From the NCBI GenBank assembly GCA_016790075.1, contig JAEUPP010000079.1, forward strand, positions 124,001-188,000: a stretch of DNA of 64,000 nucleotides. The letters run 5' to 3'. The notes under the pieces are model-generated. The model had not been told where the DNA came from and did not search any database. It worked only from the letters and a program-made list of their open reading frames with translations. The DNA is from Rhodanobacteraceae bacterium (GTDB lineage: Bacteria; Pseudomonadota; Gammaproteobacteria; Xanthomonadales; Rhodanobacteraceae). Position 1 is the first letter of the stretch, and every line of letters begins with the position of its first letter. This document shows, one piece after another, positions 1-64,000 of this stretch. The position numbers and the translations under genes are program-made.

Positions 1-710
1 CCCAGACGATCAGGCATGCGCATGCGCATGATCTCCAGATAGGCACGGACCAGATCGAACTCGTCGCCCAGGCGAGTCGTATCGGCCTGCAGGCGCGGCA
101 CAGCGGCGCGCAGGTAGGTGATCAGGCTGTCCAGGACGATGCTCGCCTGCGGAGAACCCCGCACCACCAGTTCGCGGACATTGGCGAGCGTATTGAAGAG
201 GAAGTGCGGCTCCACCTGGGCCTGCAGCAGACGCAGCCGGGCGCCAATGGCTTGCTGCTCCAGTTGGCTGCGCTCCAGCTCGAACGCCAACGCCTGGTGC
301 CGCGCCTCGTCCTTGATTTTCTGAAACAGTGCCGCCAGCGCGATGCCAGGCACGAGCAGCAGCCACAGGACGGTTTGGATCTTGAAACCTGCCAATCGCA
401 GGTCATCGAGATACCAAGGCACCGGGCTGCTGTAGGTGGTGACGAAATACGCGATGGCCATCGCCGCGGGGATCGTCGCCGCCACTCCGACGATCTGCAA
501 CACCAGGCGGGAGAGCTGATTCGGCAGTTGCCGTGGCCACTGCTCCAGGACGCCAAACACGAACAGGGCCATCAAGCCGACCAGCACCGAGCGCATCAAG
601 GTGGTGGGATAGGAAGCCGGTCGTAGCAACGCCACCAGACTCAGTAGAAACGCAGCCGCAAGCGCGATCTGCAGGCGGCGCCGGCCAAACAAGGTTGAAA
701 GGAGCTGCAT
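1..710 (-). CDS. LytS/YehU-type sensor histidine kinase, C-terminus outside window
   Basis: This frame is open from a start codon at 710 to the window edge, so the gene is partial and lacks its ATPase end. The N-terminus reads MQLLSTLFGRRRLQIAL and is followed by about four hydrophobic segments (residues 15-110), as in integral-membrane kinases. Next comes a helix with QLEQQAIGARLRLLQAQVEP and the phospho-acceptor motif PHFLFNTLANVREL, typical of the His_kinase (PF06580) family. The last visible residues, EFDLVRAYLEIMRMRM, match the region after the H-box in that family. The family normally pairs with a LytTR response regulator, which would lie beyond the left edge. The DUF2306 gene upstream is divergent. 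Identification is firm; the ligand is unknown. Confidence 0.85.
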   Translation of the reverse strand, partial: MQLLSTLFGRRRLQIALAAAFLLSLVALLRPASYPTTLMRSVLVGLMALFVFGVLEQWPRQLPNQLSRLVLQIVGVAATIPAAMAIAYFVTTYSSPVPWYLDDLRLAGFKIQTVLWLLLVPGIALAALFQKIKDEARHQALAFELERSQLEQQAIGARLRLLQAQVEPHFLFNTLANVRELVVRGSPQASIVLDSLITYLRAAVPRLQADTTRLGDEFDLVRAYLEIMRMRMPDRL

Positions 711-1501
711 CGGAAGTGAGTCCGCTGTCGAAGTGACACCAGAAGGCGAGGTGATCCTTTGGGTTTTCATCCGACCGCTTGCCGTGGCGGTTGGCCGTTG
801 CAGCTTCCGCGCCGAGTCAGGCATTGATCGCATTGTGTGCGTGGCTTGCCCGATCGGAACATTGGAACAAGCGAGCCGCGGGTTCGCCCGTCATGACAGG
901 GTAGCTTTGCGGCTAGATCGGCGACGCCGTGGCGGGGTTGGGCGCCATGAGCCCGGACTGCTCCTGCGCTGGGCGAAATTCCATAACCGTCAACTACAGC
1001 GCGGACGCCACGTATACCAGCGGCGCCGGCCAGAGGAGACACACTGCTCTGCAGGCCGAAGTTCAGGTAGACGCCGACCGGGAACGTGGCAAGCGCCGCT
1101 GGGCCGAAGTATCGACCGACTGTCTTGGCACGCCATATGGTGAGAGCGTTCTTTTGCAAAGGCGGCGAATCCGCGTTGCTGCTGCACTCCCAGAATGAAC
1201 CAACTTGTTTCCGCTGGCGGTCGGCTTGAGACGAAGGTGCCGGAAGCTGCGACGAACTGCGGCTTCCGCGGCGTGAACGGGCACAGGTGAGGGCACCGCC
1301 CAGGCAGGTTAGCCCCGGCGTGCAACACGGCAGGGCCAACGGGTACTCGCAAAGGCTCCGGTGCGGGTTAGGGCGGAGTGTCGTTGGCACCCGTTCTGAA
1401 GCAGTCCGCCCCCGGGACGGAGCTGTTCGTCGCATGGGCATGTTCGCGCAGGGGCGCTTCCGGGACAGTGCGCTGCACAGAGCCCCACGGGAGATTTTCA
1501 G
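711..1501. other. non-coding stretch, no gene recognised
   Basis: This stretch of about 790 bases lies between the divergent sensor kinase and DUF2306 genes. Open frames exist on both strands, but their translations are rich in Arg, Pro, Ser and Cys and resemble no family I know. The minus strand around 950-1200 gives protein-like fragments such as GRYFGPAALATFPVGVYLNF, which might be remnants of a decayed gene or cassette. Promoters for the two flanking genes must lie here, but I see no convincing box. Confidence 0.4.
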
Positions 1502-2338
1502 ATGTTGTCCGCTGCCCTTACCCCGGCCCAGAACACGGGCACACCTCGCTTTCTGAATGCGACCGTCGCAACCTGGTTCACCGCGGCGCTACTCGGGCAA
1601 CTGGCATTTTTTTCCTACATCGTCGCCTTCTACGGCAGTTCGCTCCTGGAGGGTAACTTCGAGGCTTGGAACCGGTTGCAGGCGATGGGGCGAACCCCCT
1701 TCATCGCCGGTGACGCCACGGGCAACTGGGTATTTCTTACACACGCCCTGGGCGCCGGACTTGTTGTAATTGGTGGTGTTCTTCAGCTTATTCCCGTCAT
1801 ACGCAAGCGCGCACCGCGCCTGCACAGGTGGAACGGCCGCATCTTCCTGACGATGGTCACGGTGTTGAGCTTGAGTGGCTTCTACCTGGAGTGGATTCGC
1901 GATGATCCACCCACCACGCTGTCGGGCTTCGCCACCACCATCAACGGCGTTCTCATACTGAGCTTTGCCTATATGACCTTGAAGGCCGCCCGCGCCAGGC
2001 GCTTCGCCGACCACAGGCGTTGGGCGATACGCCTCTTCCTGGTTTCCAACGCGCAATGGTTCACGCGCGTGGGCCTGTTCGCCTACCTCGTTATGACTCA
2101 GGTGTTGGGAACCGGTAGCGCCAACGTAGGCACCTTTTTCGAAGTCTGGAAGTTTGGTGCGTTCCTCGTGCCGTTGGCCGTGGCGGAACTGTACCTGCAA
2201 TGCGCAAACCAGCGTCCCGCCTTCAAGGCGGGTGTGGCGATGGTCATGGCGGTGCTGACCCTCTTCATGAGCGTCGGAATAGTTGCCTACGGAGCCTTCA
2301 CGCTGAAGATTGCTACCGGCGCCCCTCTGAGTTTCTAA
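1502..2338 (+). CDS. DUF2306 integral membrane protein
   Basis: A 278-residue membrane protein with seven or eight hydrophobic segments. Motifs such as HALGAGLVVIGGVLQLIP, then RAPRLHRWNGRIFL, then a conserved ADHRRWAIRLFLV stretch are characteristic of the DUF2306 family (predicted membrane proteins, PF10067). The histidines in LHRWNGR and DHRRW could bind metal or haem, but this is inference. It is divergent from the LytS-type kinase and, in my recollection, members of this family are often found next to LytTR-type systems, so co-regulation is plausible. The function of the family is not known. Confidence 0.8.
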   Translation: MLSAALTPAQNTGTPRFLNATVATWFTAALLGQLAFFSYIVAFYGSSLLEGNFEAWNRLQAMGRTPFIAGDATGNWVFLTHALGAGLVVIGGVLQLIPVIRKRAPRLHRWNGRIFLTMVTVLSLSGFYLEWIRDDPPTTLSGFATTINGVLILSFAYMTLKAARARRFADHRRWAIRLFLVSNAQWFTRVGLFAYLVMTQVLGTGSANVGTFFEVWKFGAFLVPLAVAELYLQCANQRPAFKAGVAMVMAVLTLFMSVGIVAYGAFTLKIATGAPLSF

Positions 2339-2477
2339 GTGCACATCATGCTGTCAACGGGCACTTCGCTCCCGCTGTCAGATTGTGCGCGGTCACGTAT
2401 CCGCCAGCGCGCTGTTCGGCTCGTCGCGGTCAGGCGTTTGTACCGATGAGATGTCTACCGAAACCGGAGCTCGTACC

Positions 2478-2798
2478 ATGTGCACCGCTTTGCCCTCACC
2501 ACTGCGGTCTGCGTCGCGGCGCGCGTATGTGCGGCAACTCCGACTGCTGGTCCTGCTGGCCGCTGCCTTGCTCGCAGGTCAGGCATTGGCCCAGCAGATC
2601 AGCAGCCATGTCATAGCAGCCGGCGGCGGCACCAGCCGCTCGCCGGGCGGCTGTCGTGTTCTGGAAGGTAGCCTGGGTCAACCGGCCGTCGGTAGCGCGA
2701 GCGGCGGCGGGTTCATGCTGCGCGCCGGCTATTGGGCCGGTCCCGGCAGCCAGCGCCGTGACCGCGTTTTTTCCGGCGGTTTCGAGGAGTGCAACTGA
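2478..2798 (+). CDS. small exported protein with LFxxGFE-like C-terminus
   Basis: The chosen ATG follows a GGAG at 2465-2468 and gives 106 residues; longer in-frame starts lack a ribosome site. Residues 15-38 form a signal peptide ending AGQALAQQ. The mature part is short and rich in Gly and Ser (GGGFMLRAGYWAG) and ends DRVFSGGFEECN. Endings of the type LF..GFE are common on exported proteins of this bacterial group, in my recollection. The stop overlaps the next start (TGATG at 2796-2800), so the two genes are translationally coupled. I do not recognise a functional domain. Confidence 0.65.
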   Translation: MCTALPSPLRSASRRAYVRQLRLLVLLAAALLAGQALAQQISSHVIAAGGGTSRSPGGCRVLEGSLGQPAVGSASGGGFMLRAGYWAGPGSQRRDRVFSGGFEECN

Positions 2799-3718
2799 TG
2801 AAAACCCGTCCCTGTCTCTGTGCCGCCCTGTATCGCGCCGCGGTCGTGCTGCTGCTCCTGGTGAGTGCCGGCACCGCGCTGGCGCAGTCTTCTCCACAAT
2901 TAACAGATTTCACTTACCAGGGGCGGCTGCAGCAGAGCGGCGCGCCGGCCAACGGCAGTTTCGATTTCGCGTTTGCGCTGTATGACCAGGCCAGTGGTGG
3001 CAATCAGGTCGGTGCAACGGTCACCGAGACGGATTTCCCTGTCGTCGATGGCATCTTCAACGTATCGCTGAGTTTCCCAGGTGCGTTTACCGGCACGCAG
3101 CTGTATCTGCAAGTCAGCGTGGAAGGGACACCGCTGCTGCCGCGACAGGCCGTAGCGACGGCGCCCGTCGCGCAGTTCAGCCTGAGCGGCAGCATCAGTG
3201 GTCCGGCTGGCGGCGCACTCACCGGCACATACCCCAATCCCACTTTGGCCAATGCTGCAGTCGGCTCGGCGAACATCGCCGTCGGTGCAGTAAGCAATTC
3301 CAAGCTCGCTGCGGACTCGGTCACTGCGTCCAAGATATTTGCGGGTTCCGTGGACACCAGCGAGCTGGCCTCCGACGCAGTGACCGCGGAAAAGATCGCC
3401 AACGGGGCGGTCGGTACTTCGGAGATCGCCAACGACAGCATTACGCGTGGCAAGGTCGCTGGCGGCTACAGCAACGGTTCCATCGCCGTCACCGTTGGAG
3501 CGAACGACTGCAACGACTACAACCTCGCCATCAGCGGCGCAGAGGTCAACGACCTGTTGCTGTTCAACCTGCAGTCCAGTGTCGCGCTGCCGCCGAACAT
3601 GCTGATCCAGCCGCTGCGGGTGGTCAGTGCCGATACGGTGCAAGTGCGCGTGTGCAATCTCGGCAATGTCTCGCAAAGCACAGGAAACATCGGGATCTAC
3701 CTGTTGACCATGCGTTAG
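2798..3718 (+). CDS. exported repeat protein, tail-fibre-like
   Basis: The ATG at 2798 overlaps the upstream stop and has GAGGAG eight bases before it; a GTG at 2789 is a less likely start. The product has 306 residues with a signal peptide (to about residue 30, GTALAQ). The N-terminal domain contains LTDFTYQGRLQQSGAPANG and a beta-rich segment. The middle has GPAGGALTGTYPNPTLA and then degenerate repeats of about 15-16 residues (VGSANIAVGAVSNSKLA, SVTASKIFAGSVDTSELA, VTAEKIANGAVGTSEIA). Such repeats occur in phage tail-fibre proteins and in exported bacterial proteins. No enzyme motif is seen. It is probably a cell-surface or secreted structural protein, cotranscribed with the small gene before it. 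Confidence 0.75.
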   Translation: MKTRPCLCAALYRAAVVLLLLVSAGTALAQSSPQLTDFTYQGRLQQSGAPANGSFDFAFALYDQASGGNQVGATVTETDFPVVDGIFNVSLSFPGAFTGTQLYLQVSVEGTPLLPRQAVATAPVAQFSLSGSISGPAGGALTGTYPNPTLANAAVGSANIAVGAVSNSKLAADSVTASKIFAGSVDTSELASDAVTAEKIANGAVGTSEIANDSITRGKVAGGYSNGSIAVTVGANDCNDYNLAISGAEVNDLLLFNLQSSVALPPNMLIQPLRVVSADTVQVRVCNLGNVSQSTGNIGIYLLTMR

Positions 3719-3842
3719 GAGCGCGGCCGGTGCCTATGGGAATGGGCAGGGATGCTGCGCGGAACCTATGGTCGCGGAAAAACCGGAAAAGGCCCAGGAC
3801 AGCTGCGAGAAAGCCATGCTTGAAGCGCAGTGTGAACTGAGA

Positions 3843-4454
3843 TCAGTTATCCGTGTCGTTGCGGCGCCAGATACGCAGGCGATTGTTGGCTGGCATCGTG
3901 TGATCGCTTTCGAGCCTCAGGCCATGGCCGGCAGCCAGCGCGTCCACGTCGGCGATATCGCGCAGACCGCGGTGCGGTACCGCGGCGCGCAGCGCTCGGT
4001 CGAAGGCTTCGTTGCTGTCGCTGGTGAAGCGTCCGCCGACGTTGTACGGCCCGTAGATAGCCAGCTGGCCGCTGGTGCGCAGGCAGGCAGCAACGCCGCT
4101 GAATAGCCGCTCGACCTCGGCCCAGCTCATGATATGCAGCGTGTTCGCACTGAACGCGGCGTCGTAGGTTCGTACCGGCCAGATATCCCCTGCGACATCG
4201 AGCTGCAGTGGTTCCGGTGTATTCGACAACGCCGCATCAGCAAGCCAGGCCCGTATGCCCGGCAAGTTATCGGCACGATCGGACGTATGCCAGTTCAGCC
4301 AGGGCATATGCGCCGCGAAGTGCACTGCGTGCTGGCCAGTGCCACTGCCGATTTCGAGCACATCGCGGCATTCGCGCAACGCGGTGCGCAGCACGCCGAG
4401 TATGGGCTCGCGGTTGCGCTCGCAGGCGGCCGAATAGGGCTTGTCGTCGCTCAT
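3843..4454 (-). CDS. SAM-dependent methyltransferase, DUF938 family
   Basis: A 203-residue protein that starts MSDDKPYSAACERNREPILGVL and carries the SAM-binding motif VLEIGSGTGQHAVHFA, then WHTSDRAD and YDAAFSANTLHIMSW. This is the arrangement of the DUF938 (PF06080) class I methyltransferases. The C-terminal IWRR is also typical. The substrate of the family is unknown. Its start overlaps by four bases (ATGA) with the stop of the exported protein upstream, so both belong to one operon. Confidence 0.85.
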   Translation of the reverse strand: MSDDKPYSAACERNREPILGVLRTALRECRDVLEIGSGTGQHAVHFAAHMPWLNWHTSDRADNLPGIRAWLADAALSNTPEPLQLDVAGDIWPVRTYDAAFSANTLHIMSWAEVERLFSGVAACLRTSGQLAIYGPYNVGGRFTSDSNEAFDRALRAAVPHRGLRDIADVDALAAGHGLRLESDHTMPANNRLRIWRRNDTDN

Positions 4455-5137
4455 GAAAACGGTGCGGCGGGCTTGCGGTGCACCCCGGCCAGGTCGGTGA
4501 TTTCGTTGATCCCACAGGATGCCGCGCGGATAAAGCTGGGTGCGGACTGGCCGCCAGAATTGGAGCCGATAAAGAAGCTACGAGAGCCAGCTGTGCCGGC
4601 CGGCGTGAAGATCTCGACGACCAGAATGTCGGTCGCCACGGTAAATACAGGCTGGGTCGCAATGTTGGCAGTGAAAACGGTGCCCATCGCCGAATCCGGC
4701 ACGGTCACGGCATCGCTGCTGACCGCGGTCAATGTCGAGACGGTTGGCGGGTTGGCCGAGCTGCGCCACAGGTTCACGGTAACCGGCTGACCGACGCCGC
4801 CACCATCGTTCGCAGTCTCGACGCCAAAACTCACGGTGTCCACGCGAAACTGCGGCAAGGTCAAATTCCCAAACGTCGACAGCGTGAACGCGCGGTAATA
4901 ACTGTTGTCGGTATGGATGAAACCTGGCGCACCACCGTTGCAGGAAACCGAAGCACCCGTGTTGATCGCGGCACTGCTCGACTGGGTGATGGTCTGTGCG
5001 GCCAGAGGCGCTGGCCATGGTATCTGCACCGGCACGCCGGGCGGCTGGCCCGACCTGCTGAGCTGCTGAGCGGAAGCCGTGCCGGCAAGACCGGCGAAAG
5101 CGAGCACGAACACCAGTCCACGCGCGGCACGGTTCAT
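4451..5137 (-). CDS. exported beta-rich hypothetical protein
   Basis: The product has 228 residues with a clear signal peptide (MNRAARGLVFVLAFAGLAGTASAQQ). The mature part is rich in Ser, Thr, Val and Asn and looks like a beta-sandwich (YYRAFTLSTFGNLTLPQFRVDTVSFGVE, then VTVNLWRS, then DILVVEIFTPAG). There are two cysteines (SCNGG and SCGIN), perhaps a disulphide. No catalytic motif is visible. It overlaps the DUF938 methyltransferase gene by four bases. Cell-surface or secreted adhesion-like role is a guess only. Confidence 0.75.
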   Translation of the reverse strand: MNRAARGLVFVLAFAGLAGTASAQQLSRSGQPPGVPVQIPWPAPLAAQTITQSSSAAINTGASVSCNGGAPGFIHTDNSYYRAFTLSTFGNLTLPQFRVDTVSFGVETANDGGGVGQPVTVNLWRSSANPPTVSTLTAVSSDAVTVPDSAMGTVFTANIATQPVFTVATDILVVEIFTPAGTAGSRSFFIGSNSGGQSAPSFIRAASCGINEITDLAGVHRKPAAPFS

Positions 5138-5339
5138 AAGCGGCCCTGAAAGCAGAAAGAATCAAACTCGACGGCCCGGGCCTCACCGTTGGTTAAGCGG
5201 CCCGGAACGTGACGGAATGCACAGTCTGCTGAGCTTGCCCAAACGAAGGCGGATCTGCAAATGCTCTACGCCCGCGCTCGCCCGTGTCCGGTGAGAGCGT
5301 ATCCGGTGACACACGGACTATGCCGCGCGCCGGCACGAA

Positions 5340-5366
5340 CACGCCCGGTTGGCGGTAGCGGGCGTG
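5340..5366 (-). terminator. hairpin after the Mks operon
   Basis: CACGCCCG at 5340-5347 pairs perfectly with CGGGCGTG at 5359-5366 around an 11-base loop, 15 bases after the stop of the SMC-like gene. No T-run follows on the minus strand, so it is at best a weak or Rho-assisted terminator. Confidence 0.4.
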
Positions 5367-5380
5367 CTGCCGGAACGGGC

Positions 5381-8197
5381 CTAAGCGCTGCGGCCCTGAG
5401 CCAAGGCGCGCGCCGCGCGCCTCAGCACTGCGACCGGCTCGGCCCAGCGACTGTCTGGGCGGCGCTTGGTCGTGGTCAGCACGAGATCCGTGGGATGGAA
5501 CACGTTGAGGTTGTGCGTGATCGGCGTGGTCAGGATGTACTGCGCCTCGGTGGCACGCAGGAACCTGCCAACTTTTTCAATATTGAACACATCCAAATGT
5601 GCAAATGGTTCGTCGATGAAGACGAAGCCTCCTGGATGGGTTTCGTCGCGCAGCAATGCGACCAGCAGCAGCAGCGATTTCATGACCTGCTGACCGCCCG
5701 AAGCTTCGCCGTCGTCGAGACCTATCCAGCCCTTGCGATCAAAATCGAAGCGCACGCTCAGCCCGGCCTGCGCGAGTGCGATGTCGTCATTGGCGAGTTC
5801 CGGCTGGTCGACCTCGACATTGATGCCCGACAACTCGCCGAGCGCGCGCAGGTTTTTTGCATACTGGCGCACCGTAGCCCGCAGCACGTTGATATAGGCG
5901 CCGCGCGCTTCATCGGTAATGCGCCGCGCACGCTGCAGATGCGCATCGCGCCGGCTCAACGTGGTTTCCAGGGATTCATGGTCGGCTGCGATCTTGTCGC
6001 GCAGCACAACACAAGCGGCATCGGTAACAAAACTGCCACGCTCCGTGCGCTGAGCGATCTTGTCGAGTTCACGCTGTACTTCGTGCTCGGTCTCGAATTC
6101 CTGCAAGACAGCAGCAAGCGCTTCGCTGCTGCGCCAGGCCGGCGGCATCAGGCTGCGCTGGCGGCGAAAGTCGAGCACGCGGCGCACGTAGTCGTGGCGA
6201 TCGCGCGCGAGCTTGTGCGCCTTGTCGTCGCGATCGCGCGCCAGCTGATCGCGCTGGCTCGCGCGGCGATCGGCCGCTCTCTGTTCATCGTTTGCGGCCT
6301 GACGTGCCGCCTCGACCGCATCGCGCGCCGTACTAAGTGCCAGTGCGCTGTCCTGTGCGGCCTGCAGCAGCAGCGGCAGTGCTTCGGCTGCAGAAGCGAA
6401 TTCGACGGTGCGGGCAGCCAGTTCCTGTGCCGCGTCGAGCTTGAGCAGGCGCGCCTGGTTGGTGTCAAGGCGCAGCTCGAGTTCGCAGCGCTCGTTGCGG
6501 CGCGCGTCCGCCGCCGCATTCCACTGGCTGCGTTCAAGCTGCAGATCGCGCAAACGGGCGGCACGTGCGCTGGTGCTGAAATGGCGTTCGTCGGTGCCGA
6601 TGTGCCGGCCACCGCGATGTTCACGCAAATAACCCTTTGGCGTGATCCAGTCCTGGCCTGGCGGTAACTGCATGCCCTTGGCCACATCGGCTACGCGCTT
6701 TAGCTTGTCGAGCTGGCGCGGCAGCCAGAGTGGCGGATCAGCCGCAAAGCGCAATACCTCGAGCAGTGAACCCGGCGAGGCCGGCGCCGCACCGCCCCGT
6801 TCAGCGACAACAAAATGCCGATATTGCATTTGTTCGCCAATAGCAAAGGCCGCTTTTGCATCAGAAGGCGACGCGAGCAGGACCAGGTGCCGGTACGGCT
6901 GCAGCACGGCCTCGACCGCTGCCTCCCAGGCGGGGTCGATCATCTCGACGCAGTCGGCCAGCATGCGATGCGCAATGCCGGCGCGATCCAGCGCTGCGCG
7001 GAAGTCGCGCTCGAAACCCGGCGCGAAACGCTGACCACTCGCAAGTACAGCAATCTGCGCGTCCAGTTCGCTTGCCCGCTCGGCGGCCTGTTCGTCCGCA
7101 AGCTTGAGCTGGGCCTGACGGCGGCGGTCGGCTTCCACTGTGCGCAGCAGCTGCGCAACATCGCCGGCTCCCTGACTCGCCGCGAGCTGCTCCAGCTGCT
7201 GGCGCCGGCGGTCGATCTGCTCGGCGTCACGCGCCGCATCACGTGCCGCGAGAAACGTTTCTTCAGCGGAAACGGCCTGCGTTTGCGCGGCCCTCAGCGC
7301 GTCAGCAAGTGTCGCCTGCCTTTCGGCAGCAGTCCGCTGTTCTTCGGCCAGCGCCGCATCGCGGCGTTCAAGTTCGCGCAATGTGCGGCGCAAGCCGGTC
7401 AGTTGCGGCCGGCTACCGGCAATGCTGGCGCGCCGTTCGGCCAGCGCGATCTTGGGCGCAATCTCGGTCTGCAGGCGCTGCCGGTCACGCTGCAGCGCGC
7501 TGTATTCCTCGAACGAACGCACATCAGCCTTGGCCGCTTCCAATCGCGTATGCAGAGCCGCGAGATCCTGTCCCAGCGACTTCAGCTCCTGCTCTGTCGC
7601 GAACTGCTCGGCGCGAGCGCGCTGGTAGTCGTCCAGCACAGGCTTCTCGCCAAACACGTCCCAGACCAACTGCAGCAGTTCGCGCGGCGGGTACTGGCAA
7701 AGTTTGTCGGTGGCACCTTGTTCGAGGGTCAGCACGCGGCGTATGGCGCGGGTAAGGCCGGCGCCTTCTAGGCGTACGCGGTAATCGCGCAGGCCTAGCC
7801 ATTCGCCGCCCTGCGCTTCTATCGCCTCAACGCTGACATCGCCGCCAAGTATCTGATAGTCGCGCGACCAGTCGCCACCCTTCTTGCGAACACGGCAGGC
7901 CAGCGTGACTTCGGCGTCCATGTGGGGAAAGAACGGGCGCCGCCCGTTGCGGTCGGGCCGGTTGCTGACTACACCACGCAACCAGGCGAACGGTTTGCCG
8001 TTGTGGCGCAGATAGGTCTTGTAGTCACGCGCCGTTTCGCGATCTTCAATCGCGAGCAACGTACGCAGCGCATCAAGCAGAGTCGTCTTGCCCGAGCCAT
8101 TGGGTCCGACCACGGTGACGATGGCCGAGTCCAGCGGCAAGGTGAAGCGTTGCCAGTAGTCCCAATGCACCACCTCCAGCGCGCGAAATTCAAACAT
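5381..8197 (-). CDS. mksB: MksB/JetC-like SMC condensin ATPase
   Basis: A 938-residue SMC-type ATPase. It has an N-terminal Walker A (VVGPNGSGKTTLLDALRTLL, residues about 29-48), long heptad-rich coiled coils (about 195-390 and 560-790), and a hinge-like globular part between them (around FRAALDRAGIAHRMLADCVE). A C-terminal ABC signature (EASGGQQVMKSLL) and Walker B (GFVFIDEPFAHLDVF) complete the ATP site. Size and layout fit MksB of MksBEF or JetC of Wadjet rather than canonical SMC (about 1150 aa) or MukB (about 1480 aa). Together with the two upstream genes it should form an SMC-kleisin-KITE complex acting on DNA by loop extrusion. It starts within the end of mksE (8-base overlap). No JetD/MksG-type nuclease gene follows. 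Confidence 0.8.
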   Translation of the reverse strand: MFEFRALEVVHWDYWQRFTLPLDSAIVTVVGPNGSGKTTLLDALRTLLAIEDRETARDYKTYLRHNGKPFAWLRGVVSNRPDRNGRRPFFPHMDAEVTLACRVRKKGGDWSRDYQILGGDVSVEAIEAQGGEWLGLRDYRVRLEGAGLTRAIRRVLTLEQGATDKLCQYPPRELLQLVWDVFGEKPVLDDYQRARAEQFATEQELKSLGQDLAALHTRLEAAKADVRSFEEYSALQRDRQRLQTEIAPKIALAERRASIAGSRPQLTGLRRTLRELERRDAALAEEQRTAAERQATLADALRAAQTQAVSAEETFLAARDAARDAEQIDRRRQQLEQLAASQGAGDVAQLLRTVEADRRRQAQLKLADEQAAERASELDAQIAVLASGQRFAPGFERDFRAALDRAGIAHRMLADCVEMIDPAWEAAVEAVLQPYRHLVLLASPSDAKAAFAIGEQMQYRHFVVAERGGAAPASPGSLLEVLRFAADPPLWLPRQLDKLKRVADVAKGMQLPPGQDWITPKGYLREHRGGRHIGTDERHFSTSARAARLRDLQLERSQWNAAADARRNERCELELRLDTNQARLLKLDAAQELAARTVEFASAAEALPLLLQAAQDSALALSTARDAVEAARQAANDEQRAADRRASQRDQLARDRDDKAHKLARDRHDYVRRVLDFRRQRSLMPPAWRSSEALAAVLQEFETEHEVQRELDKIAQRTERGSFVTDAACVVLRDKIAADHESLETTLSRRDAHLQRARRITDEARGAYINVLRATVRQYAKNLRALGELSGINVEVDQPELANDDIALAQAGLSVRFDFDRKGWIGLDDGEASGGQQVMKSLLLLVALLRDETHPGGFVFIDEPFAHLDVFNIEKVGRFLRATEAQYILTTPITHNLNVFHPTDLVLTTTKRRPDSRWAEPVAVLRRAARALAQGRSA

Positions 8198-8876
8198 GGC
8201 CGATCTCCGCGTCGGTTTCGTCGTCAGCGGTCGCGGCGGTCACGCTAGTGGCCCGCTCAGTAACGAAGGCGAGCGCGCCGTCGAGCACGCGCCGCGCCGT
8301 GCGCTCGTAGTCAAACGCCAGGTCGAGCAGGGGCCCTTCGAGAATACGTTCCTTGCGCCGCACGATGAAACCATGACGTGCGAGTACGCCGAGATTGATG
8401 TTGATGCGCATCTTGCCGCCCAGCTTTTCGCCGAAGTCAGCAATCAACGTACGTTCGGCCAGTGGTTCGGCCACTTCGTTGCCGACAGGCACGGGTTTCA
8501 TTTCCGCGAAGATCTGACCCTGTTCCTGCTCGCGATCAACCTCGATGCGCCGGATCTGGCGCTGCCTTTTTGGAAGAATCAGCAAACTCCACAAAACAAC
8601 CAGCAGCGCTATGCAGTCGCGGTCGAAGTCGAGATTGCTGGCCGACCACGCACGTGGGCCGGCGAACACCGCCGCCTCCTGCGCCTTGGCGATAGCAATT
8701 GCGATATGGCCAGCGTAGGGATGGTCCAGCAGACGCAATCCGGCTGCGGCAAGGCGGCGATCGAGTTCCTCGCGGAAACTGGCGTCGGTGAGCGCCTGGC
8801 GCGCGAGCTCGTCCTCGCGCGGCAGCCAGCGTTCGGCAAGCAGGCGCGCGATCAGCGCAGCCACGGGATCATTCAT
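8190..8876 (-). CDS. mksE: MksE/JetB-like condensin subunit
   Basis: A 228-residue protein whose position between the kleisin-like and SMC-like genes, with 8-base overlaps at both ends, marks it as the KITE (winged-helix) subunit. Visible features are LDFDRDCIALLVVLWSLLILPKRQRQ and a second helical part with GKMRININLGVLARHGFIVRRKERILEGPLLDLAFDYERT, which reads like a winged-helix wing followed by a helix. The C-terminal 25 residues are Ala, Thr and Asp rich and probably disordered. Assignment rests on gene order and fold-like pattern, not on a catalytic motif. Confidence 0.65.
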   Translation of the reverse strand: MNDPVAALIARLLAERWLPREDELARQALTDASFREELDRRLAAAGLRLLDHPYAGHIAIAIAKAQEAAVFAGPRAWSASNLDFDRDCIALLVVLWSLLILPKRQRQIRRIEVDREQEQGQIFAEMKPVPVGNEVAEPLAERTLIADFGEKLGGKMRININLGVLARHGFIVRRKERILEGPLLDLAFDYERTARRVLDGALAFVTERATSVTAATADDETDAEIGHV

Positions 8877-10203
8877 CCGTCAGTTCCTCACTGCATTTGT
8901 CCGCTGGCCGAGCGGGTTCTTGCGACAGGTGCGCCGCGAGCGGACGCAGACGGCCAGCGCTGATGTAGGCAACGTCGTTGCCTTCGATGGCTTCAAGCGC
9001 GCCACTGAGTTCGAGCCGCAGCGGCAGGCGCGCAAGCTCGGCCAGCGCGCCCTCGCGCGCATGCGCGGCAGGGTCACCCAGCAGACCTAGCAGCGACAGG
9101 CGATAAGCCGAAGTCGCGAAGTCCGCACAGGGAACCAGGGCCGACAGCCTTGCGTCACCAGCCAGCGCAGCCAGTTCCGTCTGCCAGCGCTGCGCCAGTT
9201 CATAGTCATTCGACGTCAGCGGCGGCGCCGTCTGCTCCGGAGCACCGCAAGCCTCGGGCAGGGTCTCTACTGCAGCCACGTCGCGCTCGCGCTCGACCAG
9301 CTCGAAGTCAGCGATATCGAGCGCGATATCACCCAGCACGAAAGCCGGTGCCAGGCGCCCGGCGACGACCTCGCGCGCGAGTGCGGCCAGCTGCTCGGCT
9401 TCGAGCGTACGCAGCCACTGATTCACGTCGGAGGAGGACAGGCCGCTTGCACCCAGATGAACGCGATGGCGGTCCAGCTGGTTGAGCGCTCGCTGAAACA
9501 CCGAAGCCTGGCGCAACATCGCGCTTTGCGCTCGGCCGATCTGCTGCGCAACGCGGTGTGTGGCCGGATCGAGCTCCGTATCCTGCGCTAGCGTGCGGAC
9601 GATATCAGTACCCTTTTCGACCCAGCGCCAGACGGATTTCAGCGTGGATGCAGCGGCGCGGATGCGATGCTCCGAACCGCTGAGTACAGCGCGATCGAAG
9701 TCGCCGCGCAGCTCGTTAAGGCGCGAAAGCAGGTGTTGCAGATCTTCGCTGCCAATGCGGCCGGTCGCTTCGCCCGCGGCAATCTGCGCCGTCACATAGG
9801 CCAGTTCATCGCCTTCACCCTGAAACTGCAGCAATAAACTCAGGGCGGACAGCGCCTGGCGGCCGACCGGGCTCACGCGGTAGCGCTGAGTTTCGCCGTC
9901 CCAGGTCAACAGGCTGTTGTCGCGCAGTCGCGCCAGCACGGTGTCGAGCTTGGTCGCATCAACGTAGGCGAAATGTTCACGCAGTTCCTGAGGGCTCCAG
10001 TCCGGCGCCGCACCGCGCTCGCCGAGCGTACGCAGCACGAGCAGGCGCATCATGACCACGTCCTCGCCACCGTGGAACAGGGTCGAGAAAGCGCGCAGCA
10101 GCTCACGCGCCTTGCGCAGGCCAAACAGGGCGGGAATATCGTTGGCGACGAGGCCAGGGCGCAGGAACTCCTGCAGGCCGTCATCAGACGCAGTTGCACT
10201 CAC
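8869..10203 (-). CDS. mksF: MksF/JetA-like kleisin subunit
   Basis: The open frame runs up to 10536, but the first 110 codons translate the 74-bp tandem repeats upstream and are not protein-like. The GTG at 10203 gives VSATASDDGLQEFLRPGL and 444 residues, close to the usual size of MksF/JetA proteins. The N-terminal half looks like a winged-helix domain (VMMRLLVLRTLGE, then LDTVLARLRDNSLLTWDGETQRYRVSPVGRQALSAL). A helical centre follows (HLLSRLNELRGDFDRAVLSGSEHRIRAAASTLKSVWRWVEKG), and the C-terminal part is less ordered, with ELAALAGDARLSAL. Kleisins bridge the SMC heads. The start codon is uncertain because no strong ribosome site precedes the GTG. It overlaps mksE by eight bases. Confidence 0.65.
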   Translation of the reverse strand: MSATASDDGLQEFLRPGLVANDIPALFGLRKARELLRAFSTLFHGGEDVVMMRLLVLRTLGERGAAPDWSPQELREHFAYVDATKLDTVLARLRDNSLLTWDGETQRYRVSPVGRQALSALSLLLQFQGEGDELAYVTAQIAAGEATGRIGSEDLQHLLSRLNELRGDFDRAVLSGSEHRIRAAASTLKSVWRWVEKGTDIVRTLAQDTELDPATHRVAQQIGRAQSAMLRQASVFQRALNQLDRHRVHLGASGLSSSDVNQWLRTLEAEQLAALAREVVAGRLAPAFVLGDIALDIADFELVERERDVAAVETLPEACGAPEQTAPPLTSNDYELAQRWQTELAALAGDARLSALVPCADFATSAYRLSLLGLLGDPAAHAREGALAELARLPLRLELSGALEAIEGNDVAYISAGRLRPLAAHLSQEPARPADKCSEELTDE

Positions 10204-10290
10204 TAGGGACGGAAACCAGAAAGCGGTCGGCGATGGTCGGGCATGTGGGGCGGTAAGGCAAGCCGAAAGGCCTGAGCTGATGATGGGCGG

Positions 10291-10479
10291 GGTATTTCCG
10301 CGTTCTGTCGACGGGGGCGAGCAATTTCGGGCGGAAACCGCAGGTGCGTCCGAAAACACCTCGGCCGTGCGTCGGATAATTCTGACTGGTGGGTGGCTCC
10401 GCGTTCGGCTCCGGCAGGTGTGTCCGAAAACATCTCGGTCACGCCTCAGACAATTCCGAATAGTGGGTGGCTCCGCGTT
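10291..10479. repeat. 74-bp tandem repeat upstream of the Mks operon
   Basis: Two good copies start at about 10339 and 10413 (period 74). They share GCAGGTG, GTCCGAAAACA, an imperfect palindrome (TCGGATAATTCTGA and TCAGACAATTCCGA), and GTGGGTGGCTCCGCGTTC. A third, degraded copy is suggested by TCCGCGTTC at about 10297. The set lies 90-280 bases before the mksF start and about 390 bases before the toxin gene. Confidence 0.75.
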
Positions 10480-10865
10480 CCTGTGATGGTTTCGGCTCAG
10501 GCAGTTTCTCGACGCCTTGTCAGCCACGCGCGCCACTTCGTGTGTTGATAGTCCCTCGGCCGTCTTTCCGCTCTATACGGGTGGACTTTGCGTGGCCGGC
10601 AGTTTGACAGCAATTTCGCCTTCGTATGGTGCGGCTTGTTGAGTTCGCGCCGGGGCGGAGTTTCCGCTGGTCAGGACGCTTTGCCCGAACGCGATCCCCT
10701 GAGGCAACGGTTGATAAAGCCAAGGCCGGCTTGCAGCGCGCGCGCGGTGGGAACGGTGGTGGCGAGGCGCCTGCGCGGCAGACGGCTGGCAAGGTCGTGC
10801 AAGTTCGCAGCAGGGCGCCGAGATCCTGCTGCGGACATCCATCATTCCTTCCTGAGGGGAAATTA

Positions 10866-12482
10866 ATGAGCGACGGTTGCTGGGTTCAGTTCTGGGACGG
10901 AGAGGAATACCGAGATGCAACGCTGCGTTTCGACGGCCCTAAGAGTGTGAATAATCTCGACGACTACACGCAGTCGGATGGAGACAAGGAAGGAGATGAG
11001 CCAGACTCGCTCAAAACGGGTTCGAGGTCGTGGTTAGTCGTTTACAAGGACAATGACTACGGCGGGAAAAGCGCCATGTTCGGGCCGAATACGGAAGTCC
11101 CGGATCTGGATGTTTACGGCCTGGGCGGGAATATCAGCAGCTTCATGCTCTACGACAGCAGGCCTCCCTGGTTCGTCGAATCAAAGGTCGGCGGGCCGTT
11201 CGCGACTGAAACCACGAGCTCCATCGTCAATGCCGAAGGCGTGAACAATTACCTGCGCACGGTTGTTTCGGCGTCGTTGAACATGATTCCGGTAGTCGGC
11301 GGCACCATCGGTACCCTGGTAGGGGGACTGTGGCCTGACGTGAGCAATGAGGAGCAGGTCTGGGCCTGTGGGCAGAACTATGTCAATCAGGCGGTGGCCG
11401 GGGTTTACTGGCAGATCACTTACACCGATCTCAACGCGATGCTCAGCTCGCTCTACTCGGCGGCGAGCCGGTACGTGAACACGCCCGACAGCGAACATGA
11501 CTCAAAAGTAGATAATTTTACAAATCTGTTCGATGAAGTTGGCAACGCGGCGTCTTACTTTGTGGACGAGAACTATCCAGAAAGTAAGCTCAGTTTTTTT
11601 GTGCCTTACGCCTCACTGCACCTTGCGACATTGCGGGAGAACCTGCAGCACTACGCGTACTACCACGGCAGTGAGCCCGGTGCGGAGTACCGCGCCCAGC
11701 TTACCGAGGAAATTCAAGAACTGATCAGCAATTACCAGGCGCTGCTGACAAAGGCGCGCGATCGCGTCATTGACCGCCGTATGCAGTTGATCGTGGTGCA
11801 GGAGGACAGCCGGAACAACTATCTGGTGGTCGATCTGTTCAACGGCTGGCGCGGCCAGATCACCGATCGCACCCGTGCGGACCGGCATCTGACGCAGTAC
11901 AAGGAACGTGTGGCGAATCATCTGGCGCTGATGCTCGACGTCAACAATGCAGTGAGCCAGCTGTGGAGCTGGTTCGATCCCGAAAAAGCGTTGCCGGTCA
12001 CGGCTCCGGTCATCGACTATTCGGTGGGGCCGTTTGGCGACTATCAGGGAGCGACTTCCTTCGACCAGCGTGGTGGGGACCGGGCCGTTACCCAGCTCTC
12101 GCTGTGGAGTGGAAGTCTGATCGACGCGCTGCAACTCACGTTTGATGGCGTGGCGCAGAGCAAGGTAGGTGGTTCGGGCGGAGCGCAACAAAGTCTGTCA
12201 TTTGCTTCCGGCACCGGCGTGCAGTCGGTCAGCGGTTACGCAACAGGCGTCATCAATGCGCTGACGTTTACTACGAGTGACGGAAGAACGATGTCCGGTG
12301 GCAATGGAGGTACCAATCCCAATGCGATCTTCGACATCCCGCCGTTGCCAGGCAGCACCTCTACCCGGCTTACCGGCCTTTCGGGTCAGGCTCTTGCGGG
12401 CAACCAGTCCACGGACAACATAAAGGCACTGACCTTCCACTTCCGCTGTGCGCTGACCATAGACGAACAGGCAAGCGCCTGA
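10866..12482 (+). CDS. Cry-like pore-forming toxin with crystallin-like and jacalin-like domains
   Basis: The ATG at 10866 follows GAGGGGAAATTA; upstream in-frame codons are not protein-like. The product has 538 residues and no signal peptide. Residues 1-97 resemble a beta/gamma-crystallin module (WLVVYKDNDYGGKSAMFGP). Residues 120-370 resemble the helical pore domain of delta-endotoxins: LNMIPVVGGTIGTLVGGLWP is a central hydrophobic hairpin, and FVPYASLHLATLRENLQHYA corresponds to Cry conserved block 1. Residues 385-530 look like a jacalin-type lectin (GPFGDYQGATSFDQ, LSLWSGSLIDALQLTF, GVINALTFTTSDGR). Jacalin domains bind carbohydrate, which would serve as receptor recognition. It is a single gene with its own promoter region, divergent from mksF. 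Toxicity is inference from the domain pattern. Confidence 0.75.
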   Translation: MSDGCWVQFWDGEEYRDATLRFDGPKSVNNLDDYTQSDGDKEGDEPDSLKTGSRSWLVVYKDNDYGGKSAMFGPNTEVPDLDVYGLGGNISSFMLYDSRPPWFVESKVGGPFATETTSSIVNAEGVNNYLRTVVSASLNMIPVVGGTIGTLVGGLWPDVSNEEQVWACGQNYVNQAVAGVYWQITYTDLNAMLSSLYSAASRYVNTPDSEHDSKVDNFTNLFDEVGNAASYFVDENYPESKLSFFVPYASLHLATLRENLQHYAYYHGSEPGAEYRAQLTEEIQELISNYQALLTKARDRVIDRRMQLIVVQEDSRNNYLVVDLFNGWRGQITDRTRADRHLTQYKERVANHLALMLDVNNAVSQLWSWFDPEKALPVTAPVIDYSVGPFGDYQGATSFDQRGGDRAVTQLSLWSGSLIDALQLTFDGVAQSKVGGSGGAQQSLSFASGTGVQSVSGYATGVINALTFTTSDGRTMSGGNGGTNPNAIFDIPPLPGSTSTRLTGLSGQALAGNQSTDNIKALTFHFRCALTIDEQASA

Positions 12483-12494
12483 ATCGCCCTTCCC

Positions 12495-12524
12495 GGCCCC
12501 TCTATCGCTAGCCGATGAGGGGCC
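12495..12524 (+). terminator. hairpin after the toxin gene
   Basis: GGCCCCTC at 12495-12502 pairs with GAGGGGCC at 12517-12524 around a 14-base loop, 12 bases after the toxin stop codon and before the convergent dehydrogenase gene. There is no T-run, so termination efficiency is uncertain. Confidence 0.5.
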
Positions 12525-12648
12525 TCCGCATGCACGGCTTCGGGATATGCCACATCCATCCGTGGGAAATTTCGGCGCGCGGTGGCCCGGCATTCGCCGG
12601 CCTGTCTGGCGTTGGTCCTGACAGGAAGGGCGAGTCTGCTGCTGACGC

Positions 12649-13704
12649 TCAGGCGGCACCCATCGTGCTGGTATCAATGACAAACCGATACCTCACGTCA
12701 CCGCGCAGCATGCGCTCGTAAGCGCCATCGATTTCCGCCGCAGCAATCAGTTCGATATCGCAGACGATGCCCTTGTCGGCACAGAAATCGAGCATTTCCT
12801 GGGTCTCTGCAATGCCGCCGATCAGCGAACCCGCAATCGTGCGGCGGCCCATGATCAGCGGCGCGATAGCGGGCGTCGGATGCGGTCGGTCCGGCATGCC
12901 AACGAGGCACAGCGTGGCATCGCGCTTGAGCAGGCGTGTGAAGGCGTCGAGGTCGTGGCTGGCCGCAACCGTGTCGAGAATGAAGTCAAAGCTGCCGCCT
13001 TGTGCCCTCATCTGGGCGGTGTTTTTCACGACTACAACCTCGTCGGCGCCAAGCCTGCGCGCATCGTCACGCTTGGCTTCGGAAGTTGTGAACGCAACGG
13101 TATGTGCACCCATGGCATGAGCAAGCTTGATGCCCATGTGGCCGAGACCACCAATGCCGACGATGCCAACCTTCTGGCCAGGTCTCACGTTCCAATGACG
13201 CAGCGGCGAATACGTCGTTATGCCGGCACAAAGCAGCGGCGCGACCGAGGCAAGCTGCTCCACCGGGTGGCGAATGGCAAGAACGAAAGACTCGTCGACG
13301 ACGATGCGCTGCGAATAGCCACCCAATGTGTGGCCCGGCGCATCCGGAGTGCGGCCGTTGTACGTGCCGACGAAACCGTTCACGCAATACTGCTGCAGAC
13401 CGTCGCCGCAGGCGTCGCACCGTCGGCAACTGTCGACCATGCAGCCGACGCCGACGATATCCCCCAGGCGGAATCGGTCCACTGCGGCGCCAGCTGCACT
13501 CACGCGACCAACGATCTCGTGACCGGGCACACAGGGGTAGCGTGTGCCGGGCCATTCCGACCGCACCGTGTGCAGATCCGAATGACAGACGCCGCAATAC
13601 GCGATATCGATCTGCACATCGCGCGGCCCTGGCTCGCGCCGCACTATGCTCAGGGCCTGCAGAGGTTGGGTAGCGGCGTGGGCGCCGTAGGCTCTTGTGC
13701 TCAT
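12649..13704 (-). CDS. zinc-dependent NAD(P) alcohol dehydrogenase, CAD/YahK type
   Basis: A 351-residue medium-chain dehydrogenase. Catalytic zinc ligands are in GVCHSDLHTV (Cys about 38) and VPGHEIVG (His about 61). The structural zinc lobe is CMVDSCRRCDACGDGLQQYC, with all four cysteines. The Rossmann motif is GIGGLGHMGIKLAHAMGA. The 300-residue region MGRRTIAGSLIGG is typical of the cinnamyl-alcohol dehydrogenase-like branch (YahK, YjgB), which reduces aldehydes, usually with NADPH. It is a single gene, convergent with the toxin. The natural substrate is not shown by the sequence. Confidence 0.88.
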   Translation of the reverse strand: MSTRAYGAHAATQPLQALSIVRREPGPRDVQIDIAYCGVCHSDLHTVRSEWPGTRYPCVPGHEIVGRVSAAGAAVDRFRLGDIVGVGCMVDSCRRCDACGDGLQQYCVNGFVGTYNGRTPDAPGHTLGGYSQRIVVDESFVLAIRHPVEQLASVAPLLCAGITTYSPLRHWNVRPGQKVGIVGIGGLGHMGIKLAHAMGAHTVAFTTSEAKRDDARRLGADEVVVVKNTAQMRAQGGSFDFILDTVAASHDLDAFTRLLKRDATLCLVGMPDRPHPTPAIAPLIMGRRTIAGSLIGGIAETQEMLDFCADKGIVCDIELIAAAEIDGAYERMLRGDVRYRFVIDTSTMGAA

Positions 13705-13850
13705 CTCGTTCTCCGGGGGGCGTCAGGGCTCAGCACGGGTAAAGCCGCGGGTCAAGTGTGCGGCAAGTCGGCGTGTTCGCAGGCCAATGTAGCGCATCGC
13801 TTCGCGTCTGGCAGTTGTCCTTTTCACTACTGCGCGGCCAGCAGCACAAC

Positions 13851-14210
13851 TCAGGTTACGTGGGCGGCAAGCGCGAAGTACGGCGCGTAACCTGCCCACA
13901 GGCCGAAAGCCAGCAAGAGCAGGGCGAGTATGCTACCGGCGATCAAGCCGACTAACCCCCGCGTGCGTGGATCTGGCCATATCCACCAGACCAACGGAAC
14001 GAAAAGCGCGAACAAGCCCCAGCCGCGGTAGGTCACGAGCAGCAAGTGCGTGATAGTCGGCACCTCGGCGCCGAAGCCCTGATACGACGCCGCGAACCCC
14101 GGCACCATTATCAACGCTCCAACAGCGACTACCAGCACATCCGCCATGCCTATCGCCAGAAGCAGGTAGTCACGATTCGGTGTCGTGGGTGTTGTCGATG
14201 TCTTGGCCAC
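13851..14210 (-). CDS. small membrane protein of unknown function
   Basis: The product has 119 residues with three hydrophobic stretches: DYLLLAIGMADVLVVAVGALIM, LVTYRGWGLFALFVPLVWWIW and GLVGLIAGSILALLLLAFGLW. The N-terminal 15 residues are Thr and Pro rich. The spacing of charged loops (PDPRTRG) fits a real membrane protein, and the strand opposite has no better gene. I do not recognise the family. It is divergent from the slipin gene. Confidence 0.6.
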   Translation of the reverse strand: MAKTSTTPTTPNRDYLLLAIGMADVLVVAVGALIMVPGFAASYQGFGAEVPTITHLLLVTYRGWGLFALFVPLVWWIWPDPRTRGLVGLIAGSILALLLLAFGLWAGYAPYFALAAHVT

Positions 14211-14445
14211 AGGTCAGGTCCGAGGAAAAAGGTGCAGTGCAATACAATTATCGCAGCGGTCGAAGCCCCGAACACGATCGAGCAGGCGGCCCAGGGCAGA
14301 GCGCGTCGCGCTTGCCCGCTTTTTGCCACAAACCATCACGGCAACGCCCGGGATCCTGCGGCGCCCTGCCCACCCGCCGCGCTCCAATGTCGCACAGGAC
14401 GGGATCCACTCTATCCCCTTACCCACACGCATCAGGAGTCGTTTC

Positions 14446-15621
14446 GTGTCTCAGCTATCGTCGCGGCTGTCGCAGGCTGTCCGTGCCGTTCTCAAAGCCC
14501 GCTCTGTGCTGCTGCTGGCACTGCTGGCCGGCGCCTATGCCGTCTATACACGGCCGCCGACTGACAGCGTCGGCGTCGGTGAACTCGGGCTGCGCCTGAA
14601 TCGCTGGACTGGCACCACGACGACAGTCAGCGAAGGACTGGTCGTCGTATTGCCGGGCATCCACGAACTGCGCCGTTATCCGCTGCAAAGCCGACTCTAT
14701 CGGCCTGAACGCAGTGCAAAGGCAGACGGCGATGCGCCATTCCAATCCATAGAGGGACTCTCCTTCGGCGTCGAACTCGCGATCCGCTATTCACTCGATC
14801 CGCAGCGCGTCGATCTGTTCTCCCGCACCTTGCCCACGCATATCGCCAGCGAGCGACTCGAACCGGCGGTGCAGGGCACGATCTACAAGATCTTCGCCCG
14901 CTATACCGTGCGCGAAATCTTCTCGACCAAACGCCAGGAACTTCAGGATGTACTCGAAGCAGAACTCAAGCCCAAGCTCGCCGCGGACGGCATCGTGCTG
15001 CACACCGTGCTGATGGGCAACGTCGATCTGCCGGCGGACTACCGGGCTGGCATGGACCGCCTGCTCGCCGTAGAGCTCGAAACGGAAAAGATGAAATACA
15101 CCCTGGAACTCAAGGAAAAGCAGGTCAAGGAAGCTGAACTGACGGCGGACGCGGAAAAGATCACGCGCGAGAAAGCCGCACAAGCAGCGGCGGCAGAGCA
15201 GATCATCGCAGCCAAGGCGCAGGAGGAAGCCATGCGCCACGTGCTGCCGTTCAAGCAAAAGCAGATCGAGCAGCGCCAGCTCGAAGCCGAAGCCGAGAAG
15301 ACCTCACGCATCAAACTCGCCGAAGCGGCGGCGGAGTCCCGCCGCATCGAAGCCGCGGGTGAAGCCGATTCACGTCAACGTCTGGCCGAAGCCGAGGTAT
15401 TCCGGCTTGAGCGCATCGGCAAGGTACAGAGCGAACAGATGCAACGCGACGGCGAGCTGATTTCCAAGCACCCGTTGCTGATCCAGAAAACGCTGGCGGA
15501 CAAGCTCTCGGACAAGGTATCCGTGATCATTGCACCGCCACCGGGCGATGGTGGGTTTATCGGCAGCAACCTGCTTGGTGCGACCAAGGTTGCACAACAA
15601 AGCGCTGCCCCCGCTGACTGA
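14446..15621 (+). CDS. slipin/band 7 (SPFH) membrane protein
   Basis: GTG at 14446 has AGGAG eight bases upstream; longer starts run into a non-protein-like leader. The product has 391 residues. An N-terminal membrane segment ([17 protein letters not shown]) is followed by the SPFH domain (about 45-230) with [27 protein letters not shown] and [30 protein letters not shown] long Ala/Glu-rich coiled coil follows (about 230-340), as in prohibitin and flotillin-like scaffolds. Slipin genes are known neighbours of rtc RNA-repair operons. Here the gene is followed after 14 bases by an SH3-type exported protein and then by the convergent rtcR, so a role in the same stress response is plausible but not proven. 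Confidence 0.85.
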
Positions 15622-15635
15622 TCCACAAGGCAACG

Positions 15636-17111
15636 ATGAAACGCTATATCGCCACCCTGTTGCTGTGCCTGGGGCTGTCCGACACCGGTCTGTCCAGTAC
15701 CGCAGCCGCTGAGGAAACCCTGCCTTTGACTGCAATCGTGAGCCAGGATCAGATCGCCTTGCGTGCGGCGCCGAAAGATTCGGCGCCGCAGCAAGCCGTA
15801 CTCTGGCAGGGCGACACGCTGGAAATCCGCGGCGAGAAGTTGGGTTATCTGCAGGTCTACGATCATCGCCGCGAACGCGGCGGCTATGTGCGCGCGACTC
15901 AGGTCCGGCGCATTTCGCTGACTGCCGAACACGCTGGTGAACTGCTTGCCGTTGTGCGTTTCCTGCGCGACACACCGGGTGCCGAGGCACAGGGCCTCGC
16001 CTACGTGGCGGCCTACCTCAAGGCGGCGCCTGCTGACGCACTGGGCAGCGAAGTGTTCGCCGCGCTGGGCAGCATGGCTGAACGTCTGGCACGCCGTGCG
16101 TCGTCACGGCGTGTGAACACGGATGACGCCGTGATCGCTGCGCACCTCGAAGTTGCTGCGAGCCTCGGTATCGCAATCCATAGCATTGAGCGCGATGGGC
16201 GCATGCTGCTGTGTTACGACGGCGAGGCATTCCGCCGCGTGCTTGCCCTGCCGGCCAGCGCCGAGGAACGTGCCGCAGCAGCCTTGGCACTGACGCGGCC
16301 GGATTGCGTAGCGCCCGATCTGAGCGCGGCCGCGAGCTACGATTTCGATGCATGGCGTACGGAGGTGCTCGCCCGTGTGCCGCGTGACGACTTGCCTGAG
16401 TTTCTGCGCAATCGCTTGCGCCTGCGCAGCGCAGCCGTACTCGCTAGTTTCGCGTTTCAGCGCGCACGCCGTGGCGAAGACGCGCAGCCAACCATGCTCC
16501 TGGCGCTGCAGGAGCTTGCCGGCGTCAACAAGCTCGAACTCGCCGAGGAAGACAACGCGGTCTATACCGATGCCGCCGTACGCGTCGGTGCCTCGCGCTG
16601 GAGTGCGGAGAGCGCCATACCTGCAATCGGCGGACTACGTGTCGTCACTGGTAGCGGTGAGCCCGGCCAGACCTGCGTTGCGCTGATCGACGCCAAGCAC
16701 GACATGGCGAACGCCCTTGCGCGGCGCTGCACTTATGGCCTGGTATGGACCGCATCCGCAAACGCGAACGCTGCCGGAACGGCGCTTGCACTCGCGGTGC
16801 AACCACTGGCCGCCTGGCGTGAACTCTGGCTGTTTCAGCAGACAGCGCAAGGCTGGCGCATTGATGTGCTGCCGCCAAGCCTCGATTCGCCCGAGCTGGG
16901 CTATATCGAATTCGCGGGCTGGGTGCCGGGCAAGGCGCAGCTGCTCGCCGCGCGCGAAGCCAGGCGCGAAGGTCGCCTGCGCCGTAGTTTTGAAGTCATC
17001 GACATGGACACGCTGGCGACGCAAAACCAGGTCGACAATCCGGCTTCGCTCAGCGTTTTCTACCGCGCGCAGGATCCGGCCTGGAAACGCCAGAGCATCG
17101 CCCTGCGCTGA
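15636..17111 (+). CDS. exported SH3-like domain protein next to slipin
   Basis: A 491-residue protein with a signal peptide (to about residue 25, TAAAEE). Residues 28-90 resemble a bacterial SH3 domain ([52 protein letters not shown]). The rest (100-490) is mostly helical then beta-rich and matches no family I recognise. It contains several isolated cysteines ([20 protein letters not shown]). It is 14 bases after the slipin stop, so the two are an operon. A periplasmic partner of the slipin scaffold is a reasonable guess. Confidence 0.7.
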
Positions 17112-17128
17112 TTGCGACTCCCGTATGC

Positions 17129-18754
17129 TCACAGCAAGCGGGCAGCGGCGTGGATCTGCGCAAACTCGAGCCCGAACCGTTTGAGGTACTTGCGCAGACG
17201 ATCGGCGTCGTTGCTCGACGTGCGCTGCTCGCGGCTGGCCTGGAACAGGATACGACCGGCGTCGCTGGCGCTGCGCGCACTGGCACAGACGCGCAGCACG
17301 TCGGCCAGTTGTACGCGGTCGAAGCGGTCGATGGCGGCAAGCCGGTCTGCGCACAACGCTTCGAGCAAGGCATCCGAGGCAGACGCCGCCGCACCGCGCC
17401 GCGCACCGCCCCAGAGCCGGCCAAGGCGGGCGGTTTCTTCATCGACGACATCCAGCGTGATACGACCTTGTGACGCCAGCGTGGCCATGCGTGTCACCGA
17501 TGCGCCCAGGTCGCGAAAGTTGCCGGGCCAGGTCGCATCGATACTCATCGCAAAGCGCAGATAACGCTCTCGCGCCTCGCGGTTGAAGGTGATGCGCTCC
17601 CCGTGCAGGCGCGCAAAACGTTCCAGCTCGAAATCGAGATTAGGTTCTATGTCCTCAGCGCGCTCCTTGAGCCCCGGCAGGTAGAACGTCCAGAGGTTCA
17701 GCCTGGCATAAAGGTCTTCGCGGAAGCGGCCTTCGGCGACGGCAACGGCGAGATCGCGATTGGTGCCGGCGATCAGCTGGAAATCGCTGCTGACTTCGCG
17801 GTCACCGCCTAGCGGCGGAAAGCGTTTGTCCTCGATGGCGCGCAATAACATGGCCTGCTCGTCGAGACCGAGCTCACCTATTTCGTCGAGAAACAGCAGG
17901 CCGCCGTCGGCGCTCTTGAGCAGACCCGCGCGTTCGTTCTGGGCACCGGTGAAAGCGCCACGCACATGACCAAATAGCGCACTGCCGGCGCCGTCGCCGC
18001 GCAGGGTCGCGCAGTTCACCTCGACGAAACGGCCCTTGAGTGCATGGCGGCTTTGCTTCAGGTCGAACAGGTTGCGCGCCAGCATGCTCTTGCCGGCGCC
18101 GGTGGGGCCGAGCAGCAACATAGGCGCCTTGGAGCGCACCGCGACACGTTCGATCTGTTCGATCATGCGGTTGAACGTCGCGCTGCGCGTTGCGATGCCG
18201 CTCTTGAGAAAGCTCGCCGTGTCGGCGCGATCACGCGCGAAACGCTGCGCAATGCGGTCATAACGTGCGAGATCGAGATCGATGATTGCGTACTTGCCGG
18301 CATCACCGGAGCGCTGCTTTGGCGGCGGGGAGGTCTGCAGCAATCGCGCCGGAAAGAACCGTGCCTCGGTCAGCAGGAACCAGCAGATCTGCGCGACATG
18401 GGTGCCAGTGGAAATGTGGACCAAATAATCTTCGCGCTCGGGGTCGAACGGATAGCGGCGCGCGAAGTCATGCAGTGCGCCAAACACTTCCTCGAAATCC
18501 CAGGGATCAGACAGATGGAAATCGTGGATCCGCACCTCGGTTTCCGGGCTGACCTTGGCAAGATCCGCCTGCAGGCAGCCTGCAAGCTTTTTGTATTTGC
18601 GTTCGTCGAGCAGCAGTTCGAGCCGGGCGATCAGCAGATCCTCGTACATGCCCAGGGCAACCGTCGGTCGCCATTTCTCCCAGCGCCCGGGCCCGTCGGC
18701 CGCATCCAGCACGGTGCCGACGAAGCCGATCACAACCAGCGGTTTGTTTTGCAT
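17129..18754 (-). CDS. rtcR: sigma-54-dependent activator of RNA repair, RtcR
   Basis: A 541-residue bacterial enhancer-binding protein. The N-terminal domain (1-180) is the RtcR-type CARF domain: VVIGFVGTVLDAADG, the RWEKWRPTVAL segment, and DYLVHISTGTHVAQICWFLLTEARFFPARLLQTSPP. The AAA+ domain (about 190-430) has Walker A (LLGPTGAGKSMLA), the sigma-54 contact loop GAFTGAQNERAG, and Walker B (GGLLFLDEIGELG). The C-terminal 100 residues form the DNA-binding end. CARF domains of RtcR sense RNA ends produced by damage, and the protein then opens the sigma-54 promoter of rtcBA. Here it is divergent from rtcB, with a fitting sigma-54 promoter at 18883. Confidence 0.95.
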   Translation of the reverse strand: MQNKPLVVIGFVGTVLDAADGPGRWEKWRPTVALGMYEDLLIARLELLLDERKYKKLAGCLQADLAKVSPETEVRIHDFHLSDPWDFEEVFGALHDFARRYPFDPEREDYLVHISTGTHVAQICWFLLTEARFFPARLLQTSPPPKQRSGDAGKYAIIDLDLARYDRIAQRFARDRADTASFLKSGIATRSATFNRMIEQIERVAVRSKAPMLLLGPTGAGKSMLARNLFDLKQSRHALKGRFVEVNCATLRGDGAGSALFGHVRGAFTGAQNERAGLLKSADGGLLFLDEIGELGLDEQAMLLRAIEDKRFPPLGGDREVSSDFQLIAGTNRDLAVAVAEGRFREDLYARLNLWTFYLPGLKERAEDIEPNLDFELERFARLHGERITFNREARERYLRFAMSIDATWPGNFRDLGASVTRMATLASQGRITLDVVDEETARLGRLWGGARRGAAASASDALLEALCADRLAAIDRFDRVQLADVLRVCASARSASDAGRILFQASREQRTSSNDADRLRKYLKRFGLEFAQIHAAARLL

Positions 18755-18770
18755 GGCTCACCCCGATGAT

Positions 18771-18786
18771 TTATCCGGAAGGATAA
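18771..18786. promoter_or_regulatory. palindrome between rtcR and the rtcB promoter, possible RtcR site
   Basis: TTATCC at 18771-18776 and GGATAA at 18781-18786 form a perfect inverted repeat around GGAA. It lies about 100 bases upstream of the sigma-54 promoter and 17 bases before the rtcR start, the right place for an enhancer site of the activator and for autoregulation. The RtcR consensus is not known to me, so the assignment is positional. Confidence 0.4.
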
Positions 18787-18882
18787 TACACGAGCTGTAC
18801 GGCGCAGGTTCCGCAGGGGAGCAAAATCACTCATGAAACGCAAACAACTGAATAAAAAGGAAATAATTCGGATTTCGCGGGT

Positions 18883-18898
18883 TGGCACGCGACTTGAT
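18883..18898 (+). promoter_or_regulatory. sigma-54 promoter of the rtcB operon
   Basis: TGGCACGCGACTTGAT has GG at 18884-18885 and, after exactly ten bases, GA at 18896-18897 (consensus GC). The -24 half is perfect and the -12 half differs by one base. It lies between rtcR, a sigma-54 activator, and rtcB. Transcription would begin near 18909, giving a leader of about 630 bases. Confidence 0.75.
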
Positions 18899-19081
18899 AT
18901 AGCTGATCCGCGCCGGGACGGAACAGCGACCGGCGGGATGGCTCCGAATGGCAGGTCTCACCGCCCCGCCCTGACGTGAGCCCTGTCGTCGCGGGGCCGT
19001 GACCTGGCCCCGGCGCAGCTACGGAAACGGACATGGCCGCAGCGAATGGGCGCTGCGGCCGCCACGATCACGGTTTGGTCG

Positions 19082-19217
19082 CGGCAGCGAATGCCCGCAG
19101 GACTACATGGATCCAGCGCCGCAAGGCATGCAGGGGTGAAAGCCCCCGCCGGTGGGACGCCACCGTGGCGGAAGACAGACGCACTGGATAAACGTCTTGC
19201 AACTATTGTCGCTGCCG
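19082..19217 (+). ncRNA. Y-RNA-like double-stem element A with branched head
   Basis: Outer stem CGGCAGCGA (19082-19090) pairs perfectly with TCGCTGCCG (19209-19217). The 5' internal loop is ATGCCC and the 3' loop AACTATTG. Inner stem GCAGGAC (19097-19103) pairs with GTCTTGC (19194-19200) with one G-T pair. The head begins TACATGG and is closed by ATCCAG (19111-19116) with CTGGAT (19184-19189). Inside lie a GCC-GCAA-GGC hairpin, a GGGG/CCCC hairpin and a long stem around GGTGG-GACG-CCACC. Confidence 0.6.
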
Positions 19218-19297
19218 TGGCCATCAACGGGCGCCGAGGCCCCGCCCGCCAATCAGGGCCTCGCCATTGCTACAAGAAAACACGCTGCGGCCTTGCC

Positions 19298-19378
19298 GCA
19301 AGCGGCGAATGCTGAGCCGGGACTACATTCTCCTGTTAAGAGCCACGTCTCGGCTGATGGTCCTTTGTCGCCGCTTGC
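19298..19378 (+). ncRNA. Y-RNA-like double-stem element B
   Basis: Outer stem GCAAGCGGCGA (19298-19308) pairs perfectly with TCGCCGCTTGC (19368-19378). The 5' internal loop is ATGCTG and the 3' loop is 12 bases ending TTTG. Inner stem AGCCGGGAC (19315-19323) pairs with GTCTCGGCT (19347-19355) with one G-T pair. The terminal loop is 23 bases and begins TACATTCTCC. It is the simplest copy of the shared architecture, without a branched head. Confidence 0.65.
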
Positions 19379-19508
19379 TGCAGTGCCGCGAATGCCTGCC
19401 GGTCTACATTGGAAGCGTTGGTCGCGGGTTCGAGTCCCGCCGGCGCTCGCGCCGTAGCTCAGCGGTTAGAGCGACGTTCGACCGGCCATAACTTGTCGCG
19501 TCACTGCA
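19379..19508 (+). ncRNA. Y-RNA-like element C with circularly permuted tRNA-like head
   Basis: Outer stem TGCAGTGCCGCGA (19379-19391) pairs with TCGCGTCACTGCA (19496-19508) with one mismatch. Internal loops are ATGCCT and CATAACTTG. Inner stem GCCGGTC (19398-19404) pairs with GACCGGC (19480-19486). The head contains a T-arm (GCGGG, loop TTCGAGT, CCCGC; 19424-19440) and then an acceptor-like stem closed by CTCG (CGGCG/CGCCG; 19441-19454). The linker TA leads to a D-arm (GCTC, loop AGCGGTTA, GAGC; 19457-19472). The order T-arm, closed acceptor, D-arm is that of a permuted tRNA, as described for YrlA-type bacterial Y RNAs encoded near rtcB. It ends 34 bases before the rtcB start. Confidence 0.75.
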
Positions 19509-19542
19509 ACAACAAGAAACGAACAACAAAGAGAGTATTGCC

Positions 19543-20766
19543 ATGAACACCGCCCTCCATCAGACCCTTCACGACGAAGGTGCCGTGCCGATCAAGGCCT
19601 GGATCAACGGCGTGCCGTTGGAAGAAGGAGCACGCAAGCAGCTACGCAATATGGCGCGGCTGCCCATCGTAGGTCCCTGGATTGCGGTCATGCCCGACGT
19701 GCATCTGGGTATCGGTGCCACCGTCGGTTCGGTAGTCCCGACCGAGGGCGCGATCATCCCCGCAGCGGTTGGTGTCGACATCGGCTGCGGCATGATGGCG
19801 TACCAGACCACGCTGCGTGCCGACCAGTTGCCGGAAAGTCTGCAGACCTTGCGCAGCGATATCGAACGTGCTGTGCCGCATGGCTTTGTTACGGTGGACG
19901 GCCGCAGCCTCAAGGGCAACTGGATCGTCGCTCCGAACTCCGCGACCACGCGCTGGCGGCAGCTGGAAACACGCTACCGTTCGCTGGTCGAGCGCCATCC
20001 GCGCATTTCGCACAAGTCGCCGTTGAGCCAGCTGGGCTCACTCGGCGGCGGCAACCACTTCATCGAACTCTGCCTGGACGAAAACGATCAGGTCTGGGTG
20101 ATGCTGCATTCGGGTTCCCGCGGGGTCGGCAACGGTATCGGCCAGTACTTCATCGAGAAGGCGCGTAATGAAATGCAAAAGCAGCAGGCCAACCTGCCCG
20201 ACCGCGACCTCGCCTATTTCAGCGAAGGCAGTACGCTGTTTGCGGACTATGTGGATGCGGTGGAGTGGGCGCAGGAATACGCTGCGCAGAACCGGCAGCA
20301 GATGATGGAGACCGTGCTCGGCGTGTTGCGCAAGCATCTGCCGGCGTTCCAGCTCACCCGCATGGCGATCAACTGCCATCACAACTACGTGCAGCGTGAA
20401 ACGCATTTCGGGCGTGAGCTCTATGTCACGCGCAAGGGCGCGGTGAGCGCACGCGAAGGTCAGTTCGGCATCATTCCCGGCAGCATGGGCGCGCAGAGTT
20501 TTATCGTGCGCGGCCTTGGGAACGAGGAGAGTTTCTGCTCGTGTTCACATGGTGCGGGTCGCGTCATGAGCCGTACCGAAGCGAAAAAGCGGATCACGCT
20601 GGGTGAACACCGCGCAGCCACAGCTCATGTCGAATGCCGCAAGGATGCCGACGTGATCGACGAGTCGCCAGCGGCCTACAAGCCCATCGACAAGGTCATG
20701 GCCGCACAGCGCGATCTCGTCGAGATCATGCATACCTTGCGTCAGGTCGTCTGCGTCAAGGGTTGA
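19543..20766 (+). CDS. rtcB: RNA ligase RtcB
   Basis: A 407-residue protein of the length of E. coli RtcB. It has PDVHLGIGATVGSVVPTEGAIIP, the metal site VGVDIGCGM with the conserved Cys, LGGGNHFIE, MLHSGSRGVGN, HHNY in the second metal site, and SHGAGRVMSR, whose His is the guanylylated residue in the family. RtcB joins RNA 2',3'-cyclic phosphate or 3'-phosphate ends to 5'-OH ends using GTP and Mn. The start ATG follows AAAGAGAGTATTGCC. It is the first gene after the structured leader and is followed by an unknown gene (5-base gap) and rtcA. Confidence 0.97.
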   Translation: MNTALHQTLHDEGAVPIKAWINGVPLEEGARKQLRNMARLPIVGPWIAVMPDVHLGIGATVGSVVPTEGAIIPAAVGVDIGCGMMAYQTTLRADQLPESLQTLRSDIERAVPHGFVTVDGRSLKGNWIVAPNSATTRWRQLETRYRSLVERHPRISHKSPLSQLGSLGGGNHFIELCLDENDQVWVMLHSGSRGVGNGIGQYFIEKARNEMQKQQANLPDRDLAYFSEGSTLFADYVDAVEWAQEYAAQNRQQMMETVLGVLRKHLPAFQLTRMAINCHHNYVQRETHFGRELYVTRKGAVSAREGQFGIIPGSMGAQSFIVRGLGNEESFCSCSHGAGRVMSRTEAKKRITLGEHRAATAHVECRKDADVIDESPAAYKPIDKVMAAQRDLVEIMHTLRQVVCVKG

Positions 20767-20771
20767 AAACC

Positions 20772-21476
20772 ATGCGCAACGACCTGCACGAAGTGCTGAT
20801 AGAACGGCCGCGCCGCGGCCATCGCCTGAAGACTGCGCGCGGCAACAAGCCGCGCGCAGCGGAGTGGACTGGCGAGGACAGCTACGCCGACAGCTATGAA
20901 CCGCGCCAGCGGCGGACGAAGTTTTTCGATGACCTGCTGGCGCCGCTGCGGCGCTGGCTGCGCCGTCAGGTCGGTCGTCCCTGGAACAAGATCTGGAGTG
21001 AGCTCACGGCAAGCATCGACACGCGTTCGGTGGTCGGCCGGCACCTGCTCGATCACGTGCGCCAGCTGGTGGTGATCAGTGCGGATTACGACGCAGCACA
21101 GCGCGCGGTCATCCTGAAGCCGCATCTGCGCCGTCGCAGCGCGCCGGACGAGCCAGTCGATGGACTCTATGTCGATCCACGTACTGGTGTGTTGCGCTGG
21201 CGCGAGCCGGTACCGCGGCGGGTGCTGCGGCGCCTGCCGCCGGCACCCCGGTTCGATAGCGCCGGAAATCCGATCGAGTTTCGACCGATGGCCCCGACAC
21301 GTGGTTACTTCAGAGGCAAGGGCATCTGGTATGAAGTCGAGATCGCCGCTATAGCGCCGACGACACGCTCGGTGCCGTTTGATCTGATGTGCAATGGGTT
21401 TCCGTTTCGGATCACCCACAAACGCCAGCTCAACTCGCGAGAGTTGCTGGCTGCAGGACTCAATAACGAAGCCTGA
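20772..21476 (+). CDS. basic protein of unknown function within the rtc operon
   Basis: The ATG at 20772, five bases after rtcB, gives 234 residues. The N-terminal 45 residues are very basic and probably unstructured (RPRRGHRLKTARGNKPRA). A helical centre follows (FFDDLLAPLRRWLRRQVGRPWNKIWSELTASIDTRSVVGRHLLDHVRQLVVI). The C-terminal part is beta-rich with GLYVDPRTGVLRWREP, TRGYFRGKGIWYEVEIAAI and DLMCNGFPFRITHKRQLNSRELL. I do not recognise a family. Its position between rtcB and rtcA and its basic charge suggest an RNA- or ribosome-associated role in repair; this is inference. Confidence 0.75.
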   Translation: MRNDLHEVLIERPRRGHRLKTARGNKPRAAEWTGEDSYADSYEPRQRRTKFFDDLLAPLRRWLRRQVGRPWNKIWSELTASIDTRSVVGRHLLDHVRQLVVISADYDAAQRAVILKPHLRRRSAPDEPVDGLYVDPRTGVLRWREPVPRRVLRRLPPAPRFDSAGNPIEFRPMAPTRGYFRGKGIWYEVEIAAIAPTTRSVPFDLMCNGFPFRITHKRQLNSRELLAAGLNNEA

Positions 21477-21505
21477 GGTGCGATCACCCGGGCAGGACTA
21501 CCCGA

Positions 21506-22546
21506 ATGAAGACGAGAAAGGATGCACCGATAGAACTCGACGGCGCGCAGGGCGAAGGCGGCGGACAGATACTGCGCACGGCGTTGAGCCTGGCCATGCT
21601 GCAGAACCGGCCGCTGCGCCTGCGCAACATTCGCGCCGGCCGCCGCAAGCCGGGGCTGATGCGCCAGCATCTGGCCTGCGTGCGCGCCGCCGCCTCGGTG
21701 TCTTCGGCCTCGGTTGACGGCGCTGAGATCGGATCGACAGCACTGGAGTTTCGCCCCGGTGTTATCCGCAGCGGCCACTTCGATTTCAAGATCGGTAGCG
21801 CGGGCAGCACCATGCTGGTGCTGCAGACCGTGCTGCCTGCATTGCTGATTGCCGACGGAGCCAGCCGAATCGTGCTCGAAGGTGGCACTCACAACCAGAT
21901 GGCGCCGTCCAGCGACTTCATCGCGCAGGCCTTCCTGCCGCAGCTGGCACGCATGGGCGCGAATGTGGTGATGACAGTGGAGCGGCACGGCTTCTTTCCC
22001 GCCGGTGGTGGCCGCGTCGAGGTTCAGGTCACACCCGCGGCGCTGACGCCGTTGCAGCTGCACGAACGTGGCGAAAGCCGCGGTATTGATGCAACCGTGC
22101 TGCTGCGCAGCCTGCCCTCGCATATCGGTCTGCGCGAGCTCGACACCACTGCACAACAACTGCCGCTGACCAGCCGCGCCCTGCGCGATCTGCCCGGCGG
22201 CGCCGGGCCGGCCAATGCGCTGGTGCTGACGGCGACGTTCGAGCAGGTCAGTGAGGTCATCGTCGGCCTCGGCGAGCAGGGCGTCAGCGCCGAGACGGTG
22301 GCGAGCTCGGCCACCGACGAACTGCGCACCTACCTCGCGCATGGCGCGCCGGTGGGTACGCATCTGGCCGATCAACTGCTGCTGCCACTGGTGCTTGCCG
22401 GCGGCGGAAGTTATGTCACGGGCCGGCCTTCGCTGCATCTGGAAACCAATGCCGCCGTGATTCGCGCGTTCGGTGCCGCTGAGGTGGAGATCCGGCCTGA
22501 CGACAGCGATCCGCAACGGCGCTATCGCGTCAGCGTTGCTGTCTGA
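21506..22546 (+). CDS. rtcA: RNA 3'-terminal phosphate cyclase RtcA
   Basis: A 346-residue protein with the family hallmarks LDGAQGEGGGQILRTALSLA, the RAGRRKPGLMRQHLACVRAA segment, GGTHNQMAPSSDFI and FFPAGGGRVEV. Near the C-terminus is VGTHLADQLLLPLVLAGGGSY, which contains the active-site His of the family. RtcA uses ATP to convert RNA 3'-phosphate ends to 2',3'-cyclic phosphates, which RtcB can then seal. AGGA precedes the start by eight bases. It is the last gene of the rtcB operon; the next gene is on the other strand. Confidence 0.96.
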   Translation: MKTRKDAPIELDGAQGEGGGQILRTALSLAMLQNRPLRLRNIRAGRRKPGLMRQHLACVRAAASVSSASVDGAEIGSTALEFRPGVIRSGHFDFKIGSAGSTMLVLQTVLPALLIADGASRIVLEGGTHNQMAPSSDFIAQAFLPQLARMGANVVMTVERHGFFPAGGGRVEVQVTPAALTPLQLHERGESRGIDATVLLRSLPSHIGLRELDTTAQQLPLTSRALRDLPGGAGPANALVLTATFEQVSEVIVGLGEQGVSAETVASSATDELRTYLAHGAPVGTHLADQLLLPLVLAGGGSYVTGRPSLHLETNAAVIRAFGAAEVEIRPDDSDPQRRYRVSVAV

Positions 22547-22596
22547 GCCAGGCTGTTACCGCCACGCAGGCACGCGCGGCCGGCGCGTGGTTGTAT

Positions 22597-23490
22597 TCAG
22601 GGTGCGGCCAGGGCTGCGTGAATCCGCCGTGCTACCTCGGCGTCCTCGAGGTAGCCGGCGATGCCGTGGCGGTTGTCAGTGAAATTGTTCACATCTGTCT
22701 TGTTTTCAATAGCCGGTTCGACGCGGAAATTGTCTGCATCCAGCGGATAGAGCGCGACGACGTCGCGCGGATCCATGGCGTTGAACCAGGCGCCGACGTA
22801 TTGCGGATGTTTGATGGGCTGCAGCCGGCGCCGGATAGCAGTGATCGCCAGTGGTGAGCCCAAGGTCACGAACAGCGGCACCTGCCAGCGCGCATGGGCC
22901 GGCTTTTCCTTGAGTATCTTGTACCCGACGACGGTGCCCAGCGAGTGGCTGACGACCACGGTCGGTCTGTCATCGACCATGGCCGCACGCACGCCCTCGT
23001 CGATCACGTCCGTGATGTTGCGGTTGTACAGGTATTCCGCTACGTCTTCCGTCGCCAGCGCAATGCTCAGTTTGCTCGCCTTCGGCACTTTCCGGTCCAG
23101 CGCGATCAGGATTTTCTGCACCCATTCCCAGTTCTGTACACCGCGTTCCCGTATCTGCGCCGCATCGACGGCCGCAATCTCGTCCCGGGTAATTTCCCGG
23201 GATTCGGCAACTTGCTCCAGCCAGTCGACCGCGAACTGGCGCTGGTCAGCCGGCAACGAGGTGCCGCGCATGATCACGCTCGCCACCTGGTCCTGCGGCA
23301 CGCCTTCGACACGATCAAACAACGCCTGGCCGTAGTACGGAAAAGCGATGTCGCTTTCGGCGATGGGCAACTCAAGCCCGCTCTTGGCCATGCCCTTGCG
23401 CAGGGATTCCACCCAGGCGTCCTTGAGCTCCTGCGGATCCTTGTTTTCCTGTGCCCGGCCGTGAATCAGCACTAGTCGACGCGTTGCCAT
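22597..23490 (-). CDS. alpha/beta hydrolase paired with caspase-like protein
   Basis: The ATG at 23490 has GAGGAG eight bases upstream and gives 297 residues starting MATRRLVLIHGRAQ. The nucleophile elbow is VVVSHSLGTVVGY, with Ser in a GHSLG-like SHSLG setting. Asp and His candidates are in FNAMDPRDVVAL and NFTDNRHGIAGYL. LIHGR near the start could supply the oxyanion hole. There is no signal peptide, so it acts in the cytoplasm. Lipase or esterase activity is likely; the substrate is unknown. It overlaps the caspase-like gene by 19 bases, which indicates coupled production. Confidence 0.75.
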   Translation of the reverse strand: MATRRLVLIHGRAQENKDPQELKDAWVESLRKGMAKSGLELPIAESDIAFPYYGQALFDRVEGVPQDQVASVIMRGTSLPADQRQFAVDWLEQVAESREITRDEIAAVDAAQIRERGVQNWEWVQKILIALDRKVPKASKLSIALATEDVAEYLYNRNITDVIDEGVRAAMVDDRPTVVVSHSLGTVVGYKILKEKPAHARWQVPLFVTLGSPLAITAIRRRLQPIKHPQYVGAWFNAMDPRDVVALYPLDADNFRVEPAIENKTDVNNFTDNRHGIAGYLEDAEVARRIHAALAAP

Positions 23491-25253
23491 GGCGATGCTC
23501 CTCTGAAATAGGTCGAACGCAGCCGGTCCACTCCGGCGGCGTCGAATTGGGTCCACAGGGAGTCCAGCAGATACGGCTGCAGGGCTTCACCGTCCTGGGC
23601 CAGGCGCACCCGCTGGGTGTGCAGGTAGACCCAGCCCTGGGTCAGCAGCGGAAACAGTCCGAATACCTGATCCGGCGCTGTGGCCAGGCCCTCGTTGAGC
23701 ACGCCGGCCAGCAGCGCGACATCAAATAGCGAGGCACCCAGGTCGCTGCGCAGGTAGCCGTGCATTTCCCGCAGATGGGCGTGGTCACGGCAGTCACGAT
23801 AGGCATAGGCGGCGTAGACCGCGAGCGCGGGGTCTACGCCCTTGAGCAGCTGCATGCGCCGAGCGAGCAACGCCGCATCGTCACCTTCGAGACGGAACGC
23901 ACCGTTACGGCTGGCCGCTGCAGCAACCTGGCGCAACGTCTGCAGTTCACGTGCACGCCGCTGGTAGTCAGCTGCACGCCAGGTATTGGCCGAGGGTTCG
24001 TAGGCCAGATCGATGAACTCGCCGTCATCGAACTTCAGCGCGCCTACGAAACCGGGAATGGCCGGCACCACAACCCCGGCACCGTTGTCGAGCACCAGCA
24101 GTACGACGGGGCGGCCCTGTTGCGGGCTTACCCGTATCACGTCACGCGCCGGACCAAGCTGCTCGACGCGTGCCCCCAGTGCGAAGACTTCACGTGCACG
24201 CATGCCGCGCAGCTTCAGGCCGCATTGGGTCTCGAATTGACTCGGGCCTGCTGCATCGGTAACCGAGAGGAGCTCGGCAACGGTATCGGGCTGGCGCAAG
24301 GCCAGTGCAACCAGTGATGTCGACGAGGCACGCAGATTCACCGGCAGCGTCGGTACCACGATAGCGCTGGTGTTGGATGCGCCCCGGCTGCCGAAACCAA
24401 AACTCGTACCTGGCCCCGTAATCACCGACGTATCCGCGGGTTCCGGCTCCGGCCCGTCAGGCCGGCCGACACGACGCGCAAGCCAGGCATCCGGATCGGA
24501 GGTGATGCGCGCGTCGGGAACCTGCACGATGGCCTTGGCGAGATTGCGGTCACGTATCGTGCGCGAGACCGCCCGGCCGAGATGATCACGCAAGCGCCGC
24601 GGGCGTATCAGCCCAATTTCGTCGCCTTGCTCGCGTACCCAGTCAATCACATCGGGCGCCTCAAACTCCAGCGCCTTCTTTAGCGCATCGGTATACAGCG
24701 CCGTGAATCCCGAAGCCGCATCGGCATCATTGCTGACTTCAAACGCCGGGCGCCCCAGTGAAGCACCAAAGAACAGATCAACCGGTTTTTCGGTACCACT
24801 GGGCTCTTCGTTGGCAAAGATGCCGCTGCCGCTGACGTTCTGCAGCCCTATGCTGCCCGCTGCCGTGCGGCAGGCGTCGGAGATAAAGACGACATGCGGC
24901 ACGCCGCAGTAATACGCCTGCTCGACACTGATCGTCACGCTGATGACTTCATGCGCACGCGCCGGCGCGTCGCTGAGCAGCCAGCATTCGTGCCGGGCGA
25001 CGTTGATCCCATGCCCGGCGAAGTAGACGAACAGCTGCTCGACGTCCCCGGGTTTGAGCACGTCGGCAATCGTGTCGAAGACCTGGGTGAATGTGACCTT
25101 GGCGCCTCCGGCATCCGTCAGTAACTCGCGCCGTTCGAACTTCTGCGCGCTGGCCCAGCCGTCATACAGGCGCTTTGCTCCGGCGGCCGCATCCTTCAGC
25201 GGGGTGAGACCACCAGCCCTGTCGACACCGATAAACACCGCCGCCTTGGCCAT
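23472..25253 (-). CDS. caspase-like (C14) peptidase with large C-terminal region
   Basis: The ATG at 25253 has GGAGA upstream and yields 593 residues starting MAKAAVFIGVDRAGGLTPLKDA. The caspase-hemoglobinase fold (1-230) has the catalytic His in YFAGHGIN (about 81) and the catalytic Cys in VVFISDACRTA (about 128), so the dyad is intact. A linker rich in Ser, Pro and Gly (270-310) leads to a C-terminal region (310-593) of unknown type with helical repeats near its end (LTQGWVYLHTQRVRLAQDG). Bacterial caspase-like proteins are often conflict or signalling effectors. Here it is coupled to an alpha/beta hydrolase and lies convergent to the rtc operon. Confidence 0.8.
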   Translation of the reverse strand: MAKAAVFIGVDRAGGLTPLKDAAAGAKRLYDGWASAQKFERRELLTDAGGAKVTFTQVFDTIADVLKPGDVEQLFVYFAGHGINVARHECWLLSDAPARAHEVISVTISVEQAYYCGVPHVVFISDACRTAAGSIGLQNVSGSGIFANEEPSGTEKPVDLFFGASLGRPAFEVSNDADAASGFTALYTDALKKALEFEAPDVIDWVREQGDEIGLIRPRRLRDHLGRAVSRTIRDRNLAKAIVQVPDARITSDPDAWLARRVGRPDGPEPEPADTSVITGPGTSFGFGSRGASNTSAIVVPTLPVNLRASSTSLVALALRQPDTVAELLSVTDAAGPSQFETQCGLKLRGMRAREVFALGARVEQLGPARDVIRVSPQQGRPVVLLVLDNGAGVVVPAIPGFVGALKFDDGEFIDLAYEPSANTWRAADYQRRARELQTLRQVAAAASRNGAFRLEGDDAALLARRMQLLKGVDPALAVYAAYAYRDCRDHAHLREMHGYLRSDLGASLFDVALLAGVLNEGLATAPDQVFGLFPLLTQGWVYLHTQRVRLAQDGEALQPYLLDSLWTQFDAAGVDRLRSTYFRGASPWQRVD

Positions 25254-25475
25254 AACGTTCTCCGAAGGTCGGCCCGCGCCTAGGAGCGCTGGCCACAAGT
25301 CCGTTCGTCCACGTTTCGCAATGTGCCGGGCATGGTACGCCAGCTTCGCTCACGGGGGTGAACGTCGCCGGCGCAAGAATCGTCTTTTCGTTTTTCCCGC
25401 CGCAAACCCGTTCCATGACCAGGCTCTGGCGCTGCGGTTGCCGCACCACCTCAGCTCGCCAGGCCTGAACGCGTA

Positions 25476-27302
25476 TTACGGCAGTGCGAGGTGACCCGCC
25501 TCCAGCGCCTTGCCCAGGCCCCGCGGGGTGGTTTCGATGACGGCGTCCGCGGGAAGCTCTGTCTTGCCCTCCAGTTGCGCCCAGACCTGATCAAGGGCGC
25601 GGTAGACATAGGGCAACAGCGGCAGATAGACCGCACCGTACTGCGGCAGACCAAGAAAGGCATCGAAATGCTGCACGTGGCGGACCTGCCAGTAGCGCAG
25701 ATCAGCGCCAGCGGCTCTGGCGGCGGCGACATAGGGTGCACTGCTGAATGCCGCTGGCACCAGGCCGTCGTCAAGGCCGTGCACGACGATGACAGGCAGT
25801 CCTTTGCGTGGCAGTCCGGCGCGCGTGGCCACAATGCCCTGCTTGACTCGCCGGGCAGCCGCCTCGTTGCCAGCCCATAACGCTCGCAGACAGTTCAGCG
25901 CCGTCTGCGGTTCTGCCGGATCGGCGACACGAAGGCTGATACCAGCGCCTGGCGGTATGCCACTCGCGTCTGACCACCAGGCAGCACGTTCGGCTGGAGT
26001 GCTTGCGCGAGTGCTGCCGTCGCTGTTCAGCGCGGAAAAACCGGCAATGCAGGGCTCCTCGCCGGCAGCGTAACGGCCATAGGCGGACGCATAGGTCGCG
26101 GCCACCGTGCGCCATAGATCGAACGTGACACTGATCGCACCAGCGCGCAGCGCAGCATCGGTCCAGCCGCTGGCACGCAATGCGTCGTAGGCCGCGGTTT
26201 GCCGTGTGCCGAGATCGTCGCCACCGATCAATCCAGCTGCCGCCGCCGCCGCACAGCGCTGATCGATATCGGCGACGGCCGGCAGACCGAGCTTGGGCAG
26301 CGCACAAGGCATCAGCAAGGCCGCTTCGGTCGCATAGTCGAACAGCGGACGCGCCGCTGAGCCCTCGCTGTAGATATTGGGCTCCCCGGCGACCACAGCG
26401 CGCAGCCAGTCACCATCGAGTTCGGCCGCGCGCAGCACCGCGCCGCCGCCGTTGGAAATGCCGACGGCGATCACACGCGTGTTCTCGAACGTGAACGGTG
26501 CGTGCTGGGGCAGGGCGTGATTCAGCGCATGCAGGCCGTATTCGGCCGCCTGCTTCACGTGCAGGCCCCAATCGGCTTCGGGGTTGTCCTTGGAGTGGGC
26601 GTGCTTGAATGCAATACCTGCTACGGCATTGCTGTCGGGCTTGAACGCGAGCGCCTCATCGTCCTTGCCCAGCGTACCGTCGATACGCACGCCGCGGCGC
26701 TGCGCAAGGTCGTAATAGTCCGTGCCGGCCCCCTTGTCGGTATAGGCAACGGCGCAGCCTTTTGGCAGCGCCCAGGGGGCGGCCACCGCGATCGCCCCGT
26801 AGACGCCGCGTGAACCCGACGAAGCCGTAACAACAAGACAGCGCCGGTTACTGTCGAACGTATCGGGAATCTGGGTGAGCACACGGTGCGGCTGCGTTGC
26901 GCCGGGCACGGTCGCGAAGGCCTGGTACTCGCGCCCCGGAATATCGGGCAGTGAACCGTATACCGTGCCGAAACCACCGGCGGGGGTGAGATCGGCAATC
27001 CCGCGCCAATTGCTCCAGATTGCCCGGCGGCGCAGCTCCGTCGGCGTCGGTGCTTCCGCATTGGCGAATGCCGGCGGCGCCATTGAGCGCAGGCCTGCAA
27101 GCCCCAGGCCGGCGCTGAGCAGATCGTCGCCGTTGCGATGCTCGCTCACGCGCTGGACTTTGAACATGGCGGTCTTCTCCGCGGCACTCAGCGGCGCCGG
27201 CTTGGCAGCGGATACGGTCGGCAGCGACGGCGTCTGGCTGCAGGCGGTGAGCAGCGCTGCCAGCGCTGGTGCCACAGCGCGCAGAATCGAGGTGATGGTC
27301 AT
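25476..27302 (-). CDS. 3-hydroxybutyrate oligomer hydrolase (lipoprotein)
   Basis: The ATG at 27302 gives 608 residues starting MTITSILRAVAPALAALLTACSQ. LTAC is a lipobox, so the protein is probably an envelope lipoprotein. The sequence follows the D-(-)-3-hydroxybutyrate oligomer hydrolase family (PF10605): an N-terminal HRNGDDLLSAGLG, then FGTVYGSLPDIPGREYQ, the nucleophile region VIAVGISNGGGAVLRAAE, and a C-terminal VIVVHGLDDGLVPAAFSS with QVRHVQHFDAFLGLP, which supplies Asp and His. The enzyme splits 3-hydroxybutyrate oligomers to monomers. It is divergent from 3-hydroxybutyrate dehydrogenase, which uses the product. Confidence 0.88.
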   Translation of the reverse strand: MTITSILRAVAPALAALLTACSQTPSLPTVSAAKPAPLSAAEKTAMFKVQRVSEHRNGDDLLSAGLGLAGLRSMAPPAFANAEAPTPTELRRRAIWSNWRGIADLTPAGGFGTVYGSLPDIPGREYQAFATVPGATQPHRVLTQIPDTFDSNRRCLVVTASSGSRGVYGAIAVAAPWALPKGCAVAYTDKGAGTDYYDLAQRRGVRIDGTLGKDDEALAFKPDSNAVAGIAFKHAHSKDNPEADWGLHVKQAAEYGLHALNHALPQHAPFTFENTRVIAVGISNGGGAVLRAAELDGDWLRAVVAGEPNIYSEGSAARPLFDYATEAALLMPCALPKLGLPAVADIDQRCAAAAAAGLIGGDDLGTRQTAAYDALRASGWTDAALRAGAISVTFDLWRTVAATYASAYGRYAAGEEPCIAGFSALNSDGSTRASTPAERAAWWSDASGIPPGAGISLRVADPAEPQTALNCLRALWAGNEAAARRVKQGIVATRAGLPRKGLPVIVVHGLDDGLVPAAFSSAPYVAAARAAGADLRYWQVRHVQHFDAFLGLPQYGAVYLPLLPYVYRALDQVWAQLEGKTELPADAVIETTPRGLGKALEAGHLALP

Positions 27303-27526
27303 GCGCCAACCGTACCAAGGTGCAGCGACTCGGCTATCGTACTTTCGTACCAGGCCGGCGCGGGAGTCGCCTGCTAAGGTGGCCATTCGACGGGTGACCG
27401 AACGGTTTCGCTGCCTTTCAGCTCGCTGCTCCACTGCATCCGCAGCGCGCCGGAGCGGAGCGGTGATCGCCCTGCCGCAAAGTAACTAACGCATCACCAC
27501 ACCAGGCTGGACCACGGAGTATTGCA

Positions 27527-28291
27527 ATGACCCAACGCTGCATCCTGATCACCGGCGCCGGCAGTGGCATCGGCGCCGGCATAGCCACGGAGCTGGCCGC
27601 AGCCGGACATCATCTTGTATTGACCGACCTGGAGCGCAGCGCGGTCGACGCGGTGGCGGCGCAGATCCTCGCTGCCGGCGGCTCGGCCGAAGCCCTCGCA
27701 CTGAACGTTACTTCGGACGACAGCGTCGCGGCCGCACTGGCCGCCGTGACCCGGCCCGTCGACGTGCTGATCAACAACGCTGGCCTGCAACACGTGGCTC
27801 CGCTGGAGGAATTTCCCGTAGACAAATGGGATTTCCTGGTCCAGGTCATGCTGGTCGGTGTGGCGCGGCTGACCCGTGCGGTATTGCCCGGCATGCGCGA
27901 ACGCGGCTTTGGCCGTATCGTGAATATCGGTTCCATCCATTCGCTGGTGGCCAGCCCGTTCAAGAGTGCCTATGTCGCGGCCAAGCACGGACTGGTTGGC
28001 TTCTCGAAAGTCGTCGCACTGGAAACCGCAAGCACGGACATCACCATCAACACTATCTGCCCGACCTACGTGAAGACGCCGCTGGTCGACAAGCAGATCG
28101 CCGATCAGGCACGCACACGCGGCATTCCGGAGTCACAGGTCGTCAGCGACGTGATGCTCAAGCCCATGCCCAAGGGCGTGTTCATCGGCTTTGACGAACT
28201 CGCCGGCATCAGCGCGTTCCTGATCTCGACCGCTGCGCGCAATATCACCGGCCAGACGATTACCGTCGACGGCGGCTGGACCATACAGTAG
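27527..28291 (+). CDS. bdhA: D-3-hydroxybutyrate dehydrogenase
   Basis: A 254-residue short-chain dehydrogenase. The NAD site is ITGAGSGIGAGIA, and NNAG follows. The catalytic residues are in NIGSIHSLVASPFKSAYVAAKHGLVG (Ser, Tyr, Lys). The segment TICPTYVKTPLVDKQI followed by a 20-residue lid is characteristic of 3-hydroxybutyrate dehydrogenases (EC 1.1.1.30). The C-terminus GQTITVDGGWTIQ is also typical. CGGAG precedes the start. It oxidises 3-hydroxybutyrate to acetoacetate. The response regulator gene starts 14 bases after its stop, so the two form an operon. Confidence 0.92.
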   Translation: MTQRCILITGAGSGIGAGIATELAAAGHHLVLTDLERSAVDAVAAQILAAGGSAEALALNVTSDDSVAAALAAVTRPVDVLINNAGLQHVAPLEEFPVDKWDFLVQVMLVGVARLTRAVLPGMRERGFGRIVNIGSIHSLVASPFKSAYVAAKHGLVGFSKVVALETASTDITINTICPTYVKTPLVDKQIADQARTRGIPESQVVSDVMLKPMPKGVFIGFDELAGISAFLISTAARNITGQTITVDGGWTIQ

Positions 28292-28305
28292 CCCCGCGCA
28301 GCGCC

Positions 28306-28965
28306 ATGCCCTGTCTGCTGATCGCCGACGACCATCCCCTGTTCCGTGCCGCATTGCGCAGCGCCGCCGTCGATGCGGTTGCGGCGCTGGAGGTGCGTGA
28401 GGCCGATTCGCTGGACGGTGTCCTGGCCACACTGGAGCGGGAGCCGGATATCGATCTCGTGCTGCTCGACCTGCATATGCCGGGCAATCACGGCCTCGCT
28501 GGACTGGCTGCCCTGCGCGCGCAGCATCCAGGCGTAGCCGTCGTCGTTGTTTCAGCCAATGACGATCCGCAGGTAGTACGCCGCGCACTCGACCACGGTG
28601 CGGCAGGTTATCTGCCCAAGAGTGCCGGTCTCGACGAACTGCGCGACGCAATCCGCAGCGTACTGGCCTGCGAACAATGGCTGCCGACAAACCTGCGCAA
28701 CAGTGTTGCGCGGGCGCCCTCTTCAATACGCGACACGCATCTTGCGGCCCGGCTGGCAAGCCTGTCGCCGCAGCAGTTTCGCGTGCTGACGCTGGTTGCC
28801 GAGGGCCTGCTCAACAAACAGATCGCCGATCGCCTCAATGTGCAGGAACGCACCGTCAAGGCCCACCTGACCGCAATCTTCGATCGCCTCGGCGTGCGCA
28901 ACCGCACTCAGGCCAGCGTGGTGCTGCGTGAGCTCGAGCTCAGCGATCCGGCGAGGCGGCTCTGA
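28306..28965 (+). CDS. NarL/FixJ-type response regulator of the hydroxybutyrate island
   Basis: The product has 219 residues. The receiver domain (1-120) has DDHPLF with the acidic pocket and DIDLVLLDLHMPGNHG with the phospho-acceptor Asp. The C-terminal LuxR-type HTH (150-210) reads LSPQQFRVLTLVAEGLLNKQIADRLNVQERTVKAHLTAI. It is cotranscribed with bdhA and convergent with the hybrid kinase gene. The kinase is the likely partner, and the regulator probably controls the 25-36 kb island. Confidence 0.9.
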   Translation: MPCLLIADDHPLFRAALRSAAVDAVAALEVREADSLDGVLATLEREPDIDLVLLDLHMPGNHGLAGLAALRAQHPGVAVVVVSANDDPQVVRRALDHGAAGYLPKSAGLDELRDAIRSVLACEQWLPTNLRNSVARAPSSIRDTHLAARLASLSPQQFRVLTLVAEGLLNKQIADRLNVQERTVKAHLTAIFDRLGVRNRTQASVVLRELELSDPARRL

Positions 28966-29107
28966 GCGGTGCAGACAACACTGTTTGCGCGCTATCCGGT
29001 GCCGGTCGGAATCAGGGTCGCTCTGGCTCGGCCGCCGTGATCAGCTATCGCGAACAAGCACCGGGTACTTCTCGCGGTTTTGCGCACACGCCGAGGTGCC
29101 GGGCACC

Positions 29108-32100
29108 TCAGCGCGCCATCGTCGCTACCAGTACCCGATCAAGCACCGACTTCAACGCCAGCGGTTTGATGGGTTTGATCAGCAGCGGCAACCCGGTCTC
29201 TGCCACGGTTCTGCGGGTTGCATCGCCGCTGTCGGCGCTGAGGATCAGCGCGGGACGCGGGGCGAACTGCTTGCACAGGCGTTGGTAGAGCGCAACGCCG
29301 GTATCCCCGTCGTCGAGATGGAAGTCGAACAGCCAGAGATCGGTTTCGCCCTGCCCAAGTTGCTCCCTGGCTTCCGCGTCACAGGCTGCGGTGCCCACCG
29401 CGCAACCCCAGCCCTGCAGCAGGCGCTGCAGCGCTTCCCGCGAGACAGCGTCGTTGTCGACGACGAGTACGCGCAGGCCACATAGACGTGATACAGGTTT
29501 GCTATCACCCGCACCGTCACGCACAGGACTTGGCACGCGCGGCAGCGTGATACCGAAGACCGTGCCATGGCCAACACGGCTGCGCAGCGTCAACGGCGCA
29601 TTGAGCAGCTGCGCCATGCGTTCGGCGATGGCAAGGCCCAGCCCCAGGCCTACGCCGGCCGCATCGTCGCCGCGGCGGAATTCTTCGAAGATGACGCGCT
29701 GCTGTTCGGGTGTTATGCCAGGGCCGGTATCGTGCACCACGACCTGCAGCGACGTACCGCGGCGGCGCAAGCCCAGCACTATGCGGCCCTGTGCGGTATA
29801 GCGCACCGCATTGGCGAGGAAATTCTGCAGCACGCGGCGCAGCAGCTGGGGATCGCTGCGTACCCAGGCTCCACTCCGGTGATAACGCAAGGTTAGCCTC
29901 CGCTCGGCTGCGAGCGCACGGAACTCCGAGGCAAGCGGATCGAGCACGTCCGTGAGCGGAAACTCGCGCAGCTGCGGTGTCAGTCCGCCGGCTTCGAGCC
30001 GCGACATATCGAGCAGGCCGGTCAGCAGATCCGTCGTCGAATCGAGTGCGCCCCGTGTCTGCGCAACGAGTTTGCGCGGTTCCGGCGCGGTGATCTGCTG
30101 CGCCAGCGCATCGGTGAACAGGTGGGCTGCATGCAGGGGCTGCAACAGATCATGGCCGACCGCGGCGAGAAAACGGCTCTTGGCTTCATTGGCGCGCTCG
30201 GCTTCGTGCTTGGCCTGTTGCAGCAGACTGGTGCGCTCGGCAACGCGCTGCTCCAGGGTTTCGTTGGCCCGCATCAGCGCCGCTTCGGCATGGCGGAATG
30301 CGGTCACGTCGGTGAAGGTCGCCACAAAACCGCCGCTGGGCATGGGGTTGCCGCGGATTTCAATGATGCTGCCGTCGGGAAACACACGTTCGGACAGATG
30401 CGGTGTGCCAGCGCGCATATGCTGTAGCCGGCGCTCCAGCGCCGCGTCGGCGTGGTCGCGATGTGGCAGGCGCTGCAGCGCCCAGGCTGCGAGTTCGGCC
30501 ACAGGCGCGCCGACGCGCAACATGTTTTCAGGAAAACAGAACAATTCCACATAGCGCCGATTCCAGGCTACAAGGCGCAGCTGTGCATCGACCACGCTGA
30601 TGCCCTGGCTCATGTTCTCCAGCGCCGCTTCGAGCAGGCGCTGGTTGAAGCGCAGCTCCTGCGAGACCTCGCCGACGATGGCCGCCACGGTTTCCAGTTC
30701 CGCCGCGGCTTCGCGTTGTGCGGCATCGAGCAGCAGGCGCGCTGAGGCGCTGCCCAGCACAGCGGCAAGTTCATGCTCGACGCTGGCCTCGATCGCCGCC
30801 GGCACAGCACCACGTGCCGGCGCTGCGCGCAACAATTCATCAAGACGCGACTCGGACAGGAAGCGGCGGCCGGCATTGCGCAACGCGCGTTGATCAAAGC
30901 CGAGCTTTTCACGCAACGGGCCAGGCCGCCACGCGGCCAGTGCGAACGTAATCAGCGTGCCCACGAACAGGCTGGCACCCACGGCGCGGCCCAGACGGCT
31001 CCAGCCAGTGAGTCCGAACAGGGCGTCGGGCGCCAGCCAGGGCTGACCGTATATCCCGTGCTGCAGCCAGTCTGGCTCGACGCCGCGCACCTGTGCAGCG
31101 AGCGGCAACAGCAAGGCCCAGCACCAGGTCGCGAACCCTGCGGCAATGCCTGCGATAACCGCCCGCGGTGGCGTCTGCGGCCGCCATACGGCAAACGCAA
31201 GCGCCGGGGTCAGGGTTGCCAGCGCCGAGAACGAGACAGCACCCACATCAGCCAAGGCTTCGTTGCCGGCGATAAGCCGGTTATAAGCCCAGGCCAGCAG
31301 CATGATCATCGCGATGCCCACGCGGCGCAGCAGCAGCACCGTGCCACGCAGATCGCCGCCTTCGCGCGACCACGCCGTGCGCAGCAATCCAGGCGCCAGC
31401 CAATGGTTGCCTATCATCAGACTCAGGCTCAGCGTACTGACGACGATCATCCCCGTCGCTGCGCTGAGACCGCCGAGAAATGCGAGCAGGGCCAGCCCCT
31501 CCTGCCCCTGCGCCAACGGCAGCGCCAGCACATAGAGATCCGACGACAGGCCGCTGCCGCCCAGCAGTGTATCCCCGGCCTGGGCCAGCGGCAGCAGGGG
31601 CAGCGCGATCAGCAACAGATACAGCGGAAACAGCCAGCGCGCCGTGCGTACATGGGTCTCGTCACGGCACTCGACCACGCCAATATGAAACTGATGCGGC
31701 AAAGTGAACATGGCCAGCGCCCCGAGCAGCACCAGCGGCAGGAAGCCACCGGCGGTTGCGCGCGGCGGTGGTGCCGCGATCTGCTCCGGGAGATCCAGCC
31801 CGAACAGCACAAAGGCGCCAAGAGCCAGCATGGCCGTCAGTTTGAACAGCGACTCAAATGCAATCGCGAGCACAATGCCGCGATTATGTTCGGCCGCGCT
31901 CACGCGCCGCGTACCGAACAGCATGGCGAACAGTGCCATGGCCAGCGCGACGTAGAGCGCGCCGTCCTGCCACAGCATCTGCGGCGCTGTAGCCGGCGAA
32001 CGCGTCAACACCGCGTAGCTCATGGATACAGCCTTGAGCTGCAGCGCGATGTAGGGAATCAAGCCAAGCGCGGCGACTACGGTCACGCTGGCGGCCACGC

Positions 32101-32437
32101 CCGAACTCTTGCCCAGGCGGGTGGCGATCAGATCCGCCAGCGAGGTCGCGTTCGATGCACGCGCCAGACGCACCAGTTTCACCAGTGCGATCGCGGCGAA
32201 GGCATACAGCGCGATGGTGCCGATAAAGGTCGGCGGCAACGGCCAGCCATAACGCGCGGCCTGTGTGACCGTGCCGTAGAAAGTCCACGATGTGCAGTAG
32301 ACCGCCAGCGACAACGCGTAGACGTAAGGCCAGCAACGCACCAGCCCGGCAGGCCGGCGCTCGGCGTAGAGCGCAACGCCAAACAGTGCTGCCAGCCAAA
32401 GCAGCGCCGCCAGCACGACGGTGCCCGCACTCAACAT
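29108..32437 (-). CDS. hybrid sensor kinase with sodium:solute symporter-like sensor domain
   Basis: The product has 1109 residues. The N-terminal part (1-500) has about 13 membrane segments in the pattern of sodium:solute symporters (YCTSWTFYGTVTQAARYGWPLPPTFIG, LPHQFHIGVVECRDETH). A PAS domain (about 605-725) follows, then a coiled coil. The kinase core has an H-box FLAAVGHDLLQPLHAAHLF, N-box VLQNFLANAVRYT, and G-boxes DTGPGITPEQQ and GVGLGLGLAIAERMA. The C-terminal receiver (about 985-1105) has VLVVDNDAVSRE and DLWLFDFHLDD. Such kinases (CbrA, ErcS and NahK relatives) couple substrate transport or binding to gene control. It lies 101 bases after the TonB receptor gene on the same strand. 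Confidence 0.9.
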   Translation of the reverse strand: MLSAGTVVLAALLWLAALFGVALYAERRPAGLVRCWPYVYALSLAVYCTSWTFYGTVTQAARYGWPLPPTFIGTIALYAFAAIALVKLVRLARASNATSLADLIATRLGKSSGVAASVTVVAALGLIPYIALQLKAVSMSYAVLTRSPATAPQMLWQDGALYVALAMALFAMLFGTRRVSAAEHNRGIVLAIAFESLFKLTAMLALGAFVLFGLDLPEQIAAPPPRATAGGFLPLVLLGALAMFTLPHQFHIGVVECRDETHVRTARWLFPLYLLLIALPLLPLAQAGDTLLGGSGLSSDLYVLALPLAQGQEGLALLAFLGGLSAATGMIVVSTLSLSLMIGNHWLAPGLLRTAWSREGGDLRGTVLLLRRVGIAMIMLLAWAYNRLIAGNEALADVGAVSFSALATLTPALAFAVWRPQTPPRAVIAGIAAGFATWCWALLLPLAAQVRGVEPDWLQHGIYGQPWLAPDALFGLTGWSRLGRAVGASLFVGTLITFALAAWRPGPLREKLGFDQRALRNAGRRFLSESRLDELLRAAPARGAVPAAIEASVEHELAAVLGSASARLLLDAAQREAAAELETVAAIVGEVSQELRFNQRLLEAALENMSQGISVVDAQLRLVAWNRRYVELFCFPENMLRVGAPVAELAAWALQRLPHRDHADAALERRLQHMRAGTPHLSERVFPDGSIIEIRGNPMPSGGFVATFTDVTAFRHAEAALMRANETLEQRVAERTSLLQQAKHEAERANEAKSRFLAAVGHDLLQPLHAAHLFTDALAQQITAPEPRKLVAQTRGALDSTTDLLTGLLDMSRLEAGGLTPQLREFPLTDVLDPLASEFRALAAERRLTLRYHRSGAWVRSDPQLLRRVLQNFLANAVRYTAQGRIVLGLRRRGTSLQVVVHDTGPGITPEQQRVIFEEFRRGDDAAGVGLGLGLAIAERMAQLLNAPLTLRSRVGHGTVFGITLPRVPSPVRDGAGDSKPVSRLCGLRVLVVDNDAVSREALQRLLQGWGCAVGTAACDAEAREQLGQGETDLWLFDFHLDDGDTGVALYQRLCKQFAPRPALILSADSGDATRRTVAETGLPLLIKPIKPLALKSVLDRVLVATMAR

Positions 32438-32538
32438 GGTCCTGCCTCGCGGAAACGACGCCGCATGGTAGCGCGCAGCCGGCGGTCAACAGGAAATGTG
32501 GTGAAGGAAAACTCCGTCAGCCGGCGGCGCGCAGCGGA

Positions 32539-34788
32539 TCAGAAATCGTAACGCGCACTGAGCGTGTATTGCCGCGGCGGCCCGTAGAAGCCGGTGAGTA
32601 CGCCGAGCACAGGAATGTTATAGCCGGTAGTGCGGTATTCCTTGTTGGTCAGGTTGCTGCCCTGCAGCGCCAAGGTCCAGTCGGGATTGACCTTCCAGAT
32701 CACGCCGGCATTGAGCAGGCCATAACCATCCTGTCGAATGGCCGGACTCAGGTCGGTCGTCGGCCAGACCTCGCCCTGATAGCTATAGCCAAGCCGCGTG
32801 GCGAGACTGCCGCCGCTGGCAAGCTCGCTGCGATATTCCAGATTGACCGCGCCGGAGAAGCGCGGTGCATTGGTGAATTTCTGCTGGCTCGCGACATCGA
32901 TTCCACGCGAGAGGAAGTCGTCGTACTGGGCGTCCAGCCAGGCCAGGTTGCCGCTAAGTACCCAATGTTCGTTCGGTAACCACTGGTATTCCATTTCCAG
33001 GCCCTGGATATGGCCCTTGCCGGCGTTGGTGAAGTCGCCGAAGAAAGCGTCGTCCACGCCATCGCCGTTGCTGTCGTAGGCGGTGAATACGGACAGCTGA
33101 ATGTCCTCGTAAACGTTATAGAAATAGGCGAAATTCAGAAACAGGCTCTGCTCGGCAAGAGCCATCTTGGTGCCCAGCTCGAAGCTGTCGACCTGTTCGT
33201 CGTCGAAGGGCTCAGCCGAACGCGGCACGGCGACGGAATTTGCGCGTATGTTGAAGCCGCCGGACTTGAAGCCGCGTGAGGCAGACCCGTATAGCATGAC
33301 CTCGTCGTTGAGCCGGAAGTCGAGCGCAAGCTTGGGCGACACGTTGCTGAAATTCACCGTGCGATTGAAATTGGCAACGGTCGTGGTCGGCGTGGTGAAG
33401 GTTGCGTCGGTATAGCCCCGGTTGAGCACGATGGCATGCTTGTCCTCGTCGGTCCAGCGCGCACCGAGGTCCAGTGACAGGCGATCGGTGAAATCGAATG
33501 TCCAGTCCGCATAGGCGGCCAGACTGTCGGTAAACACGGTGCCTTGCGTGTCGCCAAACGAGGCGTTGAAAAAGTTGTTGCGCACCTGGCCACCGGCTTC
33601 GCCATCAAAGTGGTAGAGGCCCATGACCCCGCGTGCCATGCCGCCGCCGTCGTAGTTGGCCTGCAGTTCGTGCGTGGTCTGTTCGTCGCGATAGAACGCT
33701 TTCACATCGGCGATCTTGTTCGGCAACGTGTCGAAGTCGATGTTGGTCTCGGTATCGGAATCGCGCCGCGCAAGGACGTACTTGAATGCCCAGGAGTCGG
33801 TCGCGCGCCAGTTCGCTGTCGCCGACAGTCCTTTCATCTGCGTATCGTTGATATTGGGCATGCCGGCGCGAATGTCGTAGCGATCGTCCAGCGGCGTCAG
33901 TGCTGGAGCGAAGCGGTTCGGGGCCAGCATCCTGGCGCCGCGCACGCCGGACTGGTCATCCATCCAGTCGAAGGCAATGCCGAGGTCGAAGCGTTCGCTG
34001 AGATCTGCACCCAGCGAGGCGCGGAACGCATTGATTTCCTTGTCGCTGACCGGCGCGCCGTTGGTCCGGTTCTCACCGAAGCCGTCGCGGTTGAGGCTCG
34101 CGACGGCGAGCCGCGCACGGACCGGACTGTCCTCGCCGCCGACCGGTCCGGCGATCGCACCTTTTGCGTCCAGCTGACCGTAGTTGCCAACCGTGAGCTG
34201 GGCATAACCTTCGGCCTGTTTGGGCAAACCCCTGGAAATATATTTGATCGCACCGCCTATGGTGTTCTTGCCGTACAGCGTACCCTGCGGTCCACGCAGC
34301 ACCTCCACCCGCTCGACATCAAACACGTCGAGCAGTGCTCCTTGTGGGCGCGCGATATAGACATCATCGAGATAGATGCCGACGCCGGGGTCGACGCCCC
34401 AGAGCGGATCGGACTGACCAACGCCGCGAAGATAGGCAGTAACGGTGCTGCTGGAGCCGCGCGCGGCGTAAATCGTGAGATTGGGCACCTGGGCGTCGAG
34501 ATCGCTGATGTCCTCGACATTGAGCTTTTCCAGTGCGTCCGCCGTGAACGCGGTGACCGCGACCGGTACATCCTGCAGGGTTTCCTCGCGCTTGCGCGCG
34601 GTCACGGTGACGCGGTCCAGTGTGGTCGCCGCAGCATTGCCTGATTCACCCTCACCGCTTGCTGCTGGTGCCTGGGCTGCGACCGCAGGTTCCGCTACCA
34701 CGTCGCTCTCATCGCTGGCCCGGACCGTCGCCGCCGCAAGCACACTGACTATCGCCAGCATCAGACCATTTCGCTGCATCCGCTTCAT
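32539..34788 (-). CDS. TonB-dependent outer-membrane receptor
   Basis: The ATG at 34788 has AGGAGG upstream, giving 749 residues starting MKRMQRNGLML. A signal peptide is followed by a low-complexity Ala/Pro/Glu linker and then the TonB-box region TTLDRVTVTARKREETLQDVP. The plug domain includes NLTIYAARGSSSTVTAYLRGVGQ and VEVLRGPQGTLYGKNTIGGAIKYISR. The barrel ends in LSARYDF with the terminal Phe needed for membrane insertion. The sequence is close to the iron-complex receptor group, but the neighbourhood (3-hydroxybutyrate enzymes, GntP permease) suggests uptake of hydroxyacid oligomers. Substrate assignment is inference. Confidence 0.9.
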   Translation of the reverse strand: MKRMQRNGLMLAIVSVLAAATVRASDESDVVAEPAVAAQAPAASGEGESGNAAATTLDRVTVTARKREETLQDVPVAVTAFTADALEKLNVEDISDLDAQVPNLTIYAARGSSSTVTAYLRGVGQSDPLWGVDPGVGIYLDDVYIARPQGALLDVFDVERVEVLRGPQGTLYGKNTIGGAIKYISRGLPKQAEGYAQLTVGNYGQLDAKGAIAGPVGGEDSPVRARLAVASLNRDGFGENRTNGAPVSDKEINAFRASLGADLSERFDLGIAFDWMDDQSGVRGARMLAPNRFAPALTPLDDRYDIRAGMPNINDTQMKGLSATANWRATDSWAFKYVLARRDSDTETNIDFDTLPNKIADVKAFYRDEQTTHELQANYDGGGMARGVMGLYHFDGEAGGQVRNNFFNASFGDTQGTVFTDSLAAYADWTFDFTDRLSLDLGARWTDEDKHAIVLNRGYTDATFTTPTTTVANFNRTVNFSNVSPKLALDFRLNDEVMLYGSASRGFKSGGFNIRANSVAVPRSAEPFDDEQVDSFELGTKMALAEQSLFLNFAYFYNVYEDIQLSVFTAYDSNGDGVDDAFFGDFTNAGKGHIQGLEMEYQWLPNEHWVLSGNLAWLDAQYDDFLSRGIDVASQQKFTNAPRFSGAVNLEYRSELASGGSLATRLGYSYQGEVWPTTDLSPAIRQDGYGLLNAGVIWKVNPDWTLALQGSNLTNKEYRTTGYNIPVLGVLTGFYGPPRQYTLSARYDF

Positions 34789-34945
34789 CACTGCCCCTCC
34801 TGCCGGGTGCATGTAGTCAGCGGACTTGCCGCCGGTGGCCGCAAGGCTAGGCTGCGCTTGCGCGGCGCGGCATCGTACCTTCGGACAATGGGCCGTGCGC
34901 GGAGGCTTCCCGACACTCGCTGCGTCAGGCGTACGGAGCCAGGGA

Positions 34946-36349
34946 ATGTCGTTACTGATTGTGTTGGCCGCGCTGAGCTTTCTGATGTGGATCGCCTATC
35001 GCGGCCACAGCGTGATCCTGTTCGCGCCGGTCGCTGCGCTCGGCGCGGTGCTGCTGACCGACCCAACGCTGGTCGCACCCATGTTCACCGGCCTGTTCAT
35101 GGACAGGATGGTTGGTTTTATAAAGTTATATTTCCCGGTTTTCCTGCTGGGCGCAGTTTTCGGCAAGCTGATCGAGGTGTCGGGTTTTTCCAAGGCCATC
35201 GTCGCCGCGACGATACGGCTATTCGGTGCAGACCGTGCGCTGCTTTCCATCGTCGCCGTCTGCGCGCTGCTGACTTACGGCGGTGTGTCCCTGTTTGTCG
35301 TGGTGTTTGCGGTCTATCCGTTCGCCGCCGAACTGTTTCGCCAGGGCGACATTCCCAAGCGCCTGATCCCGGGCACCATCGCGCTGGGTGCGTTCACCTT
35401 CACCATGGATGCGCTGCCTGGTACGCCGCAGATCCAGAACATTATTCCGTCGGCCTTCTTTGGCACGAATGCCTGGGCCGCGCCGGTACTCGGCAGCATC
35501 GGCGCCGTGTTTATCCTGGTCCTGGGACTCTGCTATCTCGACTGGCGCCGCCGCGCCGCGCGGGCAGCCGGCGAAGGTTATGGGGATGCAGCCAGCCTGC
35601 AGAACGAACCGGCCGCGTTTGGTGGCGGCACACTGGCACACCCGCTGATCGCACTGCTGCCGCTGCTGCTGGTCGGCGTAAGCAACAAGCTGTTCACGCA
35701 CCTGATTCCGCACTACTACGGCAGCAGGCATGAATTCCTTCCCGCCGCACTGGGCAAGGCAGCTCCGGTGGTGCAGGAAGTATCCAAGGTCGCGGCAATA
35801 TGGGCAGTCGAGGGCGCTCTCCTCGTCGGCATTGCCAGCGTGCTCGTGCTTGCGTGGAAGCCGGTCACGGCAAGCTTTGCCGAAAGCTCGCGCAGCGCCA
35901 TCAGCGGCGCCCTGCTGGCGGCGATGAACACAGCATCGGAATATGGCTTCGGCGCCGTCATCGCAGCATTGCCGGGATTCGTCATCGTGGCCCAGTCCTT
36001 GGCCACGATTCCGAACCCGCTGCTCAACGAAGCCGTCACGATCACCGCACTCGCCGGCATCACCGGTTCGGCTTCCGGCGGCATGAGCATTGCGCTGGCA
36101 GCCTTGTCGGAAACCTTTATCGCCAACGCCAACGCCGCGGGTATTCCCATGGACGTGCTGCATCGCGTCGCAGCCATGGCCTCGGGCGGCATGGACACCT
36201 TGCCGCATAACGGCGCGGTCATCACCTTGCTGGCCGTGACTGGCCTCAGTCATCGCCAGGCCTACAAGGACATCTTCGCGATTACGCTGATCAAGACCAT
36301 CGCCGTGTTCATCGTCATCGCGAGCTACTACGCGACGGGGTTGGTGTAG
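34946..36349 (+). CDS. GntP-family permease, probably for 3-hydroxybutyrate
   Basis: The ATG at 34946 (GGAG seven bases before it) gives 467 residues starting MSLLIVLAALSFLMWIAYRGHS. There are about 12 membrane segments. GntP-family signatures include LGAVFGKLIEVSGFSKAI, LTYGGVSLFVVVFAVYPFAAELFR, FTFTMDALPGTPQIQNIIP and NAAGIPMDVLHRVAAMASGGMDTLPHNGAV. Members carry gluconate or other hydroxy acids with protons; a beta-hydroxybutyrate branch exists. It is divergent from the TonB receptor and lies in the same island. Its stop codon TAG is inside the first arm of the repeat at 36346. Confidence 0.85.
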   Translation: MSLLIVLAALSFLMWIAYRGHSVILFAPVAALGAVLLTDPTLVAPMFTGLFMDRMVGFIKLYFPVFLLGAVFGKLIEVSGFSKAIVAATIRLFGADRALLSIVAVCALLTYGGVSLFVVVFAVYPFAAELFRQGDIPKRLIPGTIALGAFTFTMDALPGTPQIQNIIPSAFFGTNAWAAPVLGSIGAVFILVLGLCYLDWRRRAARAAGEGYGDAASLQNEPAAFGGGTLAHPLIALLPLLLVGVSNKLFTHLIPHYYGSRHEFLPAALGKAAPVVQEVSKVAAIWAVEGALLVGIASVLVLAWKPVTASFAESSRSAISGALLAAMNTASEYGFGAVIAALPGFVIVAQSLATIPNPLLNEAVTITALAGITGSASGGMSIALAALSETFIANANAAGIPMDVLHRVAAMASGGMDTLPHNGAVITLLAVTGLSHRQAYKDIFAITLIKTIAVFIVIASYYATGLV

Positions 36350-36474
36350 GGTGGGTCTTGGCCCACCGATATGAGGGCAGATTTGCTGCCGGGATGATCA
36401 TGGCAGGGTGCCGTGTTTCGATCGCCGGCCGTGGTAGCGGATGCACCGCGACGGTGGGCTGAAGCCCACCCTAC
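36346..36474. repeat. inverted REP-like repeat between convergent genes
   Basis: A first arm at 36346-36367 reads GTAGGGTGGG then TCTTGGCCCACC. A second arm at 36453-36474 is its reverse complement with a few changes (GGTGGGCTGAAGCCCACC then CTAC). Each arm is itself a hairpin around GGTGGGC/GCCCACC. Elements of this kind are dispersed in genomes of this group. The pair flanks 85 bases and can also act as a two-way terminator for the permease and EamA genes. Confidence 0.7.
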
Positions 36475-36485
36475 GTGACTTTTTG

Positions 36486-37439
36486 TCAAACGACTTGTCG
36501 CTGCGGTTTCAGCTGCGCCGCCAGCATCACGCCGGCAACGAGCAAGACGATACCGGCCAGCGTCCAGGGCGCTGGCAGCGTACTGCGCAGCACATAGGCA
36601 TAGGCCAGCGCGGCCAGCGTTTCAAACACGATGAGCTGACCGGCTATCGCCGTCGGCAGGCGCTGGCTAGCCTGGTTCCAGCACAGGGTGCCCAGCCACG
36701 AAGCAAACAGGCCTATCGCCGCCATCAGCAGTACAAAACGCAGCGGCTGCGGTCCCAGCGGCATGGTGAAATCCGCCGCGATCCACGGCATTGCGATCCA
36801 GACCAGGACATAGCCCAGTGCCGCCAGCGGCAACGTGACCAGGCCTTGCGCGGTGGCCCAGACGCGCGCGGAACGATCCGGATGCGCACGCAGCCAGTCG
36901 GCGTTGCGCAGCGGATACCAGGTCCAGCACACGACCGCTGCCAGCGCAAGTAACGCACCGATTACGTAGCGGCTCGAATCGGCCGTGTGATCGGCGCGCA
37001 ATGCCGCGAACTCGGCCTGATTCACGCAGGCCACGCCGAGGGCGATCAGCAGCAGCGGCGGGGCAAGCTGGCGCCAGTGCAAGCGTCCATCGCGTTGTGC
37101 ATTGCGCCGGTTGGCGGCGATTGCGATGACTACCGGCAAGCTGCCGACCAGCATGGTCGGCAGCGGAGCTCCCGCACGCTGGATCGCCGCCGCAAGACAA
37201 ACGTAGTACAGCAGATTGCCGACCGCCGAGAGTTTCAGCGCCTCTATCCAGTCGCTGCGCTGCAGGCGGCGCAACTCGCCGCGATCGAACCAGGCCAGCG
37301 GCAGCGCAATCAGGCCGAAGGCCAGATAGCGCGCGACTGACAGCAATGCTGCCGGATAGTCGGGCAGCAGCAGCGGCCCGATAAAGACCATGCCCCAGAA
37401 CAGACCCGCGACCAGCGCGTAGAAAATACCGATAACCAT
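36486..37439 (-). CDS. EamA/DMT-family transporter
   Basis: A 317-residue protein with ten hydrophobic segments in two halves, the pattern of drug/metabolite transporters. Features include GLFWGMVFIGPLLLPDYPAALLSVARYLAFGLIALPL in the first half and WLGTLCWNQASQRLPTAIAGQLIVFETLAALAYAYVLR in the second. Members export amino acids or other metabolites. It starts 47 bases after the AraC gene on the same strand, so that regulator may control it. Confidence 0.85.
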   Translation of the reverse strand: MVIGIFYALVAGLFWGMVFIGPLLLPDYPAALLSVARYLAFGLIALPLAWFDRGELRRLQRSDWIEALKLSAVGNLLYYVCLAAAIQRAGAPLPTMLVGSLPVVIAIAANRRNAQRDGRLHWRQLAPPLLLIALGVACVNQAEFAALRADHTADSSRYVIGALLALAAVVCWTWYPLRNADWLRAHPDRSARVWATAQGLVTLPLAALGYVLVWIAMPWIAADFTMPLGPQPLRFVLLMAAIGLFASWLGTLCWNQASQRLPTAIAGQLIVFETLAALAYAYVLRSTLPAPWTLAGIVLLVAGVMLAAQLKPQRQVV

Positions 37440-37486
37440 GGGCGCAGCCTGCCGTGGCAGGCTGCTCTGGTCTTGTCGCAGATTGC

Positions 37487-38311
37487 TCAGCGGCGCAGCT
37501 GGCGCTGGTAGCGCGCCGGTGTCACGCCGTAGCGCTGCGCGAACGCTCGTGTCAGATGCGCTTGATCCGCGAGTCCGCAGGCCGCCGCCACCTGAGCCGG
37601 CGCCGTGCCGGCAGCGAGCTGCCGCTTGGCCTGCTGCAGGCGCAAGGCCATCAGCATCTGCTGCGGTGTCGCGTGATAGTGCGCGCGGAAGCGGCGCAGG
37701 AAGTGAAATGGACTCAGATTGGCTACAGCGGCCAGCTGCTCCAGCGTCAGGCGTTGCGACAGATTGGCGCGCAGGAATTCCACCACGCGCTCAAAACGCG
37801 GCACACCTTCCGCAGCTTGCGGCCGCGGCCGGCGCGCATGCGGCGCGAATTCGTGCAAAAGCTCCAGCAGCAGGCTGTCGAAGGCCAGCGGCGAGTGCGC
37901 CTGCCAAAGCCGTTGCAGCAGCGCGGTCACGCGCCGCGCGCGCGGCGCGTCCGTCTGCACGGCGCGGTCAAACCACCAGTCGCGCTCACCGCTGATTTCA
38001 GCCGCCACCTCCGCATCGAGATAGATCATGCGATAGCACCAGCCGGCCTCGGTTTCCGCACGGCCGGTATGCAGCTCGTCCGGATTCATCAGCACCAGCG
38101 AGTCCGGCGGGGCGAGATGATCACTACCGCGCAGGCGGAAACGTTCCACGCCGCGCTCGATCGCACCCAGTCCGAAGGCGGCATGGGTATGCGGCTCGAA
38201 GGCATGACGCACGATATGTGCGCGATAGAGCTCCACGCCGCCGCGATGCGCCGGATGAAGAAACTCAGCGCTGTCGGCGGCAAACTCAAAACTGGCGGGG
38301 ACTCCCTGCAT
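37487..38311 (-). CDS. AraC-family transcription regulator
   Basis: A 274-residue regulator with an N-terminal cupin domain (HTHAAFGLGAIERGVERFRLRG, LMNPDELHTG) of the AraC-ligand type. The C-terminal double HTH reads FLRANLSQRLTLEQLAAVANLSPFHFLRRFRAHYHATPQQML then LAAGTAPAQVAAACGLADQAHLTRAFAQRYGVTPARYQRQ. It lies between the NRPS (28 bases downstream of its stop) and the EamA exporter on the same strand. It could regulate the exporter, which might export the NRPS product; this is a guess from gene order. Confidence 0.9.
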   Translation of the reverse strand: MQGVPASFEFAADSAEFLHPAHRGGVELYRAHIVRHAFEPHTHAAFGLGAIERGVERFRLRGSDHLAPPDSLVLMNPDELHTGRAETEAGWCYRMIYLDAEVAAEISGERDWWFDRAVQTDAPRARRVTALLQRLWQAHSPLAFDSLLLELLHEFAPHARRPRPQAAEGVPRFERVVEFLRANLSQRLTLEQLAAVANLSPFHFLRRFRAHYHATPQQMLMALRLQQAKRQLAAGTAPAQVAAACGLADQAHLTRAFAQRYGVTPARYQRQLRR

Positions 38312-38339
38312 GGCGCCAGCTTGCCATAGCCGCGCCGCT

Positions 38340-41300
38340 TCAGCGCGGCGCGGCCTGCAGCCCCTCGGCGAGCGCGGCCGCCGTGCCCGTGATAAACGGC
38401 GGCGTCATCATCGAAAAGTGGCAGCCGTCCACCTCGTGCACGCGCAGCGCGGAAAGCGGCAATACACGTTCCCAGCCGCGGTATGCCTGCATGGCCGGAA
38501 AGTCGCAGCGCTGCGCCTTGATCAGATCCACACGCAGATGCAGCGGCCGCGCCGCGTAACGCCGTGCCGCCAGCGCATAGATTTCGTGCCGCGCCAGACA
38601 TTCCTGCTGCCGCGCCGGTTCCAGCGCGGCGACATGCAGCGGCGTTTCAGCAAAGTCTGCCGGCCGCTCGTCCGTCGTGGGTTCATCGAAACGGTAGTAG
38701 CTGTCGATAAGGCCGAGATAGTCGACCTGTTCACCCGCGTCGACCAGCCGCGTCGCCAGTTCGTAGGCCAGCAGCCCGCCAAATGACCAGCCTGCGAGGC
38801 GATATGGGCCGTGTGGTTGCCGCTCGCGCAGGACTCGCAACAGATGCTCGGCGAGTAGTGAGATGGAAGCACTCTCTTCGTCTTCTTCGACCGTGGTCGC
38901 GAGTCCATAAAGCGGGACATCATCAGGGAGATGCGGCGCAAGCACATGCGCATAAAGCACGAGCCCGAACCCATCGTGGCAAAGAAACAACGGTGACTCT
39001 TTGCCCTGTGACCGTATCTCAACTAGCGCAGAACGGGTCTCGACTTCATGCCGCTGCAACAGGTCCGCCAGACTGTGTATCGTCGGACATCTAAAGATGT
39101 CGGCAATATCGACGTGCAGACCGTCCATTTCTAAACGTCTGCATAGTCGCAAGGTCAGCAGCGAATGCCCACCGATTGAGAAGAAATTGTCGCCTCGGCC
39201 TACGTCCTGGCGACCCAACACATCATGCCAAGCAGCCGCAACGCGCTGCTCCAGTGCTCCTTGCGGTGCGGTATCGGTGAGGGTTGCCACGTGGGCTGCC
39301 TCGGGCGCGGGCAACGCATTGCGATCAAGCTTGCCGTTCGAATTCAATGGCAGTTGATCCATGCGCACAAACAGTGCCGGCACCATATAGTCTGGCAGCA
39401 CCGCTGCCAGATGTGCGCGAAGCATGAGCGCATTGACTCCTTCGGTAATCGATGCCGCAACCCAATAGGCGACGAGGACAGCCTCACCGTTTACGTCACG
39501 TCGCAACGCAACGGCGGCCTCGGACACATCTGGGAACCGCACGAGATGGCTTTCGATTTCGCTGAGCTCTATCCGGAAACCTCGCAGCTTGATCTGCGCG
39601 TCGTTGCGCCCAAGAAAATCGATTTCGCCATTCGGTAGCCAGCGCGCTTGATCGCCGGTCTTATACATATGCTCGCGCGTATCGTTGGCAAACGGGTCGG
39701 GCAGGAACCGCTCCGCGTTTAGCGCAGGTCTGTTGAAATACCCGCGCGCGACCGGAGTGCCGCCAATATAAAGTTCGCCGGTTACGCCCGGCGGAACCAG
39801 CCTATGTTCGGCGTCAAGTACATAGAGTCGACAATTGTCGATCGGTCTACCGATAGGAACGCGAGCTGCTCCATGATTGGGGCTGCAACGGTGCCAGCTA
39901 ACATCTATCGACGCCTCAGTTGGTCCGTAGAGATTCTGAATCTCCACGCCGGGCAATTTCCGCAAACAGTCTTCGACAACGGCGGGTGGCAACTCTTCAC
40001 CACTGCAGACCACGTAACGCAGGTGTGGAAAGTCGAGCGTTCCGCGCTGTGCCAAGAACAGATGCAACATTGATGGCACGAAGTGCAGGATTGTTACGCG
40101 TTTTTCACGCATGACCCGAGCTATGCGCTCCGGATCACGGTGACTGTCCTGTTCTGCCAGGACTAGCCGTGCACCACAGATTAGCGGCAGGAAGACCTCC
40201 CAAACCGACACGTCAAATCCGAGTGCGGTCTTTTGCAGGACGACATCGGCCGGCCCAATCGAGAAATGACGCTGCATCCAGGTCAGGCGGTTTACTATCG
40301 ATCGGTGTTGAAGCATGACCCCTTTGGGTAGCCCCGTCGAACCGGAGGTGTAGATGAGGTACGCCAGTTCGGTTGAGTCCTGGGTCACGACGGACTCTTG
40401 CAGCGATGACTCCGCCATCGCTGCCATAACGTCGATGAGCAAGGGAATGGTCGCAAGAGTCTCCAGCGAAGGAATTTCGCCGGCGTGCAGCAGCCATTTC
40501 GGCTTGCAGTCGTCAAGAACATGAATCTTGCGTGCATCCGGATGTGTTGTATCTAATGGTACGTATGCGCCTCCCGCTTTCAAAATAGCCAGCACAGCAA
40601 CAATCATCGGCATACTTCGAGAAATGTGAACCGCTACGAAAGAGCCCGAGCGAACACCGGCCATGCGCAGATGACATGCGAGGCGATCGGCGCGTTCCTC
40701 AAGTTGCGCATAGGTCAATTGCTCAGGGCCACTTTCGAGTGCGACGGCGGAAGGAGTTGCCTGCGCCTGTTTGCGTACTAGGTCGTGCAGACAGCAGTCA
40801 TGCGGAAAATCACGCGCAGTGTCATTCCACTCTACCAGCACCCGATGACGCTGGTCCGACGACAGCACGTCGATGCAGTCAATGGTCGGATCTGCTCCGT
40901 TGACGACACAGCTGAGTATGGTAAGCCAATGATCTTTGTAGCGTTCAATCGTTTCTACATCGAATAACGCCGAAGCGAATTCGATGCCGCCGTGAATTCC
41001 GTCGACCGCGTCTGCCAGGTTGAGGGATAGGTCGAATTTCGCGTGCCGTGGAACGCAATCGTGCAGCAAGCTCGCGGTCGCTCCATGAAGTAGCGGCACG
41101 TCTGTCACTCCGCCTTGCCACGCAAACATCACTTGGAAAATCGGATTGTAAGCAAGGCTGCGCGTTTCGCAGACTGACTCGACGATCTTCTCGAACGCGA
41201 TGTCCTGGTGCTGCTGCGCCTCCAGCGAGCAGCGTTCAACGCGCTTGAGCAGCTCCGACAGATGCGGCGTTCCCGATAGGTCGAGACGCAGCGGCAACGT

Positions 41301-44300
41301 ACTCACGAGCAGGCCGATCAACGGCTGTGCCTCGGGTCGCGAACGGTTCGCGCTAGGCGTACCAACGACAATGTCAGCCTGGGCGGACAACCGGGAAAGC
41401 AGCAATGCCCAACTTGTTAGTAGCACGACAAATGGTGTGGTGCCGAAGCGGCGCGCCGTCGCACGCACACGCGCCGAGAGGGTTCTGTCGAGGCGGCAGG
41501 AAACAAACGCGCCGCTGAAGTCTTGCTGTGTCGGCCGCACGCGATCAGCTGCGAGTTCGAGCAGTGCAGGTGCGCCATGAAGCTTCGCTCGCCAATACGA
41601 CGCCAGGTGCTGTGTATGTCGTGCGCTTGCCTGGCGTTGAGCGAGTGCCCAGTCGGCGAATTGCCATGTAAGAGGCGGTAACGTGGCTGCAACGCCGGCT
41701 GCGGCGGCGTTGTAAAGCGCTGCAAAATCTTGCAGCAACACCCTCGTCGACCACCCGTCACTTACAATGTGATGCATTGCGAAGAGCAGGACGTGACTCT
41801 CGTCGGACTCTGCGTACACGCAGACTCGAAACAGAGGCCCGCTTTCCAGGTTGAAGTGACGGTCTGTTTCATCCTCAATGAAATCTTGCAGGCCGGTTGC
41901 GTAGTCCGCGCTGTGTGAAGCACGACGGATAGCGACGGCGCAGGCACGCGGCGGGAGAACGCGCATTTTGGGACGGCCGTCATGTTCAGTGAACACAGTG
42001 CGTAGCGATTCGTGGCGTTCGAGCAGTCCATCAAGGCTGCGCGCAAGTGCCGAACCGCTGAGATGGCCGTGGAGGCGCAGACCAAATACGATGTTGTAAG
42101 CTGCGGCTGCACCAGGCAGTTTGCTCAAAAACCACAACCCTTCTTGCTCGAATGAAAGACTCCCTCTTTCCGTGCTGATCGGAGCTGAGGGTTCGACCGC
42201 ATCCGCGGGGCCTGCGCGTTCCAATAGTCGCGCGAAGTCACTGAGTACAGGATGTGCAAACAAGTCAGGCAGAGTTGCTTCAATGGTCAATGTCCGGCGT
42301 AACCGCGCCAGAACCTGTACCGCAGCAAGAGAGTGACCGCCAAGCTCGAAGAAGTGAGCGTTTGCTCCGGGTGGGGAACAACCCAAGACGTCGCTCCAGA
42401 TTTCAGCGAGCAAGGTCTCTATATGCGTGGACGGAGCAACGAATTCGTGTTCGACCGATTCATCGATGAGAGGTAGCGCGCTGCGATCGACTTTACCGTT
42501 TGGCGTCAATGGCAGACGTGGAACGACAATGAATTGTGCTGGCACCATGTAGTCCGGCAACAGGCGTCCGAGCGCAGCAGCGAGTTCCCGCGTTTTTCGA
42601 GTCTCATTTGCGAGCTGCATCGGAATATTGGTCGAGGCGCCAGGCGGTTCGGTCCGCCCAGTAAGCAATCGGTCGTGGCACTTTATTAGCTCCGCGGCCT
42701 TCGCTATCAGCAGATGGAAGCGGCCTTCGCGGTCGGACCCCAACCAACTAGCTTCAGCGCAGTAGCCGTGGCTCTGCAATTGCGCCACTGCTTCGGCTGG
42801 GCTCAGCCGCAGTTGGCAATCACTGGACGTACCATCGACGAGCTCGTTTCCGATATTCTCGATCACCGCAACGAGTGTAGAGTCGTCCGCAAGTGCGTCC
42901 AGCGCTCTCGCCAGCGTCGTTGGATCACCGGAGGCATCGAAGTAACGCGCATGCGCCAAGAATGGCTGCGCACTGTGTAGAACGACATCGTAACGGTAAG
43001 TAGTAAGTTCGTTACGGTTCTCACTCGTCTTTGGTAATACCTGAATTTCTGAAACTCGCTGTTGCTCGACCAAGGCGCGGAAGTAGCCCGGCGCGACGAG
43101 AAGCTCTTTTTCACGACGCAGCGACTCGTGAGCAGCCCTGTCGAGTTCGCTGACCGATGCCGACGGCGCAGCGTAGCGGCTCTTTGAACGATGAAAATGC
43201 TCGGCAAGCAGTAGATTACGAACATCGCCGATGAACACGCGCCCACCAGCTGCGAGTCGTGCCAATGCTGCGTCAACTACATGGTCTAGATAGAGCTGAT
43301 CCGGAAAGTACTGAATCACCGAGTTGATGATGATGGTGTCGTACAAGTCGGAACCGAAGCGATCCGTCTCATCAGCGCGAGCCTGAATCAGCTCGACTCC
43401 GGCGATGCGCTCTCGTTCAACTTTGCGCTGGAGATTGGTCAGCGCCTCGTTCGAAAAGTCGACTCCCACATAACGTGCGCAATCGCGTGCGAGGGCCAAT
43501 AACAGCAGACCTGATCCGCAACCGATCTCCAGTACTCGCTGTGGTTGCAGCGCGCGTATGCGATCCACGGTCTGGTTCTGCCAGTCACGCATCTCGGCAA
43601 TAGGAATCGGATCACCTGTGAAACTGCTATTCCAGCCACCAAAATCGAACAGTACATCGGGATCAGGAGCGCAGTAGTTCTCGTCGTACAGTCGCTGCCA
43701 CTCATTCAGCCGAGATTCTTCGTCCGTATTGTTGTTGGTAAGGCTGACGTAGGCGACGAGTCGTGATGACGCAGGTAAGCCTGCAGCGACCACAAAAGCT
43801 TCACGTACGGTCGGTAGTGCAGTGAGGCAGGCTTCCACTTCACCCAACTCGACACGCATACCGCGCAGCTTGATCTGATCGTCAGCACGCCCCAAAAACT
43901 CGATACGCCCGTCTGTGAGTCGCCGTACCCGATCACCTGTTCGGTAAAGGCGAGCGCCGGAATCGGAAGCAAAGGGATCGGCAACGAACATACGCGCTGT
44001 CAATTCAGGAAGCCCGAAGTATCCATTCGATATTCCGGCTCCACCGAGATATAACTCACCAGCTACACCGGCAGGTTGTGGTTGCATCAATGTGTCGAGA
44101 ACATAAGCGTCTGTGTTTGGAATCGGGCGTCCAATTGTGATCGGACCAGTGCTTTCGACAGTGTCGAATGTCGCAACGACACTGGCCTCAGCTGGCCCGT
44201 AGAGGTTCAACAGCCGAAAACCGCACTGTGTCGGCGCGTGACGGGTCAGGCGGGCTCCGCCGGTAGCCAGTACACGCAACGTTGCTGGGAAAAGTCCTTG

Positions 44301-47300
44301 CGCCAGTGCGATTTCCGCAAGTGGCGTAGGCAGCATGCTGCTGTGGAATGGCTGCTGCGACCACCATTGAAGCAGCGCGTCGCCGTCGCGCGATGCCTCG
44401 ACTGGAGAAAGGACGAGCGTTGCGCCCGCGCACAAGGTCGGCCAGATGTCGATTACGCTCGCATCAAACGCGAGGCCGCAGACTCCGGATGCTAGACGGC
44501 CTGGTGCAAGATCAAGCTCGTCAACGAGCCAGTCAACGAGGTTACCGAGCCCGCGATGCGTGACTGGAATACCTTTTGGGCGCCCGGACGAACCTGACGT
44601 GTAGATGACATAGGCAACTTCACCCTGTCGATTGGTTACTTCTGTCTGCGTTGCAGCTGACGGATCAATCCGAACACGTCCGCCGCGCGTTAACGTTGCA
44701 GGCGCTTTGTCCGTTGCTACGAGTGCACGAGCAGCGCAATCGTCGAGCATCTGTACCAGGCGAGCTTCTGGCAGCGCCGGGTCCAGCAACAAATAGGCGG
44801 CGCCGGTCTTTAACACAGCGAGCAAAGCAACAATGAGGTCGATGCTGCGCGGAAGATGAATGCCGACTCTATCCTCCGCGCATATTCCGAGATCAATCAG
44901 TGCACCAGCGAGATTCACTGCGCGCGAGTTGATCTCAGCATACGTTGCACTGTCGTTGCGATGGCAAACGGCGACAGTGTGAGGCAGCAAAAACGCGTTT
45001 GCTTCTATGCGGTCATGAACCGTTTGCGGATCAGCACAGCGCCGCTTGCCGCATGATTCGTCTACTATTCGCTGCTTTTCAGCGGCATCGAGCAGCGGCA
45101 GTCGATTCAGTGTCAAAGAGCTATCGGTGACAAAAGCCGCCAAAAGGGTTTGCCAATGCCCAAGATAGCGTTCGATAGTGGTGCGGTCGAACAGGCTTTT
45201 TGCATACTCGATGCCGCCGCTGAGCCCGTCATCGGACTCCCACAGATACAGGGTAACGTCGAATTTGGCGCTTTTTCCGCTACGCAATAGCTGTTGTGAA
45301 ACGACTAAACCGTCGAGTGCTACGGTAATCGGCGCAACGCTCTGCCACGCTAATGCGACCTGGAATAGTGGTGTATAGGCGGCGCTACGCTCTGGCTTCA
45401 ATGCTTCGACGATTTGCTCGAAAGGAAGCTCGTGATGTCGCTGAGCCGCAAGCACTTCGTCGCGGCAACGCAAAACCAGCGAATGAACTGTGGGGTCGCC
45501 ACTCAGGTCAATCCGCAATGCGAGTGTGTTGGCGAAAAAACCAATCAGTCTTTCGGTTTCTTCATGGTTTCTGTTGGCTACCGGCGCGCCGACAACCAGA
45601 TCGGTTACACCAGACAGCCGTGATAGCAGTGCTGACCAGCTCGCCAGTACAGCGACAAACAGCGTTGTTCCTGCCTGCTCAGCAACTGCGCGAAGTCGTT
45701 CAGTGGTTGATGACGAAATCGCGCACTCGACGAAGTCGCCGCTAAAATCCTGCAGCGGAGCGCGCGGGCGGTCAGTTGGCAGTTCAAAAAGCGCCGGCGC
45801 GCCAGCGAGCCTCTCTTTCCAATAACGCGCATGATGCGCGAGCTGGCTTTCGGTGAGGTGATGCCTTTGCCAAATTGCATAGTCAGCATACTGAATCGGC
45901 AAGGCCGGTAGCGGAAGTGGCTCATGTCGCAGGGCGGCGGAGTAATGCATCTGCAGCTCACGTTGGAATAACGTGAGCGACCAACCGTCACATGCGATGT
46001 GATGCACTGTGATCGCAAGTACATGGTCCTGCTCGTCGACGCAGATTAACGCTGCGCGCAGCGGCGGATCCGACGCTAGATCGAAACGTATATCAATCTG
46101 TGCGTCGATTGCAGCACGCAGTGCGTCTTCGTCGTCACCGTCGACGCTGACTTCGGACAGCAAAGGCATGCTTGGCGCGGCGGGTAATATCTGCTGGTAT
46201 GGCTCGCCATCAATAAGCGGAAATACGGTGCGCAGCGCTTCATGACGCAGCAGTATCGAGCTAAACGCTTGCTGCAGTGCCTCTTTGTCCACGGGCCCGA
46301 AAATCCGCAGCACTAGTGGCATATGGTACGCACGACTCGCATCAGTGCTGGTCTGCGCAATGAACCAAAGTCGCTGTTGTGCGAATGACAGCGGTATTTG
46401 CGCACCTGGCTCTCGTTCTCGCGGCGCCGGCAACGGGGGTGCTTCGCTTTGGGCCACAACAGCGGCGAAATCAACGAGGATAGGACGAGCGAACAGCTCG
46501 GCAACACCGACTTCGATGCCAAGTCGTTTTCGAAGCCACGCGACTACCCGAACGGCGAGTAGCGAATGACCTCCAATGCGGAAAAAATCGTCATGGCGAT
46601 CAATCGTCCTGCCATCAAGCAGCTCGCTCCAAATTGCAGCGACGTCGCGCTCGACACCGGATCGAGGTATTTCCCGGAGCGGTCGCTCCGCTATCGCCGG
46701 TGGTGGTAGTGCATGCCGATCGAGCTTTCCGTTGGCATTCGCCGGCAACCGGTCGAGCGTGACATAGATACTCGGAACCATGTAACTCGGAAGAAACTGC
46801 AGCAGATGCTCGCGCAACGTGGCGGCTAGTGAGGTTTTTGCGCCTTCATCCGAAGGACATGGTGCGCAATAAGCAACAAGATGCTGTTCTGTACCAACGC
46901 GACGAAGCGCCACTGCAGCATCCGTAATCTGCGGATGTTCACGCAATTGTGTCTCTATTTCGGCAAGTTCGATCCGGTGACCATGGAATTTAATTTGCCC
47001 ATCGTTGCGCCCAAGATGATGCAATATCCCAGACTCGTCCCAGCGAGCCAGATCACCGCTACGGTACATGCGTTGCCCCGGCACAAAGGGGTCGCACAGG
47101 AAACGTTCGCGCGTGAGTTCATTGAGTCCAACATATCCGTGAGCAACACCTTCGCCAGCAATATAGATCTCGGCCGTAACTCCAACAGGAACCGGTTGGC
47201 CCGCTTCGTCGAGTAAGTAGATTCTCGTATTGGCAAGCGGTCTGCCGACGGCTTCGATAACGTCCAGTCCGACAGCATTTCGTTGTACGCGATGCAGCGT

Positions 47301-49703
47301 GGACCAAACAGTAGTTTCGGTAGGACCATAAACGTTCCACAGTGCTGCGACGCGTTCCGCGATGCGTAGAGCTAATTCGCGATGAAGTGGTTCGCCACCG
47401 CTAAGGGCGCGCAAGCCGGGTTCACCCGGCCAGCCGGAATCAAGCAGCATCCGCCACGTAGTAGGCGTTGCCTGCATGATGTTGATGGCCGACCTGCTCA
47501 GAACTCGTGCAAGTTGGCCCGGGTCATAGGCGGCTTCGCGATCGGCCACTACGACGCACGCAGCCTGCATCAGCGGAAGAAAGAGTTCGAGTACCGCAAT
47601 GTCAAACCCGATTGTGGTCAGCGCAAGCACGCGATCATCTTCGCGCAAGTCGAGTGCTTCGCTCATCGCTAGCAGCAGGTTCATCACGCTGCTGTGCTTG
47701 ACAATGACCCCCTTGGGCAAGCCTGTCGTTCCAGAAGTATAAATGACGTAAGCAATGTCATCTGGGTGCGGCAGCTGTGGCAGCCCCGAGTATTCCTGAC
47801 TGAGCAGCAGCAACTCATCAATGTTCAACACGAGGGCAGTGTCGGCGACGACATTGATAGCGATGTCGTCGCGACAGAGCAGGGCTGAAACGCCGGCATC
47901 ATTGATGATGAAGTCCCGTCGTGCGGATGGCAGCTGCAAATCGACTGGCACATAAGCCGCACCGCAGCGCATTGTTCCGAGCATGGCCGCAAGCATTGCC
48001 ATGCCGCGTTCTATGCAAATTGCTACAGTATTTCCTTTTCCAATGCCGCGTCCTGCCAACTGAGCAGCCACTCGAGACGTCGCCACGTCCAGTTCTGCAT
48101 AGCTCCAGCGCTCGTTTCCGTGCTCGACCGCGATAGCCGATGGCATTCGCTGCGCGTGATGGCTTAGCTTGTCGATGATCGTGAGCGATGGCAGTGGAAC
48201 GGTTGTAGCGTTCCATTCGACTAGCGCGCGGTGCCTCTCATCTGCCGTAAGTAGATCGACTGAAGACAATACTCGATTTTCATCAACGCAAAATGCTTCA
48301 AGTATTCTTATCCAGTAAGAAATAAACCGGTCTATGCTTGGTCTGTCGAATAATGAGCTTGCATACTCAGCGCCGATAGTAATTTCACCGGCGCTCTCCC
48401 ATATCAACAGCGCGATGTCTAGTTTGGCTGGGACGTTAGTAACGGTGCCGCCGTACAAGGCCAGTGGAGATGCTTGCTGAGGCAGCATGGCTGCAGTAGA
48501 GCTGTACTTTGCAATCAATCGATCGAGTGGATGCACCGCTAGTTCCGCAAACGAAATAGCTTCGTGCGTAGCGCCGTACCAGTTCAGTAGTGTTTGAAAC
48601 AGCGGGTTATAGGACAGGTTTCTTTCGACGTTTGCTGCATCAACTATGCGGTCGAATGACAGGTCTTGTTGCGCTGCCGCAGCGCGCAGGCTTGCCGCAG
48701 TTCTTGCTACAAATTCCGCGATCGTTGAGTCGTTTTCGGCTGCTGTGCGCACGGGTACAGTTCCGACGAAGCAGCCGATGACGTCACGATACTCCGCGAC
48801 GGTACGTCCAGATGTCGACACGCCGACTACGCTTTCGCTCCGTGCGTTAAGCCGTTGGAGCAGTGCCGCCCAGCCCGCAAGCAACACACCAAACAAACTC
48901 GCGCCGAGGCGATGGGCCAGCGCGCGCAGCCGTAGCGTCGAAGCTGCATCTATCCGAGCGTGTGTGAAGTCGCCAGCAAACTCATGTTGTGCTGCGCGTG
49001 GCCGATCGCTCGGCAGTGATGATTGAAGCGGCGCCCCTTGCAACTCGATTCGCCAGAACTGCTCTTGCTGTCGTAAGCGCTCCGACCAGTCATCCCGGCT
49101 TTGATGGATGACGACGTCGCGGAACGTTCGCGCAGGAGTGTGCCGAAGCGGCCTCCCTTCGACTAGATCGATATAAGCAGCACCAAAATCACGCAGAAAC
49201 AACTGCAGCGATGTACCGTCAAAAATCACATGGTGAACGTTGACGAGCAGTACATGATGATTCTGGCTACGCTTCAGCAGCTGTGCGCGAATTAGTGGAC
49301 CGCTGCCAAGGTCAAACGGTGAGAAAAAAGCATCGTCGATCAACGCATCAATCGCGCGTTGATCGGCGGTCGTAAGATCAAGCAAGTCGAGCTGGGGGAT
49401 GGACGCTCTATCATCGAACCGCAACTGCGGTTCGCCGTCAGCTTCTTCAATGCGCAGGTAAAATACATCGCGACACTCGCATGCCGCCCGGAATGCGTGC
49501 TGAAGCGCCGCAGGGTTCAACTCCCCCCGTAGCTGCAGCCCGGTCGAAATCACGTAGGCCGATGATGCTTGGGAGCTCAGTCCAGACAGAAACCAGATAC
49601 GCCGTTGCGCGTGCGCTAACGGCATTTTGAGAGGGAGTGAACTAGCTGGATTTGTGCCCTGAGTGCGGTGCGTTTCTGTACCGCCCTGGATGAGCTCTGT
49701 CAT
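38340..49703 (-). CDS. trimodular non-ribosomal peptide synthetase with internal methyltransferase
   Basis: 3787 residues. Order: C1 (about 27-470, HHVIFDG at 157), A1 (510-1000), PCP1 (Ser about 1047), C2 (1100-1545, HHIACDG at 1234), A2 (1560-2410) interrupted by a methyltransferase (about 1995-2345, VLEIGCGSG), PCP2 (Ser 2458), C3 (2510-2960, HHIVSDG at 2644), A3 (2970-3465), PCP3 (Ser 3514), thioesterase (GWSFGG, Ser 3640; His about 3762). My reading of the specificity pockets is DILQLGVVWK for A1 (Gly-like), DAIMAGLVVK for A2 (unknown) and DVWHVSLIDK for A3 (Ser). The methyltransferase sits where N-methylating domains insert. The starting C domain suggests an acyl starter or a donor in trans. 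The product would be acyl-Gly-(N-Me-Xaa)-Ser or a cyclised form. No MbtH-like gene is visible. Confidence 0.97.
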   Translation of the reverse strand: MTELIQGGTETHRTQGTNPASSLPLKMPLAHAQRRIWFLSGLSSQASSAYVISTGLQLRGELNPAALQHAFRAACECRDVFYLRIEEADGEPQLRFDDRASIPQLDLLDLTTADQRAIDALIDDAFFSPFDLGSGPLIRAQLLKRSQNHHVLLVNVHHVIFDGTSLQLFLRDFGAAYIDLVEGRPLRHTPARTFRDVVIHQSRDDWSERLRQQEQFWRIELQGAPLQSSLPSDRPRAAQHEFAGDFTHARIDAASTLRLRALAHRLGASLFGVLLAGWAALLQRLNARSESVVGVSTSGRTVAEYRDVIGCFVGTVPVRTAAENDSTIAEFVARTAASLRAAAAQQDLSFDRIVDAANVERNLSYNPLFQTLLNWYGATHEAISFAELAVHPLDRLIAKYSSTAAMLPQQASPLALYGGTVTNVPAKLDIALLIWESAGEITIGAEYASSLFDRPSIDRFISYWIRILEAFCVDENRVLSSVDLLTADERHRALVEWNATTVPLPSLTIIDKLSHHAQRMPSAIAVEHGNERWSYAELDVATSRVAAQLAGRGIGKGNTVAICIERGMAMLAAMLGTMRCGAAYVPVDLQLPSARRDFIINDAGVSALLCRDDIAINVVADTALVLNIDELLLLSQEYSGLPQLPHPDDIAYVIYTSGTTGLPKGVIVKHSSVMNLLLAMSEALDLREDDRVLALTTIGFDIAVLELFLPLMQAACVVVADREAAYDPGQLARVLSRSAINIMQATPTTWRMLLDSGWPGEPGLRALSGGEPLHRELALRIAERVAALWNVYGPTETTVWSTLHRVQRNAVGLDVIEAVGRPLANTRIYLLDEAGQPVPVGVTAEIYIAGEGVAHGYVGLNELTRERFLCDPFVPGQRMYRSGDLARWDESGILHHLGRNDGQIKFHGHRIELAEIETQLREHPQITDAAVALRRVGTEQHLVAYCAPCPSDEGAKTSLAATLREHLLQFLPSYMVPSIYVTLDRLPANANGKLDRHALPPPAIAERPLREIPRSGVERDVAAIWSELLDGRTIDRHDDFFRIGGHSLLAVRVVAWLRKRLGIEVGVAELFARPILVDFAAVVAQSEAPPLPAPREREPGAQIPLSFAQQRLWFIAQTSTDASRAYHMPLVLRIFGPVDKEALQQAFSSILLRHEALRTVFPLIDGEPYQQILPAAPSMPLLSEVSVDGDDEDALRAAIDAQIDIRFDLASDPPLRAALICVDEQDHVLAITVHHIACDGWSLTLFQRELQMHYSAALRHEPLPLPALPIQYADYAIWQRHHLTESQLAHHARYWKERLAGAPALFELPTDRPRAPLQDFSGDFVECAISSSTTERLRAVAEQAGTTLFVAVLASWSALLSRLSGVTDLVVGAPVANRNHEETERLIGFFANTLALRIDLSGDPTVHSLVLRCRDEVLAAQRHHELPFEQIVEALKPERSAAYTPLFQVALAWQSVAPITVALDGLVVSQQLLRSGKSAKFDVTLYLWESDDGLSGGIEYAKSLFDRTTIERYLGHWQTLLAAFVTDSSLTLNRLPLLDAAEKQRIVDESCGKRRCADPQTVHDRIEANAFLLPHTVAVCHRNDSATYAEINSRAVNLAGALIDLGICAEDRVGIHLPRSIDLIVALLAVLKTGAAYLLLDPALPEARLVQMLDDCAARALVATDKAPATLTRGGRVRIDPSAATQTEVTNRQGEVAYVIYTSGSSGRPKGIPVTHRGLGNLVDWLVDELDLAPGRLASGVCGLAFDASVIDIWPTLCAGATLVLSPVEASRDGDALLQWWSQQPFHSSMLPTPLAEIALAQGLFPATLRVLATGGARLTRHAPTQCGFRLLNLYGPAEASVVATFDTVESTGPITIGRPIPNTDAYVLDTLMQPQPAGVAGELYLGGAGISNGYFGLPELTARMFVADPFASDSGARLYRTGDRVRRLTDGRIEFLGRADDQIKLRGMRVELGEVEACLTALPTVREAFVVAAGLPASSRLVAYVSLTNNNTDEESRLNEWQRLYDENYCAPDPDVLFDFGGWNSSFTGDPIPIAEMRDWQNQTVDRIRALQPQRVLEIGCGSGLLLLALARDCARYVGVDFSNEALTNLQRKVERERIAGVELIQARADETDRFGSDLYDTIIINSVIQYFPDQLYLDHVVDAALARLAAGGRVFIGDVRNLLLAEHFHRSKSRYAAPSASVSELDRAAHESLRREKELLVAPGYFRALVEQQRVSEIQVLPKTSENRNELTTYRYDVVLHSAQPFLAHARYFDASGDPTTLARALDALADDSTLVAVIENIGNELVDGTSSDCQLRLSPAEAVAQLQSHGYCAEASWLGSDREGRFHLLIAKAAELIKCHDRLLTGRTEPPGASTNIPMQLANETRKTRELAAALGRLLPDYMVPAQFIVVPRLPLTPNGKVDRSALPLIDESVEHEFVAPSTHIETLLAEIWSDVLGCSPPGANAHFFELGGHSLAAVQVLARLRRTLTIEATLPDLFAHPVLSDFARLLERAGPADAVEPSAPISTERGSLSFEQEGLWFLSKLPGAAAAYNIVFGLRLHGHLSGSALARSLDGLLERHESLRTVFTEHDGRPKMRVLPPRACAVAIRRASHSADYATGLQDFIEDETDRHFNLESGPLFRVCVYAESDESHVLLFAMHHIVSDGWSTRVLLQDFAALYNAAAAGVAATLPPLTWQFADWALAQRQASARHTQHLASYWRAKLHGAPALLELAADRVRPTQQDFSGAFVSCRLDRTLSARVRATARRFGTTPFVVLLTSWALLLSRLSAQADIVVGTPSANRSRPEAQPLIGLLVSTLPLRLDLSGTPHLSELLKRVERCSLEAQQHQDIAFEKIVESVCETRSLAYNPIFQVMFAWQGGVTDVPLLHGATASLLHDCVPRHAKFDLSLNLADAVDGIHGGIEFASALFDVETIERYKDHWLTILSCVVNGADPTIDCIDVLSSDQRHRVLVEWNDTARDFPHDCCLHDLVRKQAQATPSAVALESGPEQLTYAQLEERADRLACHLRMAGVRSGSFVAVHISRSMPMIVAVLAILKAGGAYVPLDTTHPDARKIHVLDDCKPKWLLHAGEIPSLETLATIPLLIDVMAAMAESSLQESVVTQDSTELAYLIYTSGSTGLPKGVMLQHRSIVNRLTWMQRHFSIGPADVVLQKTALGFDVSVWEVFLPLICGARLVLAEQDSHRDPERIARVMREKRVTILHFVPSMLHLFLAQRGTLDFPHLRYVVCSGEELPPAVVEDCLRKLPGVEIQNLYGPTEASIDVSWHRCSPNHGAARVPIGRPIDNCRLYVLDAEHRLVPPGVTGELYIGGTPVARGYFNRPALNAERFLPDPFANDTREHMYKTGDQARWLPNGEIDFLGRNDAQIKLRGFRIELSEIESHLVRFPDVSEAAVALRRDVNGEAVLVAYWVAASITEGVNALMLRAHLAAVLPDYMVPALFVRMDQLPLNSNGKLDRNALPAPEAAHVATLTDTAPQGALEQRVAAAWHDVLGRQDVGRGDNFFSIGGHSLLTLRLCRRLEMDGLHVDIADIFRCPTIHSLADLLQRHEVETRSALVEIRSQGKESPLFLCHDGFGLVLYAHVLAPHLPDDVPLYGLATTVEEDEESASISLLAEHLLRVLRERQPHGPYRLAGWSFGGLLAYELATRLVDAGEQVDYLGLIDSYYRFDEPTTDERPADFAETPLHVAALEPARQQECLARHEIYALAARRYAARPLHLRVDLIKAQRCDFPAMQAYRGWERVLPLSALRVHEVDGCHFSMMTPPFITGTAAALAEGLQAAPR

Positions 49704-49766
49704 ATCCCCCCCGATTGTCGCGAGTCAGAAGCACTCAAGTGCGCTGGGGTAGGTATGGCCCAGCAT

Positions 49767-51659
49767 CTAGTTCCTTATGCCGTCAAGTACCGATTCTGTA
49801 ATTTGCTGTCTATCAGTAGGGTGCGGTCTCAGAGATCCGTCCTCGAATACAGCGACACGATCGCGACCACAGAGCTTCGCTTTGTACATCGCGTTGTCGG
49901 CGCAGGCGAGCAAATGGTTTAGCTCATAGCCAGCTTTCTTGGTTGAAGCGACGCCGAAGCTTGCCGACACCAGAAATTCACCGAGTACGCCGTCAGTGGC
50001 CGAAACAGTCACCGCTTTTCTCAATTGCTCGGCAAGGGAAACGGCTACCTGCTCGTTGGAGTCCGCAAGGAGAATTGAAAATTCCTCGCCGCCTAGCCGC
50101 CCAAAATGAGGATTAGAGCCTAAATATGATCTGCATGCAGCAGCAACCTTCCGGAGAACGTCGTCACCTGCCGCATGTCCGTAACGGTCGTTAATCAGCT
50201 TGAAGTAATCGAGGTCGAACAAGATGGCCACGGCTTCCTTGTTGTTGCGTCGACATTCTTCTAGTGAGCGCATCGACAGCTCAAGGAACCGCGACCGGTT
50301 GGCGATCCGCGTGAGGCTGTCGCGCTCCGATAGCGTTCGGAAGTAAATTTGTCTACGTTTCGTATAGAACGCCCATAGAAATACAAGAAGCAAGCCCGAT
50401 ATTAGCAGCGCAATATAAAGACGACTTGTTTCTGCTGCCTTTGCGCCTAGATCCTGTCGCAGCTGCAGAACCTGGTTCTTCTTGTTTAATGCTTCGATTT
50501 CCAATCGCGAAGCGAGTGCGCGATGCTTGGCCATTTGATAAGCCAAGGAGCGGGTTGTCTCATCATCCAGGCTCTGCCGATAGGCTTCGGCGTACTTTTC
50601 GTGGAATCCAAGTGCAGTTCTTGGATCGTCTCTTCTGACAGCAATTTGATAGAGCAATCGATAGGCGCCGATAAGGGAGTCAGTGACTTCGTTTGGCACG
50701 CGCTTGTCGATCGCACGCAATGCATAGCTGTGTGCTCTGTCAATTTCACCCAGGTGCCAATTGGCTTCGGCGAGGATGATATCGAATTCGGAAATCACCC
50801 GGAGATAGCGGGTGTTTTGCACTTCGTCGTAGTGGCGGTTGAGCAAATCAATCGCCTCGCTGTATCGCCCAGTATCAATGTACTGTTGCGCCTGAAAACC
50901 GCGAATGATATTCGCGAACACTACCTCACGGTGCTGATTGCATATCTGGAGCCCGAGTCGAATTTCTTCACCGTCTGCCTGTAGCTTTTTGAGCTTGTAC
51001 AGAGACTCCACTCGAAGTTCGCGCGCAATGCATTCGCCACGAAGGCCCTCGCGCTCCCTTAGCAGCGTAGTACTGTAGTCGAGCCCGAGTTCATACTGGC
51101 CTGCCTGATTGTTCAGCAATGCCGCCGCGTGAAGTCCTTGCTCGCGAGCCAGAGGATCGGTCGTATTCGCCATCTGTCCCACTAGCAGGTCGAGGTGTGT
51201 ATACGCCTCGAGGTAACGCTGCGCAATGCTTAGATTGCTAATCATGCTAGCCGTCGCTCGAAAGCGAAGCACGGGATCGTCAGAATTACTGACGACTGAG
51301 TTGTATAGCGGAATCGCGGCGTCATAGTCACCTGCGTAGCCACGCTCCCACCCTCGCAGATAGTTCAGGTATTGAACTTGCGGCTTCGTAAGAGTGCTTT
51401 GCTGCTCGCCGATAGATTGAACCATCCGGAGAAATTCCGGATAGTTCGAACTCTTTAGCGTGTCAGCCGTGTGCAGCTGCTGGTCGATGTCGATCGTTTC
51501 CGCCACGACAATCCTACTGACGGTGCAAAACACCGCCAGCAGGATAGCTACAGCGTAAAGGCCCGATCGCAGGCAGTAAGAATCCGCGCCGAGCTGGCGA
51601 GTGCCTTTAACCAGCGGCACACGCAGATCGCAGCATGCTGGAGCGGATTTCCTCGTCAT
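49767..51659 (-). CDS. TPR-repeat diguanylate cyclase (GGDEF)
   Basis: A 630-residue protein. A signal/anchor region (LYAVAILLAVFCTVSRIVVAETID) is followed by a periplasmic helical-repeat domain of TPR type (about 60-400). Next come a coiled segment, a membrane helix (LYIALLISGLLLVFLWAFYT) and a C-terminal GGDEF domain with DSLTRIANR, LFDLDYFKLINDRYGH and the active motif RLGGEEFSILLAD. It should make cyclic di-GMP. No RxxD-type inhibitory site stands out in the residues before GGEEF. The ATG at 51659 lies inside the borosin precursor gene (53-base overlap). A GTG at 51620 would still overlap and is an alternative. It is between the RiPP genes and the NRPS. Confidence 0.88.
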   Translation of the reverse strand: MTRKSAPACCDLRVPLVKGTRQLGADSYCLRSGLYAVAILLAVFCTVSRIVVAETIDIDQQLHTADTLKSSNYPEFLRMVQSIGEQQSTLTKPQVQYLNYLRGWERGYAGDYDAAIPLYNSVVSNSDDPVLRFRATASMISNLSIAQRYLEAYTHLDLLVGQMANTTDPLAREQGLHAAALLNNQAGQYELGLDYSTTLLREREGLRGECIARELRVESLYKLKKLQADGEEIRLGLQICNQHREVVFANIIRGFQAQQYIDTGRYSEAIDLLNRHYDEVQNTRYLRVISEFDIILAEANWHLGEIDRAHSYALRAIDKRVPNEVTDSLIGAYRLLYQIAVRRDDPRTALGFHEKYAEAYRQSLDDETTRSLAYQMAKHRALASRLEIEALNKKNQVLQLRQDLGAKAAETSRLYIALLISGLLLVFLWAFYTKRRQIYFRTLSERDSLTRIANRSRFLELSMRSLEECRRNNKEAVAILFDLDYFKLINDRYGHAAGDDVLRKVAAACRSYLGSNPHFGRLGGEEFSILLADSNEQVAVSLAEQLRKAVTVSATDGVLGEFLVSASFGVASTKKAGYELNHLLACADNAMYKAKLCGRDRVAVFEDGSLRPHPTDRQQITESVLDGIRN

Positions 51660-51891
51660 CGTCTTGTTTTTTCTCCGGCGCGTCGTCTTCGGCCGGAGCC
51701 ATGCCGCATATGACGTTTGCCCTCGCGCCTAGCAGTTGCTCAAGTCGCTGCTGATCTCGGGCGATCAGCGCGTCGCTGAGTTCCGGAGTCAGTTGCTCCC
51801 GCTGCACGGCGTTGCTTAGCTCGACCGCAGAAGCGCGAATTAAGCGGCTGTCGCGACCTACACGCTCAAGAAAGTCAATAACTTTGGACAT
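51607..51891 (-). CDS. split-borosin precursor peptide candidate
   Basis: The ATG at 51891 has AAGGGG six bases upstream and gives 94 residues. Residues 1-56 (MSKVIDFLERVGRDSRL, then ELSNAVQREQLTPELSDAL, then DQQRLEQLLG) have the helical layout of a borosin-binding domain, as in the SonA precursor of Shewanella. Residues 57-66 (ARANVICGMA) occupy the core position. An unusual acidic tail follows (PAEDDAPEKKQDDDEE), ending SSMLRSACAAG. The borosin-type N-methyltransferase is two genes upstream in the same operon. The start lies within the end of the GNAT gene (17-base overlap). The core limits and methylated residues cannot be read from sequence alone. Confidence 0.8.
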   Translation of the reverse strand: MSKVIDFLERVGRDSRLIRASAVELSNAVQREQLTPELSDALIARDQQRLEQLLGARANVICGMAPAEDDAPEKKQDDDEEIRSSMLRSACAAG

Positions 51892-52453
51892 GACTAACCC
51901 CTTGGTGACTGTTGCAGGTTTCAGAAGTGGCACGGAACCGCACGAATAGGCTCATTGATGCCGCAGCTCCCTCGGCAGCAGGCCTGACCAACGAGAAACC
52001 AGCGAGGCGAGCGACGCGCGCCGCGGCGAGATTGTCAGCACTAGCACGTCCGTAAAGACGGGCCAAGCCAAGCTCCGAGAACGCCCACGAAGCAACAGCT
52101 TCAAGGCCTTCGCGTGCCGCACCAGTCGCGTGTGCTCTCCGCCGTAGAATCAATCCAATTTCTGCGCACCGTTCACTTAGGTCGATGTCCCTAAGTGCGC
52201 AGATTCCGGCGCTCCAATTTGTTGCTCCATGAACAAGACTGAAGTAGATATGGCGCGGTGGCCGGTCGTGCGAGGCCACAACCGCGGCACGAAAACTTCG
52301 CTCTGCCTGTTCGCGCTGCAATGCCATACCAACGTGTCGCATTAGCCGCACATCCGTGTACAGCTCGCAGTAGAGCGACTCATCGTTCGCGGCTAACGGC
52401 GCGATACGCAACGACCCTGCTGTAGACGAGCACGTAGTAGTGGCGACGGTCAT
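51875..52453 (-). CDS. GNAT acetyltransferase of the borosin operon
   Basis: A 192-residue protein of the RimJ/RimL type. It has LRIAPLAANDESLYCELYTD at the N-terminus, then GICALRDIDLSERCAEIGLILRRRAHATGAAREGL with the acetyl-CoA loop, and LARLYGRASADNLAAARVARLAGF with the conserved Asn and hydrophobic end. It overlaps the methyltransferase by four bases (ATGA) and the precursor by 17. This coupling suggests that it acts on the peptide or on self-protection; the acceptor is unknown. Confidence 0.85.
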   Translation of the reverse strand: MTVATTTCSSTAGSLRIAPLAANDESLYCELYTDVRLMRHVGMALQREQAERSFRAAVVASHDRPPRHIYFSLVHGATNWSAGICALRDIDLSERCAEIGLILRRRAHATGAAREGLEAVASWAFSELGLARLYGRASADNLAAARVARLAGFSLVRPAAEGAAASMSLFVRFRATSETCNSHQGVSHVQSY

Positions 52454-53247
52454 GGGTAGCCTATTGCTGCGTCCAACTCATCCAACCGCTTACGCACAAC
52501 CAGATTCGGTTCAAGCTCGCGCGCCGGCGGCAGTACTACCGTAGCGTGGAGATCAATGTCAGCGGTGACCAGACCCGCGATCGTGGTGTGTTCGATACGG
52601 GGTGCGTGGATAGGCAGGGTGGCGACCTTGTAGATGATTGCCGCATGGTCACGCGGGTAGTCCTGGGTCAGCACGTCGACCAGCACTTCGCGATAGGCGG
52701 CCGGTGTCGAGAAACGTGCCAGCGACTGGTCGCCGGCAATACCGACCTGCCAGAGCACCAGATATGCCGAGGTATCAATCCGGCGCCGGTAGAACATGAA
52801 CTGGCTGGCTTCAAAATGCTGGCAGCCGACGCGGCCGGGATCAATGCCGAGGTCGGCATAAAGGCAGTCTTCGGCCGAGATCCCGGGATCCATGTGAGCG
52901 GCGTAGCCTTCCGCCCGCGCCAGCGTAATCGCGCGATGCGGCGGCAGGGCGAAGACGCCGGGGTGGCCGTAAAAGGCGCCGACGACTTTCTTGCCAGCGC
53001 GAACCTCACTCAGCATGGCCTCGACCATGTGCTCGTAGGTACGCAGCCGCGACAGGCCCTCACGATAGTAGGGCTGCAGGCTGCGTACGTCCGCGTGCAG
53101 GCTCTGTAGCCAGAGCTCAACGACGCCGTCGGACACGCCGGCAAAAACGACATCAGCCTGTTCAATGTAACTGCGTGCGAGCGGGCTCAAGTGCGAGCCC
53201 AAGGTCATGCCCAGGCCCACACAGACCAGACTGCCCTTGTGCGCCAT
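52450..53247 (-). CDS. borosin-type peptide alpha-N-methyltransferase (tetrapyrrole-methylase fold)
   Basis: The ATG at 53247 has GGAGG six bases upstream and gives 265 residues, the size of SonM. The TP-methylase fold begins SLVCVGLGMTLGSHLSPLARSYIEQADVVFAG. It continues with YEHMVEAMLSEVRAGKKVVGAFYGHPGVFALPPHRAI, where GHPG is the SAM loop, and AEDCLYADLGIDPGRVGCQHFEASQFMFYRRRIDTSAYLVLWQVG, characteristic of peptide backbone N-methyltransferases rather than of cobalamin or sirohaem enzymes. It is the first gene of the operon with GNAT and precursor. The long GC-rich repeat region at 53471 lies upstream. Confidence 0.88.
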   Translation of the reverse strand: MAHKGSLVCVGLGMTLGSHLSPLARSYIEQADVVFAGVSDGVVELWLQSLHADVRSLQPYYREGLSRLRTYEHMVEAMLSEVRAGKKVVGAFYGHPGVFALPPHRAITLARAEGYAAHMDPGISAEDCLYADLGIDPGRVGCQHFEASQFMFYRRRIDTSAYLVLWQVGIAGDQSLARFSTPAAYREVLVDVLTQDYPRDHAAIIYKVATLPIHAPRIEHTTIAGLVTADIDLHATVVLPPARELEPNLVVRKRLDELDAAIGYP

Positions 53248-53470
53248 GCTCCCCTCCGTCCGGTCCGTCCGCCCCTGCTGCGTGCTATTGCCGCGCCGGA
53301 ACGTACCGCTGAAGACGGAACTTATTCGCAACCGGTGCAGCGCATCAAGTGCGAAGTTGTTGCTTCGTGCGAAAAGATCGGATTCTCCTCTGCAACGCCG
53401 ATGTGTTTTTCACCGGAAAAGGGTACTGGCCAGTATGACTATGGCGGCCCTTGGGCTGCTCGGATCGGCT

Positions 53471-53594
53471 GGTGTCCCAGGGCTGGTGGGTGTCCCAGGG
53501 CTGGTGGGTGTCCCTGGGCTGGTGGGTGTCCCTGGGTTGGTGGGTGTCCCAGGGTTGGTGGGTGTCCCAGGGTTGGTGGGTGTCCCAGGGCTGC
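53471..53594. repeat. 18-bp tandem repeat, about seven units
   Basis: Six full units and one partial unit of GGTGTCCC(A/T)GGG(C/T)TGGTG stand head to tail. Because 18 is a multiple of three, several frames stay open: plus-strand GVPGLV repeats and minus-strand HQPWDT/HQPRDT repeats. The two variable positions are silent only in the GVPGLV frame. The array lies between the borosin operon and the divergent LysR gene. Confidence 0.9.
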
Positions 53595-53754
53595 CCCGTG
53601 GACTGTCCTGGACTGGTGGACTGAGAAGCCCTGCGAGGTATTGCCAAATGGTTGCGAGAGGCGATCAGCCTTACCGGCGAGTAACAACATTTGTGCCTGA
53701 GAGTAGGGGCACGAATGCGGCATCATGCCGTCCATTCTCACCGCGGTATGGCCA

Positions 53755-54684
53755 ATGAGCCGTCAGTTTGATGACCTTATGCTGGGCAGCATCGAGCTGT
53801 TCTGCCTCAGCGTCGAGCACGCCAGCTTTACCGCCGCTGCGACGGCGGCTGGTTTGACTCCACCGGCGGTAAGCCGTGCCATAGGCCGTCTTGAACAACG
53901 GCTGGGCGTGCGCCTGTTCACGCGTACGACGCGGCAGATCCATCTTACCGACGCAGGGCGCGTCTACTTCCAGCAATGCCGCCAGGCATTGAATCAGCTG
54001 ATCGATGCGGAACGCGAAATCGGCGGCCAGCAGCTCGTTCCCTCGGGCAACTTGCGCATCAGCATACCCACGCCGCTGGGCCACTGCCGCATCTTGCCAG
54101 TGCTGCCGGCGTTCCGTGCACGCTATCCGAATGTGCAGCTCGATGTGCATGTCAGCGACCGCAATGTCGACCTGACGGCTGACGGTTACGACCTTGTCGT
54201 GCGTGGACGCACGCCGCCGGATTCGAGCTTCGTTGCGCGAAAGTTGCTGGACGCCGAGCTGGTCGTTATCGCGACACCGGCCTATCTCGCGCAAGCGGGA
54301 ACGCCAAAGACCCTGGATGATCTGGCCAGGCACGAGTGCCTGCAGTTCCTTCTGCCTCGCAACGGCCAGCCAGTACCCTGGCTGTTTCGCGAGCACGGCG
54401 CTGACCTGGAACTGCCGACTCGGGGCGGCATAGCCTGCGCAGAGCACTTGCTCGCCGCCGTCACGCTTGCGCGTCATGGCGGAGGCCTGCTGCAGACCTA
54501 TCGCTTTATTGTTGAGAACGATATCGCGCGCGGCGATCTGGTGGAGGTACTGCGCGACTACGGCGGGCGCTCACGACCGTTCTCACTGATCTACGCTGGC
54601 GGTCGTCATATGCCGCTATGTCTGCGCGTGCTTATCGATTTTTTGCTGGCCGCGTTCGGCCAAGGCGCGTCAACAACGGCCTGA
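53755..54684 (+). CDS. LysR-family transcription regulator
   Basis: The ATG at 53755 (MSRQFDDLMLGSIELF) is chosen over one 30 bases upstream; a third at MLGS is also possible. The product has 309 residues. The N-terminal winged HTH reads FCLSVEHASFTAAATAAGLTPPAVSRAIGRLEQRLGVRLFTRTTR. The effector domain (about 90-300) has GNLRISIPTPLGHCRILPVLPAF and DLVVRGRTPPDSSFVARKLLDAELVVIATPAYL, as in the AaeR/DmlR-like branch. It is divergent from the borosin methyltransferase across the 18-bp repeats, so control of that operon is possible. Confidence 0.92.
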   Translation: MSRQFDDLMLGSIELFCLSVEHASFTAAATAAGLTPPAVSRAIGRLEQRLGVRLFTRTTRQIHLTDAGRVYFQQCRQALNQLIDAEREIGGQQLVPSGNLRISIPTPLGHCRILPVLPAFRARYPNVQLDVHVSDRNVDLTADGYDLVVRGRTPPDSSFVARKLLDAELVVIATPAYLAQAGTPKTLDDLARHECLQFLLPRNGQPVPWLFREHGADLELPTRGGIACAEHLLAAVTLARHGGGLLQTYRFIVENDIARGDLVEVLRDYGGRSRPFSLIYAGGRHMPLCLRVLIDFLLAAFGQGASTTA

Positions 54685-55102
54685 TTCCTGTCACCCAGCG
54701 AGCTCTTCGATTCCGCGCTAACGCGTTCGCGCAGAACCGTGCACCTCACCACGGGTACTGGCTGCCACGAAGGAGATCGGGAAATCCGGGTAGAAGCTCC
54801 GGGCGGCGTAAGAGCCTGGACATGCGCGAGATCCGGAGATCCGGGACACGCAGAAATTCTGCGTGAGCTCGACATTCCGGACACCCAGCAGAGACCAACC
54901 CCCAAGACTGGGAGACCGGCGAAACAGGGACGGCGAAATTGGGACACCCAAGAAACCTCGGAGTGCGGGGGCGGACCAGAAAGCCAGTGAGGGCGGGACA
55001 GGTGAGGGCGAGGACACGCACCGAGATCCGCAAGATCCAGCGCAGTTTCTCGGCGGATTCTGCGGATTCTGGACATCCACGAGGATGCAGCAAGCTACCG
55101 CC
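54685..55102. other. intergenic stretch with a 19-bp palindrome
   Basis: No convincing gene lies between the LysR stop and the terminator of amtB. The plus strand is purine-rich. CACGCAGAA at 54847-54855 and TTCTGCGTG at 54857-54865 form a perfect palindrome around one A, flanked by CCGGG and CCGG. It may be an operator or a hairpin; nothing else is recognisable. Confidence 0.5.
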
Positions 55103-55136
55103 AGTGCCGGCCGCCGCCGGGGCGGCGGCCGGCACT
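55103..55136. terminator. strong GC hairpin between amtB and LysR region
   Basis: Arms of 16 bases (55103-55118 and 55121-55136; AGTGCCGGCC then GCCGCC) are perfectly complementary around GG. It begins four bases after the amtB stop on the minus strand, so it is the likely terminator of the porin-glnK-amtB operon. There is no T-run. Confidence 0.65.
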
Positions 55137-55140
55137 AGCC

Positions 55141-56556
55141 TCAGCGGTCGTAGGCCGATTCCCCATGCGAAGTAATGTCGAGTCCCTCGCGCTCCTCGTC
55201 GGCTGCTACGCGCAAGCCGCCAGGGGCCAGGCTCGCAAGCTTGAAAGCAATAAACGCGACCACCGCCGACCAGAGCACAGTGATGACGATGCTGGTGCTT
55301 TGTACCAGTAGCTGCGCCGCTATCGAATACGAATCGCCAACCTTGTCAGCGACGTAATCGTAAACACCCGTGCCGCCCAGCGACGGTGCGGCGAATACGC
55401 CGGTCAGCAACGCACCGACTATGCCGCCGACGCCATGCACGCCGAACACATCCAATGCGTCGTCGGCGCGCAGCAGCCGCTTCAATCCGGTAACGCCCCA
55501 GAGGCAGGCCAGGCCGGCGACAAATCCAATGGCAAGCGCACCGCCGAGGCCGACGAAACCAGCTGCCGGTGTGATACCAACAAGACCGGCGACTGCGCCC
55601 GATGCCGCGCCCAGCATGGATGGCCTGCCCTTGCTGATCCACTCGCCGGCGGTCCAGGCCAGTATCGCCGCACAGGGCGCAATCAATGTGTTGACGAAGG
55701 CCAAGGCAGCCGTGCTGTTGGCTTCAAGTGCAGATCCCGCGTTGAAGCCGAACCATCCCACCCAGAGGATGGCTGCCCCAGTCATGGTCAGTGCGAGGTT
55801 GTGCGGTCGCATCGCCTCGTGACCATAGCCTATACGCTTGCCGACCAGCCAGGCGCCGACGAGAGCCGCGACTGCGGCATTGATATGCACTACTGTGCCG
55901 CCGGCAAAATCAAGCGCCCCTTGCCTGAACAGGAAACCCGAGCCCGCTGTTGCCGCAGCCCCGGCCGCGGCATCGGTAAATGCGTCCGGGCCAGGCCAGA
56001 ACCAGACCATGTGTGCAATGGGTATATAGCTAAACGTAAACCAGACCACGGTAAACACAAGCACAGCGCTGAAGCGGATACGTTCGGCGAATGCGCCGAC
56101 GACGAGCGCGCAGGTGATGCAGGCGAACGCGGCCTGAAACGCGAAATAGCCTAGCTCTGGCACGACTACCCCCTTGGAAAAGGTTGCCGCATTTGCTTCG
56201 GGCGTGAGTCCGCGCATCAGCAGTCGGTCGAAGCCGCCGACGAAGGCATTGCCGGAGGTGAATGCAAGGCTGTAGCCGTACAGGCTCCAGAGTACGGCGA
56301 CCAGCGCGAACACGAGCACACATTGCATCAGCACCGACAGCATGTTCTTGGACCGCACCAGGCCACCGTAGAACAGGCCGAGTCCGGGCAACGTCATGAA
56401 AATCACCACCGCGGTGCAGACCAGCAGCCAGGCCGTATCGCCCTTGTTCGGTGCGGCTGCGGCTTGCGCGAACAGGTCGGGAGCAAATCCGCCGAGCAAG
56501 ACCGCGGCGGCGAGAGCGTGACGCGTGGCGGTGCGTGGAGTGGAATTCAAATTCAT
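55141..56556 (-). CDS. amtB: ammonium transporter AmtB
   Basis: The ATG at 56556 has GAGGGAAG upstream, giving 471 residues. An N-terminal signal-like segment (ALAAAVLLGGFAPDLFAQ) is followed by 11 membrane helices. Family motifs are DTAWLLVCTAVVIFMTLPGLGLFYGGLVRSKN, DFAGGTVVHINAAVAALVGA and GVHGVGGIVGALLTG, the last two carrying the twin pore histidines. AmtB conducts ammonia/ammonium inward and is blocked by GlnK at high nitrogen. It follows glnK with an 11-base gap. Confidence 0.97.
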   Translation of the reverse strand: MNLNSTPRTATRHALAAAVLLGGFAPDLFAQAAAAPNKGDTAWLLVCTAVVIFMTLPGLGLFYGGLVRSKNMLSVLMQCVLVFALVAVLWSLYGYSLAFTSGNAFVGGFDRLLMRGLTPEANAATFSKGVVVPELGYFAFQAAFACITCALVVGAFAERIRFSAVLVFTVVWFTFSYIPIAHMVWFWPGPDAFTDAAAGAAATAGSGFLFRQGALDFAGGTVVHINAAVAALVGAWLVGKRIGYGHEAMRPHNLALTMTGAAILWVGWFGFNAGSALEANSTAALAFVNTLIAPCAAILAWTAGEWISKGRPSMLGAASGAVAGLVGITPAAGFVGLGGALAIGFVAGLACLWGVTGLKRLLRADDALDVFGVHGVGGIVGALLTGVFAAPSLGGTGVYDYVADKVGDSYSIAAQLLVQSTSIVITVLWSAVVAFIAFKLASLAPGGLRVAADEEREGLDITSHGESAYDR

Positions 56557-56567
56557 GATGTCTTCCC

Positions 56568-57664
<1,097 letters not shown>

Positions 57665-58051
57665 AGGGGTGATTCCCGTTCGTGAGTTGGTTGCCGCAGC
57701 GCCGCAGCGCAACGGTGGCGATCCGTGCCGGTCCACTCCGGGTATCCGAGGCTGTTCCGCCCCTGGGTTCCGTCCACGCCTGGCTCGCGGCGAGAACAGA
57801 CCGTAGCGCCGCATCCTGCGGCCAGCAGGCAAGGCTTCGCGCAAGCCCGCCTGCCCCCTTCCCGAACGCCGTGCGCCCTGCACGGCTTGTTGCATTATTA
57901 ACTTATAATTTTTTTATACTTCCAGTTCTTGCGGTGCGTCCGCCGCAGCCGAAGATCGCGACACTACTTGCCGCGATTTTCACTGCTGCGACGGACCAGG
58001 CTTTGTGACACCGGGCCTAAGCCCAGTCTGCGCCTACTTTGTCGGGCCGCC
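57665..58051. other. AT-rich intergenic region before the porin-glnK-amtB operon
   Basis: No gene is visible. The stretch 57890-57930 (TTGCATTATTAACTTATAAT, then a run of T) is the most AT-rich part of this end of the window and is a likely promoter region for the porin operon. I found no sigma-54 site with correct spacing here: GGCAGGCGGGCTTGC on the minus strand has one base too many. GGGCCTAAGCCC near 58013 is a small hairpin after glnA. Confidence 0.5.
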
Positions 58052-59461
58052 TCAGATCGCGTAGTACATCTGGTATTCGAGCGGATGCGTCGATGCGCGG
58101 AACTTGGTGACTTCCTGCATCTTCAGTTCAATGTAGGCGTCGATGAAATCATCGGAGAACACACCGCCCGCCTTGAGGAAATCACGATCCTTGTCCAGCG
58201 CGTCCAGCGCCTGGTCGAGGCTGTGACAGACCGTCGGGATGTTCTTTTCCTCTTCCGGCGGCAGGTCGTAGAGATCCTTGTCCATAGGCGCGCCGGGGTC
58301 GATCTTGTTCAGGATGCCGTCAAGGCCGGCCATCATCAGCGCGGTGAAGGTGAGGTAGCCCGAGTTCATCGGATCAGGGAAGCGGATCTCGATGCGGCGT
58401 CCCTTGGGATTGGTCACGAACGGAATACGGCAGCTTGCCGAACGGTTGCGCGCCGAATAAGCCAGCATGACCGGCGCTTCAAAACCGGGCACCAGGCGCT
58501 TGTAGCTGTTCGTGGTCGAATTGGTGAACGCGTTGATCGCCCGCGCGTGCTTGAAGATGCCGCCGATGTAGTACAGCGCTGTCTGCGACAGGCCGCCGTA
58601 AAGGTCGCCAGAGAACAGGTTCTGGCCGCTCTTGGACAACGACTGGTGCACGTGCATGCCCGAACCGTTGTCGCCGACGATGGGCTTGGGCATGAAGGTC
58701 ACGGTCTTGCCGTTCTTGTGCGCGATGTTGCGGATCACGTACTTGAGTATCGCCAGCTCATCCGCCTTCTTCACCAGCGTGTTGAAGCGCGTGCCGATTT
58801 CGCACTGGCCGGCGTTGGCGACTTCATGGTGATGCACCTCGACGACCTGGCCCAGCGCTTCCAGCGCCAGGCACATTTCGGCGCGCAGATCTTGGAAGGA
58901 GTCGACCGGCGGCAGCGGGAAGTAGCCGCCCTTCACTCCCGGACGCAGACCCGAATTGCCTTCTTCATAGCGGTACTTCGAGCTCCAGGCAGCTTCCTGT
59001 GACTCGATTTCATAGAACACCTTGCCCATATCGTTCTGCCAACGCACCGAGTCGAAGATGAAGAACTCGGGTTCGGGACCAAAGAACGCGGTGTCAGCCA
59101 GGCCTGTGGACTTCAGAAAGGCCTCGCCACGCTTGGCGATGGAACGCGGGCAGCGGGAATAGGCCTGCATGGTGCTCGGCTCCAGCACGTCGCAGGTAAT
59201 GGCCAGGGTCTTGTGGGCGAAGAACGGGTCGAGCACGGCCGAATCGGCATCCGGCAGCAGCACCATGTCGGATTCGTTGATCCCCTTCCAGCCGGCGATC
59301 GACGAGCCATCGAACATCTTGCCGTCTTCAAACGTGCTGGCGTCGATGGCATGTGCTGGGAACGTCACATGGTGCTGGGTGCCGCGCATATCGGCAAAAC
59401 GCAGATCGACGAATTCAATGCCTTCGTCCTTGATGAGCTTGAGGACCTTGTCGACGGACAT
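58052..59461 (-). CDS. glnA: glutamine synthetase type I
   Basis: The ATG at 59461 ([27 protein letters not shown]) gives the standard 469 residues. Motifs include [17 protein letters not shown], the ATP-binding [12 protein letters not shown], and NRSASCRIP. The adenylylation site is in [10 protein letters not shown], so activity is expected to be controlled by GlnE. A sigma-54 promoter and an NtrC site lie upstream, which fits nitrogen control. The gene stands alone, followed by the porin operon. Confidence 0.97.
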
Positions 59462-59502
59462 GGAGCTGACACCTGTGTGGGGAAGGAGAGTGAGGTTGCT
59501 AT

Positions 59503-59518
59503 GGCAAGTGCTGTGCCA
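59503..59518 (-). promoter_or_regulatory. sigma-54 promoter of glnA
   Basis: On the minus strand TGGCACAGCACTTGCC fits the consensus: GG and GC are separated by exactly ten bases. Transcription would start near 59491, about 30 bases before the ATG of glnA. Confidence 0.85.
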
Positions 59519-59580
59519 TCGCAGCAATTTAATATTAATCAATCAGTTATGTGAATTTCGGAATTCCCGCATTGAAGTCA

Positions 59581-59597
59581 TGCACCGAAATGGTGCA
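59581..59597. promoter_or_regulatory. NtrC enhancer site of glnA
   Basis: TGCACCGAAATGGTGCA is a perfect inverted repeat that matches the NtrC consensus TGCACY-N5-RGTGCA. It is about 65 bases upstream of the sigma-54 promoter. A half site TTGCACCAA follows at 59612. Confidence 0.85.
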
Positions 59598-59686
59598 ATC
59601 GGCCGGGCATCTTGCACCAAGAGAGAGCCTTCTCGGGCTGGTGATGCGTAGTTCGGCGCGCGAAAGCCGCCAGCATCTTCTTGTCC

Positions 59687-59773
59687 CGGTTCGTCGATTG
59701 ATTGGTTGTGCGTGTCCCAATCCGTGCGTCACGGTTCGTCGATTGATTGGTTGTGCGTGTCCCAATCCGTGCG
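59687..59773. repeat. two perfect 42-bp direct repeats, period 45
   Basis: Copies at 59687-59728 and 59732-59773 are identical (CGGTTCGTCGATTGATTGG then TTGTGCGTGTCCCAATCCGTGCG). They lie between the NtrC site and a protein remnant. The repeat may be a recent duplication at the end of a decayed gene. Confidence 0.85.
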
Positions 59774-59973
59774 GCAACTTGACCTGGTTCAACGCGGACA
59801 GCTCGTCCGCGAAAACTCGCAGGCCGCGGTTCTCTGCCGACGGCAACGGGATCACCTTCCATTCGACGCGTGGCGATCTCGTCGACAGCGATGGCAATGG
59901 CCAGTTTTCCGACATCTTTCTCGTCCACAGCCATGACCGGCTGTTTGCGCACGATTTCGATCCGGCGCACTGA
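59774..59973 (+). pseudogene. remnant of an exported beta-propeller-type protein
   Basis: The plus-strand frame reads RPRFSADGNGITFHSTRGDL, then SDGNGQFSDIFLVHSHD, and ends DRLFAHDFDPAH before a stop. The SADG..ITF.S...DLVDSDGNG..DIFL pattern is that of PD40/TolB-like propeller repeats. The ending resembles the LFxxGFE endings of exported proteins in this group. No start or signal peptide is present upstream, and the 42-bp repeats interrupt the frame. It looks like the last 65 residues of a lost gene. Confidence 0.55.
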
Positions 59974-60061
59974 CCGTAGGCGGAAGCCGTAACGCCGGCA
60001 ACCCCGCCACGGTCCACACGCGGTGACGGACCCCTCCGTCACCGCAGCGTGGTGCAAGTCT

Positions 60062-62497
60062 TCAGAACGGCAGCTTCAGATTCGGATCGAGCGCGTGCAA
60101 CTGGCGCCGGAATACTTCCTGGATGCGGGAAAGCGCCTGCTCGTTGTCGGCATCGAAACGCAGTACGAGAACAGGCGTTGTGTTCGAGGCGCGTACCAGG
60201 CCCCAGCCGTCCGGCCAGTCGGCGCGCACGCCGTCGATCGTTGTGACGCGGGCGCCCTCGAAACTTGCCCGTTCGCGGAAGCGCTCGATGAAGCGATAGT
60301 GCTCGCCTTCGTGCATTTCGACCTTGAGCTCCGGTGTGCTCGTACCTTTCGCCAGGCTGTCGAAGATCTGCTGGGGGTCGCGGCCTTCCAGGTCACCGGC
60401 AAGGATTTCGAGCAGGCGCGCGGCGGCGTAGATCCCGTCGTCGAAGCCATACCAGCGTTCCCTGAAGAAGAAATGCCCGCTCATTTCGCCGGCGAGTTCG
60501 GCGTCTGTCTCGCGCATCTTCGCCTTTATCAGCGAATGCCCCGTTTTCCACATGATCGGGCTGCCGCCATGCTTGAGCACTTCCGACTGCAATTTTCCGG
60601 TGCATTTGACGTCGTAGATGATCGTCGCGCCCGGGTTGCGCACCAGCACGTCTTTTGCGAACAGCATCAGCACGCGGTCGGGAAAGATCACTTCGCCGGT
60701 CTTGGTCACCACGCCCAGACGGTCGCCGTCGCCATCGAAGGCGAGACCAAGATCCGCGCCGACCTGCTTTACGGTCAGGATCAGGTCGCGCAGATTGCGC
60801 AAGTCCGACGGGTCGGGATGGTGGTTCGGAAATTCGCCATCGACATCGCAATACAACGGCATGACCTCGCAGCCTATGCCTTCAAGCACGGCTGGCGCGA
60901 TCAGTCCCGGCACACCGTTGCCACAATCAACCACCACGCGCAGGCGTCCGTCGACCTGGACGTCGCTGGTGACGCGATCGATATAGTCGGCCTTGACGTC
61001 CATGGTCTGCAGCGTGCCGCTGCCGCTGGTGAAGCGGTTCTCGGCGATGCGCGCATATAGCGCCTGGATAGCCTGCTCGGCCAAGGTTTCTCCGCCCAGA
61101 ACGATCTTGAAACCGTTGTAATCCGGAGGATTGTGGCTGCCGGTAACCGAGACGCCCGAGCCGGTATTGAGATGGTAGGTCGCGTAGTAGACCAGCGGGG
61201 TCGGAACCTGACCGATGTCGATTACGTTCATGCCGGCCTGGCGCAGGCCTTCGATAAGGCCGGCCATCAGATCAGGGCCGGACAGGCGCCCGTCACGTCC
61301 GACGACTATCTCAGACAGACCACGTTCGACGCCTTCGCTACCGATCGCGCAGCCGAGCTGGCGTGCAATTTGGCGGTCCAGCGTCTTGCCGACTACACCG
61401 CGGATGTCGTACGCCCGGAAAATGCTGCGGTCCACAAGCAGCTGCGGCGCGGCCGGTCGCGGCGGTGCGATGCCCTGAGCAGCCGCTGGTGCGGGTCCAC
61501 GTGGCATACGCGCGGGGCGCGCCTCGACGTTGAGCACTTCGGCCATGGTGACTTCCGGTTCTTCCTCGCCGCGCTTGACCAGCCTGCTGCGCAGTTTGGC
61601 CATGCCCTCATGCCAGCCGACGGTGCGTAGCCACAGGCCAAGGGCGGCTGCGACGCCACATACCAGGGCCAGAACCAGCGGCAACCACGGGTTATCCGAA
61701 ACAAGCACAAACAACTGTGGCCGCAACTGCGCAACACGGAAAGCGGTGCCGGCTACCGGTAGACCCAGGTCGGGTACGGCGCCGGCGGTGCCGCCGGAAC
61801 CCACGGCAAACAGCACCAGATCATTGGGGTTACCGGTGCCCTGGCGCAGTTCAAGGCGCCCCTCGCCGATACCGGCCTTGGCCAATTGGTCGAACACCGG
61901 CTGCATAGGAAGTGCGACCCAGGCGACAGCGACACCTTGGGTGCCAGCCTTGACCGTCTCCGCAAAAGTAACCATGCGACCGCTCTTGCCGATGACGACC
62001 GACTGTGCGTCAGCAACGCTGTTCTGTGCCTGGATCAGTTGCGCGGCTTTTGCGTAACCAAAGGTGCGCAGGTCAGAACCCAGAACCTCGTTGAGTTCGG
62101 CGCTGAAAAAATAGGCTTCGGTCACTTCGGGCAAGGCACTGCGCAATGCTGTGATTGCGGTTTCGCGCTGCGCTGGATCGCCGCTTTGCAGTGGCTGCAA
62201 CACGGCCGGCGAATGCAGTGTCGCGGAAATCCGTTCGCGCATGCCGCGAATGACGTCGGCAAGGTTTTGCGCCTGGGCCTGCCGCTGTGTTGCAAGGTGG
62301 TTCAAGGCTGACTGTTCGCGCCATACCTGCACCATTTGCCAGGCAAAAAATAGCGATGCAGCCGCCAGCAGGGTTGCGGCCGAAATCGGCAGCAGCCGGC
62401 GCCAATCCAGCGTTGGTATCGCCAGACGGCGTTTTGCTGGCGCATCGGTTTCGCCAGCCGCTGTGCTGGGGGCCGCATCGCGCTGCTTCTTCTTCAT
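60062..62497 (-). CDS. algC: membrane-anchored phosphomannomutase/phosphoglucomutase
   Basis: The ATG at 62497 has GGAG eight bases upstream and gives 811 residues; an ATG 18 bases earlier lacks a ribosome site. The N-terminal 340 residues contain a membrane helix (LLPISAATLLAAASLFFAWQM), a periplasmic part and a second helix (WLPLVLALVCGVAAALGLWL). The catalytic part starts near residue 360 (VDRSIFRAYDIRGVVGKTLD). The phosphoserine loop is VSVTGSHNPPDYNGF, the metal loop AFDGDGDRLGV, and the sugar loop GEMSGHFFF. The enzyme interconverts hexose 1- and 6-phosphates for exopolysaccharide and LPS. The extra sensor-like N-terminus is known in this bacterial group. Confidence 0.92.
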   Translation of the reverse strand: MKKKQRDAAPSTAAGETDAPAKRRLAIPTLDWRRLLPISAATLLAAASLFFAWQMVQVWREQSALNHLATQRQAQAQNLADVIRGMRERISATLHSPAVLQPLQSGDPAQRETAITALRSALPEVTEAYFFSAELNEVLGSDLRTFGYAKAAQLIQAQNSVADAQSVVIGKSGRMVTFAETVKAGTQGVAVAWVALPMQPVFDQLAKAGIGEGRLELRQGTGNPNDLVLFAVGSGGTAGAVPDLGLPVAGTAFRVAQLRPQLFVLVSDNPWLPLVLALVCGVAAALGLWLRTVGWHEGMAKLRSRLVKRGEEEPEVTMAEVLNVEARPARMPRGPAPAAAQGIAPPRPAAPQLLVDRSIFRAYDIRGVVGKTLDRQIARQLGCAIGSEGVERGLSEIVVGRDGRLSGPDLMAGLIEGLRQAGMNVIDIGQVPTPLVYYATYHLNTGSGVSVTGSHNPPDYNGFKIVLGGETLAEQAIQALYARIAENRFTSGSGTLQTMDVKADYIDRVTSDVQVDGRLRVVVDCGNGVPGLIAPAVLEGIGCEVMPLYCDVDGEFPNHHPDPSDLRNLRDLILTVKQVGADLGLAFDGDGDRLGVVTKTGEVIFPDRVLMLFAKDVLVRNPGATIIYDVKCTGKLQSEVLKHGGSPIMWKTGHSLIKAKMRETDAELAGEMSGHFFFRERWYGFDDGIYAAARLLEILAGDLEGRDPQQIFDSLAKGTSTPELKVEMHEGEHYRFIERFRERASFEGARVTTIDGVRADWPDGWGLVRASNTTPVLVLRFDADNEQALSRIQEVFRRQLHALDPNLKLPF

Positions 62498-62518
62498 CCG
62501 CTGAACTCCGTGCATCGA

Positions 62519-62974
62519 TCAGGTAATGCCCGAGGAACCAAAACCGCCCGTGCCGCGCTCGGTCGGCTCGAACGCATCGACGATGCGGAAGGCAGCGTGG
62601 GCGACGGGAAGGAAGACAAGCTGGGCAATGCGATCGCCCGGCGCGATGGTAAAGGCCTCATCCGATCGGTTCCAGCAAGAAATCATGAGCGGGCCCTGGT
62701 AATCCGCATCGATCAAGCCCAAGAGATTGCCAAGTACGATGCCGTGGCGATGGCCGAGGCCCGAGCGCGGCAAGATCACCGCACAGTAGTTGCGATCCCG
62801 CATATGGATCGCGAAACCCGTCGGTATGAGCTCGGACTGCCCCGGCTGCAGCACCAGCGCCTGGGTCAACGCGGCGCGCAGGTCAAGTCCGGCCGAGCCT
62901 GCCGTCGCATAGGAAGGCAATGGGATCTCCGCGCCGATACGCGGGTCGAGAATCCGCAGATCCACGTCGATCAT
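62519..62974 (-). CDS. dut: dUTP diphosphatase
   Basis: A 151-residue trimeric-type dUTPase with all five motifs: [58 protein letters not shown] and the C-terminal [10 protein letters not shown]. It hydrolyses dUTP to dUMP and keeps uracil out of DNA. It overlaps coaBC by four bases and is followed by the mutase gene after 21 bases. Confidence 0.97.
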
Positions 62975-64000
62975 GCGCTTGCCACCCCGGCAGTGGCTTC
63001 GCGCCGCTCCAGGCGCTGCGCAATGATATCGACCAGCTGGTGTGCAAGTTCGCGCTTGGGTGCGGTCGGCAAGTGTATCGTGCCATCGGCGGCAATCAGG
63101 GTCAGGCTGTTGTCATCGACCTCAAAACCGAGCCCGCCGCCAACCAGGTTTGCCGCGATCAGGTCGAGGCGCTTGCGTTCGAGTTTTGCCCGCGCATGGG
63201 TTTCAAGATGCTCGGTTTCCGCGGCGAAACCGACCAGCAGCGGCCGTCGCGGCAGCGCTGCGACTTCGGCAAGGATGTCGGGGTTCTGCGTCAATTCCAA
63301 CGTCATCCCGCCATCGTCACGTTTCTTGATCTTGTGCCTCGCAACTTCCTGTGGCCGGAAATCACCGACAGCCGCGGCTGCGACAAAGACATCAGCCACC
63401 GCTGCCGCCGCCATCACGGCCGCATGCATCTGGCGTGCGCTGCGCACGTCGATACGGTGTACCCCGGCTGGAGTCGCAAGGTGGACGGGACCGGCTACCA
63501 ATGTCACCGCCGCGCCGGCTTCGGCCGCTGCGGCCGCAATCGCAAAGCCCATGCGGCCCGAACTGCGGTTGCCGAGAAAACGTACCGGGTCGATATCTTC
63601 GTAAGTCGGGCCTGCGCTGACCAATACCTGGCGCCCTGAGAGGGAGCGAGGGCGCCTGGTACTCGCGAGTGCCTGGACAAGCTCGTCGGCTTCGAGCAAC
63701 CGGCCTGCGCCAACCTCGCCACAAGCCTGCGAGCCCGCGGCGGGCCCGAATACGCCAATTCCGCGCGAGCGCAGCAGGGCGAGATTCGCCTGTGTCGCCG
63801 CGTTGGCCCACATTTGCTGATTCATCGCCGGTGCCACGTAAACCGGCGCTGCACTCGCGAGGCACAGCGTCGTCAGCAGATCGTCGGCCAGACCGTGCGC
63901 GAGGCGGGCGAGAAAGTCCGCGCTGGCCGGTGCAATCAGAATATCTTCCGCCCAGCGCGCCAGTTCAATGTGCCCCATGGCGGCCTCGGCACTCTCGTCC
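62971..64000 (-). CDS. coaBC: coenzyme A biosynthesis bifunctional protein CoaBC, N-terminus outside window
   Basis: The frame runs to the right edge without a start of its own ([30 protein letters not shown]), so about 75 N-terminal residues are missing. The visible CoaC part has the PASADFL motif and APAMNQQMW. The CoaB part begins near [36 protein letters not shown]. Lys and Asn motifs for cysteine ligation follow (KIKK). The enzyme makes 4'-phosphopantetheine from 4'-phosphopantothenate, cysteine and CTP. It forms an operon with dut and the mutase. Confidence 0.96.

What the first reader, a model, noticed from the sequence alone, without database searches (positions are those of the whole stretch)
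18909..19542. Tandem double-stem RNA elements in the sigma-54-driven rtcB leader
Three elements (19082-19217, 19298-19378, 19379-19508) share a layout that I can pair base by base. The outer stem ends CGA, then comes a six-base loop ATGCYN, an inner stem of 7-9 bp ending in C, and TACATK. A 3' loop ends TTG before TCG. The outer stems differ completely in sequence but stay paired (9, 11 and 13 positions), which is covariation within one leader. A fourth degenerate copy starts at about 18941 and a perfect 10-bp hairpin at 19035. RtcR controls this promoter, so the RNA would be made only under RNA damage. The conserved loop bases suggest a binding site for Ro60/Rsr, RtcR or another repair protein. 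No Rsr gene is in the window.
Basis: partly seen in the sequence, partly recalled or inferred. Interest (0 to 1): 0.92.

Follow-up and report, generated by a model that had tools for sequence, protein, structure and literature searches.

The report
Y RNA array with tRNA-Leu mimic
The untranslated start of a bacterial RNA-repair operon encodes three Y RNAs, small RNAs that partner the Ro60-like protein Rsr: two resemble known types, and one carries a rearranged copy of a leucine tRNA, a kind of tRNA imitation I found no report of.

Summary
The three elements are real and are bacterial Y RNAs. Element 3 is Rfam YrlA (78.8 bits). Element 2 is a weak YrlB match (23.9 bits, below gathering). Element 1 (19076-19223) has the same Y stem, but its interior (19112-19188) is a circularly permuted tRNA-Leu. 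A covariance model built only from five permuted tRNA-Leu of this genome finds it first in the window (36.1 bits, E 9e-7); a permuted class I model does not report it. Five homologous copies lie in three other Tahibacter genomes and one genome of another family, with compensatory changes. In 22 of 41 RtcR loci rsr lies between promoter and rtcB; here it sits on another contig behind its own sigma-54-like site. Y RNAs were found in 27 of 28 RtcR genomes with rsr and 0 of 13 without. The 19035 hairpin is a separate conserved element (hexaloop mostly AAURRG, 10 covarying pairs, 25 of 38 evaluated leaders). The 'fourth copy' at 18941 is not supported. New variant of a known kind.

The parts
17129..18754 (-). 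rtcR, sigma-54 activator with RtcR (CARF-like) domain
   Evidence: Pfam RtcR 264.7 bits; NCBIfam NF038308 804.4 bits, over cut-off
18883..18896 (+). sigma-54-type promoter TGGCACGCGACTTG of the rtcB operon
   Evidence: pattern in the window and upstream of rtcB in congeners L057, L063, L066, L067
18910..19016 (+). leader 5' part closed by GCGCCGGG / CCCGGCGC; similar closing stem in the congeners' leaders
   Evidence: read by eye from sequences; not tested statistically
19035..19060 (+). conserved hairpin GGCCGCAGCG-AATGGG-CGCTGCGGCC; family with hexaloop mostly AAURRG upstream of Y RNAs or rtcB
   Evidence: one copy in own genome
19076..19223 (+). element 1 (Y1): Y RNA with permuted tRNA-Leu (class II) effector module
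   Evidence: fold z -4.26; Y stem; conserved with covariation
19112..19188 (+). tRNA-Leu-like module of Y1: variable arm, T arm (loop UGAAAGC), capped acceptor, U8-G9, Leu D arm, anticodon-stem stub
   Evidence: model R1 36.1 bits E 9.4e-7; all 5 own tRNA-Leu rank first for the 3' half; not reported by R2
19297..19379 (+). element 2: short YrlB-like Y RNA without tRNA parts
   Evidence: RF02565 23.9 bits E 0.026, below gathering 97; fold z -3.59; homologues in L057, L063, L067
19385..19505 (+). element 3: YrlA Y RNA (outer stem by scanner 19375-19512)
   Evidence: RF02553 78.8 bits, E 1.5e-16, above gathering
19414..19478 (+). class I tRNA-like module of YrlA
   Evidence: permuted class I model R2 65.0 bits
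19543..20766 (+). rtcB RNA ligase
   Evidence: Pfam RtcB 435.7 bits
20772..21476 (+). ORF of 234 aa between rtcB and rtcA, no Pfam or NCBIfam match
   Evidence: tblastn homologues after rtcB in L043, L051, L055, L056, L057, L063, L066, L067, L068, L070
21506..22546 (+). rtcA RNA 3'-phosphate cyclase
   Evidence: Pfam RTC 258.4 bits; TIGR03399 over cut-off

Best explanation
The rtcB leader is a Y RNA array. When RtcR senses RNA damage it fires the sigma-54 promoter, and the leader is transcribed with rtcB-orf-rtcA. Three Y RNAs are then cut out of it. Each Y stem (CGA, AUGCNN, inner stem, UACAU, UUG-UCG) would bind Rsr, which this genome makes from an unlinked gene behind its own sigma-54-like promoter. 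The loop side carries the effector: YrlA a permuted class I tRNA shape, the YrlB-like RNA nothing tRNA-like, and Y1 a permuted class II tRNA-Leu with changed T and D loops. The tRNA-like modules would tether or gate Rsr toward RNA enzymes, as YrlA does for PNPase, Y1 offering a tRNA-Leu-shaped handle. Shown by computation: Y RNA identity, the tRNA-Leu resemblance and conservation of Y1, co-occurrence with rsr, promoter-like sites. Inferred: transcription, processing, Rsr binding, PNPase or other partners, and what Y1 does.
For: YrlA above the Rfam gathering score; weak YrlB for element 2, in the Salmonella order B, A, rtcB (order from PMC9879122, passage). Y1: model R1, made only from own tRNA-Leu, ranks it first in 64 kb; for its 3' half all five own tRNA-Leu isoacceptors rank 1-5 of 42 tRNAs; the class I model R2 gives 50 matches of 42-65 bits in 48 sources (3 of them in L077 and L078, which hold tRNA arrays) and reports none of the six Leu-type copies. 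Five-sequence alignment: 92.7% of cells paired, 9 pairs changed on both sides, slid controls 0-2. The own Rsr homologue is 49-65% identical to Rsr of rtcR-linked operons of relatives and 69-73% to unlinked Rsr of congeners; TGGCACAGCGATTG stands just before its ATG. Rsr and Y RNAs co-occur, Fisher p 8e-10.
Against: No expression data. Element 2 does not reach the YrlB gathering score. The own-genome Rsr is below the TROVE cut-off (20.1 versus 23 bits) and far below the Rsr equivalog cut-off (64 versus 900). R1 alone does not separate the types: some class I modules score up to 34 bits while the Leu-type copies of L057 and L068 score 24.6 and 19.6. In the half-by-half alignments only the window's 3' half beats all 300 shuffles; in the other copies the best score (24-28) lies within the shuffle maximum (26-31), and no 5' half stands out. 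Co-occurrence counts ignore relatedness. In G045 (L070, 80% complete) a Y-like element (R3 33.8 bits) stands without a found rsr. The congener G012 lacks both and keeps rtcBA, so the array is dispensable for the operon.
Confidence: 0.82

Rival explanations
1. Y1 is a decaying ordinary YrlA whose resemblance to tRNA-Leu is chance or drift.
For: Rfam YrlA aligns to it weakly (20.3 bits); it lacks the UUC T loop and the D-loop GG; half-alignments of most copies do not exceed all shuffles.
Against: The Leu features (TGGCGRAA..ACGC D arm with 3-bp stem, T loop NGNAAGY) are kept in six copies over five genomes with compensatory changes; the class I model reports none of them; R1 E-value 9e-7 in the window.
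Confidence: 0.07
2. The leader RNAs act in cis, as a regulatory leader of rtcB (attenuator, stability or translation control), not as separate Rsr partners.
For: They lie directly between promoter and rtcB; here rsr is unlinked; the AAURRG-type hairpin is also present in six leaders without rsr or scanner-found Y RNAs (L037, L050, L054, L062, L066, L069).
Against: Y RNAs are absent where rsr is absent (0 of 13), as expected of trans partners of Rsr; YrlA-type RNAs bind Rsr and PNPase in trans (PMC8394870, passage).
Confidence: 0.12
3. Y1 is a decoy or competitor for tRNA-cutting nucleases or for the RtcR ligand site, rather than a tether.
For: Its 3' half copies the tRNA-Leu 5' half; RtcR binds 5' tRNA fragments with cyclic phosphate, and competitive inhibition of the nuclease by YrlA was proposed (PMC7790460, passages).
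Against: It has no anticodon loop: the Y stem takes its place. Fragments of YrlA were not detected on nuclease activation in Salmonella (PMC7790460, passage), which speaks against its being a substrate, though not against competition.
Confidence: 0.15

Closest known systems
YrlA, Rfam RF02553 (Salmonella rsr-yrlBA-rtcBA; structure 6CU1 as cited in PMC8394870 and PMC11472068, passages)
   Same: Y stem motif, place before rtcB under RtcR, circularly permuted tRNA-like module; element 3 is a member
   Different: Y1 copies a class II tRNA-Leu (variable arm, Leu D arm) with an NGNAAGY T loop and no GG in the D loop; the class I modules seen here have UUCRANN
YrlB, Rfam RF02565
   Same: Element 2 is short, has the Y stem and no tRNA parts, and precedes YrlA as in Salmonella
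   Different: Scores 23.9 bits against a gathering score of 97
rsr-yrlBA-rtcBA RNA repair operon
   Same: divergent rtcR, sigma-54 promoter, Y RNAs, rtcB, rtcA
   Different: rsr is on another contig with its own sigma-54-like promoter; a third Y RNA type and a conserved hairpin precede the known pair

Membership tests
YrlA (RF02553), element 3 | covariance model at or above gathering score 69 | tested here: met
   78.8 bits
YrlA (RF02553), element 1 | covariance model at or above gathering score 69 | tested here: not met
   20.3 bits
YrlA (RF02553), element 1 | permuted class I tRNA module with UUCRANN T loop and GG D loop | tested here: not met
   not reported by R2 at E up to 10; T loop UGAAAGC
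YrlB (RF02565), element 2 | covariance model at or above gathering score 97 | tested here: not met
   23.9 bits, E 0.026
Bacterial Y RNAs in the broad sense, elements 1-3 | conserved Y stem motif and co-occurrence with rsr | tested here: met
Bacterial Y RNAs in the broad sense, elements 1-3 | stable RNA bound by Rsr | not testable with these tools
   no RNA or binding data
tRNA-Leu mimic, element 1 | found by a model of permuted tRNA-Leu and not by one of permuted class I tRNA | tested here: met
Rsr/Ro60 (TROVE), unlinked gene in own genome | TROVE gathering score 23 | tested here: inconclusive
   20.1 bits, below; but PDB Rsr 2nvo E 1.7e-19 and homologous to operonic Rsr of relatives, several of which are also below the cut-off

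The most novel reading that the evidence does not exclude
Lysobacterales RNA-repair operons carry Y RNA sets whose effector modules imitate different tRNA classes (class I, class II Leu with a rebuilt elbow, a Gln/Glu-like D arm, D-arm-less T-arm minihelices). Each would route Rsr to a different tRNA-handling enzyme or damaged tRNA. The Leu-type module lost the D-loop/T-loop contact of ordinary tRNA and gained its own partner; the AAURRG hairpin is a further uncharacterised regulatory RNA of RtcR operons.
Probability: 0.25. Interest if true: 0.82.

Novelty: new variant of a known kind. Interest (0 to 1): 0.62.

Why it matters
Bacterial Y RNAs are the RNA half of Ro60-type particles, yet what their loops do is known for few cases. 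A Y RNA that copies tRNA-Leu while changing exactly the loops that hold a tRNA elbow together gives a natural contrast to YrlA: the two lie in one operon and can be compared directly for PNPase, DusA/TruB or RtcR binding. The split regulon and the joint absence of Y RNAs and rsr make the Rsr link testable. The AAURRG hairpin is a conserved, covarying RNA element for which I found no Rfam match.

Tried and rejected
Fourth degenerate copy at 18941: fold no better than shuffles; motif not seen by eye in the congeners' leaders.

19035 hairpin as a mini Y RNA or as a dispersed palindrome: rejected. With up to 3 mismatches the own genome has one copy; six congeneric genomes together gave 8 hits, 5 of them at the operon (0-1 mismatch) and 3 elsewhere with 3 mismatches, and the backward control also hit in three genomes. 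In the evaluated loci no AATRRG outside the leaders sat on a stem of 8 bp or more.

RF02553 hits on contig C7 of the own genome: tRNA genes, not Y RNAs.

Leu-type elsewhere: the exact pattern gave 3 contigs in genome contigs, all Tahibacter, and 14 viral contigs, about what chance gives for that shorter pattern by my estimate, not inspected further. R3 in 340 genomes of the class matched 3: own, G464 and G635. In G635 the modules are class I (R2 38-60 bits); in G464 one is class I (64 bits) and the one that brought the locus in is a Y RNA with two plain hairpins and no tRNA parts. blastn found nothing in phages or plasmids.

Other R3 matches of at most 49 bits in the family: of eleven loci asked for, eight were displayed. 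By eye, six of the seven displayed are D-arm-less T-arm modules and one (L161) has a Gln/Glu-like D arm; L147 is class I. L156 and L162 were not displayed; R2 finds class I modules of 56-60 bits in those stretches, but not at the R3 matches themselves. L148 (G011, 24.7 bits), with a Leu-D-like string, has no CGAATG motif and only 8.3 bits by R1: taken as chance.

Scanner rows dropped before counting: hits outside the RtcR-RtcB interval or on the other strand, in L037, L053, L058, L060, L062, L064 (minus), L067 (7218), L068 (7611), L069, L072, L073 (plus), L077 and L080. In one search, L061 and L071 were skipped because rtcB was not in the fetched stretch, and L073 was not in the list.

Full report
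Setting. The window lies in a 5.6-Mb genome (G000, contig C66). It belongs to the genus Tahibacter by inference: an exact Y1 pattern hit only T. aquaticus, T. harae and T. caeni among named genomes, and their contig lengths equal those of the congeners G291, G328 and G384. rtcR (17129-18754, minus), rtcB (19543-20766), an unassigned ORF and rtcA are as expected. A sigma-54-type promoter lies at 18883-18896. Between it and rtcB is a leader of about 640 bases.

What the elements are. At gathering scores Rfam finds one feature in the window, YrlA at 19385-19505 (78.8 bits). With relaxed thresholds element 2 is a weak YrlB and element 1 a weak YrlA (23.9 and 20.3 bits, both below the gathering scores). 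A motif scan of 47 fetched loci plus the window shows the same Y stem repeatedly between rsr (or rtcR) and rtcB. Tandem arrays are common in relatives: several loci carry two to five copies.

Element 1 carries tRNA-Leu. Its interior reads as variable arm, T arm, capped acceptor, U8-G9, D arm and anticodon-stem stub, that is, a tRNA opened at the anticodon and closed at the acceptor end, as in YrlA. The source is tRNA-Leu. Local alignment of the 3' half (acceptor plus D arm) of the window copy against 42 own-genome tRNAs ranks the five tRNA-Leu isoacceptors 1 to 5 (32, 28, 26, 22, 22; next 17; shuffles mean 19.6, sd 2.2, maximum 28 of 300). The five also rank first for the copies in L057 and L067b, and four Leu rank first in L063 and L067a; but in these four copies the best score (24-28) does not exceed the best of 300 shuffles (26-31). 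For the 5' half tRNA-Leu(taa) is first or tied first in three of five copies and another tRNA in two, and none stands out from shuffles. As an independent test I built covariance model R1 from the five own tRNA-Leu in permuted order, with no Y RNA in it. In the 64-kb window its top hit is 19112-19188 (36.1 bits, E 9.4e-7, rough calibration); next is the YrlA module (24.7), then noise at 10.4. Model R2, from ten permuted class I tRNAs, gives the window's YrlA 65.0 bits and in all 50 matches of 42 bits or more in 48 sources, 47 of them outside L077 and L078, which hold tRNA arrays. It reports none of the six Leu-type copies at E up to 10. A result against a simple reading: R1 alone does not sort the types, since class I modules reach 34 bits while the Leu-type copies of L057 and L068 score 24.6 and 19.6.

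Conservation. Leu-type copies occur in four Tahibacter genomes, own included (two copies in L067), and in G052, a genome of another family (L068). Searched with R3, which contains five of the six copies by construction, 233 genomes of the family give Leu-type scores (99-153 bits) in 4 genomes, all among the 8 of the genus, and at most 49 bits elsewhere at E up to 1e-4. Of 9 genomes of G052's family only G052 does (102.6 bits). The five-sequence alignment has 92.7% of cells paired, 9 pairs changed on both sides and 12 such cells (slid controls 0-2 for both); 0 of 500 shuffles reach these values, 10 of 500 reach the count of further pair types; the structure was derived from the same alignment, which favours it over slid versions. 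RNAalifold on the four Tahibacter copies gives outer stem, inner stem, stub, variable arm, T arm, acceptor and D arm; with L068 added the acceptor is not predicted. In the five copies that the scanner typed, the T loop is UGAAAGC, UGAAAGU, CGAAAGU, UGAAAGU and UGCAAGU, whereas all 33 elements with a class I D arm have UUCRANN; the scanner allowed only these loop forms. The D loop lacks the GG that in tRNA meets the T loop (tRNA contacts recalled, not from a call). So both partners of the elbow contact differ together.

Rsr. The own genome has one TROVE protein, on contig C44. It is 49-65% identical to Rsr linked to rtcR in relatives and 69-73% to the unlinked Rsr of three congeners. In 22 of the 41 RtcR loci the Rsr match lies between rtcR and rtcB. 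Here TGGCACAGCGATTG stands just before the rsr ATG on C44, and similar sites precede the unlinked rsr of L080, L075 and L076. So the RtcR regulon seems split in two; control of the second site by RtcR is inferred. Of 41 genomes with RtcR over its cut-off among 398 of the order, 28 have Rsr (the forty-second genome searched, G158, has none). The scanner finds Y RNAs in 27 of these 28, the exception being a contig end (L061), and in 0 of 13 without Rsr (Fisher p 8e-10; 1 of 13 and p 2e-8 if a weak element in L070 is counted; in L071, one of the 13, rtcB was not in the fetched stretch). Relatedness is not corrected for. This joint absence is the main reason to read the RNAs as Rsr partners.

The hairpin. 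19035-19060 is one of a family. In the fetched loci, hairpins with loop AATNN(G/A) and at least 7 bp number 27 on the operon strand, all with 9 bp or more, and 5 on the other strand with 7-8 bp. Taking the loop first, without regard to pairing, AATRRG occurs 41 times in 38 evaluated leaders and 22 of these sit on stems of at least 8 bp; elsewhere in the same loci it occurs 104 times and none does. Nineteen leaders have it strictly, 22 with AATNN(G/A) loops, 25 if a stem mismatch or AATGGT is allowed. In 21 distinct hairpins all 10 pairs vary on both sides, 98.6% of cells are paired and the covariation score is 0.963 against at most 0.207 when slid; pairing was part of the selection of these rows. 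It stands before Y1 copies and before some other Y RNAs, and is present in six leaders without rsr or scanner-found Y RNAs. Rfam has no match there on the operon strand at E up to 5. I propose processing, stability or antitermination of the long untranslated leader, at low confidence.

Mechanism. Shown: the sequence facts above. From the literature: RtcR is activated by tRNA fragments with cyclic phosphate (PMC7790460, passages); the YrlA stem tethers Rsr and its tRNA-like part binds PNPase, and DusA and TruB act on it (PMC8394870, passage). Inferred: these RNAs are made on RNA damage, cut from the leader, bound by Rsr made at the second locus, and present different handles, Y1 a tRNA-Leu-shaped one that TruB should not modify.

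Novelty. YrlA, YrlB and the operon are known. For Leu-type Y RNAs I searched the held library and found no report in the listings; Chen 2014, the Sim and Wolin 2018 review and the NAR 2016 paper are not held, so they may describe related modules. New variant of a known kind.

Noticed in passing
19035-19060; relatives L034-L072: Conserved hairpin with hexaloop AAURRG (AAUNNG/A in Tahibacter) and covarying 10-bp stem in RtcR-operon leaders, no Rfam match, present also in six leaders without rsr and Y RNAs.
   Followed up: partly
L036, L058, L155, L157, L160, L163: Y RNAs whose effector has a T arm and a hairpin, often a variable-arm-like hairpin, but no D arm: a tRNA minihelix type (by eye).
   Followed up: partly
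L161 (G839), match from 1501: Y RNA with a D arm TCGTCCAATGGCAGGAC like tRNA-Gln/Glu (R2 38.3 bits), hinting at further tRNA isotypes copied by Y RNAs.
   Followed up: partly
L070 (G045), 3204-3360 minus: rtcR-rtcB leader holding two tRNA genes by ARAGORN (Asp and His) next to a Y-like element.
   Followed up: partly
L141 (G464), 1501-1608 minus: Y RNA whose effector is two plain hairpins, next to a class I YrlA, in another family of the class.
   Followed up: no
20772-21476: ORF of 234 aa between rtcB and rtcA without Pfam or NCBIfam match, conserved after rtcB in ten fetched loci.
   Followed up: partly
   Followed up: partly
18771-18786: Inverted repeat TTATCCggaaGGATAA upstream of the promoter, also seen by eye in the four congeners; candidate RtcR binding site.
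   Followed up: no
L079 and L080, just downstream of unlinked rsr: A similar small uncharacterised gene (MDIDLFQLIARYNEL... in G000) follows unlinked rsr in G000 and G384 (by eye).
   Followed up: no
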